A stretch of DNA of 64,000 nucleotides from Sphaerolaimus hirsutus. Taxonomy: Eukaryota; Nematoda; Chromadorea; Monhysterida; Sphaerolaimidae. The notes beneath the pieces were generated by a model, which saw only the letters and a list, made by a program, of their open reading frames with translations, made no database searches and was not told the origin of the DNA. Made by a program: the position numbers and the translations under genes. Of this stretch, positions 1 to 64,000 are shown in pieces. Where the stretch lies: NCBI GenBank assembly GCA_964036195.1, contig OZ038456.1, positions 9,796,001-9,860,000 on the forward strand, written 5' to 3'. Each line of letters begins with the position of its first letter. Position 1 is the first letter of the stretch.

Positions 1-1755
1 GCTAACACGATGCCCAGCATGGTTTAGCCGTGGGCACCAGGGGTCTGCTGTGTTTGTTGAAATCAATTTTTGGACAGAAAATCTGCCCTGTCGCGGTCCA
101 AGACCACCTTGTTCAGTTGTGTCTGTCGGATTGCGAAGAAATCGGGAAGCGGGTGTGTAGCTTGTAGTTTTTTTAACACTATAAAAGTAATCTTCCATTA
201 GCTGGACAGTTTGAACAAGAGGCATCTTTTTGGCTTTCATGGCGTTTCTGAAATTTGCCACTATAAATTTATCATAGCGAGATTCATCAAACTTACTCCA
301 TAATTTAACAGACACCAAACTTTCAATCAAATGTTTGTCAAAATTCATGGATTCCCGCAATTCTGTAGGAATTTTAGCTAGCAAGCGAAGATAAAAGTCC
401 ATGAACGTTTCTGAGCGGAGCATTGAAGCGCTGTCCCATTCTTGCATGGAATATAATTTTTTAACGTCCTTAAAGACAGCCGTCAATTCTTGCAAAATTT
501 TTGAATGATTCATCAAATCAGAAGGTTCAAATAACGTCGTCAGCACACGATACGCATCTCCTTTGAGTTTTGTCGTAAATGTTTCTAACCAAAAATGCGG
601 CATTAAACTCTCGTCGGCTACAGACAAACTTGCAATTTGAACTGTGCGACGCCATTCCGCAAATGTCAAAGTGTCGGATTTTCCAGAAAAAATGGGAATT
701 TTTTCGAGTATGTGGGGTTTAGCAACCATCCAATACTGCAACAAATCTGTCCTAACTTTTGTATTAGAAAATTCACCTGCGGAAATTTAGAAAAATCACG
801 AAGAAGCCATGGATCTGTCTCTGCTGGAGTATTTACCTGTTCAGCAGGGATATTTGTAGTCGGCAAATTTATAGCGGGTACATTTGTAGCGGGTACATTT
901 GTAGCGGGTACATTTGTAGCGGGTACATTTGGAGCGGGTACATTTGCAGCGGGCATATTTTTAGCGGGGCATTTTTGTAGCGGACACGTTTGTGGCGGGA
1001 ACTTCTGCACTGGATAGTTTCAATTTCATAGTAGGTATTTCTTCAGCCCCCCTGCATTCACGCAAAGCATCGAAACGTGCTTGAAGAGCATCAAATTCAT
1101 GCATTAGTGTTTCGGTGGTGTCGGAACTACATTTAGCGGTAGTTCCATCCTTATTCCATTCGCCTGAGACGATTACAGAAGCAGACGCCGACGAATGAAC
1201 ACGTTGTGCGGCGGCACTGCTCACCTGAGTCTGGTCAGAATCGAATAAATAGCGATCAATATCAGATTGTATCAGCAAACAAATTGGGATTTTAGGGGCT
1301 AAATACATCTCGACCCCATGGCACTCCGCCACATGACATTCCACAGGAGACCTATACTTGACAAAATTGTAAAGCGATTCCACATTGACTCTCGATTCCC
1401 CCTCGAATATTTCATGAACTAACTCGTTCAAATGCGGCGTACGCGGTTCAGAGACACGAAAAACAGGCGGTGTACGCGGTTCAGATACGCGAAAAACGCT
1501 ACGTTCACTAACAGTACGTGATGGTGGGTCGGTCAAACCTGAGTTCCTGACCACACAAGTACCTCTGCGCAACAAATCATTCTCCATGCGTCTGCCCACC
1601 TCTGGATGTCGCTCGGGCAGCGGTAACGCGTTGGCTGGATGCTGGCGTGTGTGTCGATGAGCGGCGGCCAGTTCCGCTGTCGATGTCGACTCAATCGACA
1701 TGGCCTCAGCCGCAGCGACCGCAGCCAGCAATATTAGCCAAATAACAGCCCTCAT
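1..1755 (-). pseudogene. Ty3/Gypsy-type gag, broken, runs off the window start
   Basis: Minus-strand gag of an LTR retrotransposon of the same family as the plus-strand copy at 20.9-27.6 kb. The shared core includes FAEWRR, ASLSVAD, FWLETFTTKLKGD, YDKFIVANFRNAM and a Cys/His stretch with PWCPRLNHAGH at the window edge. The coding sequence is spread over three frames: 1755-961, 1010-about 780, and about 780-1, so at least two frameshifts are present. The N-terminal ORF (264 codons) opens with a hydrophobic signal-like stretch, MRAVIWLILLAAVAAAEA, which is unusual for gag. A 15-bp minisatellite at about 868-960 encodes repeats of PATNV. The family assignment is firm by internal comparison. Function is presumably lost here. 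The pol part would lie outside the window. Confidence 0.85.
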
Positions 1756-1865
1756 AGGATTTTTAGAGAATGGCTGCCAATAAAATTAATCAGCACGGGT
1801 AATTAGCAATAATTTCTAAGTAGAAATATCTGCCAAGTCCCCAGCACGTCCACCAGATGACGACA

Positions 1866-2000
1866 CGGGGCCCGAAGTGTTGATTTGTAGATTTATTGGT
1901 GATATCGGCGACCTCTATTACATGTCAAGTGACCGACTAAATGGGTTCCAAATGGGAACACTATCATTGCGCGAAAAGGGGATCAACTCAACAAGGTAGC
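1866..2000 (-). mobile_element. LTR remnant of the minus-strand Gypsy copy
   Basis: On the minus strand this resembles 27455-27560 of the second copy. Shared features are a GTTCCCA-TTGG block, TCGCCGA, CCAATAAA (possible polyadenylation signal) and AATCAACAC. The outer part is cut off near 2000, where hAT-derived sequence begins. Exact LTR ends cannot be placed. Confidence 0.5.
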
Positions 2001-2006
2001 AAGTGT

Positions 2007-2722
2007 AAAGTAACAATTATTGATAATAATCGTTTGCATTTACAGTAGAAGGAGTACTGGAGTGTGCGGGGACATTTGTAAAATGTCATGCAAAGTGTCA
2101 ATTGTCATGATGAATGTAAAGTAAAGAGTCAATTGACATCTCAAATGTCAAACAAAGTGTCAATTGTCATGAGAAATGTCATCCAGTGTCAATTGTGTAT
2201 CCGAATCTTGTGTTTTTGTATCCAAATCTGATGTTTTCGTATCCAGATCTTATTTTTTGTATCCAAATGTTGACAAAAGATTTGGATACAAAACAAACAA
2301 CAAGATTTGGATACAAAACAAGATTTGAATACAATTTGCGTGACAGGTGCCACTTTGATTGTTATTTGTCATGACAATTGACACTTTACTTAACATTTGT
2401 CATGACAATTGATGCTTTGCATGACATTTCATATGACATTTGACACTTTACAGGGCTTGGGACTGATCCAGCCTCATGGATAAACATGTTGAACCATAAG
2501 CAAGAAACGAAAAAATTTACAAAAATTATGAATTTTTATACAATTTTTACAAAAATATGAATTTGTATACAATTTTACAAAAATTTTACAAAAATTCTAA
2601 TTTTTATACAATTTTTATTTTTATTTTGAAATTTTCCATTTTATTTTATTTTATTTTATTCTCAAATTTTCCATTTTATTTTTATTTTATTTTTATTTTT
2701 TTCTGAGATTTTGCCAACCCTG
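2007..2722. mobile_element. Truncated hAT-like element, CCAACCCTG end
   Basis: Its interior and right end match the complete copies at 45936-46794 and 53453-54521. Shared parts are the TGTCATGCAAAGTGTC blocks, a hairpin built from GTATCCAAATCT inverted repeats, TTTTATTTTATT-rich sequence, and the terminus GCCAACCCTG. The left terminus is missing. Confidence 0.6.
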
Positions 2723-2879
2723 CTCACACAGCTAAAAGGCGCAGTTATTCAAGGGACATTTATTTCATTCTCATTTGGCTAACAGTTGGATGGGGTTTTG
2801 GGGTCCCCCTAAAAATGCGCTTCAAAAATATATATAATATGTGGGGGGTGCGAAATTCAATTTTGAGATATGGGGGGTC

Positions 2880-3230
2880 GAAAAAAGCCAAAAAAATCGC
2901 AAAATACAGTTTTTGAAATTTTTAAAGTACCGATCTACAAGCTTTTTCAGCTTGTGTCTTTAAAAGTACCGATCTACACACTTTTTTCAAAATTGTTCTT
3001 TTAAATGATCTGCACATTATTTTTAGTGCTTCTAAGAGTACCGATGTCAGATCGGTGTCCGGTTGCGCAAAAACTCATTTTGTGCTTTTTATTATGGGTA
3101 AAAGTACCGATCTACAGCTTTCTGATTTTGTGCTTTAAAAAATATAGATCTACACGCTATTACAAATTTGTTCCTTTAAAAGGTACTGTACTACAAAAAT
3201 ACAATTCCCTAAATTTTATATAGCTAGTGT
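2880..3230. repeat. Interspersed AAAGTACCGATCTACA repeats
   Basis: About six copies of AAAGTACCGATCTACA-like words, spaced 35-65 bp apart. No gene is seen. The stretch 2723-3400 holds only this and simple AT-rich sequence. Confidence 0.55.
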
Positions 3231-3399
3231 TATGTGTATAATCAATGATTATACCCATGCATGTGGATACCCAACAATATGGCCGAAATACCCTTACCCA
3301 AAAATCCCATACCCAATACCCATGTATGGGTATTGCATGCTCCAAACTTTCAATAAAACTTTTAGAAGCACACCCTTCAAATGTATAAATTCAACGGTC

Positions 3400-3685
3400 C
3401 ATCATTATCAGCTTCTTAGCACAGACGCGTCTGATGGACCGTTGAACGAAAGATTTTCATCCACTCGCATCCGTCCGTCCATTTGTTACGTGAATTTCGA
3501 TTATTTTTGTCATTTATGCAGCACTCACCTTGAAACCCTGCTGGCGCCATTTTGGCGCCAATTCAGAGCAGGGCGCCAGGCGCCAAGGGCGCCACAGAAA
3601 AGGGCGCCAAGCGCCAATGGCGCCATGGCGCGGCGCCCTTTGGCACCCTCAAATGGCGCCAGCGTCATGGCGCCATTCCATCGCT
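3400..3685. mobile_element. Fragment of the GGCGCC-array hAT-like family
   Basis: The sequence at 3400-3530 is the inverted counterpart of 60500-60650 (ATCAGACGCGTC, CACCTTGAAACCCTGC). It is followed by a GGCGCC array and an end CCATCGCTA resembling CCATCACTA of the complete copy at 60349-61232. The left end is not recognised. Confidence 0.5.
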
Positions 3686-3984
3686 AGTGTAATGTACCTA
3701 ACGATGGCAAAAAAAAGATTCGAAAATTCGAAAACATGTTTGAATTTTCGAATTTGATCGGAATTTTCGAATTTTTATTTCACTCCCACAAAAAACACTT
3801 AAAAATCGATTTATTTTTCAAAAAATTCAAAAATTCAAAAATTCTAAAATTCGAAAATACTTTTCGAATTTTTCTGGGAATTCAAGGCAACAAATCGCAC
3901 TCTCAAGTTCAACGTGCTCAATAAATTGACAATTGATACGCGGTGCGTCCAAAACAAAAAAAGTCCAAAAACGTTTAAATTTAA

Positions 3985-4152
3985 AACGCCCTGTAAAATG
4001 TGAAATGTCATGCAAAGTGTCAAAAGTTATGAAAATGTCCAGGAAAATGGCTAACATATTTGCTATTTTCCACAGCATTTCCATGACTTTAGACACTTTG
4101 CATAACATTTGACATTTCACAGAGCATTTTACAGGTGTCTGGGACGGCCCAT
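3985..4152. mobile_element. Palindromic CCCTGTAAA element (introner family relative)
   Basis: Starts GCCCTGTAAAATGTG, ends ATTTTACAGGTGTCTGGGAC, with TGTCATGCAAAGTGTC arms. It is a degraded relative of the elements at 8223 and 16817 and sits inside the TAACGATGG element. Confidence 0.6.
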
Positions 4153-4771
4153 AGTAACTGCACATATTTATAGGTAAGTAAAAAAGATGTGATCAAAGAT
4201 ATAATAAGAGTGGTTTTGAGTATTGGTTTGAGAAGTATCCGTATTTCGTGAAGTTGGCACTGTATGCACTGAGTACACTCAGTGTGCTATACTCAGGCAA
4301 CGTTACACCCTACCTTTTAACTGGAGGTAACACTCCATCATGACATCATCACCATAGTCCGCAGTGAATTTACAGCTGACTGAACCATTTTGGAGTGGTG
4401 ATGAAGTGGAGTGGAGTGGGGTGTCGGTTCACAAGTTTTTGGTTGGCTGTCTGCCAACCGAAGACATAAATCATATCTATTTGTAGAGTATCACATCTGC
4501 CAAGTATAGCCACTTCCAAAACAGTCCAAATTCTGCGTTTAAAGCTTCAGATTCAATATTTTTCACAAAAAAAATCGAAAATTATTTGAAAAAATTCAAA
4601 AAATGGCCAAAAAAATTGAAAATTGCCATAAAAGATTTGAAAATTTGAAAATTTGAAAATTAAATTCGAAATTTGAAAGATAATTTCAGGAAAAATTCAA
4701 AAATTTGAAAATTCATTTTGGAAAAAACACTAAAAAATTTAAATACTTTTTTGGAGGGTTTGCCATCGTTA

Positions 4772-5180
4772 ATGCGACGTTTACACGGATTTCATGGCTA
4801 CGACAAATCTTTTTTTTAAAGTTCCATAACTCCGGAATAAAGTTCCATATTCACGAGCAAAAATGGTCGAGTATATATCATACTAAGGTGTATATGTGTG
4901 TGTAATTTCAGTTCAATTGGCTTAGTCATTAAATAGTTATGGACCGTTGAATTTTTTTATTCTGCTGGGCCTTCCGACAAATCTGAAAAAACTTGATTTT
5001 CACGCTGCAACAGTGTGACGATCACAGATTGTTGTCACACGCAGAATCTGACAGAATCTGACAGGATGACAAAGTGGTTGATATTTGATAACGAAGCCGA
5101 TTTGTCGTCACACACGTAAAATTAGCAATTTTCATTAAAAAATGTCTGTGTCGTCACACGAAATCCGTGTAAACACGGCC
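4772..5180. mobile_element. TA-flanked MITE with GTTTACACGGATTTC ends
   Basis: The left end CGACGTTTACACGGATTTC and right end GAAATCCGTGTAAACACGG are inverted repeats flanked by TA (4770-4771 and 5181-5182). A relative is at 33089-33818. Nonautonomous. Confidence 0.6.
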
Positions 5181-5319
5181 TAAATGTACCTGAAAAGTGT
5201 GGGGCAAGCTTTATAGCTCAAACAGGGCGTTGTCGGGCCAGCGTCAAACTTTAAAATGCGATTTTGAAAAATCAAATTATGTGGATATAATTATGTACTT
5301 ATGGAATGAAAGTCCCCAG

Positions 5320-6157
5320 CAGAGTTGTTAGAATTACTGAACTTTTTTCAAAAGTATATGTAAACGTAAGTATTTTTTTTTACTCACCACAAAGTATCGA
5401 AAACGTAAAATACTTTTTTTTTACTCGTACGTACGCGTAATTTTGGGTACTTTTCTTGCGAGTGTAGAAACGACCACTTTTCGTCATTCCTGACGCTACA
5501 CCTTGTAAAGTGGGCACTTTTTCATGCGTGTACCGCACAACATATGTTTTTGTTTAAGAAAATGATAGAAAAAATAGTTTTCAGGGTCTCTTTATTGTAG
5601 GAGATAAAAATAGCAAGAATAGCGGCAACAAAAATATAACCTAACTCATCCAAATCTGGTAAATCACTAGAAACACTTCTTATAATTGAAGCGAATGAAA
5701 AGCTCCTTCTCTAATGTTTCGGGAGCGAGGTGCAACCTTTTCCCAACACAAACCAGTGCCCAGCTTCATCCAGCCCAGTTCATCCCCAGCTGGGATTTCA
5801 GTGGTACCGGATGAATCATCCATTCCATCGTCACTCTCGCGACTCGTTTCCACTTCGATTGTCTCCGCAGCCATTTCGATTTGGTTGCGTTTTTTTTATC
5901 TTTAAAGCGCGCTACCCCCGCGTACATTTTACCTATATTCAACGGAACCACGTCTGTAAATACATAGCACTGTAGTCACTTTATAAATATCCCCCACATT
6001 GAATTTTCTGAAATACATTTTATGTACGCGTATGCTTTGAAAATGTACGCGTACGAGTGCGTACGGTATTTTAAAAAAAAGTATATGTAAATGTATTTAC
6101 CGCGTACGCGCGTACGCGTTCTTTTCGAGTAAACGTACGTACCTTTTAACAACTCTG
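5320..6157. mobile_element. hAT-like CAGAGTTGTTA element
   Basis: The termini CAGAGTTGTTA and TAACAACTCTG are flanked by a perfect 8-bp TSD GTCCCCAG (5312-5319 and 6158-6165). The subterminal parts are GTAAACGTA/TACGCGTAC-rich. It carries an unrelated coding-like insert at 5680-5874. Other copies lie at 6719, 38124 and, as fragments, near 6243, 29623, 55170 and 63411. Confidence 0.8.
5680..5874 (-). CDS. Captured 64-codon ORF inside hAT-like element
   Basis: ATG-to-stop ORF on the minus strand, starting MAAETIEVETSRESDDGMDD. It is acidic and Ser/Thr-rich at first, then has LGWMKLGTGLCWEKVAP. Its base composition is more balanced than the surrounding element, and the related element at 38124-38886 shows no such segment. 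It is most likely a gene fragment picked up by the element. I recognise no family, and whether it is expressed is unknown. Confidence 0.4.
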   Translation of the reverse strand: MAAETIEVETSRESDDGMDDSSGTTEIPAGDELGWMKLGTGLCWEKVAPRSRNIREGAFHSLQL

Positions 6158-6242
6158 GTCCCCAGTTGATCAGGATCAAAAATAACTCCCTCGAATAAAC
6201 TCAAATGCGTTGAAAGCTGATTTATGAGTTTTCAGAATTTTG

Positions 6243-6688
6243 GCTGAGTTGGTAAAAGTATTGAACTTTTTCAAAGTAATTGTAAACATAAAGTATTTTA
6301 TTTTCACTCACCCCTGAGTACAGAAAATGTGAAGTAATTTTTTTTTACTTTTACACTGCGTAAATAGTGAGTAAATGCAAATATGTTTTTCGATTTTGTA
6401 CTCAGGAAAACATAAAGGTGAGTAGAAGAAAAAGCGAGAGTCATCGCTTTCTGTACCTGTCTTAACTTTGATAATTTCCGATGCAAGTTTCACAACCATT
6501 TGAATCATGTTCATGTTTTCTTGTTATGCACCCCATTTATTTTTCAGAATTATGTTTTCTGTACTTGCGTACTTTCAACCAGTAGGTGAGTACCAGTATT
6601 TTTCCAAGAGGAAACATAAGCATACTATTTATGCAGTTTTCTAGCATACATATTTTTTGAGTAAACCTAAATACGTTTTAACAACTAT
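6243..6688. mobile_element. Degraded CAGAGTTGTTA-family copy
   Basis: Left end CTGAGTTGGTAAAAGTA, right end TTTTAACAACTATG, with the family's TACTCACCCCTGAGTACAG subterminal text. The flanking 8-mers AATTTTGG/AATTTCAG match only partly. Confidence 0.5.
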
Positions 6689-6718
6689 GAATTTCAGTTG
6701 AAAACTAGTAGTGTGCAT

Positions 6719-7602
6719 CAGAGTTGTTAAAAGTACCAAACGTTTTTCAATGTATATATAAATGTTAAGTATTTATTATTTACTCACCCCCGAGTACAGA
6801 AAATGTAAAGTAATTTTTTTTACTTTTACTCGAGTAAACATGAGTAAAAAAATTTTTGCCCCAGAAAATGTAGATGTGAATATTTTTTTAGGAATCTTGC
6901 CCCAATTTTTACTCAAAATCACTAATTTTCTAACCTTTTTGACCATTTTTACCTTCAAATTCACTAGTTCTTTACCTATTTTTAGCCATTTTCGGATTTT
7001 TTTCTATTTTCACTCTTTATCTCCATTTTCCCTGTCTATGCCTTAAAAGCCTTTCTTAAATATGTAGCTGTACTCGAGTACTTTCTAAAAGTATACGTAA
7101 AAGCGAGTACAGGTACTTTTTCAAAGTACCCTAAATCCTCGAATAGTTTCCCCCCTTGAATAACAACCCCCCTTGAAAAACAACCCCACTTGAATATCTG
7201 TGAATTGAATTGAAATTGAAATAAACTTGAACTGAAATTTGGGAGAAACTTAGGCAGACACTGATAATGACAATGACATTGTGGATGCTGATGAACACGA
7301 ATTTTAAAATGAATACCTTATTTTTTGTTGTATTTTGTTTGATGGTTAAATACCTGGATTGAGTCAATGAAATGAAGTCATACAATAAACAAAGTCAACA
7401 TTTTCTGGAAAATTCTGGGGAAAAAACAACTACCTCCCTTGAATAACATCCCCCCTTGAAAAACTACCCCCTCAAAAACTCTGACGAAAAAATAACATCC
7501 CTGGTATCTTATTCGAGGATTTAGGGTATACGTAAATGTATTTAGTCAGTACTTGAGTATACGTACTTTTTGAGTAAATGTTGATACCTTTTTACAACTA
7601 TG
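6719..7602. mobile_element. hAT-like CAGAGTTGTTA element, TSD GTGTGCAT
   Basis: Ends CAGAGTTGTTAAAAGTAC and ACAACTATG, with perfect TSD GTGTGCAT at 6711-6718 and 7603-7610. A smaller MITE (7128-7528) is nested in it. No transposase frame. Confidence 0.75.
7128..7528. mobile_element. C/G-run MITE, TTGAATAACA subtype
   Basis: The ends TACCCTAAATCCTCGAATA and its inverse at 7510-7528 enclose repeated TTGAATAAC followed by C-runs. Variant of the CCGTATTT superfamily. Confidence 0.6.
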
Positions 7603-7832
7603 GTGTGCATTGACACAATATTATATTTACGTTTTACTTTCTGCTTCCTTCAAGTTGCTCGATAATTAAAACTATAGAAATAATTTCATCAGGCCACTCT
7701 TATCAACTCATGCTGGCTACAAAAATAGAATTATTTTTTTTTTATAAAAATTTCACATTTCAATTTTACATTTTCTAACTGTGGAATAAAAAAAAACGTA
7801 GGTACAATAAAAAAATAAAATTATTCAAGATA

Positions 7833-10095
7833 ATGCAAAGCATTGTGTTGAGAGCTCTACTAGTGTTGGCTATCGCACATGGCACAGCAGCGACGCAGCC
7901 AAGCCAATGTCCATGCTTTGGAGAAACTGATGTGATTGTCAAGTGACCAGTCTGATCAAAATGCCCTGTAAAACCACTAAATTACACACTATTTAAGCTG
8001 ATTTACATAACTAAAGTGATGCATTTTTATGCATATATTTGATCAACATTCTCATTTGTCATGAAATAACTTTAGAAACAATTTTAATCATTTTGCAGTT
8101 TTTTAAGTGGTAGTATTTAATGATGAGATAATAGGACTCTTTGATCAAACAAGGTCCTATGCTGGTGGCTGTTTCCTGACCACTGTGGATGGCATTGGGC
8201 TGGTCAACTGGGGACAGGCCAGGTGCCACTCCCAGACCATGTTAAGTGCCCTGTAAAGTGTCAAATGTCATGCAAAGTGTCAAAAGTCATGGAAAAAGCC
8301 CTGTGAAATGGCAAACGTACGTTGGACACTTTGCATGACATTTTACACGGCACTTTACAGGGTTTGGGAGTGCCCCCAGAGCAAACGAACATGGCTTGTC
8401 CCTGAGCTGCATGTGGCACTACACACTCGCCTCTGTGTACGACGTGCATCTCAGACTGGCCATTGCACACTCTATCAAGGAGGTAAGTGGAACATTGTAG
8501 TCCATTGTATGTAAATATAAACCATTGTATGAATGAGTATAACAACTATAATGTAAAAAGATTTGGAACCTTGCGCTGTGTATGCTTAAAATGTGTTATA
8601 TTAGTATTTTGAAAGATGTTTGAGATTTTTAGCATGCTGGAGTCTGTATTGCTGATAGGCAATATACATTGGGTAAAAGAGTTAAGTATTAAAATTTTAA
8701 TTCAATGATTTCGATAAACTGCTTTCCATGTTGATATTGGCTGTGTTCAACAAACTTTGAACATGGATGTTATGGTTGTTTATCATAACAGCAACTCAAT
8801 CTTTATGGAGTGAGATTGAGGGTAGCATTGGGGCACAATGGTAACAATTTGTGGTCTTGGCATGAGAACATAAACAATGGCAGGGAGATTGCAGCCAACA
8901 GCAGTCTACAGGTTTGTGCAGTTGTCTGCATCCACCACATGCACATTGTGACATTCACGCAGTTGATTTATTGCAGGATGACTTTGTTCTCTGGCCTGGC
9001 TCCGGCTTAACCCTATCACATGAAAACCATTCCAGTGCTGTTGTTGATCTGGATACTGGCCAACTGCACACTGCTGATGTCAGTGAGGAGCTCCCGGCAC
9101 TGTGGCAGGCACCACATATCATCCCATACCAGGTGTCTGTTCCACAAATGGAGAATTGAGAAGCAAAGTGGCAAATATGAACTGAAATGAGAAGTGAATT
9201 GAGAAGAAAAATGGCAAAAGCGTTTGAAAAATAAATTTCCCTTCGCGTGTGCCATTTTTCGTCTCAATTCACTTCTCACTTCTCATTTTACATTGCATTT
9301 GCCACTTTTCTTCTCACTTCTCAACTTGCGGAACTGGCCCCAGATGGAAGTTCACTGTACAAATGGCATACATGGGAGTGGAGTGCGTGGTGGGCATGAT
9401 GTCATATTGCCAATGGATAGGCATTGTACCAATACTTGTGGGAGACACTGCTTCAAATCAAACTGCAATTCATTCACATTGAAAGAAGCGAATGGTGGTG
9501 GGTACGAGTGCATTCTCCATGTGGGATATAGGTATGAATCTGCACTTTTTCATCCATTTGTTTTACCATACGTCATTTTACCATCAAATGAAAGCATTAA
9601 AATATCTGCAGTTCATCATGGGTCCATTTGGAGACAATGGCTGGGGCACAGTTTTGCTCAAAGCATGATTCATCATTTGAAGAAGGTAATGCTGGTATAA
9701 AGATATGTGCCCCGGATTTTTGAGATTTGTTGGGAACTGGGGTGTTGGGACCGGGACCAGGACTGGGACCGGGACCACCCCGAAATTTGGCTGAACCATC
9801 TACTGGGACGGTGGTACCATTTGAACCCTATGGATGACTGGACAACACATTCAAATACTTTGCAGCTTGCAGCATGCTGTCAGTTGGTGAGAATGCAGAG
9901 CTGAGGTATGCCAGTGGCTCAAATATCAAAGGGGGAAGATACAAGAGTGGTGAAGTGGCTACAATAGTTTGCCAGAACAATACTTATTTCCCAAGCAGTA
10001 AGCAGGACAAACTGCAAGTAGCATGCAAAAATGGAAAATGGCTATATTGGGAGCCCTTAGAGTATAGATGCATCACACTTAGCAGTCAGTTATAA
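7833..10095 (+). CDS. Secreted protein with C-terminal Sushi/CCP domain
   Basis: Exons inferred from splice sites and frame: 7833-about 7949 (signal peptide MQSIVLRALLVLAIAHGTAA), about 8128-8222, 8380-8482, 8792-8911, 8977-9132, 9344-9531, 9612-9685, 9866-10095 (stop TAA). From the third exon on, phases agree (2, 0, 0, 0, 2, 1) and exon lengths fit exactly. The exon 1/2 junction is not settled. The last exon has CCP spacing: C near its start, GGRYKSGEVATIVC, then VACKNGKWLYWEP and a final C. CCP modules are extracellular protein-binding units. The middle is Trp/His/Cys-rich and not recognised. Two introns (8223-8379 and 9133-9343) are complete TIR elements. The gene looks intact. Confidence 0.65.
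8223..8379 (+). mobile_element. Introner-like TIR element forming a whole intron (family 1)
   Basis: Starts GTGCCACTCCCAGACC directly after exon sequence GGCCAG and ends GGTTTGGGAGTGCCCCCAG directly before the next exon. The arms carry CCCTGTAAAGTGTC / ACACTTTACAGGG-type inverted text. Excision from GT to AG joins codons in phase 2, giving WGQAR-ANEHG with no stop. Length is 157 bp. Confidence 0.75.
9133..9343 (+). mobile_element. Introner-like TIR element forming a whole intron (family 2)
   Basis: Starts GTGTCTGTTCC next to exon end CATACCAG and ends GGAACTGGCCCCAG before ATGGAAG. The arms GAATTGAGAAG and CTTCTCA.. are inverted, so the intron is one long imperfect palindrome of 211 bp. Excision in phase 0 gives IIPYQ-MEVHC. 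The internal text is unrelated to family 1, but the end layout (GTG.C at one side, GCCCCAG at the other) is the same. Confidence 0.75.
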
Positions 10096-10136
10096 GTCAT
10101 TTTTTAAATACATAACTATTTTTCAGTCTGTTTGTA

Positions 10137-10690
10137 CATGGTGCAACAATTTAGACCAACACTTTAAATTTTGATACTGGGTTGATACTGGGTTGTCGGA
10201 TGAAAGTCAAAATTTAGGTAAACATTAACTATAGGAAAAGTTTCAATAAAATATGGCTGTGATTGCTTTACTTGTTCATGAGTTATTCATGCAAATGTGT
10301 AATTGTCACTTTACCACCACCTTGCTTTACAACCAATTACGCAAGCGCCTGGCAATTTCCTTATCGGAAAAGCAGATTAGTGGCATGCGTGCATGCATTT
10401 AGTGATTTAGGCATGCCACTGTGAAAAGAAAAACATTTTTTTTAAACTTTAAAAAAACAGTCCCTGTCCCGTAAAGTCGATCCAGTTTGAACCCTATCAC
10501 GAGGTGGTGGTAAACTGACAATTTTACGTTTGTGTGAATAAATTGTGAACGAGTGAAGCTATCGCAGCCATATTTTGTGGACACCTTTCCTATTTAGTTC
10601 TCAATGTTCACATAAAATTGGATTTTCATCCAACCACTCAGTGTCAAGTTATTTGAAATCTAAAGCATTGGTATACATTGCTGCACCCTG
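10137..10690. mobile_element. Long-TIR MITE, CAGGGTGCGGCAATTTAG family
   Basis: Degraded copy of 40471-41027. It has inverted arms of about 190 bp containing TGGCTGTGATTGC / GCAGCCATATTTT and ends CATGGTGCAACAATTTAG and GCTGCACCCTG. No gene inside. Confidence 0.6.
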
Positions 10691-10813
10691 CACTTCTATT
10701 GGTCATTTTTATGTGTTATAGAAAACAGAATGATAGAAATTGTTCTTTTGCATTCACAGAGGTATGGCTTTCACAAGTAAACTACTCTGTAAAGTGGCAG
10801 GAGTGGCAGCCAG

Positions 10814-11238
10814 GGGGCACTCCCAGACCCTGTAAAAGACCCTGTAAAGTGTAAAAGACCCTGTAAAGTGTAAAAGACCCTGTAAAATGTCATGTGTCAT
10901 GTAAGAGACCCTGTCAAATGTCATGTGTCATGTAAAAGACCCTGTTAAGTGTCAAATGTCATGTAAAAGACACTGTAAAGTGTCATGTGTATCCAAATCT
11001 TATTGCGTCATATCCAATTCTTATATTTTTTGTATCCAAATCTTATTTTTGACATAAGATTTGGATACAAAAGTATAAGATTTGGATACGATAAAATAAG
11101 ATTTGGATACACATGACACATTACAGGGCATTTTGCATGACATTTTACACTTGACAGGGTATTTTATGTGATACATGAAATTTTACAGGGTCTTTTACAC
11201 TTTACAGGGTTTTTTACAGGGTCTGGGAGATGCACCAG
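10814..11238. mobile_element. Family-1 element in reverse orientation
   Basis: Left end GGGGCACTCCCAGACCCTG, right end CAGGGTCTGGGAGATGCACCAG. The interior has tandem AAAGACCCTGTAAAGTGT and a central GTATCCAAATCT hairpin. The flanks (after an acceptor-like CACAG at about 10761, and 11239-11363) read open in one frame, but the left junction has GG instead of GT. It is therefore unclear whether this copy is spliced. Confidence 0.65.
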
Positions 11239-11469
11239 GTGGTGATGCTGAGGTAGTGCCACAACAAAGTTCAATGCAGCAAATAAATTTTGACCGTGCG
11301 TGTGAGAGTACATCAGCTCGACACAGAGGCTATGCGTACTTCATTATACGCAAGTTTTTTTCATGACAGATTTGACATGTCTACAGAATGTATGTAGGAA
11401 AAGCAATTGCCATTGTACAACAATTGCTGCAAAAATATTTTTTTTGTGGCGATTGTACTTTTATTTTAC

Positions 11470-11470
11470 C

Positions 11471-11513
<43 letters not shown>

Positions 11514-11582
11514 CAATATATAAAAATAAAAAAAATATAATATATAATAATATATAATATTTTATATAGGCATACAAAATAT

Positions 11583-11613
<31 letters not shown>

Positions 11614-11720
11614 ATATTTTTTATGCCTATATAAAAATGCCTATATACATGTTGCATGCAGTTTATATATATATAAAGATATATACACATACATAAATGC
11701 ATACACAAACTGGTGGAATA
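11470..11720. repeat. TA microsatellite and AT-palindromes
   Basis: Runs of TATATA (about 11473-11510 and 11583-11605) with flanking AT-only inverted repeats. The interval 11240-11830 has no other recognisable feature. Confidence 0.8.
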
Positions 11721-11834
11721 TATAAATGAGAAAATCACTTAATTGTAAATATCTTACAAATCCCACATGCCACCTGTTAGGCTCTCATCTTGTGTGAGGG
11801 TGCCCCCAAGTCTTTACTATATATACCCTGGGGG

Positions 11835-13770
11835 TAGGGTGTCAAATTTCCGTTTCCGTTTTCCGTTTCCGCCTTTCCGCAGGAGAATTTTTTACCTTTT
11901 CGTTTTCCGTTTTCCGGCAGCCGAAAAATTTTTACCTTTCCGTTTTCCGTTTTCCAGCAGCCAGAAAATTTTTACCTTTCCGTTTTCCGTTTTCCGGCAG
12001 CTGAAAATTTTTTACCTTTCCGTTTCCGTTTTTCCGGCCCATTTTTCCGTTTTCCGGCTGAAAAATTTTTACCTTTCCGTTTCCGTTTTACCAGGCAATT
12101 TTTCCATTTTCAGGCTCGATTTTCAGTTTTCTGGCATTTTTCCATTGTTTTTCCAATCTGTATTTATCTTCAATTGGCTCATCCCATTGTGTTGTTTTTG
12201 TCTCTTGGAGCAGCATTGACAACTGGGATTTCAGGGTCAGTGAAACAGGTGCTGTGAACCCAATTGGGTCATATGCTGACACCAATAATTTATTCAAGTT
12301 TCATCTGGTTGGTGTTGTGATGCTGTCAATTTGCAATTTTGGTGTTGATATTGCCAGCATGTCCGTTTGGTGATTTTATTTCATGCCCATTACTGCGACA
12401 ATTTTATTCACCTTTTACTCCTGTCGTTTTCTGCTATTTCATTTATGACTGATCTGGAGTTTGACAGCCATTCCCTCATGTTCATAGAACATTGGTTAAA
12501 TAAAGCTTTGACTTTGTAATATAGTTCTAAAGCTTCAACTTCATTCGTGACACTCATGATGAAGTTATCGATGTAAATGTTGTTTATTATCATCGCCAAC
12601 TGGTTTTGTTCCCCTTCATTTTCTTCATATTCATTCATGTTGTTTATTGTCACATTTGAATGGTATTTTATGACTGCTCCCAAAATTGCTGGGCTGCAGA
12701 AAAGTCCAAACAGTATGCGTTTAAAACGAAGTACTATTAAGTTATTTTCAGTTACTGGTTTTGAGGCATCTTTCAGCCAGAAAAATTGTGTGTAGTCTCT
12801 AGCTCAGTCATGCAATCCTATTTGCAAAAATGCCTTTTCAATATCGGCAATTAATGCTAGATTGCCTGCCCTGAACCTCAGGAGTAGGCCCAGTGCTAAT
12901 GGTGTTGTAATTGGTCCTCTAAAAAGGCACTCGTTGAAACTGGGCTTTGCCCGGCGTGATTACTGGCTGGTGTGGCAGGTAATGAATCCCCTTGTTGTCT
13001 GTTTTGTCGTCACAGATCTCAATTATTCCCTTTCTAGTTGGTCGTCCAAAACTTTCCGGTATTGTTCGAATAAGTTTGGATCTTTGTTGAATCTTCTTAT
13101 CAGTGATTTAAACCACACCAAGGCTTCTGCTTTTCCCGTGGGCAGGTCACTGATACTCTCTTTATACGGCCAGTCAATATAGTATTGTTTGTTGTTGTTG
13201 TGAGTTTTATGCTATTTATTATCATCTCCTCTGCAATGTTGTCATCAATTGCATAGGGGTCATCAGTGATTCCCACTGCTTCTAGACTGTGAAATTGTTG
13301 TAGTGTTTCCTTTCCTATGGCCACTATGGCTACTTTTTGATGATTTTTTGTTGGTTCAGTTAAGCTTGAACTACAAGTTGAACGTGAAGTTACAGGCATG
13401 ATCCATAGTTGCAGAATGTACAGCTACCACAATCAAAGCCAAACAGGCAAACCTGCATGCAGGTTTTCCTTCTGCAAATTTGTCTATTACCATGCTAATT
13501 CCACTTTATTTTTTTCCGTTTCCGTGAAAATTTTGCTTTCCGTTTTCCGTTTTCCGGCATTTCATTTTTTCGTTTTCCGTTTTCTGGCCAACAATTTTTT
13601 TTTACCTTTCCGTTTTCCGTTTTCCGCTGAGTGAAATTTTTTTACCTTTCCGTTTTCCGTTTTCCGGCAGAATTTTTTTTTTTACCTTTCCGTTTTCCGT
13701 TTTCCGTAAAGTGAAAAAATTTTACCTTTCCGTTTTCCGTTTTCCGTAAAAAAATTTTTTTGACACCCTA
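11835..13770. mobile_element. hAT-like TAGGGTGTCAA element with BEL/Pao insert (copy A)
   Basis: The termini TAGGGTGTCAAATTTCC and TTTTTTTGACACCCTA are flanked by a perfect 8-bp TSD CCTGGGGG (11827-11834 and 13771-13778). The subterminal arms are arrays of TTTCCGTTTTCCGTTTTCCG. The centre (about 12090-13430) is a BEL/Pao pol piece on the minus strand. Same structure as 49041-51013, in opposite orientation. Confidence 0.8.
12088..13430 (-). pseudogene. BEL/Pao-type pol fragment carried by hAT-like copy A
   Basis: Minus-strand pieces homologous to 49342-50760, including IYIDNFIMSVTNEVEAL, KALFNQCSMNMREWL and AYDPIGFTAPVSL. The RT active-site box reads YIDN where YxDD is expected. A one-base loss near 13045 (AAAGGG against AAAAGGG-type text) breaks the frame here, a different lesion from the other copy. 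Confidence 0.75.
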
Positions 13771-13951
13771 CCTGGGGGGCACCCCCCTCAGGCCACCCTC
13801 AGGTCAGAAAATAAATTTTTTCGCATTTTTTCTGGAAAATATAAATGAGAATCCATACAAATTTTTGTTCCCGATGAAATTTAAATTTTAAATAATTTTT
13901 TTCTGGAAATATGAGACCAAAAAGTTTTTTTGACATTGGTAGATTGTAGGT

Positions 13952-14359
13952 TTGTGCAACTTTTCTACCCCCTCAGAACCCCCAGAAGCCCCACACAATG
14001 ATGGCGTTGTTGATCAAACCCAAAAATTTTTTGGGACAAAACATGGGTTTGTGAAAGTGCAAGATCCTCTGTTCATAGCTGTCTATGGAGCACATCTTGC
14101 CCAGATTTGGCTTCCTCAGTGTCAGGGGCAACAAATGGCCTCTCCTGAGCCTCGCTGTTGCACCCTGTATTTGTTTAAGGGCTGCGGTGAAAATGCCACC
14201 ATACAAAGAATTCACTCCCGTGACAGCGCGTCCGACGCCTGCAATGTCAGGATGCTGATGATGAAATGTTTGTGCCCATTGAATGTGGGCACTAACTACA
14301 TATGTGTTAAAAACGTATGGGGGACAATGGGCAATATGCCCTGTGGGGAGTGTAAATGA
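13952..14359 (+). CDS. Possible cysteine-rich terminal exon
   Basis: Open to TGA at 14357-14359. The last 85 residues are Cys-rich (PRCCTLYLFKGCGE, MMKCLCPLNVG, NMPCGECK) and the base composition is more balanced than the flanks. Acceptor-like CCCCTCAG at about 13970 and CCTCAG at about 14119. I recognise no domain. It could be the 3' exon of a secreted protein or a decayed piece. 14360-14858 shows no gene. Confidence 0.35.
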   Translation: MCNFSTPSEPPEAPHNDGVVDQTQKFFGTKHGFVKVQDPLFIAVYGAHLAQIWLPQCQGQQMASPEPRCCTLYLFKGCGENATIQRIHSRDSASDACNVRMLMMKCLCPLNVGTNYICVKNVWGTMGNMPCGECK

Positions 14360-14858
14360 ACTGGATAGATGACATGGTCATATTCAAAAAGCAAGAAAAT
14401 GTATTTAAATGTCATTCATCTGTATCACACCGATGCATGACATTCAAAATCAATGCATACATATCTAAGAAGCCCATGTCCAGCCCATTTTGGGGCCGTT
14501 TTTTCTGTGGGGGGCCATGGGGGTGGTGAAATACACCCCCCAACAAATTCACCATCGAAAATTGTCATCATGGGTGATTCTCAACGTTTTTCTCTCAAAA
14601 ATTTGCAAACACAAGAGTATCCAGAGCTTGTGTCGGCAGCGCACCAAAAAATTGGTGCGCACTTTCCCGCAGTGGTATTTTGTGTGGAATTTAGGTAATT
14701 CTCATTTATATTTTCCACAAAAAAATATTTATCAATCAGTGACGGAAGAATGGGGGGTCGTCGGGGGTGCGAATTGGCAATAATATAAATAAATGTTGGG
14801 GGCACCCCCATCCCCCACAACAAATGGCAGAAAAATTTGGCTGTAGGTTGTTCCATGG

Positions 14859-15487
14859 GGCCAGATTTAATACTCCCTACAGATTTGCAGGGTAGGGCGT
14901 ACGCCCGACAGATTTTTTAAAGTTTCGCCGCATCGACGCACATGCACCGAGAGCAAGGCGGTTCGTAAAATATACGAAACCATCCCTTAAGGTTGCCGAT
15001 ATTGCAATATGACGTATATCACTTCGATTTTGGCCCGGAAATCACGATTTCGTCATTTCTCGGCCGTCTGCCAATTCGTTTTTTATTTTATTTTGTCGGG
15101 CGGGTTACTCGCATAGGTCACGCTTTTGTGTAGTCAGGTGGTCACTTTTTTAGTGTTCACTGTCTGCAACCGAAACCATGAGGGCAGCGACAAGAAAGAA
15201 ATGCATGCACGAGCGTACAAAAGCGCGACTTATGCGAGTAACCTGCCCGACAAAATAAAATAAAAAACGAATTGGCAGACGGCCACGAAATGACGAAATC
15301 GTGATTTCCGAGCCAAAATCGAAGCGATAACCGTCAGATTGCAATATCGGCGACGTTAAGGGATAGTTTAGTGTATTTTATGAACCGCCTTGCTCTCGGT
15401 GCATGTGCGTTGATGCGGCTGAACTTTGAAAAATCTATCGGGCGTACGCCCTACCCTACAAATCTGTAGGGAGTATTAAATCTGGCC
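14859..15487. mobile_element. Near-perfect long palindrome MITE
   Basis: Arms of about 250-290 bp starting GGCCAGATTTAATACTCCC and ending in its inverse. They include GGGCGTACGCCC and CCGATATTGCAATATGACG. A 5-bp repeat CATGG flanks it (14854-14858 and 15488-15492). A broken half copy lies at about 36944-37720. Confidence 0.75.
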
Positions 15488-16028
15488 CATGGGAATATCT
15501 GGAAAAAGGACATATCAAATTTCTCATTCAAATGTTCCACCATTTTACATACATATAACTAAGTGTAGGAAGAACACTCAAAAATGTAATACTCATATCA
15601 GATATTGTAGACTGAAATTTTTACTGGCAAATTAACACAGTGATAAAAAGACAAGCTCCTTAACATTTAAAAAGATTAGCCGGTAAATAGAATAGACAAA
15701 AGGTAAATAGAAACAAGCCCACAATAAAATTCTAATAAATTCACCTAATAATTCAGCTAATAATAAACATGCTGGATATTGGAGAAAGCATTGTTGTAAA
15801 AATACTGGTATTTTTGGAAGGCATAAGCATAAGCATACCATATGTCCTCAAAATATGCAAAATTTCATTGACCTGCTTGACAATCAGATGCTTCAACTGT
15901 TCAATGTCCATCATTTTGGGCAGCTGTGGACTGTAGACTTTGTCCTTCACATAGCCCCAATGAAGAAGTTGATTCACTGTGCTTCACATTCAGACATAAA
16001 AATCTTGTGATATGAAACCATTCCCTTA

Positions 16029-16554
16029 CCGTATTTCTCCAATCAAAGCACCCCTGGTGCTTTACAAAATTGGTGCACTTTTCGAAGTACTTTTCAAGTG
16101 TCGTTTATAGCACCCTGGTGCAATGCAAATCACAGGGTGTTATACTATGTTTTGTTATATATTGATCTTGTGTGATCTTTTGTTCTTTTGTGATCGTGAT
16201 GGTAAGGTTGAATTGGCAATATTCCAACGCCCCACAAATATCGGAACACAAGCGCTTTCAACACTTCAAGTTGCTCTGGCTAATTAAACCAGAAGCGTTT
16301 GATGTAGTCGCAGCATGCGATTAAATAGTCATATGTGTGCTAAAACAATGCCGCGCACCATGTAAAAAAATTATAATGCAACAGATGGTCTTCCGACTTT
16401 TGCTCTCTGCAATATTATTTACGCTACACAGATGATCACCAAATTTTTTTCAGATGAGAAGTAAAGCACCCGGGTGCTTTACATGGAACATTTTGCACAG
16501 CATAGCACCCTGGGAGCTTTGAACGGGGGGGGTGCTTTGATTGGAGAAATACGG
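16029..16554. mobile_element. CCGTATTT superfamily MITE, AAGCACCC subtype
   Basis: TA-flanked ends CCGTATTTCTCCAATCAAAG and CTTTGATTGGAGAAATACGG. The word AGCACCCTGGTGC recurs inside. The preceding 15490-16026 has no recognised gene. Confidence 0.7.
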
Positions 16555-16723
16555 TAGCACAACAAATGGGGTACATTTATCTACTGCCATGCCAAATTTG
16601 AGCACTCTTCATTTCAACTTTACGGGTTGGGAGGAGATTGAAACCATGCACCTGACGTGCGCCACCTGGTACATATAACTGATTTTTACACTACAAAAAT
16701 ATCCCTTTACATTGGATGTGTAG

Positions 16724-19700
16724 CTACGGATGGATATGTATACCGGATCAATGTTGATGACCACAGCGTGACCAGGCTGTCAGATATACCAACGGAGTAT
16801 AGAAGGCATTATTCAGGTGCCATACCCAGACCCTGTAAAAGACCCTGTAAAGTGTAAAAGACCCTGTAAAAAGTCATGTGTCATGTAAAAGACCCTGTGA
16901 TGTGTCATGTGTATTCAAATATTATTTTATCATATCCAAATCTTATGTTTTGGTATCCAAATCCATAACCAAAATTTGGATACCAAAACATAAGATTTGG
17001 ATATGATAAAATAAGATTTGGATACACAACATGACACCTTACAGGGACCTTCACATGACACATGACTTTTTACAGGGTCTTTTACACTTAACAGGGTCTT
17101 TTACACTTTACAGGGTCTTTTACAGGGTCTGGGAGTGCCCCCAGGTGGGACTCAAATACCTGGTGGAAGAGTACTGTTCTGTGGTGGACAAATGGATTTT
17201 ACTTATGTTGGTGTTGTGACCTGCTTCGTGTATGTTTTGTTTGATGTTGAATCTTTTCTGTACAATCACTTTATATACACTAGATTTTCAGATACTGGCT
17301 GGAAACTGGTGCAGTTGCATGGGCACCAAGTCTTCTTGGATCAGCGCGCTGGTGGCACGCACTGGCATATTATCATGGAAGGATATACTCAATTGGAGGG
17401 AGTACTGGTGCGATAGACAACGGTTAGTGTATAGAAATGCTATGAGTTTTTCAGTGAGCCGGTGAGGATTACCGTATTTCTCCCAGTAAACCACCTGGGT
17501 GTTATACAAAACCAAGGCACTTTTCAGTGACCTCTTTTAAAAACTTGTATAATGCCTGGATATTCAATCATTCGGGAGGGGGGTGTTCTGCATGGGAAAT
17601 TTTGGCTTTCATATTTACATAAATATTTTTTGTTTCCAGCATGCAGCGAATTCAATGAAAAATGTGCATAATGTGGAATAACAATTCATCCCGCAATGCA
17701 CAAAATTCAAAAAGTTCAAATGTAGTGGACGTTCATTACTGTGCAGCTCGATTTATCATGTAAAAATTCTAACTCTGCTTTAAGTTTTTGAAACTAAGCA
17801 TAGCGCTATAAAGCTGTGTAACGCCCTGGGCGTTGTGCACGGGGGGGGCGCAGTTTACATGGAAAAATATGGTAGTGATGTGGCATTTAAAGGGAATATC
17901 GTGCTATGGGTGCCATTCAAAACAACAATAACAGGTGCTAAGAGCTTAAAAGGGATATCTGACACCAATGTCCATGCAACAAATGATGTGACTTGCATTC
18001 TAAAAATCTCTGGGAGATTTATATTTAAAAAGTCTCAGAAAATATCATTAATAGCACATTTTATTATATCTATAGATTTTATTATATTTTCTGAGATTTT
18101 TCAGAGATATTTAATTATATTTCTTATTTCTGTGGGAGAAAATATAAAAAATCGCTCTGAAGTCACTTTTTGAAAACTTTTGCGACAATTTTCGTACTTT
18201 TTGCCCATTATCACCTTCAAATCTACCACAATCCATGCTTTTTGCACTTATTTTTGGCTATACATGTGCTACAAATTGGTGACGGCTGCCCTACACCCGA
18301 GTTGGACTTCCTGACATTCACTTCCCGGCAGTTGAATTACATTTTGTCTTGTCGGGAGCCTGACGTGTAGGGTAGGGCAACTGTAAAAAATTTGTTGGGA
18401 GGCTGCCCGATTTCGGGTGCATTGCGTGCACGTAGGGCGCATTTCGCAAGAACTAAATGTGGCCCCAGGACAATCCAATGCAAAATGATGTGATGCGAGA
18501 TGACAAAAACTTATGCAACAGACCAATATTGCTGACAATTGCAAAGGTCACAAGGTAGCGTTTATTTAAATGTCTTCACAGGTGTGACATCACTGGATCA
18601 AAATTTGCAAGCATGGCGTACTGAACCTTCCCTCAAACAAGTAAGGTTGCATATCCAGGCTGCTGCAGAAGTGTACCATGGTAAACTCTTTGTCTGTGGT
18701 TCAGAGTACCGGAACGATTGTGAAATGTTGGTTTGATAGCAGATTTGTACAAATACAGGTATTTTTGGAAAATGTGTCATGTGAGCATCTTTTCATAAGG
18801 TTGAGTGTTTATTTTCAATCATTTTTAAAATACCGTATTTGCTTGAATAGTTCCCCCCTTGAATAATTCCCCCCTTGAATAATCCCCTTCTTAAATGGGT
18901 GAGGAAAAAATTCCCCCCTCGAATAATCCCCCCACACATGAACTAAAAATGGAATGTAGGTAAATACATGCACATTTGATAAATGAATTTAAAGCATTTG
19001 ATAAATGTGTTGTTTTGTTAATGAAGCATATTTTGCAAAATGAATTTATAGATATACCCCAGCGACATTACACCTTACAATGAGATATACCATATCCCAT
19101 CTGAATAAAATAAAAAATAAATTAAAAATTTCATTATATTTGTCAAACCAATTTGATAAATATTCTGAAAAAAATTTATGTTTGTTCTTTCATTCAGATG
19201 GGATATGGTTGATTTCATTGTAAGGTGTAATGTCGCTGGAGTATACATGCTTTAAAACTTTGATGAAATAATAATTCCCCCCCTTGAATAATTCCCCCCT
19301 CAAATAATCCCCCCTCAAAAAAGTCTGACGAAATAGTAATTCCCCAGGAGGGATTATTCAAGCAGATACTGTACTTGAATGTAAATAAAACAAAGAGGTA
19401 AAAAACAGTAATAGTCAGCAGAGTGCACTGAGTGAGTTTCATTTATCATCATTTAGCATTTCATGAGTTGATGGAATAAATTCATACAATAAATAAAGTC
19501 CATGTTTTCCTGAAACTTCTGGGGGAAAATTATCCCCCCCCCCCTTGAATAACTCCCCCTCAGAAACTCCGATGAAAGATAACTCCACTGGTGCCAGTCC
19601 AAGCCCTGTAAAGTGTAAAGTAAAGTGTCAAATATAAAGTCAAATGCAAAGTAATGTGTCAAATGTCATGCAAAGTTTCAAATGTAAAGTAAAATGTTAT

Positions 19701-22700
19701 CAACTGTGTATCCAAATGTGGGTGTCAAATTTCCAATTTCTGTTTTCAGTTTCTGTTTTCTGCAGGCAAATTTTTTCATTTTCTATTCAATTTTCCAGCT
19801 GCTGATGTTTTCCATTTTCTGGCCACTAATTTTTTTACCGTTTCCATTTTTCCGGCTCATTTTCCATTTTCCGGCAAAATTTTCAGTTTTTCCGCCTTTT
19901 TTCTGTCTTCCAGCTAAATTTTCAGTTTTTCCGCCTTTTTCCATTTTCCAGTTAAATTTTCTGTCTTTCCGCCTCATATTCCTTTTTACCGCTCAATTGT
20001 CTGTTTTCTGTTTCAGCCAAACTGGTAAACATGCATGCAGGTTTTCAATTATGTGATGTTTTTCTCCATTTTCCATCAGAATTTCAAATATTTTTTTACA
20101 TTTCCAGCAAATTTTTTCTCCATTGACTGGCTAATTTCAGTAATTTTTTCTATTTCAATGCAAATTTTATTTTCTGTTTCTGGTTTTCCAGTGGGAAATC
20201 TTCGAATGGTGCGGGGAGCATAACGCCTGTTGTATTCTGCTGTTATCAGTGATCACAGTAACTTTCTGGCCTTCCAAATAATCTGCAAATTGGCATAAAG
20301 CCCAACAGATACACATTGCTTCTAGTTTGTATGTGGGTGGGACAATTTTTTGAGATGTATGAGATGGGATGCAACTTTCCATTGTCCCCATACTGTGAAA
20401 GTACAGCACCAAGACCAATACCACTGGCATCCGTTTCCAGGACAAAACTACAGGGGTCATCGAAAATCGGATGAACGAGAATGGGTGCGGTTGAAAGTAA
20501 GTGCTTCAATGTATCCCAGGATGTCAGCATTTCCTCTGTCCACTCAAAGGGGTGGACCCATTCTTAGGAACGTGACCTTTCAAAACCTCATACAATGGTG
20601 CCAAAATCTGGCTGAAATTCGGGATGAAATGTGAATAGTAAATGCATTTGCCAAGGAACCATCGCAAATCCTGCTGCGTATGAACCTTGGGTTGTTCAAT
20701 CACTGCCCTGTACCTGACAGGCGCAAATGATATGCCTTTCTGTGATATCTGGTGACCTAAATATTTCAACTCTTCATGCAAAAAATTTACACTTTGCGGG
20801 TTGGATTTTCAAATTAGCCCACTGCAAGCATGCAAAAAGTCACCCCAGATGAGTAAAATGCTCATCAATAGTGAAACTGCTACACAAAATGTCATCAATG
20901 TATGCGCGCACCCACGGTGACGCCAGATGAATCTATGCAGGCACGGTTTACTGCCATAGAATTGCCGCCGCTACGTTCGCTTTCTACGGCTCAATTACCA
21001 GAAAAACCCAGCATGCCACAGTTTTCTAATATAAAAAATGAAGTTTTCCACGCACAAGCCGACCAGGCTGAACAGGCTGCACAAAGCGACCCCCGGGGGC
21101 TTCGTGACTTTACCAAAATGTCCAGTGACCCATTGGCTGCAATTCCACCTAATTTGCTACAATATTGGATGATAGCCAAACCGCATATCCTGGATAAAAT
21201 CCCAACGTTTTCAGGCAAAACCAATGTTCTCACTTTTGCTGAATGACGTTGAGCCATGCAAGTAGCTAGTTTATCAGTGGCTGAACCTGCTCTACTGAGA
21301 CATTTCTGGCTGGAAACATTCACTACAAAATTAAAAGGAGACACTTGCCAAGTACTCACTATGCTATTTGAGCCGGCAGATCTGTTTGAACATGCAAAAA
21401 TTTTAAAAGAGTTGGCAGGGGTGTTTAAGTATATAAAGAAGGTGTATTCTATAGCCGAATGGGATAATGCTTCCATGTTCCGTAATGAAACATAAATGGA
21501 TTTTTATTTGCGCCTGTTAGCTAAGGTGCAACTGATTTGTGTGAATCAATGAATTTCAATAAACAGTTGATTGAATGTTTAGTGTCAGTGAAATTATGGT
21601 ACAAATTTGATGAAACGAGATACGACAAATTTATTGTCGCTAATTTTAGAAATGCAATGAAGGTTAAGAAAATGCCCTTACTCCAATCGGTGCAACTCAT
21701 GGAGGACTACTTTCAAATGGTCAAAAAAACCAATGTGGGTACCTTCACCCGAAACACCCCCCACAATGCTGCAGCTGACCAACCCCCTGGACAATGTTCT
21801 GCCCACTTCACTGTCCAGAAAATTATCTCTACAAATGTGTCAAATCCATGGTGCCCGCATTTGAATCATGCAGGGCATCACGTGAGCGAGTGCCCGATAA
21901 GTCAATGCGAGCAAGAAATGTCAACTTCTAAAATAAACCCTGCCTCTCAGGCTCCGAAACCAGAGGGGTATGGCCAGGTGCACAAATATGGGCTGCCGCA
22001 TACTTCAGACGCCACTATGCCGCATGTGATGGCAAAAGCTGCCATGTACACCACTAACTCATGCTGCGAGAATGAACAGGAAAATTTGGATGTTGCACAC
22101 TCTAGTGAATCCACTCATTTGCAGCTGTATTGTGATGAGTTCAAAAATTGACTTGTCGCAGCATTTGAAAATGATTCTGGTTTTTCCCAGGATTGGGAAC
22201 AAAAATTTTGGGTGCAATTGCAAAACATCAACTCAACGCAGATGTTGCAGAGGACGCAGATGAATGTGTTCTACATTTATTCAACTCAGTATTCCCCGCT
22301 GGCGCCACTTCTGTTCCAGGAGATAGCTTTGAATTGGGAGATTTCTGTAACTAGTTCTGAGATTTCGAGTGAAAATGTGACAGTAGCTGGATTTACGAAT
22401 ACCACTGATGTGAATTATTTCAATGATTTGTGATTTCATGTTTATGATTCAATTGAACATACAGCCTGCACGTGCATTGGTAATGACCAGGGATATCTAT
22501 TAGTCGAAAAAAGCAATGGACTGCAGATATATGCCGATTTACGCGTCAAAAGTATTCCATGCGAAGTGGTTCTAGACACAGGGTGTACGTGAACAATAAT
22601 TCCGATTTAAATGCTCAGTAAATTAGTGCTAAAAGTGAATTTGGATTTAGACAAATATTTAAGACAAACAGATATCAAGGTGTATATGTTAAACAGGAAA

Positions 22701-25700
22701 ACTTCGTCAGGAACAATGGCTGGAATACCACTGTTTATACAACATTTATCACCCAGAACATAGACAATGTGCTGAGAAAAGTGCTAGCTTTATGTTTGGT
22801 AAATATGAACCCAGATGCCATGGAGGAAGATCTAGTTGGGACAAATATTATGTCTTTTTTGAAGTTGTTGTGGCTAATCCCTTTAGCGCTGGAAAAAGCT
22901 ACAAAAATCAGCCAGTTGAAAATGAGCCGGTCATGAACCAAGCGATTTTCAGACACATTTTTTGTCAAGTGCTAAGTTGCATAAGCATTTGCCAAGTAAT
23001 GGATCCTCGAGTGTCACAGTTTCAAGGCCACCTAAACCTAAACAAAATCAGCAATGAAATTTGGAAAAATTCAACGATTTTATTTACGCGAGCAGGCAAC
23101 ATTTCAGGCATCCCAATTGACGAATTGCAAATGTACAATTCAACATGCTCGACGGAGGGTTCTTCAGCAATAAATTTATTGTTATTCAACCAGTCAGATA
23201 CACTAATTGACTTCCATTTAACACAAAAATAGTGGACATTTCATGGCTAACTCCAAAAATTTGTTCAAGCTGAGCTGTAATTGGGGGTGGATCTTCTCAT
23301 TCCATGTGTACATGAATTTGTTTGGCATACATGCTGATCAACCGCATGCAAATATGCCAGTGTGCGCAAAGGCAGTACAAATGCCTAAACCACCAGATGT
23401 AGAACTAGATGAAAAATCACATATGTCAAAAGAGCAGATAGTAAAATTTATTATTGAGAATTTACCATTGAAAAACTGTATTCCATTGACACCTGAGCAG
23501 ACACAGTCTTTTCAAACGTTGCTGACCGATTTCCATGACATTTTTTCATGCTCAGACATTTCATGATGCCGGGTGTACTCCACTGGCATTGCATGCAATA
23601 TTAACTGACCAGAATCACCCCCCCCCCCCCATCAAGCAGGCGCCACAATATGAACCAGTGCATAAACAAGTATTCATCAATAAGACTATAAAATCAATGC
23701 TTAAGGAAGGTATTATTGAATATTCAGATGGTTTGTGGGCATCACCGATTGCAATTGTGCCAAAAGGCACAGATGATTGGCGATTTTGCATTGACTTTAA
23801 ATTGGTGAATCTGATAACGCGAATTGATAGCTACCCCCTCCCTAGAATCGGGGAAATTTTATCAGAATTTGCAGGCCGCAAGATTTTCACTGCTATCGAC
23901 ATCAGGCATGGATACTACAATGTCCCTTTGGCCGATGAAGACTCTAAGGAAAAAATGTCATTTGTGTGTAGCCTCGGTCAGTTCAGGTATACGCAAATGC
24001 CGTTTGGTACCTGCAACAGTGGAGAGACTTTCCAGAGACTCATGACATTGATGCTCATGGATTTGAATGAAGACTTGACGCATGCATGGGTGTGCATGTA
24101 CATAGACAGCATATTATGCTGCTCTGATATGATAAATGAACATTTAGTGCACCTACGCCGATTCTTTGCCTGTTTGCGCTGGGCAAACTTGTGCATGCAA
24201 CCCAGGAAATGTAACATTTGTACCACTACGCTGAAGTATTTGGGTCACCAGGTGTCGGCAGAAGGTATTTCACCTGCACCATTGTGAGTGGAAGCTATGA
24301 TCACCCTCCCTTAAGTACACACCAAGCACAACTTGAGGCGGTTTCTGGGAAAATGTGTTTATTACTCACACTTTCCCAACTTCAGCAGGATCTCGGCACC
24401 ATTGTATGCTATACTGAAAGGTAAAATACCAAAACATGGGGATACGCCATTTATTTGGAGTGATGAAATGCTTGACTCATGGGGTACACTAAAATACTGC
24501 CTGTCTACACCCCCCATTTTGATTCACCCCATTAGAGATGGCAGACCCTTCTATCTGGAGACAGATGCCAGCATAACTGGTTTAGGCGCCGTCCTGTCCC
24601 AGTATGGGGATGATAATGAGATGCACCCAATCTTATTTATTTGAAACACTTGACTCACCCACACAACACATTTTCAGCTGCTGCGTTAGAGGCATTGTGT
24701 ATTGCTTGGTCTATTCGCAGACTAGTCGATTTCGTTGAGGGCCAAAAACTTATAGTTATCACTGACAACAGTGGTATCGCGCAGGTATTTAAGTCCCCTC
24801 ACCATTCTAAATTGAAAGATGGGTGATCTGGGTCCAAGATAAAACTGTCAAATTCGTCCATTGGTCTGGGAGCTTGAATTTAGTGGCGGACTCCCTTTTG
24901 CGGAACCCTATCAAACAGGCAGAATTTGATGTTGATGAATTAGAGGAGGATGCCAAAATGGTTGAGGGGTGTCCCGCCTCCATGATAACTATGGGTGTAA
25001 AATTACCTAGTAACTTACCATCTACATCTTAACATCAGAAAAAGTTCATCTCACTGCAGGCCGATGTTGATTGGATAAAGTTGCAAAAGGAAGATCCTGA
25101 GTTGACTACAATTATATCCCAAATTTTGGTCAACTCAACCAGTGTGCCCGGCGCTATGATAATTGAGGATGTACTCTATTTCCGCTCTGCGGTAAATTCC
25201 TCAGAGTAAGCTATCTGGCCCCCCAAGACATGGCAATTGGCATGTTTGGCTCAAGCGCACATGGGAATATACGCCAGTCATGGGGGTCAATTGCACTGTT
25301 GTGCCAATATTTCTCATGGCTAATGATGAAAAATGATGTTTTACAATATTGTGCAGACTGTGCAGCATGTATGATGCCTAAAAACATAGAATTCATCCGG
25401 GGTTGCTTGACAAAAATATTCCTAATTTTTTTGGCACCCCAGTTGATAATTACTGACCAGGGGACTGAGTACGTGAATGAAAATTTCCAGTCACTGTGCA
25501 CAATATGGTATGTCACATTCACCTATTTTGTCACATAAGCCGACTGCAAATGGAATGGTAGAAGGTGTGAATGGAGGGAAATATGTTCTATCACTAAAAA
25601 TGAGTTTCCAATTTGCATTGGAGGGATTTGCTTCCAATGGTGATGTTGAAACATAACCTGGCATTTAATAGAAATTCAAATTGTTGTGCATTCTTTCTCA

Positions 25701-28700
25701 TGTACAGTTATATTCCACATTGGAATTCGTTATATGCAGCTGCGCGCAAGGCTGACGTACAAAATGTTTGCATGCTGGCTAAGTCCCACAGTGACTGCAG
25801 CAGAGCATTGTATAAAGAGTATTTTGACAAAAAGTACAATAAAACTACAATTCAAACTGGGGACAGCATTATGGTGAAAAACATTTCTAATGACCAGAGT
25901 TTACCAAAGTTCACTGGCCCATTGGAAGTGGTCAACGTTGTAGGGCCTTCGATTTTTGTTAAAATTAACAATGCTGTGCAGAAAGTACCCCACCGTTTCT
26001 GCTGGCGTGTCAATTCACATTAACTTTTTCCAGAATTGTGCTTACTAGTTTCCTACATCCATGTTTTACAAATTTATTTGTTTTACAACAACAACTAAAA
26101 ATAGCTCACAAACTTATCTTGCGCTAAAATCATGCATTTCGCATTTTTCTACATGATAATTGTTTGTGTGACAGTGGTGCGAGATAACGATCCAAAAAAT
26201 CAGGGCAACCTGACCCCCGTCTCTGAAACTGCCTCAACCCTGAGTGTACATGTTGATGATGCCGGTGCTGACAGCGATGCAGCTGATGAACCGGCAGTGG
26301 TGACACCATCTACCGGAACTGCCACCGAACCGACTCTGGTGCCAACACCAAATGGCACTCCAGCCTGCGAAAACTGCCACTGCACTAGCCGGGTCGCCAT
26401 GATTTTTTGCAACAACCAATGCAAATTTCTTTTTACACTTGTCTAGTACATATTTCCCGAAGACCCATTTGGATTACTGCCAATTCAATTTGATTCAATT
26501 CAATAAGGCCACAAACACTTCTGGTACATATTTACGTTTTCTCTCAGGACATGTTGTCCATGTGCAACCAGTACGTGCAGCTGAATGCCGGAGTTTCAGC
26601 AGATCAGAGACAACGCAGAAGAATGACACCGCACCGTTACTGGATACAGAGTGAGGCATTTATACTCTCTGCTGTTATTCATGCTATCGAATCAGTTGTA
26701 CCAGGAAGAGTGCGACCGGCTTCATCAGGAGCTAGCCGAATCTAACTGGGCCAATAACGAGCAAGCTATTGCGTTAGCTGAGGCCACTAGAGAGCTAGAG
26801 CAGCTACGAATCAACCCACCATGGTCTGACATCGAAGATGCTACCATGCAGACAGATACTTCAATTTTCTCTACGGTTGGACTATTTCTTGCAGCGCCTG
26901 TTTGCAAATTGCACACTCATGAGCACCCTAAATATTGTGTTGTGTGCAATCCACAGCCATATTTTCAGCGACAATTCAACTTCGATACACTGACGACTTC
27001 GGATTGAGTGATTTGGGCACTAATTTGTGCAGCGTACCACCTAATGCGCCAGAATTATGTAGACACCATTTTGGTGTACCGCCAGAAACACTTTCTGAAA
27101 ACTTGCTAAGATCTGCGGCTACTATGCCTACTACGCGCGGTGACGACTCTTCATCTTTCAAGCTGCCACCAACGCGAACCTCAAGCCACAATTGTTAGGC
27201 CTCCACCAGACGCTGTGTACCGTAATATGTCTGCCCGTTTGAGCCGCCGCCCGCAACCGTATCGGCGCCCTAGCCGTGACCACCGCGACTGTTCTTCAAA
27301 TGCCCGTGATTAGAGTCACTTTCAATTTTCATGCAATTTTGTTCTTTTCTGTAAAGGGTATAAGGTGGTGATAGGTGATGAGTGATAGGTTTTTGAACCT
27401 TTTTTGGTCTTTTACTGGTGGGGTATGATGATGATGTAGATTATCCCTTTTTGCACATTTTGTGATGTTCCCACTTGGGACTTATTTATGCTGTGACACA
27501 ACGCGTACTCGAGATCGCCGACATTCCCAATAAACCCATCAACACAACAATTCTGGCCCTGTTACGTCAATGGATTCAACTTAATGTGCGACTCATCCTC
27601 CGCCTGAACTGGCAACCCAGTGGATGCTGTGCCATGCCCTGAAGACACAATCTGGCACATCTCCTGTATTGCCTTTTCAAACAAGTTCTGTACATGGTTG
27701 ATTCGGCTATCAAAAGTTTCAACAACTGCTGAAGCAACAGAGTAGCATCATTTGTAGCACCAGCATCAATGCATGCTACATTATGGTGAATTCTTTCATT
27801 GTCAGCTGAAGGCACCAGCAGGGAATCCATCACGTAATGTCGGCCAGAAAAATGGTCACTCAAAAATTCACTCAAATATTCACCCATTCACTCAAATACT
27901 TGCCTGGAGGAAAATGAACGCTATCAACGGAAAATGGCGTGTGAGGATGGGGCAGCAGTGACTCCACATGAGACACAAAAACGACATGGTGGACCAGCTG
28001 TCGGCCGCTTTTGAAAACTTCAAGGGTTGGCGCCGCTGCCTGGTGACCCAAATACAACTGTGAATGAATGGAAAATCGATTAGCTGGCGGCGGCGTGGAC
28101 AAATCCGGGGCCATGGGGACCCCATCCGGTTGACCCTGACCGGCGGCAACACAGACTGTGGCAATGGCAAACAAGAACAAATTGGCGCCTCCACCCACAC
28201 TGTGAACTGGGGAAGACAACTCCTGGAGAGCATCTGCGGCTGGACACCAAAACTCCAGAGAGTCCAACAGCATGGACCGGGACTGGTGCCTTGACCCGGC
28301 ACATCTCAGAGCTGCGGCGTGTAGCTCACGCTCGGCCGCAGAGTCAGGATGGAACTGACAAATCCGGTTCACCGGGTGTGAACAGGTGTGGCGGCGCTGA
28401 AATGACTCGGCACGCGACTAGGAATGCAACATTTCCGGAACAAAACCTGGCTCGGAAGATTCCACAAGCAGAAAAAAATCCTTACACCTTGCCTCCCTGG
28501 GCAGCAACCTGATGGCGGCTCATCCCATGGTTGTCCATCACTTTTATGAAAGTGTAAGTGTAAGTGTAAATATAAATACCCATTTACCCAGGTATTTCGG
28601 GTAAGTGTAAGTACACTTTCACAACTCTGATTAGTACTGGTTTTTGCAGAAGCTGCTGTGAGTTTAGCGTATGTCAAGCAGTGCAGTGCGTTGCAATGGA

Positions 28701-29519
28701 TTTGTATTTTCATACAAGCCATCTCGACGCATCGCGGAACACAACTAAATACCATCCACAACAGAACCACAAATGATTGTGCACTTAACAACAACAACAC
28801 TGGTAGTCAGAAAAATTTGTGCCCAAACAATTAACTCCCCTCTCGACTTACCCCCCCCCCCCGCCCCTCGAAATACCCCCCTCTAAATTTTCACTCTGAA
28901 ACAAAAAAACCCCAGGGGTATTTTGAGGACATACAGTAAATAGGCTAACATGAGCAAAATCACTTTTGGGAAACAGTCCTGGAAAGTTGTTGACAGTTCG
29001 TTGCATCATCTCCAAGTTTTGAATGTGAGCCATGTATAAATTGATGTCTGTTTTCCAATTGTGTTGCTCTTCTGACAATAAAGTGTTTCATCTGATTTGT
29101 GAGAAATTTAAAAACATTCATACTACTCACACCCTCAGAAATACGGTCAATAATCCTTTGTATGAGCAGAGATTTTGTAGAGAAATCTTATAAGTTTATA
29201 TTTACTGAAATTTTTGAATGCTGATTGTAATCCATAAAAGAAAGGTGTAAAACATCAAAAATTATCCCATTTTGACACAGTTTCAACATGCCACAGGTTT
29301 GACACAATCTCATGGGAAATCGTACCTGGGTTAATGCCAAGGAGCATGTGCTGTGGTGCACTGACTACAATTGACGACTCACTGTACTATGTTGGGGGAA
29401 ACTATGGCGTCGACACAGCAGAAATTGCCAAATACAACATGACCACTGGCACGTGGGCAGATGTCCCTGGGCGGCTCGCCCTTGCAGTGCGCAGGGGCAG
29501 TATTGTGAATGTTTGGTGA
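16724..29519 (+). CDS. Kelch-repeat protein gene (several exons, 5' end unclear)
   Basis: Exons 16724-16816, 17145-17229, 17292-17422, 18582-18726, 29297-29519 (TGA). Lengths and phases (1, 2, 1, 2) join exactly. The kelch signatures in order are GYVYRINVDDHSVTRL, IPGGRVLFCGG, WHALAYYHGRIYSIGG, AAEVYHGKLFVCG and DDSLYYVGG with KYNMTTGTWADVPG. Each kelch unit is one blade of a beta-propeller that usually binds protein partners. Only about four blades are visible, so more exons are expected upstream. A stretch at about 16630-16670 reading WEEIETMHLTCATW is kelch-like but does not join in phase. Intron 1 is an introner-like element, intron 2 is 62 nt, and intron 4 is 10.6 kb holding a Gypsy element. 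Confidence 0.65.
16817..17144 (+). mobile_element. Introner-like TIR element forming a whole kelch intron (family 1)
   Basis: Starts GTGCCATACCCAGACCCTG after TATTCAG and ends GTCTGGGAGTGCCCCCAG before GTGGGACTC. The arms are tandem AAAGACCCTGTAAAGTG and the centre is a GTATCCAAATCT hairpin. Excision in phase 1 rebuilds YRRHYSG-GTQIPGG, a normal kelch strand. Length is 328 bp. No clear TSD apart from shared CAGGTG at the two junctions. Confidence 0.8.
17473..17872. mobile_element. CCGTATTT superfamily MITE inside kelch intron
   Basis: Starts CCGTATTTCTCCCAGTAAAC and ends TTTACATGGAAAAATATGG. Related to 16029-16554. The following 17880-18540 is AT-rich intron without recognised genes. Confidence 0.55.
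18835..19373. mobile_element. CCGTATTT superfamily MITE, CTTGAATAATTCCCCC subtype
   Basis: The start CCGTATTTGCTTGAATAG and end ATTATTCAAGCAGATACTG are inverted. CTTGAATAATTCCCCCC recurs inside at both ends, and the central part has TATACC..GGGATATGG inverted text. Confidence 0.65.
19590..20170. mobile_element. Family-1 fragment joined to hAT-like copy E
   Basis: 19590-19719 begins GGTGCCAGTCCAAGCCCTG and stops in the hairpin. At 19720 GGGTGTCAAATTTCC starts a degraded TAGGGTGTCAA-family arm with TTTTCCGGC text and the CATGCATGCAGGTTTTC segment found in copy A. The far terminus is missing. Confidence 0.5.
20167..20915 (-). pseudogene. Gypsy RT/RNase H fragment, minus strand
   Basis: Reading leftward from 20915: an intact RT box YIDDIL, then ACLQWANLKIQPAKC, EELKYLGHQISQKGISF and, in the RNase H part, DASGIGLGAVLSQYG. 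Stop codons interrupt it (for example before 20781). It lies next to hAT-like arm E as BEL/Pao lies inside copies A and B, and abuts the plus-strand Gypsy copy head to head. Confidence 0.8.
20902..22151 (+). pseudogene. Gypsy-type gag, plus-strand copy
   Basis: Homologous to the gag at 1-1755. It is broken by TGA at 21244-21246 where the other copy has Trp (FAEW), by a TAA near 21493, and by a frameshift before 21537. The distal part keeps DKFIVANFRNAMK and the Cys/His stretch NPWCPHLNHAGHHVSEC. The 5' LTR is absent, since the element is truncated at the 20.91-kb junction. Confidence 0.85.
22480..22900 (+). pseudogene. Gypsy aspartic protease remnant
   Basis: The catalytic triplet context VVLDTGCT is present (DTG at 22575-22583) but is followed at once by TGA (22590-22592). 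Downstream text is frame-broken. It lies between gag and RT as in Ty3/Gypsy elements. Confidence 0.65.
23535..24287 (+). pseudogene. Gypsy reverse transcriptase, active site altered
   Basis: 250 codons uninterrupted: an IVPKGTDDWRFCIDF block, FTAIDIRHGYYNVPL (first catalytic Asp), MPFGTCNSGETFQRLM and CMYIDSILCCSD. The usual YxDD box reads YIDS (24099-24110), so the second Asp of the pair is lost and the enzyme should be inactive. Followed by TTLKYLGHQVSAEGIS. Confidence 0.9.
24333..25032 (+). pseudogene. Gypsy RNase H and connection region
   Basis: RFLGKCVYYSHF, then YLETDASITGLGAVLSQYG (RNase H first Asp), TFSAAALEALCIAWSIR (Glu) and VITDNSGIAQVF (Asp). Broken by stops at about 24643 and 24825. 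Confidence 0.85.
25200..26023 (+). pseudogene. Gypsy integrase, internally deleted
   Basis: The zinc-binding part is suggested by CADCAACM. Then the sequence jumps to PQLIITDQGTEYVNENF. The segment expected to carry the first catalytic Asp is missing between about 25400 and 25425. A C-terminal part with PKFTGPLEVVNVVGPS remains to 26023. Confidence 0.75.
26132..27316 (+). pseudogene. Third ORF of the Gypsy element, unrecognised
   Basis: Frame-broken region between integrase and the 3' LTR. In order: a signal-like start MHFAFFYMIIVCVTVV, an acidic Thr/Pro-rich part, a Cys cluster CENCHCTSRVAMIFCNNQC, a helical stretch ECDRLHQELAESN (about 26700), a second Cys/His cluster CKLHTHEHPKYCVVC, and an Arg-rich tail ending near 27316. 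This is the position where env or accessory ORFs occur, but no fusion-type envelope feature is visible. Function unknown. Confidence 0.5.
27340..27560 (+). mobile_element. 3' LTR of the plus-strand Gypsy element
   Basis: GATGTTCCCACTTGGGAC, TCGCCGACATTCCCAATAAA and AATAAACCCATCAACAC correspond to the LTR piece at 1866-2000. AATAAA may serve as polyadenylation signal. Left boundary approximate. Confidence 0.55.
27560..28430 (-). other. Coding-like region of unknown origin
   Basis: Balanced base composition and open minus-strand frames at 28372-27872 and 27887-27560, the latter ending in a frame reading NHVQNLFEKAIQEMC. A GAGTGAATGGGTGAATATTT repeat at the frame change suggests a replication-slippage frameshift. 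A hydrophobic stretch LFLFAIATVCVAAG is present. It may be another retroelement gag or a captured gene. Not identified. Confidence 0.3.
28831..28936. mobile_element. Small C-run MITE remnant
   Basis: CCCCTCTCGACTTACCCCCC .. CCAGGGGTATTTTGAGGACATAC resembles one end of the CCTCGAAATACCCC subtype. Confidence 0.45.
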
Positions 29520-29622
29520 CACAGGTGAGCTATTTATTTGGCATAGTGCACATAGCAATAATGCAATGTTGTGAAAGTGCACTTGTATAACCGTAAGTAT
29601 TTTCTGACATCGACAGCAGAGT

Positions 29623-30022
29623 TGTTCAAAGTACTGAACTTTTTTTAAAAGTATACATAAAGTATCTTTTAATACTCATCCCTGAGTACATAAAACGTTA
29701 TGTGCTTTATTTTTACATTTACACTGCGAAAACACTAAACAGTGAGTAAAATACAGTTGGGTCGAAAAAGGGTCGCTTTAAGTATATGGCCACTAGCATG
29801 CACGGCGAGCTCCGCTTCGCTCCGCTCACCATACACGCGCGCAGGCCTTCGACCTGCGCCTATACCAACCTCGCTTCGCTCGCCTCCTCACGTCCTACAA
29901 TTCACACAAAACAGAACCAAAACAAGCAAAACACCACAAAACCTTACTAAGAAAAGCACAAATCAGATCAGAAACCCACAAATCAGATCAAAAACCTACT
30001 GCAATCAGAAACTCACAAATGC
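29623..30022. mobile_element. CAGAGTTGTT fragment and CG-rich palindromic patch
   Basis: CAGAGTTGTTCAAAGTACTG at 29623 starts a truncated hAT-like copy that ends near 29750. 29790-29890 is a GC-rich patch with CGCTTCGCTCCGCTC-type inverted text. No gene is supported. Confidence 0.4.
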
Positions 30023-32650
30023 ATCATTTCACAATTTCTAATGTTTTGGACCCAGAGGTTCTACTTAAAGGTTATGGTAATGTAGTGTCAAAATAGAGTG
30101 CTTATTTGAAATCATTGCAATCAGAAACCCCAGATGCATCATTTCATAATTTGTCAATTTTTAGTCCAGGTTGTTCAATTTAGGGGTTATGGTAATGTAG
30201 CATCAAAATGGAGTGTATATTTGACATCACTGCTATCAGAAACACACAAATGCATCATTTCATAATTTGAAAATTTTTGGCCCCACGGGTTCAATTTAAG
30301 GGTTATGGTAATGTAGTGTCAAAATGGAGTGCATATTTGAAATCACTGCAACCAGAAACCCACAAATGCATCATATCATAATTTTTAGTTTTTAGCCCTG
30401 GGGGTTCAATTTAGGGGTTATGGTAATGTAGCATCAAAATGGAGTGTATATTTGACATCACTGCTATCAGAAACACACAAAAACATCATTTCATAATTTA
30501 AATTTCTTTGGCCCTGGGGTTTCAATTTAAGGGTTATGGTAATGTAGTGTCAAAATGGAGTGCATATTTGAAATCACTGCAACCAGAAACCCACAAATGC
30601 ATCATATCATAATTTTTAGTTTTTAGCCCTGGGGGTTCAATTTAGGGGTTATGGTAATGTAGCATCAAAATGGAGTGTATATTTGACATCACTGCTATCA
30701 GAAACACACAAAAACATCATTTCATAATTTAAATTTCTTTGGCCCTGGGGTTTCAATTTGAGGGTTATGGTAATGTAGTGTCAAAATGGAGTACTGATTT
30801 GAAATCACTGCAATCAGAAACACATAAATGCATCATTTCATAATTTACAAAAATTGGCCCCACTGGGTGGCCCCACCCCCACTGTCAAAATGGAGTGTAT
30901 ATTTGAAGTCACTGAAATCAGAAACACATAAATGCATAATTTTGAAATTGGTAAGTTTTTAGTCCCATGGGTTCAAGCTAAGAGTATTGGTAATATAGTG
31001 TCATATCTGAAATCAATGCAATCAGAAACCCACAAATGCACCATTTCACAATTACCGTATATCCTTGAATAAGACCCCCCCCCTTGAATAATACCCCCCC
31101 TTGAATAACACCCCCCTGTTGGCCAGGTGAGGAAAAAATAACGCCCCCCCTTGAATAACTCCCCCCTCTTGAATAAGTCCCCCCTCTGGGTAAAACGACA
31201 ATGTGTATTTGAATGATTCAGATGCCGATGAACACGAATTTCAGGATGGATACGTTGTTTTTGTTCTTGTTGAACTGGTCATTTTCTGCATTAGATGTGT
31301 TGACGGAATGCATACAAACAATGAATAACATGGAAGTTTTCCTGGAAGTTCTGAGGAAAAAATAACTCCCCCCCTTGAATAGTACCCCCCCCTTGAATAA
31401 CTCCCCCCTCCAAAACCTCTGACGAAATAATAACGCCCCTGGGGTCTTATTCAAGGATATACGGTAATAATTTTTTTAGTCCCAGGGGTTCTACATAAAG
31501 GTTATGGTGATGTAGTGTCTAAATTGAGTGTATATTTGACATCACTGCAATCAGAAACACACAAATGCATCATTTCATAATTTGAAAATTTTTGGCCATG
31601 GGGGTTCAATTTAAGGGTTATAATAATTTAGTGTCAAAATGGAGCATATATTTGAAATCACTGCAATCAGAAACCCACAAATGCATCAACTCACAATTTA
31701 TTAGTTATTAGACCCAGGGGTTCTACTCAAAGGTTATGGTAATGTAGTGTCAAAATGTATTGCATATCTGAAATCACTGCAATCAGAAACCCACAGATTC
31801 ATCATTTCATAATTTGTAAGTTTTTAGTCCTGACAGTTCAATTTAGGGGTTATGGTAATGTAGCGTCAAAATGGAGTGTATATTTCACATCACTGCAATG
31901 AGAATAATACAAATGCATCATTTCATATTTTGAAAGTTTTTGGCCCTGGGTTTTCAATTTAAGTGTGATGGTAATGTAGTATAAAAATGGAGTGCAAATT
32001 TTAAATAACTGCAATCAGAAACCCACAATTTCTAATTTTTTAGCCCCAGGGGTTCTACTTAAAGGTTATGATAATGTAGTGTCAAAATGGAGTGTACCGT
32101 ATTTCCTCGACATACCCCCCCCCCCTCAAAATGGACACTATGAACTTATGAACCCCCCCCCCTCAAAATACCCCCCCCCCCAAATTTAGTGTATAGAGAA
32201 CGTAAATGACAAAGGCTGCGGTTTGTCATCTGGGTATTGCAAAACACACATTAAAACCGATGACTCTGTTATGTGAGAACAGTGATTATACGTCTACACA
32301 CTTATACAAGTCTTTAGAGTCTTATAAATTACGATTTTTGTTGCATTTTCGACGTCTGCGTACGTTTCAGATGACAATTTAGTACTTGGTTTTCAAAAAA
32401 TTTCTGGCGAAATAATAACCCCCCCCCTCGAAATACCCCCCCTCGTTTAAATACCCCCCCTGAAAATTCTCACTCTGAAAAAAAATAAACGCCCCGGGGT
32501 ATTTCGAGTAAATACGGTATATTTTAAGTCGCTGAAATCATTACACACAAATGCATCATTTTGCAATTTGTAAGTTTTTAGTACTGGGGGGTTCAATTTA
32601 AGGGTTATGGTAATGTAGCATCAAAATGGAGTAAATTTGGGGAGGGGGGT
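30023..32650. repeat. About 115-bp satellite with 231-bp dimer structure
   Basis: The word GGTTATGGTAATGTAG recurs at about 30075, 30190, 30306, 30421, 30537, 30652 and 30768, so spacing alternates 115/116 bp. Odd and even monomers differ (GTGTCAAAATGG against GCATCAAAATGG), and neighbouring 231-bp dimers are nearly identical between 30240 and 30780. MITEs interrupt the array at 31055-31464 and 32097-32517. A remnant with CATCAGAAACCCC is at 51735-51960. Confidence 0.9.
31055..31464. mobile_element. MITE in satellite, CCGTATATCCTTGAATAA subtype
   Basis: TA-flanked. Starts CCGTATATCCTTGAATAAG and ends CTTATTCAAGGATATACGG. CTTGAATAACNCCCCCC recurs about six times inside. Confidence 0.8.
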
Positions 32651-32948
32651 ATTTCGAGGGGGGGTGATCGTTTCATAGTGGTCTTGAGAGGGGGGGGGGG
32701 TTGAACGAGGGAGGGTATTTCGAAGGGGGGTATATCGAGGAAATACGACGGTATACACATTGTTCTGTTTTTGTTGAACTGTTAAATACCTGGATTACAT
32801 GAGTTAACAGAATGGATTAAGTCAAGTTTTCTGCGGAAAAATAACTCCCCCCACCCTTGAATAACTCCTTCCCTTTGAATAACTCCCCCCTCAGAAACTC
32901 TGATGAAAAAATTACTCCCCTGGGGACTTATTCGAGGATATACGGTAT
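32097..32948. mobile_element. Two to three nested MITEs, CCTCGAAATACCCC and CCTTGAATAA subtypes
   Basis: 32097-32517 runs from CCGTATTTCCTCGACATAC to GTATTTCGAGTAAATACGG. After more satellite (32520-32640) a mixed segment to 32948 ends TTATTCGAGGATATACGG. Confidence 0.7.
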
Positions 32949-33088
32949 ACATTAAAAACAATGACTGTGTTACGTTAGAACAGGTTTTGTACCGTCTACA
33001 TACGTTTATAAGTCTACAGACTCTCATACAATGGTGGTTTTTGTTGCATTTTTCTATGCCTGCGTACGTTGTAAGCAACAAATTAGTA

Positions 33089-33818
33089 TAAGGCAGCGTT
33101 TACAAGTTTTTTGTGTGACGACAAAAAATGCGATTTTTGAACCATTTTTGTGAGATGAATATAAAATATTTTATACTTACGAAGCCTCAATCGAGCATGA
33201 CTTGATCAACACCACTGCCTAAGACGTACATCGAAGTTTCTACATTAACTTTCTACATTAAGTTTCGTGCACACTAAATAACACTTTGTTCTTGTTGTCG
33301 GAGGTTGTCGCTGCATTTGTTCCAGCCAACCTGTCGGACGAGGCCGCGTAGAACAAATGCAGCCACAACCTCCGAGAACAAGAAAAAAGTGTGATTTAGT
33401 GTGCACGAACACGCAATGTAGAAAATTCGATGTATGTCTCAGGCAGTGGTGTTGATCAAGTTATGCTCGATTGAGGCTTCTTAAATTAAAAATATTTTAT
33501 AATCATCTCACAACAATGTGCCTACACACACTAGTTTTCACCGTGACTTCGTGGGAAAACTGAAATTTTTTAAAGTGCAAATTAATCAACACGGTTGAAG
33601 TACTTAATTAATTATTAATTTGAATTGAAATTAATGAAAGTTAAACTTTGAAATTTCAAAACTAAAACACGTATAGCATACAATAAGAGTAGGCTGAATG
33701 TCGCCATGTGGCCATTTCTGTTTTCACATCAGTCACGGTGAAAACTAGTGTGTGTAGGGCCAATGGTTCAAAATTCGCATTTTTGTTGTCACAAAAAAAC
33801 CCGTGTAAACGCGGCCTA
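33089..33818. mobile_element. TA-type MITE with GGCCGCGTTTACA ends
   Basis: Left AAGGCAGCGTTTACAAG, right GTGTAAACGCGGCCTA, inverted. It contains a long palindrome at 33178-33483 (AAGCCTCAATCGAGCATGAC and its inverse, centre with GGTTGTCGCTGCATTTGTTC) and a nested small MITE at 33521-33763. Confidence 0.65.
33521..33763. mobile_element. CTACACACACTAGTTTTCA MITE
   Basis: Ends CTACACACACTAGTTTTCACC and its inverse at 33740-33763. Relatives at 36487-36680 and 61771-61957. Confidence 0.65.
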
Positions 33819-34150
33819 ATACTGAAAGGTCAAAAAATTTCTGGCGAAATAATAAGACCCCCCCCCCCCCCCCGAAATACCCCCCTGGTTTCAGTCCCTC
33901 AAAATTCTCACTCTGAAACAATCACCCAACGGGGTATATTTCAAGGAAATACGATACCCATTTTAGACAATATTTCCTTATTTTTAACCTATTTACTTTG
34001 TTTTTCCCATCTACGCCTTGAAAACTACCATATAAAGCCGACCTGAAATATGTTTTCTGTGCTCGAGTAACTTTCAAATGTACACGTAAATGCGAGTACA
34101 GGAACTTTATTCAAAGGAAACGTAAACGTATTTACTCTGTACCCGAGACC

Positions 34151-35298
34151 TAACGATGGCAAACAGTCGAAAAAAAGTATTTGAATTTTTAAGTGTTTTT
34201 TCTGAAATGAATTTTTGAATTTTCGAATTTTTCTTCAAAATAATTTTCGAATTTCGAATTTAATTTTTGAATTTCAAATTTTCAAATCTTTTTTGGCAAT
34301 TTTCGAATTTTTTTGGCTAGTTTTCGAATTTTTTCAAATAATTTTCGAATCTTTTTGGCAAAATATTGAATCTTAAGCTTAAAACACAGAATTTGGACTG
34401 TCTTCATGTTCGGCTCAGTTTTTATAACCTTATTTTTACCATAATTTAGCATTAAAAATGGTGGAAGGAGTTATGCAAACCAGTGTGCTGCTTCTTCATT
34501 TAATTCACACATTGGCACATTTTATTCACCAACACAGCGAAGGCAATAAAAAGAACAATTGAAAAATTGGCATCAAATAAAATATCGGCATTAAAAAAAT
34601 TGGTATCACATACCGTAATTCCTTGAATTAACCCCCCTGCTGGCTGCCCCCTGGGTTTATTTTTTCAGAGTGGAAACTTGGGGGGGGGGTTAAACGAGGG
34701 TGGGTATTTCGAGGGGGGTTATTATTTTGCCAGAAATTTTTCAAAATCCCAGTACTAAATTGTTGTTTGTAAGTAACACAGATGTCAACAAAAACTGCCA
34801 TTTATAAGACTCTATGGACTAACACACACACCTGTTGTAACACAACACAGTCAGTGTTTTTGGCATGTGTTCTGTGTTTCCAAGATCACAAACCACATTC
34901 CATTCTCTATACACCAAATTGGGGAGGGGGGGTATTTCGAGGGGGGTTTATAAATTTTGAGTGGGTATTTTGAGGGGGGGTATTTCGAGGAAATACGGTA
35001 TAAAAAACGGATGTGTCGATGTCCGCCTCTTCCACCGCAGATGACATTTCAACGTTTTTTTGTTATGTTTCGCTTTTTCATACCCGCCTTGTATCAATTG
35101 TCGATTTATATAGCACGTTGAACTTAAGAGTGTGTTTTGTTGCCTTGAATTGACTGAAAAATTCGAAAACTATTTTCGAATTTTTGAATTTTTGAATTTT
35201 CGAATTTTCTGAAAAATAAATCGATTTTTAAGTGTTTTTTCTAGGGGCGAAATAAAAATTCTAAAATTCCGAAAAAAAAAATTTTTTTGCCATCGTTA
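34151..35298. mobile_element. hAT-like TAACGATGG element, TSD CCGAGACC
   Basis: TAACGATGGCAAA ... TTTTGCCATCGTTA with perfect TSD at 34143-34150 and 35299-35306. The subterminal arms are TTCGAATTTTT-rich. A CCGTAATTCCTTGAATTAAC MITE (34613-34998) is nested inside. No transposase. Confidence 0.85.
34613..34998. mobile_element. Nested C/G-run MITE
   Basis: Starts CCGTAATTCCTTGAATTAA after TA and ends GGGTATTTCGAGGAAATACGG before TA. The two ends belong to different subtypes. Confidence 0.6.
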
Positions 35299-35311
35299 CC
35301 GAGACCCGAGT

Positions 35312-35712
35312 AACGTATTTGTTCCAATAGAATGGGACCTCCAATAGAACGGCAGGTTTTGACACATTTTTGCAGTCACGAAAACTATAGAACCGCACCC
35401 CCCAATAGAATGGCACCTCCAATTGAATGCCAGGCATAAACTATGTTGGGAGTGTGCGAAAACACAAAAATATCTAAAATATGAGTGAAAGTGAACGTTC
35501 TTAGAATAGATATTAAATGTCAAATTGATGCTCTGATATTAAAATATTGCTCACACTTCATTTGAAAAAGGCTATGTTCAAATGTGAAATGTGTGAAAAA
35601 ATTGGTTAAAAAAATAGAATGGCAGCCTTCAATAGAACGGCACCTCCAATAGAATGGCAGGTAAAAAAGTTTATGAAAAAATAGAACAGCACTCTCGTAT
35701 TAGAAGAAATAC
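35312..35712. mobile_element. CCGTATTT superfamily, AATAGAACGGCA subtype
   Basis: Starts ACGTATTTGTTCCAATAGAA and ends CGTATTAGAAGAAATACG. The word CCAATAGAACGGCA recurs inside about six times. Second copy at 48351-48755. Confidence 0.65.
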
Positions 35713-35936
35713 GATTTATTTATTATTTATACGACATATTTATCGATTAAAAGTAAATACGTTTTAACAACTAATACTCATAAATCAGCATCGAATGCAT
35801 TTGAGTTTTCTAGAATGAGGTGAGGTGCTCGTCATCTATAGTTGATACAGAGTAGAAATGAGTCATTCTAGAAAACTCAAATGCGGTCAATGCTGATTTA
35901 GGTGTCAATTAGTTTTCCTCGCCAAGCCAACTCAAG

Positions 35937-36281
35937 GGGGCACTCCCAGACCCTGTAAAATACCCTGTAAAGTGTCAAATGTCATGCAAAGTGTAAAAAG
36001 CCCTGTAAAATGCCCTGTAAAAGACCCTGTAAAGTGTCAAATGTCATGCAAAGTGTAAAAGACCCTGTAAAATGCCCTGTAAAAGACCCTGTAAAGTGTC
36101 AAATGTCATGCAATGTGTAAAAGACCCTGTAAAATGCCCTGTAAAAGACCCTGTAAAGTGTCATGTGTAGTGATGTAAAAAGCGCCAATGCGGGTTACAG
36201 GGTCTTTTACATAACACATGACATTTTACAGGGTTTTTGACACTTTACAGGGTCTTTTACAGGGTCTGGGAGTGGCACCAG
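35937..36281. mobile_element. Family-1 element, reverse orientation
   Basis: Starts GGGGCACTCCCAGACCCTG and ends CAGGGTCTGGGAGTGGCACC. The interior has tandem AAAATGCCCTGTAAAAGACC. TCAAGGGG occurs at both junctions (35932-35939 and 36283-36290), a candidate 8-bp TSD. No coding exon is seen at its flanks. Confidence 0.7.
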
Positions 36282-36486
36282 ATCAAGGGGTGGTAAATAT
36301 GTATGGTGTGTGGCTCAATGTATGGTGTATGTATTGAGTATGGTGTATGTAGGTAAGTGTGTACAGAATAATGCAACCACCCAGAATGTTAACATCCCAG
36401 CTGCATGTGAGACTATTGAAACTGGCTGAACAAATTGACTTGATCTGCACTGGCTACTCCTGCAATACTATTTAGGTACATTGGGG

Positions 36487-36680
36487 ACACACACGCTAGT
36501 TTTCAATGTTCTTCTCTGAAAACCGTAAATCAGCATTGAACACATTTGAGTTTTCTAGAATGAGTCATTTTTACTATGCGTTAACTGTAGATGACGGGCA
36601 CCTCATTCTAGAAAACTCAAATGCATTCAATGCTGATCTACAAGTTTTCAAAATTTCGTTTGAAAACTAGCGTGTGTGGC
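36487..36680. mobile_element. Palindromic ACACACACGCTAGTTTTC MITE
   Basis: Arms with AAATCAGCATTGAACACA and TTCTAGAATGAG are repeated inverted. Ends ACACACGCTAGTTTTCAA and GAAAACTAGCGTGTGT. 36290-36480 has no gene. Confidence 0.7.
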
Positions 36681-36943
36681 CACATGAAAGAGATATTTGA
36701 AAATTAAAGCACGCTGCAAGAACAAAAATTTCTTGTGATTTCACCTCATAGCCACATATCTCATTTTTGTTTTTCCTTTCATTTTTTCACAATATGTGTC
36801 AATACATTTTCAATTAGCCCATAGATGATAGGTTGTGTAACCATAAACTACTGTGTTTCAGAAACTGTTATAAGAACTGCACATTTCAGTAAGAAATTGA
36901 AAATTTTACTTTTAATTAAAAAATGCAGTTCGAATTGGGCCCC

Positions 36944-37720
36944 GGGGCCAGATTTAATTCTCCCTACAGATTTGTAGGGTATGGCGTACGCCCGACAGAT
37001 TTTTTAAAGTTTAGCCGCATCGACGCACATGCAGCAAGGCGGTTCGTAAAATATAGGAAACCATCCCTTTAGGTCGCCGATATTGCAATATGACGTACCG
37101 TATTACCTCGAAATACCCCCATGGGGGGTTATTATTTCGCCAGCAAAATTTGAGGGGGGGGGGGTAATTCGAGGGGGGGGTTATTCGAGGGGGGGGGGTT
37201 ATTCGAGGGGGGGGGGTTATTATTTCGTCAGAAGTTTTCGTAAGGATCGTAGTAAATAGAAGGCATTTGCGTACCCAAAATAGGTAATAAATGTTTCCAA
37301 ACAGGATATATTTGGACATAAAAACGTAGATAGCTACACAATCTAGCCTATGTGTAGCTGCAATGCAAATTAACAGTAATATACATCATGTACATTGCGT
37401 ACATGACGTATTTATAATGTACATGACGTACATAATTCCGAAGGGGGGGGTATTTCGAGGGGGGTTTATTATTTCCCCAGCCCATTTTGAGGGGGGGGGT
37501 TAATTCGAGGGGGGGTTAATTCTAGGGGGGGGATAATTCGAGGTAATACGGTATATCACTTCGATTTTGGCACGGAAATCATGATTTCGTCATTTTTTGG
37601 CCGTCGGCCAATTCGTTTTTTATTTTATTTTGTCGGGCGGGTTACTCGCATAAGTCGCGCTTTTGTGGTCACTTTTTTAGTAATTTTATGGAATTTTAGT
37701 AATACTGTGTTATGCCCCCA
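36944..37720. mobile_element. Half copy of the 14859 palindrome with nested MITE
   Basis: GGCCAGATTTAATTCTCCC to GGTTACTCGCATAAGTC matches the left arm of 14859-15487. It is split at GATATTGCAATATGACG by a C/G-run MITE at 37098-37561 (TA on both sides). Confidence 0.7.
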
Positions 37721-37845
37721 AAAAAATTTTCTATAATAATCATTATTTAAGTAGCTATAAATTTTGTCTAAATTTACATATTTTACGTCAACATTGAATG
37801 AATTTTAATAATGAATTAATATTGTATTGAATTAATAGACCCCCC

Positions 37846-37930
37846 TCGAAATACCCCCCAAATTGAGTGTAAATAGAACGTACATGATAAAAGGTGCAGT
37901 TTGTGATCTAGCAATGCATTACACACGGGG
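37846..37930. mobile_element. Tiny CCTCGAAATACCCCC remnant
   Basis: Short piece CCCCCCTCGAAATACCCCCC with downstream text of the subtype's interior. The surrounding 37720-38115 is AT-rich with no gene. Confidence 0.4.
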
Positions 37931-38123
37931 GTCTATTAATTCATAATGAATCACACATCATTTTACGTTTATTTTCCATTATATTGTGGATACCTAGATG
38001 TATTACATTTTTGCAAACATTAAGTAAAGTCGGCGGACATTTCACCCTACAAAATCGGAGAGTTGGAATTCGCTCGTGAATAGAGCGAACACCGAAACTT
38101 GTGTCCTACGCGGACGCTAGAAA

Positions 38124-38886
38124 CAGAGTTGTTAGAATTACTGAACTTTCTTAAAAGTATATGTAAACGTAAAGTATTTTTTTTTACTCACCACAAAGTA
38201 TCAAAAACGTAAAATACTTATTTTTTACTCGTACGCACACGTAAATGTGGGTACAAAATTTTTTCCCATTAAAATGCAAAAGCGAGCACATTTCTTCATA
38301 GAATATGTAGAACTGGGTACGTTTTTTAAATACAACCCTCAAAATGGCCCTACAAATTAAATAATTGACCCCCTGTGAAAGCTCCCCCCCCCCCAAATTG
38401 AACATAAACGGAACGTAAAGATTAAAACCTTCAGTTTCTGTTCTGTGAAATGCAGAACACATGTTTAAACAATGATCAAGTCACGTTAGAACAGAGTATA
38501 TACCATCTAGTTGAGCTTGTTGTTGCATTGTTCTACCTCAGCGTATGTTACAGAGAACAAATTAGTGCTGAGAGTTCTGAAAAATTCTGGCGAAATAACA
38601 AAAACCCTCGAAATGCCCGCCTTGTTTAACTCCCCTCAAAATTTTCACTATAAAACAATCACTCCCAGGGGTATTTCGAGGAAATATAGAAAATTGCAGC
38701 GTAGCCACCTTATAAATATGTGCCAAATTGAATTCACAGAAATACATTTTCTTTACGCGTATGCCTCAAAAATGTACGCGTACATGTGAGTACGTTACTT
38801 TTTTTTAAAGTATATGTAAACGTATTTACCGCGTACTCGCGTACGCGTATTTTTCGAGTAAACGTATGTACGTTTTAACAACTCTG
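38124..38886. mobile_element. hAT-like CAGAGTTGTTA element
   Basis: CAGAGTTGTTAGAATTAC ... GTTTTAACAACTCTG. TSD GCTAGAAA/GATAGAAA with 7 of 8 matching. A C-run MITE (about 38340-38690) is nested. Compare 5320-6157, which carries the extra ORF. Confidence 0.75.
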
Positions 38887-40468
38887 GATAGAAATTGAAA
38901 AAGAAAATCATATTAAAAGAAAAATGGACGTTTCGCTGCGTCCGCGTGTGCCACGCTCTAGGCATCTACATTTTCAACGTTGCTCGTCAAGAATTTGACC
39001 GTTCAAACTACCGTTTTACCGTTCAAACAACTGTTTTTGTTTTTATTTTATTTTTCATTCGTTGGCTCTGTTTCAACAAAAGAGAACTTGGCAGCTGGCC
39101 AAAATTTCGAAATCCGCTATTAATATGAATGAAAAAGGCTCACAATAGCTATCTAACCATGTATCTAAACAAAAATAGCGATTATGAGGGTGGAAATTGG
39201 CAAAGCAATACAAATTTTAACGATTTTTAGCTAACTTTGAGTTTTCACTCTCATTTGTATAATACGCAACTGGTAACTGGGATAAGGGCCAAGTTTTCAT
39301 ACGTGACCCGATCTATTCCAATGGTTAAAATATTGCGTCACAATACCCAATGCCGTCATGCACTCTCCACTGGAGAGATTGACGCAAATGTTAGTAGGGC
39401 GATACGTCTGCCGACTTTATACTCAAATTCTATGTAATGCTTCTTCAATGTGTTCAATTTTACAATATCAGAGAGAAATCTGCAAATAAAAAATGTTGTA
39501 AATTTTTTTATTGTTCAGTTAACTGAATTAAAATCATTATCTAAAAAACGCTTAAAAATACCGTGTGGCTTCATGCATGAGCAAACGATATAGAAAAGTA
39601 CATCTGCGAGAGTATAGATGCTCTGAACAAGTCCAAACAAACAGTACAAACCTCTGGCACCCGCAAAAAATGGCATGCACCACACTGGCACCAGTGTTAT
39701 TCTAAAAAATGGCACCAGCACCAGCAGGGCAGGTTTGGAAGAATGCACAACAGCGCACCAGCACCGGTGCTGGTGCCCCTCTGTCCCAGCACCAAGGCAC
39801 CGGTGCCCCAGTGATTTTCCATCACTACTAGCATTGAAAAATGGCCGATTTTGAGAAAATATACTTAAATATTATCACAGAAAATCTCTCAGGAAAAAAT
39901 ATAATTAAATCTCTGAAAAAATCTCTTGCAGTTCAAGAAAATCTCAGAAAATCTCTCAACTTAAATTATGTTTCAATTGATATTTCAAGGTGGTTGAACC
40001 ATTCACAGTAGATATTAAGCACCTATTGTGTTGTTTAAACCTTTTATTCACAATTTCAAATGAACAACATATTGTCTACTGACAGCAATTCTGTGCTACC
40101 ATGTTTACTCGGCGGACATCACACTTAGTAGGAGTACGTACCATAACCCATCAGAATAGTGAACCAAAATTTTTACATTTTTTTCCTCATATTATTTTGT
40201 TTTTACCATTGAGTAAGTAATTATAAAATTTATCACAACATTTTATTCATTAAATTATGGTTGGTTTGCATACTAAGTGTGCTGTCCGCGAAGTATACCT
40301 ATTTACCAGTATGCCCTATTTTTAGGAGAGTTGAGCAAAAAGATGCAATGATGGGAAAACATCCTTGGGGGCAAAAATCATCACAATTGGCATTCCAAGA
40401 ATGACTAATTTTGAGAGAATACGCTTATCAAATCATCATCATAACCAGCTCAAATATACATGTGTGTG
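38887..40468. other. No gene recognised
   Basis: Mostly AT-rich unique-looking sequence. 39240-39440 has balanced composition without a convincing exon, 39640-39830 has GGCACCAGCACCAGCAGG low-complexity text, and 39840-39960 repeats AAAATCTCTCAG-type words also seen near 18000. Confidence 0.5.
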
Positions 40469-40470
40469 TA

Positions 40471-41027
40471 CAGGGTGCGGCAATTTAGACGGACCCCATA
40501 AAGTTTTGAATAACTTGTCACTGGGTAGTCGGATTAACGTCAAATTTTAGGTCAACATTAACAACTTAATAGGAAAGGATCCCTGAAAATATGGCTGCGA
40601 TAGCTGCACGCGTTCTCAAGTTATTCATGCGAACGCGTAATTGTCACTTTTCCACCACCTTGTGATATCATTCAATTGGGATTCACTTTTCGGGACCGGG
40701 ATCGGGATCAGATTGTTTTTCAGTTTTTTTTCCTGATTTTCTTTTCGCAGCGGCATGCCTAAATGCGTGCACGTCCACCACCAATTCGCTATGCCCATAA
40801 GGAAATCAGCGGGCGCCTGCGTAATTGGTCGTAAAGCCAGGTGGTGGAAAGTGACAATTACGCGTTTCCATGAATAACTTGAGAACGCGTGCAGCTATCG
40901 CAGCCATATTCTCAGGGATCTTTTCCTATTTAGTTGTTAATGTTGACCTAAAATTTGACGATAATCCGACTACCCAGTGACAAGTTTTTCAAAACTTTAT
41001 GGGGTCCGTCTAAATTGCCGCACCCTG
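40471..41027. mobile_element. Tc1/mariner-like MITE with about 190-bp TIRs
   Basis: CAGGGTGCGGCAATTTAGAC and its inverse, flanked by TA (40469-40470 and 41028-41029). The arms include ATATGGCTGCGATAGCTGC. Better preserved than 10137-10690. No transposase. Confidence 0.75.
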
Positions 41028-41172
41028 TATTTATAATCACAAAAAGAAACAATTGCTGAGGCAGGTGGCATTTTCTCAGTACGGACAGCAGGTCATCTCG
41101 AGTCCGTTCAGCGAAGTGTCGTCACATTTAGCACCTGCGCATGTTTTGTTGTAGCTGCTATTGTATGTTATT

Positions 41173-41601
41173 GCCGTAAATCCTCTAATAAGTCCCTGGG
41201 GGAGTTATTTTTTCCTCAGAATTTTTTGAGGGGGACTTATTCGAGGGGGGGAGTTATTCGAGGGGGGAGTTATTTCTTCGTCGGAATATTGAGTAAAATA
41301 CTTGATCAGTATATCATCTGAATGGGGTGAGGTAAGCTGCATCAACGTGTGGGCCAGAATAGAAATCCCGTAATTCATGCAATAAAATCAATGCTAGTGT
41401 GCATAAACTGCAAAAAAATGAATACCTTTAATGATCATATACATACATACGTTTTTTTATACGTGGACGTTGTTCCCACCCATAAAAGAGGGGGGAGTTA
41501 TTCGAGGGGGGGAGTTATTTTTTCCTCAGTCAGTTTACAGGGGGGAGTTATTTGAGGGGGGGAGTTATTCGAGGGGGGGACTTATTCGAGGATTTACGGT
41601 G
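41173..41601. mobile_element. C/G-run MITE, TTATTCGAGGGGGGA subtype
   Basis: From TTGCCGTAAATCCTCTAATA to GACTTATTCGAGGATTTACG, with GAGTTATTCGAGGGGG repeated inside. Confidence 0.65.
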
Positions 41602-41913
41602 TATGTTAAAACTGCTATTGTATGTTCAAATGTCTTCAACTCTAGCAACCTTTTTGCAATACAGTTTAAAACAACTCAGGTGCAGATCATAGACGAAAAA
41701 TGGTCCAAATATCTGGCGGTGATAGTGAGTGACAAGTATTTTTGAGGCAGTGACACCAATATAGGTATATATCAAGTCTTAACTTATATTATTTACTGTA
41801 TTTCCTTGAATAAACCCCCTTAAATTGACCCCCCTCAAAATTAGCTATTTACCCCCAACTGATAAAGAAATAAACGCTCCTCAAAATATCCCCTGTCTGG
41901 ACTGATATACACT

Positions 41914-43149
41914 ACCGTGCAGAATAGTTGAGACTTTTTTTGCTGCATGACTAACATTGCCAAAATTTTGAAATGTTGTGTGTGCACAACATTTGGATAC
42001 CATTGGTGGGTACCATGGGGGGTTGGCTACATGTGCCCAGGATGACTGCTCCTTGACTTCATATATATGCTTATATTCTTAGTGCAGTAACATATTCATT
42101 CAGTTTCTTTGTGTTTCAGAATAGTTGAGACTTTTCTTTTTTTGGGCAGTAGCTGCCCAATCTCTTTTTTTTTTGTGGTTATCCAATACCTAGGTTCATT
42201 TTTGAACTAGATTTTCAATATGGTGGATGTCCACCAGTGTTGCTGTGCTGTGTGCACAGCAAGGAACATTCTAAGCATGAACAGCATATGTTGGACTGTA
42301 GCATGTATTTATCTCAGCTGCAGTTTTGCATTCATTGCCAGCCACTCCGAAATGTGGGTGGGCATACTAGTCAGTAGGGCTATTTGGTGTGTAAATTTGA
42401 GGTTTTGGCTTTGCTCTATTGTAGAGATAAGTTGGCCCGACTGAAATGTAAAATGTAAGTATTTAGTATGGAAAAATCATGAAAGTTTGAAGTTCTATAA
42501 CTTTTGACTGGAATGAGATATTGAAGAAAATTTGTTGCCATATGAGTCATCTTTGTCTAGTATTTTATGGCATGTTCAAACACAAAAATGTCATACTGAA
42601 AACCCCAGTCAAAATGCATAAAAATTAAGACACCACTGATAAGTTCAAAGTGTCATAACTTTTGATTGGAATGAGATATTGAAAAGATTGAAAAGCCAGA
42701 TGAATGCTTTTTATCCATAGTTTATGATAGAATGTTCAAAAAAAGTTATTGTTCGTATTGAAAAACAGGGTCAAATCGAGCTAATGAATATAGACATAAC
42801 TGATTCGACCCAAAAAATTAGAATTTTCAGGTTGTCCTGATCATTTTAAGTGTTCAATGACACAAATCGGCCCAGAAATGGCTGAGTTATTAAGCTTCAA
42901 AGTCAATCATTCAGATCTGCCAATTTTTTATTTTTTATCAAACACCTTTTTATAGACTCCCCTTATCTCAGAACTGGGGGATTATTCAAGCGTTCAAAAA
43001 ATTTTGCATATAGCCTCAACATAAAACCTCAACATACCTGAACAGAATTTAAATTGGACAAGGTACAACAAAATGGGAAGCAACAAAAATGTGGTGGACC
43101 CCCAGCCTCTGTTTCTCTATGGGTGAAAAGTCTCAACTATTCTGCACGG
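41914..43149. mobile_element. Tc1-like element with CCGTGCAGAATAGTTGAGAC ends
   Basis: CCGTGCAGAATAGTTGAGAC at about 41915 and its inverse GTCTCAACTATTCTGCACGG ending 43149. The interior at 42220-42450 has balanced composition but no transposase motif that I can place. No clear TA duplication at the right side. Confidence 0.65.
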
Positions 43150-43470
43150 CTGATGGAAAAGCGCCAGAAAAAAGGGCGCCAGGCGCCAATGGTGCCACGG
43201 CGCCATTGGGAAACTGGGCGCCAAGTGCCAAGGGCGCCACAGAAAAAGGGCGCCAGGCGCCAATGGTGCCACGGCGCCATTGGGAAACTGGGCGCCAAGT
43301 GCCAAGGGCGCCACAGAAAAAGGGCGCCAGGCGCCAAGGGCGCCATGGCGCCATTCAGAAAGTGGGCGCCAGGCGCCAAGAGCGCCACAGAAAGAGAGCG
43401 CCAAGGGCCAAGGGCGCCATGGCGCCATTTGAAAATGAAGGCGCCAGGCGCCAATGGCACCAGAATAAAT
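43150..43470. repeat. GGCGCC array
   Basis: About 320 bp of GGCGCC-centred units such as GGGCGCCAGGCGCCAAGGGC, starting CTGATGGAAAAGCGCC. It resembles the subterminal arrays of 60349-61232. The many long frames here are low-complexity artefacts. Confidence 0.8.
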
Positions 43471-43497
43471 AAGTGCATATTTATGATACCCTGTGTG

Positions 43498-45103
43498 TAA
43501 CGATGGCAAAAAAAGATTCGAAAATTCGAAAACATTTTCGAATTTTCGAATTTTTTCGTAATTTTCGAATTTTTATTTCGCCCTAGAAAAAACACTTAAA
43601 AATCGATTTATTTTTCAAAAGATTCGAAAATTCGAAAATTCGAAAATTCAAAAATAGTTTTCGAATTTTTTAGGGAATTCAAGGCAACAAAACACGCTGT
43701 TAAGTTCAACGTGCTAAATAAATCAACGATTGATACTCGGCGCGTATCGAAAAGCGAAACGTAACAAAAAAACGTTGAAATGTCATCCACCGCCACAGGC
43801 GGCGCAAGGTCCTAATCTGCGCTTGTGACATTCACATTAGCCAAAATTCCACCTTGTGACACCTTTTTATCGGGGCCCTTATGTGAAATTGGCAGCCTGC
43901 CAAAAATTTCGAAATCGCTATAAATATAAATAAAATTGGCTAAAAATAGGTATATAACCATGTATATTAATGAAAATAGTGATTATAAAGGTGAAAATTG
44001 GCAAAATGGAGCAAAATTTGACGATTTTGAGCTAATTTGGAGCTTTCAGTGTTGTTCTTACAATACACGCTTGTGAATGTCACAATGTGACAGTGGAATT
44101 TTTGCTTGTGACACCAAAAATTGCACTTGTGACATTCACAACTGTACAAGCACTTACGCTGCCTATGTCCACCGCGGAAGCGGACTTCGACGCATCCGTT
44201 TTTTATACTGTATTTCCTCGAAATATCCCCCCCCCCTCAAAATACCCCCTCAAAATTTTCACTATACATTTATAAACCCCCCTCGAAATACCACCCCCCA
44301 ATTTGGTGTATAGAGAACGTAATGCAGTTTGTGATCTGGGAAATACAGAACACACATCAAAAACAATGACTGTGTTGTTTAGAACAGGGTCTTATAAATG
44401 GCGTTAGTACCATCTACGTTAGTACCATCTAATTTAGTACCATCTACGTACTTATATAAGTATATAGAGTCTTACAAATGGCAGTTTTTGTTGCATTTGT
44501 TGACATCTGTGTTACCTAAAAACAACAATTTAGTACTGGGATTTCGATAAATTTCTGGCTAAATAATACACCCCGTCGAAATACCCACCCTCGTTTAACC
44601 CCCCCCCCCCCAAGTTTCCACTCTGAAAAAATAATATGGTATTTGATGCCAATTTTGTATTTTTTTGCTGATATTTTATTTGATGCCAACTTTTAAATTG
44701 TTGTTTTTATTGCCTTCACTCTGTTGGCGAATTTAATGTATCAATGTGTGAATTAAATGAAGCAGCACACTGGTTTGCATAACTCCTTCGTCCATTTTTA
44801 ATGCTAGTTTATGGTTAAAATAAGGTTATAACAACTGAGCAGAACATGAAGACAGTCTAAATTCTGTGTTTAAAGCTTAATATTCAATATTTTTTAAGAA
44901 AGATTCGAAAATTATTTGAAAAAATTCGAAAACTAGCCAAAAAAATTTGAAAATTGCCAAAAAAGATTCGAAAATTCGAAATTCGAAAATTAAATTCGAA
45001 ATTCGAAAATTATTTTGAAGAAAAATTCGAAAATTCGAAAATTCATTTCAGAAAAAACACTTAAAAATTTAAATACTTTTTTTTCGACTGTTTGCCATCG
45101 TTA
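43498..45103. mobile_element. hAT-like TAACGATGG element, TSD CCTGTGTG
   Basis: TAACGATGGCAAAAAAAG ... GTTTGCCATCGTTA with perfect TSD at 43490-43497 and 45104-45111. It encloses a C-run MITE (44210-44640) and CACTTGTGACATTCACA inverted text. Confidence 0.85.
44210..44640. mobile_element. Nested CCTCGAAATACCCC MITE
   Basis: Starts ACTGTATTTCCTCGAAATA. Internal TCGAAATACC and C-runs and the GTACCATCTACGTA interior shared with the copies at 47017 and 58190. Right terminus degraded. Confidence 0.6.
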
Positions 45104-45203
45104 CCTGTGTGTGCTAAAAGTGGTGCTCTAACACTGTACTGCACACATTCACCTTTTTATTCAGATTCCCTAGCATGTAATCAGTGAAAACGGAACTTTA
45201 AAA

Positions 45204-45632
45204 TACCGTATTACCTTGAAATACCCCCAGGGGGTTTATTATTTCGCCAGCAAAATTTGAGGGGGGGGGGGATAATTCGAGGGGTGGGTTTATTCGAGGG
45301 GGTGTCTATTATTTCGCCAGAAATTTTCGGAAATTCCCCATACTCGGACGTAGAAAAATCTAACAATTACATAGATGTTTATGTCTTTATAGGTATATAT
45401 AACTGTTTATACACATAAACCCTTCCCTAACGTCACTCAATCTTCAGTTGTAACGTGTCTTCTGCATTGTACAGATCACAAACTGCGGTATTTGTCATGT
45501 ACGTTCTCTTTACACTCAATGTTAGGGGGGGTATTTCGAGGGGGGGGGGGTTTATTATTTCCTCAGCCGAATTTTAGGGGGGTATTTCGAGGGGGGGTTA
45601 ATTCAAGGGGGATAATTCGAGGTAATACGGTA
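45204..45632. mobile_element. CCGTATTACCTTGAAATACC MITE
   Basis: Ends TACCGTATTACCTTGAAATA and GATAATTCGAGGTAATACGG, with GGGTATTTCGAGGGGGG repeats. 45640-45930 contains no gene. Confidence 0.7.
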
Positions 45633-45935
45633 GCAACAAAACAATTTTTGCATAAAATCACATTCACACGTTCACTTAAAACACAATGAAAATTGTCAAT
45701 TTACAAAACGATGCATCTACTTCAAACAGATTTTTCGAATGGATGTTTTCTTGAAGTGGATGAAAACGGTACTACGACGATTTGAATATTTTAATTCGCG
45801 AGTTTGCTTTAGTGTAAAAATAGTGAACATTTTTGTTGGCTGTCCCGTATGTATGAGTAAATTTTTATAAATTGCTTGTACGTTGATCCGCTCTACACTT
45901 AAATTAAATTAAATTAAATTGTTTTGTGTCACAAT

Positions 45936-46794
45936 TAGGGTTGGTTTTATAAAAAATCATTTTAGTAAAATTGTATAAAAATTGTATAAAAATTTTATTT
46001 TATTTTTATTTTATTCTTGTTTCATTTTATTTTATTTTATTTTATTCCCAAAAGTCATTAATAAAATAAAATCACCCATTTTACAAAAATTTTACAAAAA
46101 TTGTACAAAAATTTTACAAAAAATCAGAATCATGCATGCAAGGCCAGAAAAATGTTATAATTAGACCTATACATGAAAAACCTGTGACAAATTTTTCCCT
46201 TACTTTTCAAAAGTTGCATGCAGTATGTATGTCATGCAAAGTGTGAATTGTGTATCCAAATTTTGTGTTTTTGTATCCATAGTATGTTTTGTATCCAAAT
46301 CTTATGTTTTTGTATCCAAATGTTCACATAAGATTTGGATTCAACAACAACATAATTTGGATACAAAACATAAGATTTAGAAATAAAACATAAGATTTGG
46401 ACACAATTTGCTTGACAATTGATACTTTAATTTTTACATGTCATGACAATTTACACTTTACTTCACATTTGTCATGACAATTGACACTTTGCATGACATT
46501 TTACATGACATTTGACACTTTACAATGCTTGGGACTGCCCCCAGATCCGTGAATAAACAGGTACAAACTCAAGCAATGAGATTAAATTTTACAAAAAAGA
46601 TGAATTTTGATACAATTTTACAAAAATACGAATTTTTATACAATTTTACAAAATTTTTACAAAAATTCGAATTTTTATACAATTTTTATTTTTATTCTGA
46701 AATTTTCCATTTTATTTTATTTTATTTTATTCTTGAATATTCCATTTTATTTTTATTTTATTTTTTATTTTTTTCTGAGATTTTGCCAACCCTG
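45936..46794. mobile_element. hAT-like TAGGGTTGG element, TSD GTCACAAT
   Basis: TAGGGTTGGTTTTATAAAA ... TTTTGCCAACCCTG with perfect TSD at 45928-45935 and 46795-46802. TTTTATTTTATT-rich arms surround a family-1-like core (46200-46550) ending TTGGGACTGCCCCCAG. Confidence 0.85.
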
Positions 46795-47016
46795 GTCACA
46801 ATTCAATTGCCATACTTTTTCCTGACGAAATATTTTTTTTGGAAAAGCTGCTGCATTTTCAGATTTGCACTTAGTAATACACATGACCCCAGATTTTATT
46901 ACCAACGCATAAATACAATTCTACATTTCCAATGTAGAATTGAAATACAATTCTATCACTCGATACCTGACAACTCTATTACCCAATACCTGACAATTTC
47001 ATCTGAAAACCCAACT

Positions 47017-48059
47017 ACCGTATTTCCTCGAAATACCCCCCCCCCCTCGAAATACCCCCCCCTCGTTTGACCCCCCCCCCTCTCGAGACCACTATGAAAC
47101 AATCACCCCCCCCTCGAAATACCCCCCCCCCCCAAATTGAGTGTAACGAGAACGTACATGACAAATACTGCAGTTTGTGTTCTGCGTAGTGCAGAACACA
47201 CGTTAAAACAATGTCGGAATCATGTTAGAACAGTGTTTATACCATCTAGGGTGTCAACAAAAACGTTTTGGCGGAAAACGGAAACGGAAACGGAAAATTT
47301 TTTGCACATGCCGGAAAACGGAAACGGAAACGGAAAAAATTTTGCACTTGCCGGAAAACGGAAAACGGAAAAATGGAAGGCCGGAAAACGGAAACGGAAA
47401 CGGAAAAATTTGCTGAAATTATGCCGGAAACGGAAAAAATTTGCTGAAATTTTGCCGGAAACTGAAAAAAATTTGCAGAAATTTATCCTGAATTAAAAAA
47501 ATTTGCAGAAATCTCACTAGAAATAAGAAAAATTCACTTCATTTAGAAGCTGCATGCATTTTTACCAGTTTGGCTGAAACAGAAAACAGAAAATTGAGCT
47601 GGAAAGTGGAAAAAAGTTGGAAAAATAGACAATTGAACCGGAAAACGGAAAAAGGCGGAAAAACTGAAAAAATTTGCCGGAAAACGGAAAATGAGCCGGA
47701 AAAACGGAAACGGAAATGGAAAAAAAATTTAGCAGCCGGAAAACGGAAACGGAAACGGAAAAAAATTTGCCTGCGGAAAGCGGAAACGGAAAACGGAAAA
47801 CGGAAAGTTGACACCCTAGTTTATACCATCTAAATACGTACAGATATAGGTAAGTCTATAGAGTCTTATACACGCCGGCTTTTGTTGCATTTTTCGACGT
47901 CTGTGTACGTTACATACAGCAATTTAGTACTGGGATTTCAAAAAATTTCTGGCGAAATAATAAACCCCCCCTCGAAACCCCCCCCCCCTCGTTTAACCCC
48001 CCTCAAAAATCTCACTCTGAAAAATTAAACCCCTGGGGGTATTTCGAGGAAATACGGTA
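47017..48059. mobile_element. CCTCGAAATACCCC MITE carrying hAT-like copy C
   Basis: Left end ACCGTATTTCCTCGAAATAC, right end GGGTATTTCGAGGAAATACG. A hAT-like element is inserted at 47247-47818. The right end lies just beside aquaporin exon 3. Confidence 0.7.
47247..47818. mobile_element. hAT-like TAGGGTGTCAA element, copy C (no capture)
   Basis: TAGGGTGTCAACAAAAAC ... AAAGTTGACACCCTA with CGGAAACGGAAA arrays and no retroelement piece. The flanking direct repeat is 12 bp, GTTTATACCATC, rather than the 8 bp of copies A and B. Confidence 0.75.
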
Positions 48060-48065
48060 ATTCAC

Positions 48066-51000
48066 CTGAAACCAGCCCACTGCGATGTCATTGGTGGCGG
48101 CGTCTATAGGTGGTTTCGTCAGTCCTCCACCCAGTGCGTCCGTGAATATAGCTTCAGTGACGCATGCCTGCGTGTAAATGGTGCTATCAAACTTTTTGTT
48201 GTTTTTCAATATAAGCTTTCAACAAATCAGTCAACAAATCACGAAAATCTGTTAATAATTTAACAGATTTGAACATTCGGTATTACCTAATTACTATGTT
48301 ACCCAGAAAGAATCTGCTATTTACTGTCATAGGCGTATCTTCGGCCAATACCGTATTTCTTCTAATAGAACGGCATACCTCCAATAGAACGGCAGGTTTG
48401 GCTTTTTTTTGCGCTCACGAAAATAATAGAACGGCAGCCTCCAATTGAACGACACCTCGAATAGGACGGCAGGTAGATATCACGTTGGAAGGGTGGCGGA
48501 ACACACACACAAAAATAGAAATTGGTGGCGAGAACGTTCAAGGCCTTTAAAATATTTATATTACCTAAATAACAAATTGATGCGCTGACATTAAATGTTG
48601 CTCAAGTTTCATAAAAATATAACTGTTTTCAAATGAAAAATGTGTGAAAAAGTTGCTGAAAAAAATGCAACGGCATCCTCCAATAGAACGGCAGATAAAA
48701 AAAGTTGACGACAAAAATAGAACGGCGCTCTTCTTTTAGAAAAAATACTGTACCAATTTTCGACGTGAGTTTCGAAAATTTCGAAAAAGTGTTTCATATC
48801 GATGTTCAAATTTTCGATGTCTCAATTTGTTAAACAAAAGTATTCCATGCTTTATATGTGTAAATACCCACGTTGAAGACAAAAATCGCGCGATACCACC
48901 CCACCACTCACTCTCGCCAGCAAGCTGCCCACCAACCCCCCAGCCAGCTGCGACACGATGTAGGCGGCCGCGTAGGCAACGTGCATGTTGCCCGACACAG
49001 TCACGCCCACCGTCACTGCCGGGTTCAAGTGCGCCCCGCTTAGGGTGTCAAAAAAAATTTTTTACGGAAAACGGAAAACGGAAAGGTAAAATTTTTTCAC
49101 TTTACGGAAAACGGAAAACGGAAAGGTAAAAAAAAAATTTCTGCCGGAAAACGGAAAACGGAAAGGTAAAAAAACTTCACTCAGCGGAAAACGGAAAACG
49201 GAAAGGTAAAAAAAAATTGTCGGCCGGAAAACGGAAAACGGAAAAATGAAATGCCGGAAAACGGAAAACGGAAAGCAAAATTTTCACGGAAACGGAAAAA
49301 AATAAAGTGAAATTAGCACGGTAATAGACAAATTTGCAGAAGGAAAACCTGCATGCAGGTTTGCCTGTTTGGCTTTGATTGTGGTAGCTGTACATTCTGC
49401 AACTATGGATCATGCCTGTAACTTCACTTGTAGTTCAAGCTTAACTGAACCAACAAAAAATCATCAAAAAGTAGCCATAGTGGCCATAGGAAAGGAAACA
49501 CTAAGACAATTTCACAGTCTAGAAGCAGTGGGAATCACTGATGACCCCTATGCAATTGATGACAACATTGCAGAGGAGATGATAATAAATAGCATAAAAT
49601 TCAACAACAACAACAAACAATACTATATTGACTGGCCATATGAAGACAGTATCAGTGACCTGAAGACAGGAAAAGCAGAAGCCTTGGTGCAGTTTAAATC
49701 ACTGATAAGAAGATTCAACAAAGATCCAAACTTATTCGAACAATACCAGAAAGTTTTGGATGACCAACTAGAAAAATGAATAATTGAGATCTGTGATGAC
49801 AAAACAGACAACAAGGGGATTCATTACCTGCCACACCAGCCAGTAATCACACCGGGCAAATCGACATCATGCAGAATCGTGTACAATGGGTCGTCAGGTA
49901 AGCCCAGTTTCAACGAGTGCCTTTTTAGAGGACCAATTACAACACCATTAGCACTGGGCCTACTCCTGAGGTTCAGGGCGGGCAATCTAGCATTCATTGC
50001 CGATATTGAAAAGGCATTTTTGCAAATAGGATTGCATGACCAAGCTAGAGACTACACACGATTTTTCTGGCTGAAAGATGCCTCAAAACCAGTAACTGAA
50101 AATAACTTAATAGTACTTCTTTTTAAACGCGTACTGTTTGGACTTGTCTGCAGCCCAGCAATTTTGGGAGCAGTCATAAAATACCATTTAAATGTGACAA
50201 TAAACAACATGAATGAATATGAAGAAAATGAAGGGGAACAAAACCAGTTGGCGATGATAATAAACAACATTTACATTGATAACTTCATCATGAGTGTCAC
50301 GAATGAAGTTGAAGCTTTAGAACTATATTACAAAGTCAAAGCTTTATTTAACCAATGTTCTATGAACATGAGGGAATGGCTGTCAAACTCCAGATCAGTC
50401 ATGAATGAAATAGCAGAAAATGACAGGAGTCCAAAGGTGAATAAAATTGTCGCAGTAATGGGCATGAAATAAAATCACCGAACGGACATGCTGGCAATAT
50501 CAACACCAAAATTGCAAATTGACAGCATCACAACACCAACCAGACAAAACTTGAATAAATTATTGGTGTCAGCATATGACCCAATTGGGTTCACAGCACC
50601 TGTTTCACTGACCCTGAAATCCCAGTTGTCAATGCTGCTCCAAGAGACAAAAACAACACAATGGGATGAGCCAATTGAAGATAAATACAGATTTGAAAAA
50701 CAATGGAAAAATGCCAGAAAACTGAAAATTGAGCCTGAAAATGGAAAAATGGCCTGGTAAAACGGAAACGGAAAGGTAAAAATTTTTCAGCCGGAAAACG
50801 GAAAAATGGGCCGGAAAAACGGAAACGGAAAGGTAAAAAATTTTCAGCTGCCGGAAAACGGAAAACGGAAAGGTAAAAATTTTTCGGCTGCCGGAAAACG
50901 GAAAACGGAAAGGTAAAAATTTTTCGGCGGCCGGAAAACGGAAAACGGAAAGGTAAAAAATTTTCCTGCGGAAAGGCGGAAACGGAAAACGGAAACGGAA

Positions 51001-54000
51001 ATTTGACACCCTAGCCCCGCTGATGTGCCCGAAAGCCATGATGAGTAGGGCGATGGTGATGCCGTGCGCGAACGCGGGCACTAGGATGCCGCCGCCCGAC
51101 ATGCCCTGCAGCGTGCCTGCGTGCATTGGGGGGGGGGGGGTAGAGGCAGGGACGTAGCCAAGATTTTTGAGCGGGGGGCGCCCCCCCTAAAAGTTGACCG
51201 TTGTGGTATAGGAATGGCGCCTGGGCGCCAAATACTGCTGTACATGTACATATATTACATACATGTACAGCGACGGGGACACATTTTGAGTGCTTTTTGG
51301 GCCTAAACAATAGGTGTGAATGGCATATACCGTGCAGCCGCGAAATGGCGCTCGCACGCAAATTTTTTGCAGAACTGCCGATAAAATCGCTTGACGGTAG
51401 TGCCATTTCTGGCATAGTTTTTTTCCGACCCGGGAGAGGGGCGTCCGCCCCCCGCCCCACCACCGGCTACGTCCTTGGGTAGATGGGTTGTGTGTTACCC
51501 CCCTCAAACGCTCTGGCTACCTCTTTTCCTGAACCTAGAAACGTAAGACTTGAGTACCGAGTAAATACGTTCTTCACAAAAACCTAATGCTATCATACTC
51601 GTTTTTATGTATACTTTTTCAAAGTATCTGCCAGAAAACATATTTTTCATGCAGATTCACAATGTTTACTAGCGCGATTCTCTCCGACCTTCGGTCAGTT
51701 TTCACAGTATTCTATATCGAGCATAGCTAAGGTCAGCACTATCAGAAAGCACCACATTCATTATTTCATGTTTGCCATTTTTAAGCTCCAAAGCCCAAGG
51801 GTTCTAGGTATTTCAGATTATTGTACTGTAGTTTTAAGATTAAGTGCATAATTGAACTCAGCACCATCAGAAACCCCATATGCAGTGCTGCATGATTGTC
51901 AATTTTTAAGACATTGGGTTCTATTTGGGTTTATGGTAATGTATAGTGTCAAGTTTTGATATGTCCTTATGCCCATTAGGCATTTGACACATTAGTTGTG
52001 TCAAATTCGAACAAAAATGGCACATTATTTTGTTAATTAAGCATACTTTGTGAAATTAGTTTATAGAAACATGCTTGAAAATGTTAAAAAAATAATAACC
52101 CATTTGAATGGTGTCCCCTCAAAAAGTCTGACGGAGTAATATTAATTCCCCGGGGGAATTATTCGAGCAAATGCTGTATACATCTCACATTTACACCATA
52201 CCACTTACCAATGAGTACATAAAACAAGAGGCCAATGAATTGAGTCGCGCAGCGTCTGATAAAGTTGCGCAGGAACATTTTCCTCTATATGGAATAGATT
52301 CAGTTTTTGAAAGTGTTATTTATCTGTTGAAATTATCACAATGTTTTTTTATGTAAAACCTGGCGCTGATCATGCCAGTAAACGGGATCCTGATTCGAAA
52401 TTTCACTGTCCACTCTTTCTAGCGGCACCACCTTGGTAGTCATGTTGCTTATTTCTTCACTTTTATCAACTAGCGAATAGTTTATTTTGGTATTTTTTTC
52501 ATTGACTAAAAAGCCTTTGATTTCTGGCGTCTGGTGCAGATTAACTTTTCCATGCTGACCATTTGTCACGCGCGCGTTCCTTCTGTGACGGAACGATTCA
52601 AAAACGCCCGGAAATGAGTACAGTGGGTAAGGTATGTAATTTATCAAGCTGCCAGATCTAGTGATCGAAAAATTTTGTAAACTGGTGGCGAATTTGAATG
52701 AGAAATGACACTCGAGTATACTTATTAGTAATCTTCACTTTGGGATTGCATAAATTTACATGGGGGTAGGTACCAGTCCTTGATTCATCATTGAGCAGAA
52801 GTTAAGGTATCCACACATTGCTGCTGTAGGATGCTTAGGTACCACATTCAGACGTTTTTTCTCGGCAAAAATCTTGTAAATTCGAAATCTCAAGTTCTAT
52901 CCCACACTGCAATCGAAAACTCTGATTTCCCATTTATATTTGCCTGGAAAATTGTTAGCGTGGGTTATTTTAGTGCCCCTACAAGAGCAATGTGTTTGAC
53001 GTGGGTGCCTGAAACCCTCGTCTCAATGGCACCACACACAACCGGTTGATGCAGGGGTCTCCAAGATTTTGGCCCTCGCGGGGGCTAGATAGATAGCAAA
53101 TCGCTCCTCCGGAGTGATAGATAGCTGAAAAAATTTTCTGGGGGGGGGGCTCGCGGGGGCAAGATATATCGGCTTTTTCAGCGCATAGAAGGCAGAAAGA
53201 TGAAAAAATCGCTAATAATCGGTTGAAAGTGGCTAAAAGTAGGTGTAAAATGGCTAAAAACAGGCATATAATCATGCATATAGCCGGAGAGCACGATTTT
53301 GAAGGTGAAAAACTATAAAATGGTGCGAAAATTAGTGATTTTGAGTGAAAATTGCGGCAGAATTTCTCAAAAACCACTCCAGATAGATAGATAGCTGAGC
53401 GATTGGGGGGGGGGGTCTTTGGGGGTATTAGCCAAACATTTTGCCTCGGGATCAGGGTTGGTTTTATAAAAATTCATTTTAGTAAAATTGTATAAAAATT
53501 GTATAAAAATTTTATTTTATTTTAATTTTATTCTTGTTTCATTTTATTTTATTTTATTTTATTCCCAAAAGTCGTTAATAAAATAAAATGACACATTTTA
53601 CAAAAATTTTACAAAAATTTTACAAAAATTTTACAAAAAATCAGAAACATTCATGCAAGGCCAGAAAAATGTTATAATTAGACCTATACATGAAAAACCG
53701 GTGATAAATTTTTCCCTTTCTTTTCAAAAGTTGCATGCAGTATGTATTGTTAGCTAGCTGCAAGTGTAAAGTTACAATTATTGATAAGAATGGTTTGCAT
53801 TTTCAGTAGAAGGACTACTGGAGTGTGCTTGGCACATTTGTAAAATGTCATGCAAAGTGTCAATTGTCATGACAAATGTAAAGTAAAGTATCAATTGTCA
53901 TGCAAAATGTCAAGTGTCATGTAAAATTTCAAGCACAGTGGCAATTGTCATGACAAATGTCATGCAAAGTGTAAATTGTGTATTGAAATCTTGTGTTTTT

Positions 54001-56995
54001 GTATCCATAGTATGTTTTATATCCAAATCTTATGTTTTTGTATCCAAATGTTCACATAAGATTTGGAGTCAAGAACAACATAATTTGGATACAAAACATA
54101 AGATTTTGAAATAAAACATGAGATTTGAACACAATTTGCTTGACAATTGATACTTTAATTTTTACATGTCATGACAATTTACACTTTACTTTACATTTGT
54201 CATGACAATTGACACTTTGCATGACATTTTACATGACATTTGACACTTTACAATGCTTGGGACTGCCCCCAGATCCATGAAAAAACAGGTAGAGACTCAA
54301 GCAATGAGACAAAATTTTACAAAAAATATGAATTTTTATACAATTTTACAAAAATACGAATTTTTATACAATTTTACAAAAAATTTACAAAAATTCGAAT
54401 TTTTATACAATTTTTATTTTTATTCTTAAATTTTCCATTTTATTTTATTTTATTTTATTCTTGAATATTCCATTTTATTTTTATTTTATTTTTATTTTTT
54501 TCTGAGATTTTGCCAACCCTGCTCGGGATAGATAGATAGCTGGCCGATTTGGGGGGGACAGCCCCACCAGCCCCCCCCCCCTAGGAGACCCCTGGGTTAA
54601 TGTCAATTCGGTTTTTGTTCACGCGTCACAGAAACAGAACCATCTCCAACTACACACGCCACATTGAAAAATAAATCTTCCGCATGTGCATTTCAAGATC
54701 CTTCTGCGACACTAAAATCTGAATTGACATCGACCAGTTGACATTGAAATGTCAACTACTCTGCATAGCCTTAGTGATGGATGTAAATTAGTCAAGACTT
54801 GTGCATACCCCCTACCCTGAACTAAATTTGAACTCAAAAGCATGGATTACAAATTAGAATGATCAAGTTGAATGAGATCGCATGCCAGTTCTCATTTAAC
54901 GTGCCCACCTGTATCATTGTGTCCCGGAGCTTTTCGTGAAGTTTTATGGTGATAACTGCATTGCGAGCACTTTTGCATATATCGTGTTTGTTTTTTTGTG
55001 CGCCACGCGCGTCTGTTAACGAAAAAATAGGTAGTAGTTAAGACTGCAGTCTGCAATAATGGGCATTTTTCAACTTTCGTCCAATTTATATTGATTACAA
55101 TTATCAGAAAGCACGTATGCCGTACTTGTATTACATAATGCATACCTTAAATACGCTGTCCCAGGCCTTCCGGAACGGACCAATTTTGCAGCTTCACGGT
55201 AGCATAGTTGTGAAAACATATTTACGTTTACTCGATAAATACGTATACTCGCGTACTGCGTAAATACGTTTACGTTTCCTCCCGAAAAAATACCGGTACT
55301 CACCTACTCGCGTACTTTTTGAAAGTACGCGAGTACAGAAAACATTTTAAGGGGACAGAAAATATCATTTTGCCAGACAGAAAGTGACAAACATATTTAG
55401 GTGAGTTTCCTAAGAAATACTTATCAGGAGAGAAAAACACACATCTTTGATGTATTTCAGTGTAAAAATTGTGAAAAAAAACCCACCCATTTTTACGTTA
55501 TTTTTGCGAGAAATTTACCCACTTTTACGTTTTCTGTGAGGAAAAATACCCATTTTTACGTTTTTCCTGAAATAAATACTCATTTTTATGTTTTCTCTGT
55601 GAAAAAAAGTATTTTACTCACGCAGTGTAAAAGTAAAAATAAAATACTTTACGTTTTCTGTACTCATGTGTGAGTAAAATAAAAATACTTTACGTTTACG
55701 TTTACTTTAAAAAAAGTTCAGTACTTTTAACAAGTCTGCACGGTAGACATTTGCCTGGCTCTCACAGTCAGAAAAACACATGTTACATTTACTGTAAACT
55801 TTTGGGACATAAATAATTTACAGTGATTACGCTGTTGGCAACCTATGGTATTGATGTCATTGCTGCAAGTATTTATGTACTGTATGGAGGTAATTAATCA
55901 ACTTGCTGACGTATATAGTTACATCCGTTCTATAAAAAGCGTTGCACTGCACCCAGAAAATATATGCTACGTTCGTTCGACAACTTTTACCTCAAGTTCA
56001 TGTAGGATGAAAGTGCATGTCCACGGAGTGCTATTGATTCCCCCCTCGAATAATTCCCTGTAAGATGTGAAGAAAAAATAATTCCCCCCTATAATAATTC
56101 CCCCCGTAAGGCATATGATCTATTTGTTATGTCTAATTTGAAAAAATACCTGTTATTGTGTTTATAAATCATGTTTTGTGGCGTCTGTGGCGTCTGTGGC
56201 GTGTTTATAAATCATCATCATCAGAAATTTTCGTAAGGATCGTAGTAAACAGTTGGCATTTGCGTACCCAAAAGAGGTAATAAATGTGTCAAAACAGGGT
56301 ATATTTGGACATAAAAACGTAGATAGCTACACAAACTAGTCTATGTGTAGCTGCAATGCAAATTGGCAGTAATAACTACATCATGTGCATTGCATACATG
56401 ATGTACATCATTCCGGAGGGGGGTATTTCGAGGGGGGTTTATTATTTCTCCAGCCCATTTTGAGGGGGGGGGGGGTATTCGAGGGGGGTTAATTCAAAGG
56501 TGGGATAATTCAAGGTAATACGGTATTCGAGCAAAGACGGTATTGACTTGATCTATTGTGTTCACGTTGACTCAAATACAGGTGGGAGCGATGGCACTAT
56601 GATAATAACTATGAGCACATTTATACACTTTTGTGGATATGATTTAACTTTGATAACCGTTAGACCAAAATAACCACGGTACTTAATAGCGATGACTCAT
56701 CGGGTACCACTCCCAGACCCTGTAAAATTTAAAATGTCATGCAAAGTGGTAAAATACACGTAAAATGCCCTGGGAAATGGGAAACTGCATGACATTTTAC
56801 AGGCACTTTAGGGACTGTCCCCTGAGTAGGTAACGTTCTACTCCCATAAACCAAACACTCACCTATATACACGAAAACACCGACTCCAATAAATTCCGCA
56901 CTGCAGGGACGAATGAGTTTCTTCAATTGCGGTCGCGATCCCGGCAGCGAGTCATAGTCATCCCGGGGAATGATTGGATCCGATTCACCACCCAT
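48066..56995 (-). CDS. Aquaporin-8-like channel gene, exon 2 split by transposon
   Basis: Exons on the minus strand: 1) 56995-56863, start MGGESDPIIPRDDYDSLPGS, ending AEFIGVGVFVYIG; 2) 51116-51014 continued at 49032-48912, with ILVPAFAHGITIALL, MAFGHISGA, HLNPAVTVGVTVSG and SQLAGGLVGSLLAR; 3) 48167-48066, TEAIFTDALGGGLTKPP. Phases 1, 0, 0 fit exactly once the insertion and one TSD copy are disregarded. MIP-family channels conduct water or small solutes across membranes. The NPA box is the first of the two selectivity loops. The second NPA half was not found, so 3' exons must lie further left or outside the window. Coding GC is high against AT-rich surroundings. A 1.97-kb element sits between GHISGA and HLNPA, so this allele is broken unless it is spliced. 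Confidence 0.88.
48351..48755. mobile_element. CCGTATTT superfamily, AATAGAACGGCA subtype, copy 2
   Basis: Starts CCGTATTTCTTCTAATAGAA and ends CTTTTAGAAAAAATACTG. CCAATAGAACGGCA and variants recur inside. Located in an aquaporin intron. Confidence 0.65.
49041..51013. mobile_element. hAT-like TAGGGTGTCAA element with BEL/Pao insert (copy B)
   Basis: TAGGGTGTCAAAAAAAA ... AAATTTGACACCCTA with perfect TSD GCCCCGCT (49033-49040 and 51014-51021). The TSD is aquaporin coding sequence. Arms are CGGAAAACGGAAAGGTAAAA arrays, and the centre is a plus-strand BEL/Pao fragment. No hAT transposase is seen, so it is nonautonomous. Confidence 0.88.
49342..50760 (+). pseudogene. BEL/Pao-type RT fragment inside copy B
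   Basis: Frame pieces with HYLPHQPVITPGKSTSCRIV, FNECLFRGPITTPLALG, FIADIEKAFLQIGLHD, TRFFWLKDA, IYIDNFIMSVTNEVEAL and AYDPIGFTAPVSL, typical of Pao RT and its downstream region. The active-site YxDD box reads YIDN. TGA (49777-49779) and TAA (50470-50472) interrupt it. The frame runs without a break into the CGGAAA array at the right end, so the junction with hAT sequence is old and shared by both copies. Confidence 0.8.
51147..51477. mobile_element. Short hAT-like MITE with CAGGGACGTAGCCA ends
   Basis: CAGGGACGTAGCCAAG ... CCGGCTACGTCCTTG. Flanks GGTAGAGG (51139-51146) and GGTAGATG (51478-51485) match 7 of 8. GC-rich, with an ATGTACATATATTACATACATG-like central palindrome. Sits 30 bp upstream of aquaporin exon 2. 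Confidence 0.75.
51735..51960. repeat. Satellite remnant
   Basis: About two decayed monomers related to 30023-32650 (AGCACCATCAGAAACCCC, TTATGGTAATGTA). 51960-52350 is AT-rich with a TTGAATGG/CCCCGGGGGAATTATTCG MITE trace near 52100-52170. Confidence 0.55.
52360..52720 (-). CDS. Possible unidentified exon within aquaporin intron 1
   Basis: Minus-strand frame open for about 120 codons, with INYIPYPLYSFPGVFESFR and DSEISNQDPVYWHDQRQ, ending at a donor-like CAG/GTTTTACAT (52360). No ATG at the left of the frame and no clear family. Its donor phase 0 does not match aquaporin exon 2 (phase 1), so it is not an extra exon of that gene. It may be an exon of a nested gene, or chance. Confidence 0.35.
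53052..54594. mobile_element. hAT-like CAGGGGTCTCCAA element with nested hAT
   Basis: CAGGGGTCTCCAAGAT ... CTAGGAGACCCCTG. TSD GGTTGATG (53044-53051) / GGTTAATG (54595-54602) with 7 of 8 matching. GATAGATAGATAGCTG and G-runs occur near both ends. Interrupted by 53453-54521. Lies in aquaporin intron 1. Confidence 0.8.
53453..54521. mobile_element. hAT-like CAGGGTTGG element, TSD CTCGGGAT
   Basis: CAGGGTTGGTTTTATAAAA ... TTTTGCCAACCCTG with perfect TSD at 53445-53452 and 54522-54529. Same organisation as 45936-46794, including a family-1-like core ending GGGACTGCCCCCAG (about 53800-54272). Confidence 0.85.
54603..55169. other. No gene recognised
   Basis: Mixed-composition sequence of aquaporin intron 1. 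No convincing exon, repeat or element boundary seen. Confidence 0.5.
55170..55735. mobile_element. Degraded CAGAGTTGTTA-family element
   Basis: TACGTTTACTCG and TACTCACCTACTCGCG blocks, repeated CCCATTTTTACGTTTT, and a right part ACTTTTAACAAGTCTG. Ends blurred. Confidence 0.5.
55824..55889 (+). CDS. Possible small kelch-like exon
   Basis: Between TTTACAG and GGTAATTAA, 66 nt reading ITLLATYGIDVIAASIYVLYG. The end IYVLYGG resembles a kelch strand and both splice sites look usable (phase 1 in and out). Too short to be sure. No neighbouring exon was found. Confidence 0.25.
56030..56526. mobile_element. Fused C/G-run MITE pieces
   Basis: Begins with CCCCCCTCGAATAATTCCC text, has a short GTGGCGTCTGTGGCGT duplication near 56180, and ends GATAATTCAAGGTAATACGG. 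The two halves are of different subtypes. Confidence 0.55.
56706..56826. mobile_element. Short family-1 element in aquaporin intron 1
   Basis: GGTACCACTCCCAGACCCTG ... GGCACTTTAGGGACTGTCCCC. About 120 bp, palindromic. It lies 37 bp from the exon 1 donor and does not span the intron. Confidence 0.65.
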
Positions 56996-57205
56996 TGTCC
57001 AATTTTACTGGTTTAATAAAAATGATTGTAAATAGGTCCTGATTTTCTGCGAGGTGGATACTGTTGGTTGAGTGTGATGCTGCTTACAGTATGTTCTTGA
57101 ATTAATTGACCTTGTATAAGCCGCTGTATATGTGACTTTCCCATAAAAAGCTATCTATTATACAACGCGCATGCGTAAAGCCGTGAAATTATTTACAAAT
57201 ACATT

Positions 57206-57580
57206 ACCATATTACCTCGAAATACCCCCTGGGGGTTTATTATTTCGCCAGCAAATTTTCAGGGAGGTAATTCCAGGGGTCTATTATTTCGCCAGAAATT
57301 TTGTGAAATTCAACGCACTCAGACATAGGAAAATCGAACAATTACATACACCGTTATTCCTAGAATTAACCCCCGCCCCCGGAAATACCCCTCTCAAAAT
57401 GGGCACTATGAATAAATAAACCCCCCCCTCGAAATACCCCCCTCAAAATTCTCACTCTGAAAAAATAAACCCCCTGGGGGTATTTCGAGGAAATACGGTA
57501 CGTATATGTGTTAGTAGATCTATATGGTATTTCGGGGGGGGGTATTCAAGGGGGGGCTAATTCGAGGTAACACGGTATAT
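57206..57580. mobile_element. C/G-run MITE cluster upstream of aquaporin
   Basis: CCATATTACCTCGAAATACC to GGCTAATTCGAGGTAACACGG, with a second element's ends (CCGTTATTCCTAGAATTAAC, GTATTTCGAGGAAATACGG) inside. 56996-57200 would hold the aquaporin promoter, but no clear motif is seen. Confidence 0.6.
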
Positions 57581-57981
57581 AAAGTACATAAAATAAACAA
57601 TAAATGAATTATTGACAGTCCCTCGCTGCTCGACTTATTGATAGTCGCTCGTTACTTACCTAAACAATTAAAACGATTTACATTTTTCGTCTATTTTGCA
57701 ACAATAGTCAAATCGCCTAGAATAACTACCAAATTAATATGCCGAAAAAATTGATCATATTTTGGCTAATATAAATTTCTATAAAAACAATTAAATACAC
57801 TCCCGTCCCGAAGAGAGCAATTTACCGTGTTGTAAATATATTCGCATTCCAGATAGACGCCCACTGTATAGTTAAATTAATCAATGGTTTGATTCAATTT
57901 TACACTGTTCAAGTAAAGAATTAAGATCTGTATATTATTGGTTGGGGAATTTGAGCCTTCGAATTTTTCAATTTATCAGCC

Positions 57982-58062
57982 ATGGCATTAGTCGCACGTG
58001 TGGTTCACCAATCCGAGTGCGCCAGTCCGACTATCGAACATTCCGATTCCGCCTCAGACAAT
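57982..58062 (+). CDS. Possible first coding exon, abutted by a MITE
   Basis: ATG start with a balanced, non-repetitive frame MALVARVVHQSECASPTIEH and about seven more codons, running straight into a CCGTATTTCCTCG MITE. Divergent from aquaporin exon 1. No family recognised. Confidence 0.22.
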
Positions 58063-58063
58063 T

Positions 58064-58187
58064 ACCGTATTTCCTCGAAATACGCCCCCCTTGAATTACC
58101 CCCTCGAAATACCCCCAGGTCTTTTTGAGCTGAGGAAAAAAATAACCTCCCTCGAAATACCCCTAGTGTGGAATAAGGTACATCATG
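58064..58187. mobile_element. Short CCTCGAAATACCCC MITE
   Basis: CCGTATTTCCTCGAAATACG followed by TTGAATTACCCCC and CTCGAAATACCCC repeats. Right terminus degraded. Confidence 0.55.
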
Positions 58188-58189
58188 TA

Positions 58190-59167
58190 CCGTATTTGCT
58201 TGAATAGTTCCCCCTTGAATAATTCCCCCTCGAATAATCCTCCCCCTGTAAGACACGTGAGGAAAAAATAATTCCCCCCTTGAATAATCCCCCCCCCCTG
58301 TAAGACACTTGAGGAAAAAATAATTCCCCCCTTGAATAATCCCCGCCACATATGGACTAAAAACAGATCATAGGTAAATACATGTGTATGTTGTGTGTAG
58401 GGTGTCAACAAAAACTTTTTGGCGGAAAACGGAAACGGAAATTTTTTTGCACTTGCCGGAAAACGGAAACGGAAACGGAAAAATTTTTTCACTTGCCGGA
58501 AAACGGAAAACGGAAAAATGAAAGGCCGGAAAACGGAAACGGAAACGGAAAAATTTGCCAAATATATGCCGGAAACGGAAAAAAATTGCTGAAATGTTGC
58601 CGAAAACGGAAAAAAATTTGCAGAAATTTTGCTAAAAATGGGAAAAATTCAGATAATTGAGAGCCTGCATGCATGTTTACCAGTTTGGCTGAAACAGAAA
58701 ACAAAAAAATGAGCTGGAAAGTGAAAAAAGTTGGAAAAACAGATAATTGAACCGGAAAATGGAAAAAAGGCAGAAAAACCAAAAATTTAGCCGGAAAACA
58801 GAAAATGAGCCGGAAAAACGGAAACGGAAACGGAAAAAAAGTTTAGCAGCCGGAAAACGGAAACGGAAACGGAAAAAAATTTGCCTGCGGAAAGCGGAAA
58901 CGGAAAACGGAAAGTTGACACCCTAATACCATCTACGTACTAATATTAGTCTACAGAACCTTATAAATGGCGGTTTTTGTTGCATTTTTCGACGTCTGCG
59001 TACGTTTCAGACGACAATTTCGTACTTGGTTTTCAAAAAAAAATTTGTGAAATAATAACCCCCCCCCTCGAAATACCCCCCCCCCCCCCTCGTTTAACCC
59101 CCCCCCCCCCTCTCGGGACCACTATGAAACAATCACCCCCCGGGGGGTATTTCGAGGAAATACGGTA
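58190..59167. mobile_element. Chimeric MITE carrying hAT-like copy D
   Basis: The left end TACCGTATTTGCTTGAATAG belongs to the CTTGAATAATTCC subtype (compare 18835). The right end GGGTATTTCGAGGAAATACG belongs to the CCTCGAAATACC subtype (compare 47017). They meet across the hAT-like element at 58398-58925, whose flanks do not match each other. Confidence 0.75.
58398..58925. mobile_element. hAT-like TAGGGTGTCAA element, copy D (no capture)
   Basis: TAGGGTGTCAACAAAAACT ... AAAGTTGACACCCTA with CGGAAACGGAAA arrays. No TSD: the left flank is TGTTGTGTG, the right is ATACCATCTACG. Same interior as copy C, including TTACCAGTTTGGCTGAAACA. Confidence 0.75.
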
Positions 59168-59429
59168 GATACCCAACCTCAATACCTGAACCCAAACCTG
59201 ATATGCACAAAATTTTTGAAATCAGTCACCAATACCCAACCCAAACGTTTTTGGAGCTGATACCCAATACCCAAACACCTGAAAGTTTTTTACTTCCCAA
59301 CCCTAGTTGCATATTTGTCCTATGGAGCTTCCTTACCTAATCAACAGAGAACAAATACCCCTGACAACAACTGAAAACGACAATAAAGATATAATTGACC
59401 TCATGATTTTGTGATTGATAGCATTGTAC

Positions 59430-59524
59430 TGAAATTCATCTTTTTTTGAACAGAACATTCTGATGCCATTCAGCGCAGTGTCATCAGCAGTGCCTCGATC
59501 TGCCTCTACAAGCAACTGAAATCC
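59430..59524 (-). CDS. Exon of a VMO-I (vitelline membrane outer layer) domain protein
   Basis: Between acceptor AAATTTCAG and a donor at CA/GTACAATGC, 95 nt encode GFQLLVEADRG then TADDTALNGIRMFCSKKDEF. The DDTALNGIR-x-x-C strand is characteristic of VMO-I beta-prism repeats, found in secreted egg-coat and mucosal proteins. The other exons of the gene were not found. A TIR element (59541-60182) begins 16 bp upstream of the acceptor. Confidence 0.6.
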
Positions 59525-59540
59525 CTGAAATTTGATAATT

Positions 59541-60182
59541 GAGGCGTCTAATTCTAAAAGTCGACAAGTCCACAAAATGTGATTTCGAGTAAATCGCATT
59601 TTAAGTTTCCGAGCCAATTCCAGGCCCGTGGTGCATGTCCAATTTGGCTCTCTCATGCTTTTCATAAAGTTCCATATGTTGACAATAAAGTGTCAAATTT
59701 TCAGCCCCTAATCTCCACGTATATGTGAAAAATGGGGTGTCCATAAAATTCCATTCGGTCAGAGCAAAACTGTTTCGGGGAGGGAAATGGACTTGTCGAC
59801 TTCTTGCACGCGAGAACAGTTTTGTTCCCGGGGAAGCCGAGGCTGCCTTATGGGAAAATTATGCACTTGTCGCCTTTTAGAAATCGGTGCCCATAGTGGA
59901 CTTATCACATTTCTTGCGTTTTTTTCCCATCAAAAAAAGAATCGGAGGATGGACTTGTCGCCGTCTAGCCCAAAACTAAGTGGACTTGACGACTTCTTGC
60001 CCAAAATTTTTGCATTTTTCCCCAAAAATGTCGAATTTGGCACTTTGCCATATGGGCATGTGAGGTCAAAAAATTTATGGAAAATGATGAAAAATGTGCA
60101 GAAGTAGCCCCAGATGACGTTTCCGGGCCTAACTCGAAATTTTCATATTTTGGACTTGTCGACTTTTAGAATTGGACGCCTC
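59541..60182. mobile_element. TIR element with GAGGCGTCTAATTCTAAAAG ends
   Basis: Left GAGGCGTCTAATTCTAAAAG and right inverse ending GGACGCCTC. AATT lies on both flanks. Words like GGACTTGTCGACTTCTTGC recur at least five times in the right half. 642 bp, no transposase. Confidence 0.7.
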
Positions 60183-60348
60183 AATTATATCTGAATAAAC
60201 AACTTGAATTCAACACAGTAAACTGTGAGTGACCTTCATGTAGGTACCATATTTTTATCAAATAATTCACATGGGAAGCTATTTTTCCATCAAACTGTTT
60301 TGATGGGAAACTATTCAAGGGAAGTAATTATTCAAGGGGGTTCATGAC

Positions 60349-61232
60349 TAGTGATGGAATGGTGCCATGGCGCTGGCGCCATTTGAGGGCGCCAAAGGGC
60401 GCCGCGCCATGGCGCCCTTGGCGCTTGGCGCCCTTTTTCCGTGGCGCCCTTGGCGCCTGGCGCCCTGCTTTAAAAGGGCGCCAAAAAGGCGCCAGCAGGG
60501 TTTCAAGGTGAGTGCTGTGTAAATGAAATAAAATAATGAAAAATGCATCTGTGGATGATCTAAATTCGTCAGAAAAATGGACGAAGTGGTGTGAGTCGGT
60601 GGAAATCTTTCGTCCAACGTTTCATCAGATGTGTCTGACGGATCAGAAGACAAGAGTGATGGACCGTCGAACTTGCAAAATTATAAAAAAAGGATTCAAA
60701 TCGTTGCAATTCCGTTTTTGTCCATTTCAGGGAAATATTGATTGAAAAAGCCTATTTGAAGTGAATGGATTGTTATCAAATGACAATTTCCATTGTGTTT
60801 GAATTCGTCATGTGGATTTTATTGAAAAATTTTTATGTTGCCAGATGTGTTTTTGTTCATTACATCCTGAAGAACGCGAATTAAGACGTGAATGCGTGTA
60901 CCACCGTGCTGTAGAAACATTTTTAGCACAAGCAGGGTGTTGTAGGCACTTATTTTTCCTGGCGCCCTTGGCGCCTGGCATCCTATTTTCCAAATGGCGC
61001 CATGGCGCCCTTGGCACTTGGCGCCCTCTATCCGTGGCGCCCTTGGCGCCTGGCGCCCTTTTTCTGTGGCGCCCTTGGCGCTTGGCGCCCACTTTCCGAA
61101 TGGCGCCATGGCGCCCTTGGCGCCTGGCGCCCTTTTTCTGTGGCGCCCTTGGCGCTTGGCGCCCACTTTCCGAATGGCGCCATGGCGCCCTTGGCGCCTG
61201 GCGCCATTTTTTCTGGCGCTTTTCCATCACTA
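60349..61232. mobile_element. hAT-like element with GGCGCC subterminal arrays
   Basis: TAGTGATGGAATGG ... CTTTTCCATCACTA with perfect 8-bp TSD TTCATGAC (60341-60348 and 61233-61240). Both subterminal regions (60360-60500 and 60960-61225) are dense GGCGCC arrays in opposite relative order. The centre (60500-60950) is unique, with a 69-codon frame at 60536-60745 and a Cys/His-containing frame near 60830-60940 that I cannot assign. Confidence 0.85.
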
Positions 61233-61240
61233 TTCATGAC

Positions 61241-62475
61241 TACTTTGTACCTCTGTCATTAGTCATGCATGTGGTGCGGGTTTTGCGTTTCATGTGATGG
61301 GAAATATTCTTTAAAAAGTTCAAATTTTTACCATTGTTAGCTGCTTACTTTTTAAATATGATTTTTTACAAAGAAATAGTTATTATCGATTTTTTTCAAA
61401 TTGAAAATTGTAAAAATTTAGTTTTATTCGAAAACGGATAAATCAAAATACCTTGAGAATTTATGCGTATTGCTCACAAATATTCCAGGTCAACTCAAAT
61501 CACCACTTTCGAATATTTGTCATTTTCAAAGTTACAAAAAAAAATTAGAAAAAAAAATCAAAACCCATTTCAATTTTTCATTGCCATCTTTTTCAATGTA
61601 GCTGAGGTCCGTGCCGGGTTCGAGTGAAGCTTGTTGCCCGCCTTGGCGTGTATCGATTTTATTCTTATGTGTATTCCATTTATTTTTCACCCCCGCTTTT
61701 CATGTGCACTCATTGTGGGATGTATTGTACGTGTGTATTTTTATACAAATACATTTTGCGTCTACACACACTAGTTTTCAGACCGAAATTTAGAAAACTC
61801 ATGAACCAGCTTTAAATGAATTTGAGTTGACCGAAATGGATTATTTTTAATCCCCATCAAATGTAGTTGACGGCCAACTCATTGTGGTTAAATAAATGCG
61901 TTCAAAACTGATTTGTGAGTTTTCAATGTTTCGGTTGAAAACTTGTGTGTGTAGCCTTTGTTTCATTGGTTTGTTCTCTGTAGCTGTGGTGCATTGTAAC
62001 TATCCATTTTCATGGCACTGTTTATTTTTTGTTGTGTGGATCCATTGTTTTATTCTTAGTGGTTGGTTTTGTTGCATGTGATATTTTTGATTCCGAGCGT
62101 GAGAAAAGTAGCTCGCAGGATTACAAATTACATTATTGAAATCATTTTTATACTAATTTAATTCCGATTTTTATCCAATCGTTCTATGATTTCGAGCAAA
62201 GATCTTTTGTATAAAACCAACTTCAATGTTTCTCGCTTGAAGAACGTCAGTGAAAATGGAAAAATGAACGGAAATTTCATTTGTCAGACTGGAAACTTTC
62301 CATTAAAGTCACTTTCTTAATGGAAGTTGACGCAAAGTATAGGTAATTATTTCTGTTTATGTAGTAAGTCCTGTTTATGTGAGCATAAATAATATTTTCA
62401 TTCATTTGCCCCAAGCCTTGTGTTCACGGCTTCACTGGGGGAGGGGAATTAACTTTACGGTATCGCTTTTTGACC
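61241..62475. other. Intergenic, one small MITE
   Basis: AT-rich. 61771-61957 is a CTACACACACTAGTTTTCA palindromic MITE. The rest shows no convincing exon. Confidence 0.55.
61771..61957. mobile_element. CTACACACACTAGTTTTCA MITE
   Basis: Left CTACACACACTAGTTTTCAG, right TTGAAAACTTGTGTGTGTAG, with inverted AACTCATGAACCAGC / ATTTGTGAGTTTTC text. About 187 bp. Confidence 0.65.
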
Positions 62476-63142
62476 TGGGGCCACAAACGACCCTGTAAAA
62501 TGTCTAGTATCACGAAAAGTTTCAAAAGTCATGTGAGACGCCCTGGAACGTGTCAAATGACATTCAAAGTGTCAAATGTCATGTAAAGTGTAAAAGTCAT
62601 CTAAAATGTCAAGTATCACGTAAAGTTTTAAAAGTCATGTGAAATGCCCTTGAAAATGTAAAATAATGTGCAAAGTGTCAAATCTCATGTAAAGTGTAAA
62701 AAGTCGTCTAAAATGTCAACTTATTTTCATCATTTAACCAGTCATTTGACATTTACAGAGCATTTTACATGACTCTTGACACTTTTCATGACATTTAACA
62801 TCTTACAGGTCATTTTACATGACTTTTGACACTTTTCCTGTGATTTTTAAATTTTACATGAATTTGATTTCTTTTCATGACATTTTACATTTTACATGAT
62901 GTTTTACATGATATTTCACACTTGTCATGACATTTACACTTTACAAGTCATTTTCCATGACTTAAAACACTTTTCATGACCTTTTACATTTTACATTTTA
63001 CATGGAATTTTACCTAAATTTTGACACTTTTTTGTTGATTTTTCATTTTTTGACACAATTTTGATCCAGGGAATTTTCCATGAGTGTTAACACTTTGCAT
63101 GGCATTTGACATTTTACATAGTCTGGAATTGGCGCCTGCAGC
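62476..63142. mobile_element. Large degraded family-1 element
   Basis: Left GGGGCCACAAACGACCCTG, right CATAGTCTGGAATTGGCGCC. Hundreds of bases of AAAGTGTCAAATGTCATGTA and inverse. The right end provides GCGCCTGCAG directly before an open frame (63142-63316). Confidence 0.55.
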
Positions 63143-63316
63143 CAGAACTCATTACTGCCCTATCATTTGCCACAGGGGCAATAATATGTAGACTAGCAGC
63201 TAACACGACTGCCACTTTCATGGCCATTTCCCTAATACAACGTGATCCAATAAGCCAGTGCTGTGCCGTACTTCAGATGCAGGGCGCTGTGTATGTGCGC
63301 TTTGAGTGTGCTTGCT
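63142..63316 (+). CDS. Possible terminal exon after family-1 element
   Basis: After CTGCAG the frame reads PELITALSFATGAIICRL .. ATFMAISLIQRDPISQCC and stops at TAA (63314-63316). Balanced composition. No family recognised. It could be the 3' partner of a spliced element, but no upstream exon was found. Confidence 0.25.
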
Positions 63317-63410
63317 AATTTGCATTTTGTGCAGTTGACTTTCTGTGATTATAACATACTGCAATGATGATAGTGTTGAGCAAGTCACATCCACCAGGGG
63401 CAATTGTGTT

Positions 63411-63802
63411 AAGTAATTTTTTAACTTTTACACTGTGTAAACGATGAGTAAACGTAAATTCTAGTATTTTTTACTCAGGGAAAACGTAGAAGCAAGAATT
63501 GTTTTCGATTTTCTGCCTAGGACGACGTATACATGAGTAAACATAAAACTGAGAGTTGTCGCTTTCCCTACCTATTGCGACTTCTATCATTTCCTCTGCC
63601 ATTTTTGCAGCCATTTAAATTCATTTGACTGGTTTTTGCTTTTTATGCACTGCAAGTTTTTGCTCAATTATTTTTTCTGTACTCACATACTTTCACAAAG
63701 TATGCAGTAAGTGAGTACTGGTATTTTTTGAGAGAAAGGAATATTATGGTACTCAAGTATATGTATTTATTGAGTCAACATAAATACGCTTTAACAACTA
63801 TG
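63411..63802. mobile_element. CAGAGTTGTTA-family fragment
   Basis: TAATTTTTTAACTTTTACACTG .. GTACTCACATAC .. CGCTTTAACAACTATG. Right end recognisable, left end degraded. Confidence 0.5.
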
Positions 63803-63862
63803 CTTGGCATCATTTTGCTAATATATTCACCAGTTTTTCATACCACATTTCCACAAAATTAC

Positions 63863-64000
63863 CGTATTACCTCGAAATACCCCCATGGGGGTTTATTATT
63901 TCGCCAGCAAAATTTGAGGGGGGGTTAATTCGAGGGGGGGTTTATTCGAGGGTTTTTTTATTATTTCGTCAGAAATTTTTGTAAGTATTGTACTAAAGAG
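63863..64000. mobile_element. C/G-run MITE running off the window
   Basis: Starts CCGTATTACCTCGAAATACC after TA, with GGTTAATTCGAGGGGGGG repeats. Continues beyond 64000. Confidence 0.6.

Follow-up and report, generated by a model that had tools for sequence, protein, structure and literature searches.

An inverted-repeat element that duplicates CWG target sites and very probably makes up an intron of a kelch gene in Sphaerolaimus hirsutus

Introners are MITE-like elements that create introns, with splice sites carried at or near their ends. In the window analysed here (the whole 64,000-nucleotide stretch of DNA), a predicted intron of a kelch gene at 16817–17144 is filled by an inverted-repeat element. 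Was this intron born when a transposon entered a coding exon? The answer bears on the long-standing question of intron birth. The kelch intron is very probably a non-autonomous MITE from a large family, present in many copies, that targets CWG for insertion with duplication of these three bases, and that constitutes an introner family.

The predicted intron spans 328 bp (1 mod 3), starts with GTGCCATACCCAGACCCTG and ends with CAGGGTCTGGGAGTGCCCCCAG. Three pairs of inverted arms were found: 16816–16899/17059–17142 (79% complementary), 16834–16910/17029–17105 (92%) and 16908–16962/16974–17028 (96%). RNA folding of 16790–17170 gave a single hairpin of −225.8 kcal/mol, compared to −90.0 ± 5.7 for 100 shuffled sequences. 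Left unspliced, the element places stops in all three frames; when it is removed exactly, the flanking halves join in phase 1 and one frame reads ..VYRINVDDHSVTRLSDIPTEYRRHYSGGTQIPGGRVLFCGGQ.. across the junction. The sequence-only reading had described a terminal-inverted-repeat element with GT first and CCCCAG last, and exon frames that join in phase 1 as kelch text. The inverted arms, both ends and the open joined frame were all confirmed. The same reading took the transposon to be exactly one intron, and while these boundaries hold, the element itself stops at 17141, and the three bases that complete the intron are the right CAG of a target-site duplication. The features of the region are:

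16701–16816, + strand: upstream kelch exon half (5’ limit provisional; candidate acceptor TAG at 16721–16723)
16814–16816, + strand: left CAG copy of the target-site duplication, at the end of the upstream exon half (from the sequence and from the CWG duplication on 90 genome copies)
16817–17141, + strand: element proper, a MITE with long inverted repeats, running from its donor end GTGCC (16817) to its other end GTGCCCC (17141)
17142–17144, + strand: right CAG copy of the duplication, which is also the 3’ CAG of the intron (from the sequence and genome copies)
16817–17144, + strand: predicted spliceosomal intron, phase 1, consisting of the element and the right CAG (from the open joined frame)
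17145–17229, + strand: downstream kelch exon half; a GTATGT donor comes next
17292–17422, + strand: next kelch exon (open frame, Pfam)
18582–18736, + strand: last kelch exon, with the terminal stop codon at 18736

The remaining introns of the kelch gene have GT and CAG ends. The joined 161-aa piece matched the Kelch profiles PF25210 (5.9e-7) and PF13964 (0.0031), both below the curated cut-offs, and a homologue search with it gave no relative in a collection without relatives of the host genome. A further kelch-like exon at 29238–29519 (Kelch_6, 1.5e-5) perhaps belongs to a second kelch gene. Another repeat family lies near or inside the kelch gene at 16020–16560 and 17470–17880. Its ends resemble CCGTATTTCTCC, and CACCC or GGGTG words occur within it. 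At 15060–15300, a stretch of ca. 60 bases (GTCGGGCGGGTTACTCGCATA) and its inverted copy ca. 100 bases apart have a MITE-like arrangement. The regions 49306–50760 and 12408–13423, in opposite orientations, appear from their reading frames to be pieces of one BEL/Pao-like retroelement.

BLAST and a search for the element ends found three more full copies of the family in the window and several fragments. These copies, and a different element in one of the same host genes, are:

8223–8379, + strand: second family copy, 157 bp with the right CAG counted in; its exact removal leaves NWGQAR-ANEHGLSL joined in phase, with a GTAAGT donor downstream
9133–9343, + strand: different inverted-repeat element, CAG GTGTC .. 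GGCCC CAG, which would fill another intron of the host gene of 8223–8379
10814–11238, + strand: reverse-oriented family copy, with GG on the donor side and CCAG on both sides
35938–36281, + strand: reverse-oriented family copy, coding context not seen

The host gene of the second copy extends over ca. 8140–9530. Its protein had no Pfam match and no match in the protein collection, and a Pfam search of 7901–16720 gave no match. Open frames on both sides suggest that 9133–9343 is an intron as well; with its GTGTC/GGGGCC ends and CAG on both sides, it likely represents another introner family, one that chooses its target by the same rule. Exact removal of the copy at 10814–11238 yields the open frame WQEWQPGGDAE, but would require GG as donor. 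A duplication of 8 bp, suspected at first from 35938–36281, was not confirmed by the other copies.

A genome search for the element, proposed by the sequence-only reading, was carried out in part and found many copies, among them sense copies that split conserved domains. The genome sequence searched has 348,482,957 bases in 762 contigs. In it, the 23-base donor end is present in exact form 1,126 times, and the right end TTTACAGGGTCTGGGAGTGCCCC followed by CAG 390 times. With up to 3 mismatches, a tolerance at which the other, similar end of the element is expected to match too, the 26-base donor end including CAG had 13,111 matches, versus 0 for the reversed control, so the kelch element is not a chance structure.

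On contig 1, 98 of 100 listed donor ends were retrieved (CAG-flanked ends after the first 30 are loci L014–L039). Ends closer than 300 bases to the left edge of their locus were skipped and identical 40-base left flanks were counted once, which left 90 distinct ends. The three bases preceding the element were CAG in 38, CTG in 35, TAG in 5, CCG in 4, CGG in 3, CAT in 2, ATG in 2 and GCC in 1. Thus 73 of the 90 ends follow CWG, compared to a background of 4.65% before GTG in the fetched loci (p = 2e-80), and 17 have another left flank. When the partner end of each copy was located by fuzzy search, the left and right flanks were CAG/CAG in 24, CTG/CTG in 17, CTG/CAG in 9 and CAG/CTG in 1 (association p = 4e-6); the other 39 ends have a different flank on one or both sides, or their partner end was not found. 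The association between flanks, together with the excess of CWG over background, shows that the family duplicates a 3-bp CWG target site. Among the exact donor ends listed for contigs 1 and 2, 77 follow CAG and 81 follow CTG, so insertion is about equally frequent in both senses of the target. The whole genome has 432 exact CTG-flanked donor ends.

The coding context of the 51 CWG-paired loci was examined by translating the joined flanks on both strands, in up to two frames per strand. Each side of a joined peptide had to have 20 or more open codons and was trimmed to 45; a locus with no such frame contributed none. The GT strand yielded 62 joined peptides with 10 Pfam matches (E ≤ 1e-3), while the opposite strand yielded 53 peptides with none. 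All 10 Pfam-supported insertions are thus in one orientation (p = 0.002):

Carn_acyltransf, locus L014: CAG/CAG, 2e-16
COMM, locus L020: CAG/CAG, 6.6e-5
CHGN, locus L065: CTG/CAG, 2.7e-13
Abhydro_lipase, locus L085: CTG/CAG, 2e-27
7tm_1, locus L098: CTG/CAG, 1.1e-8, match downstream of the join
Cullin, 134 bp copy, locus L112: CTG/CAG, Pfam match
Trypsin, locus L120: CTG/CAG, 7.9e-13
GT11, locus L087: CTG/CTG, 1.2e-4 (21.9 bits; curated cut-off 23.9)
Bestrophin, locus L094: CTG/CTG, 3.2e-16
Cullin, 220 bp copy, locus L112: CTG/CTG, Pfam match

In 8 of the 10 the Pfam match runs across the join, and the second Cullin match starts at it. By class, Pfam support was found for 2 of 24 CAG/CAG, 5 of 9 CTG/CAG and 3 of 17 CTG/CTG loci; for the other 41 of the 51 paired insertions, Pfam gave no support for a coding context. 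The presence of CHGN, bestrophin and a rhodopsin-type receptor suggests the gene set of an animal. Ten further sense peptides submitted singly, all but two of them from the 62, had no Pfam match. Cullin was matched in two peptides (best 1.1e-9), and one cullin gene is split twice by the family. Over the 8 kb of this gene that were read, the Pfam cullin match lies in L112 (2.4e-16) and none in the upstream locus L121, where we take certain stretches, recognised by eye, to be cullin exons. No other damage was seen by eye in these 8 kb.

The copy at 10814–11238 and a study of copepod introns (PMC5714493) suggested that reverse copies might form GG–AG introns, an idea left unsupported by the lack of Pfam matches on the opposite strand. 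By a weak codon score, four loci (L056, L059, L080, L114) resemble coding sequence on the opposite strand. This score was set aside as evidence, being partly trained on the same loci, kelch included, and uninformative for 8223–8379. One of the four, L059, is a CTG/CAG copy for which opposite-strand coding comes from the weak codon score only, and its donor side there would be GA.

The family thus has the signature of transposition, with both terminal inverted repeats and a target-site duplication, and it supplies similar predicted introns to unrelated genes, with the likeness reaching both splice boundaries as judged from the joined frames. The sequence-only reading had held that the kelch intron is an introner born by insertion into an exon, and the inverted repeats, the 3-bp CWG duplication and the recurrent one-orientation splitting of domains in the genome copies support it.

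In the mechanism we propose, the element would have entered the kelch gene after the gene was already in place, at a coding-strand CAG and with its GTGCC end first, giving ..CAG/GTGCC....GTGCCCC CAG/.., where slashes mark the exon junctions. The terminal inverted repeat would provide the GT donor, the left CAG would be the exon side of that donor, and the right CAG of the duplication would serve as acceptor. Excision of the element together with the right CAG would return the mRNA exactly as it was before the insertion. By folding on itself, the long self-complementary body may bring the splice sites together. A copy in reverse orientation would have no GT at the donor side, and such copies were not seen in Pfam-recognisable coding sequence. 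This mechanism would account for the kelch intron, for 8223–8379, for the CAG/CAG loci and, if the right copy has changed, for the CTG/CAG loci.

The CTG/CTG copies in coding exons depart from this simple GT–AG model. In the sense orientation they split bestrophin, cullin and GT11 domains, though CTG is no AG. In the bestrophin copy, a GAG 9 bases upstream of the exon offers an alternative acceptor in frame; in the cullin and GT11 copies this GAG is absent, and the AG closest to the exon lies 19 bases upstream of it, out of frame with the GTGCC donor. The AG of the terminal repeat (GGGAG/TGCCCC, adding 9 in-frame bases) was therefore rejected as a general acceptor for CTG copies: possible in bestrophin, it is missing from cullin and GT11. 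Nor is it commoner in CTG/CTG copies (13 of 17) than in CAG/CAG (20 of 24) or CTG/CAG (5 of 9) copies. Either TG acts as acceptor in the CTG/CTG copies, or another splice site is in use, or these are damaged alleles.

Among discordant pairs, CTG/CAG outnumbers CAG/CTG by 9 to 1 (p = 0.02). Though the numbers are small, this excess suggests that the right copy tends toward CAG, as expected under selection on the acceptor. We tentatively raise the possibility, in our view a doubtful one, that any sense insertion at CWG makes an intron, with only the middle base of the target determining the acceptor: CAG would give GT–AG at once, and CTG would give a working GT–TG intron whose right copy later changes from CTG to CAG, leaving the protein unaltered. 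This reading is supported by the sense CTG/CTG domain cases, two of three of which have no AG within 19 nt of the exon, by the 9:1 discordance, and by the five of nine CTG/CAG loci with Pfam support as coding. TG has been described as an alternative acceptor in 36 human genes (PMC2374985). If the reading is true, introns can be born with a non-canonical acceptor and then be repaired to AG. The family would be a natural experiment on whether new introns must have AG from the outset, or may start with TG and gain AG by a single base change.

A different history for the kelch intron would be that of an old intron, present before the element, into which a MITE later inserted and whose length it took over. 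Other MITE-like repeats do occur in and between the genes of the window, but insertion within an intron would leave intron sequence beyond the element. Instead, in independent genes both ends of the element abut the exon junction, each insertion has its own CWG duplication and removal restores the frame, and we consider the old-intron history very improbable. It is also highly unlikely that these are plain exon insertions that break genes, with the joined frames simply the old gene read across the insert. In its favour, CTG/CTG copies with no AG near the end split the cullin and GT11 genes. Harmful insertions would, however, be expected in both orientations, rather than 10 of 10 in one among those with Pfam support; CTG/CAG pairs exceed CAG/CTG pairs 9 to 1, and the cullin gene was free of other damage where it was inspected.

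Spread as RNA by reverse splicing, which has been suggested for introner-like elements of fungi, would explain why exact intron positions are occupied. The terminal inverted repeats and the target duplication favour DNA transposition, however, as do the near-equal frequencies of CTG- and CAG-flanked exact ends on the first two contigs and the existence of copies of both flank kinds without a long open joined frame (e.g. L061 and L072). We regard spread as RNA as extremely improbable. Insertion of a DNA element into a coding exon is the reading we prefer for the kelch intron.

No DDE transposase sharing the ends of the family (GTGCCACTCCCAGACCCTG) was found; one abundant DDE_Tnp_4 family was examined. 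The DDE_Tnp_4 profile has 163 matches in the genome, and most of those listed agree in profile span and stop pattern, apparently as one main family. Two copies of it (L122 and L123) share 99.8% identity across 4,412 bp; the right end that they have in common is unlike the terminal inverted repeat of the introner family, so this DDE_Tnp_4 family was rejected as the autonomous partner. Both copies end near GTGTGCGCGGGGCC. In most of the listed matches the DDE_Tnp_4 domain is stretched by ca. 190 bp with several TGA, an intron-like pattern, and many listed matches have near-identical scores.

Among known transposons, the NuwaI group of PHIS elements (PIF/Harbinger-related), reported from animals only, has 5’-CWG-3’ target-site duplications and so shares the 3-bp CWG duplication with the window family (PMC4482050). 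NuwaI inverted repeats usually begin with GGG, whereas the window family has GTGCC at one end and GGGGC at the other. The sections of PMC4482050 available to us make no mention of intron creation by NuwaI.

Introners have been characterised as families of similar introns, with similarity up to the splice sites and many with terminal inverted repeats and/or target-site duplications; copepods are among their hosts (Gozashti et al. 2022, PMC9860276). In that survey, Symbiodinium introners have a 4-bp duplication and inverted repeats, carry the 3’ splice site and take the 5’ site from the duplication. Chrysochromulina introners have a 4-bp duplication and no inverted repeats, and carry the 5’ site while the 3’ site comes from the duplication, the same division of donor and acceptor as in the window family (PMC9860276). 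Compared with the introners surveyed there, the window family combines inverted repeats with a 3-bp CWG duplication, a donor that is carried and an acceptor that would come from the duplication (PMC9860276).

Non-canonical splice sites are also known from other systems. GT–TG splice sites occur in the introner classes IE-B and IE-D of Micromonas (PMC3879977), an alga; these classes have 25 and 6 members of very variable length and are a precedent for a TG acceptor, which in the window family would derive from a CTG duplication, in an animal-like genome. In the copepod Eurytemora affinis, introns have been gained explosively, among them recent ones with GA or GG as donor (PMC5714493). There it is the donor that is relaxed, while in the window family it is the acceptor that is in question, and in contrast to the GG-donor introns of E. 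affinis, 0 of 53 peptides from reverse copies had Pfam support. In the literature searched, mostly as titles and abstracts, no introner with a CWG duplication was described. Sharing of splice sites with a target-site duplication is already known; to the sequence-only reading, the present analysis adds the predicted source of each splice site and the CTG-flanked class. Copy by copy, this family tells apart the splice site that the transposon would supply and the one that the target would supply, the latter in canonical (CAG) and non-canonical (CTG) versions.
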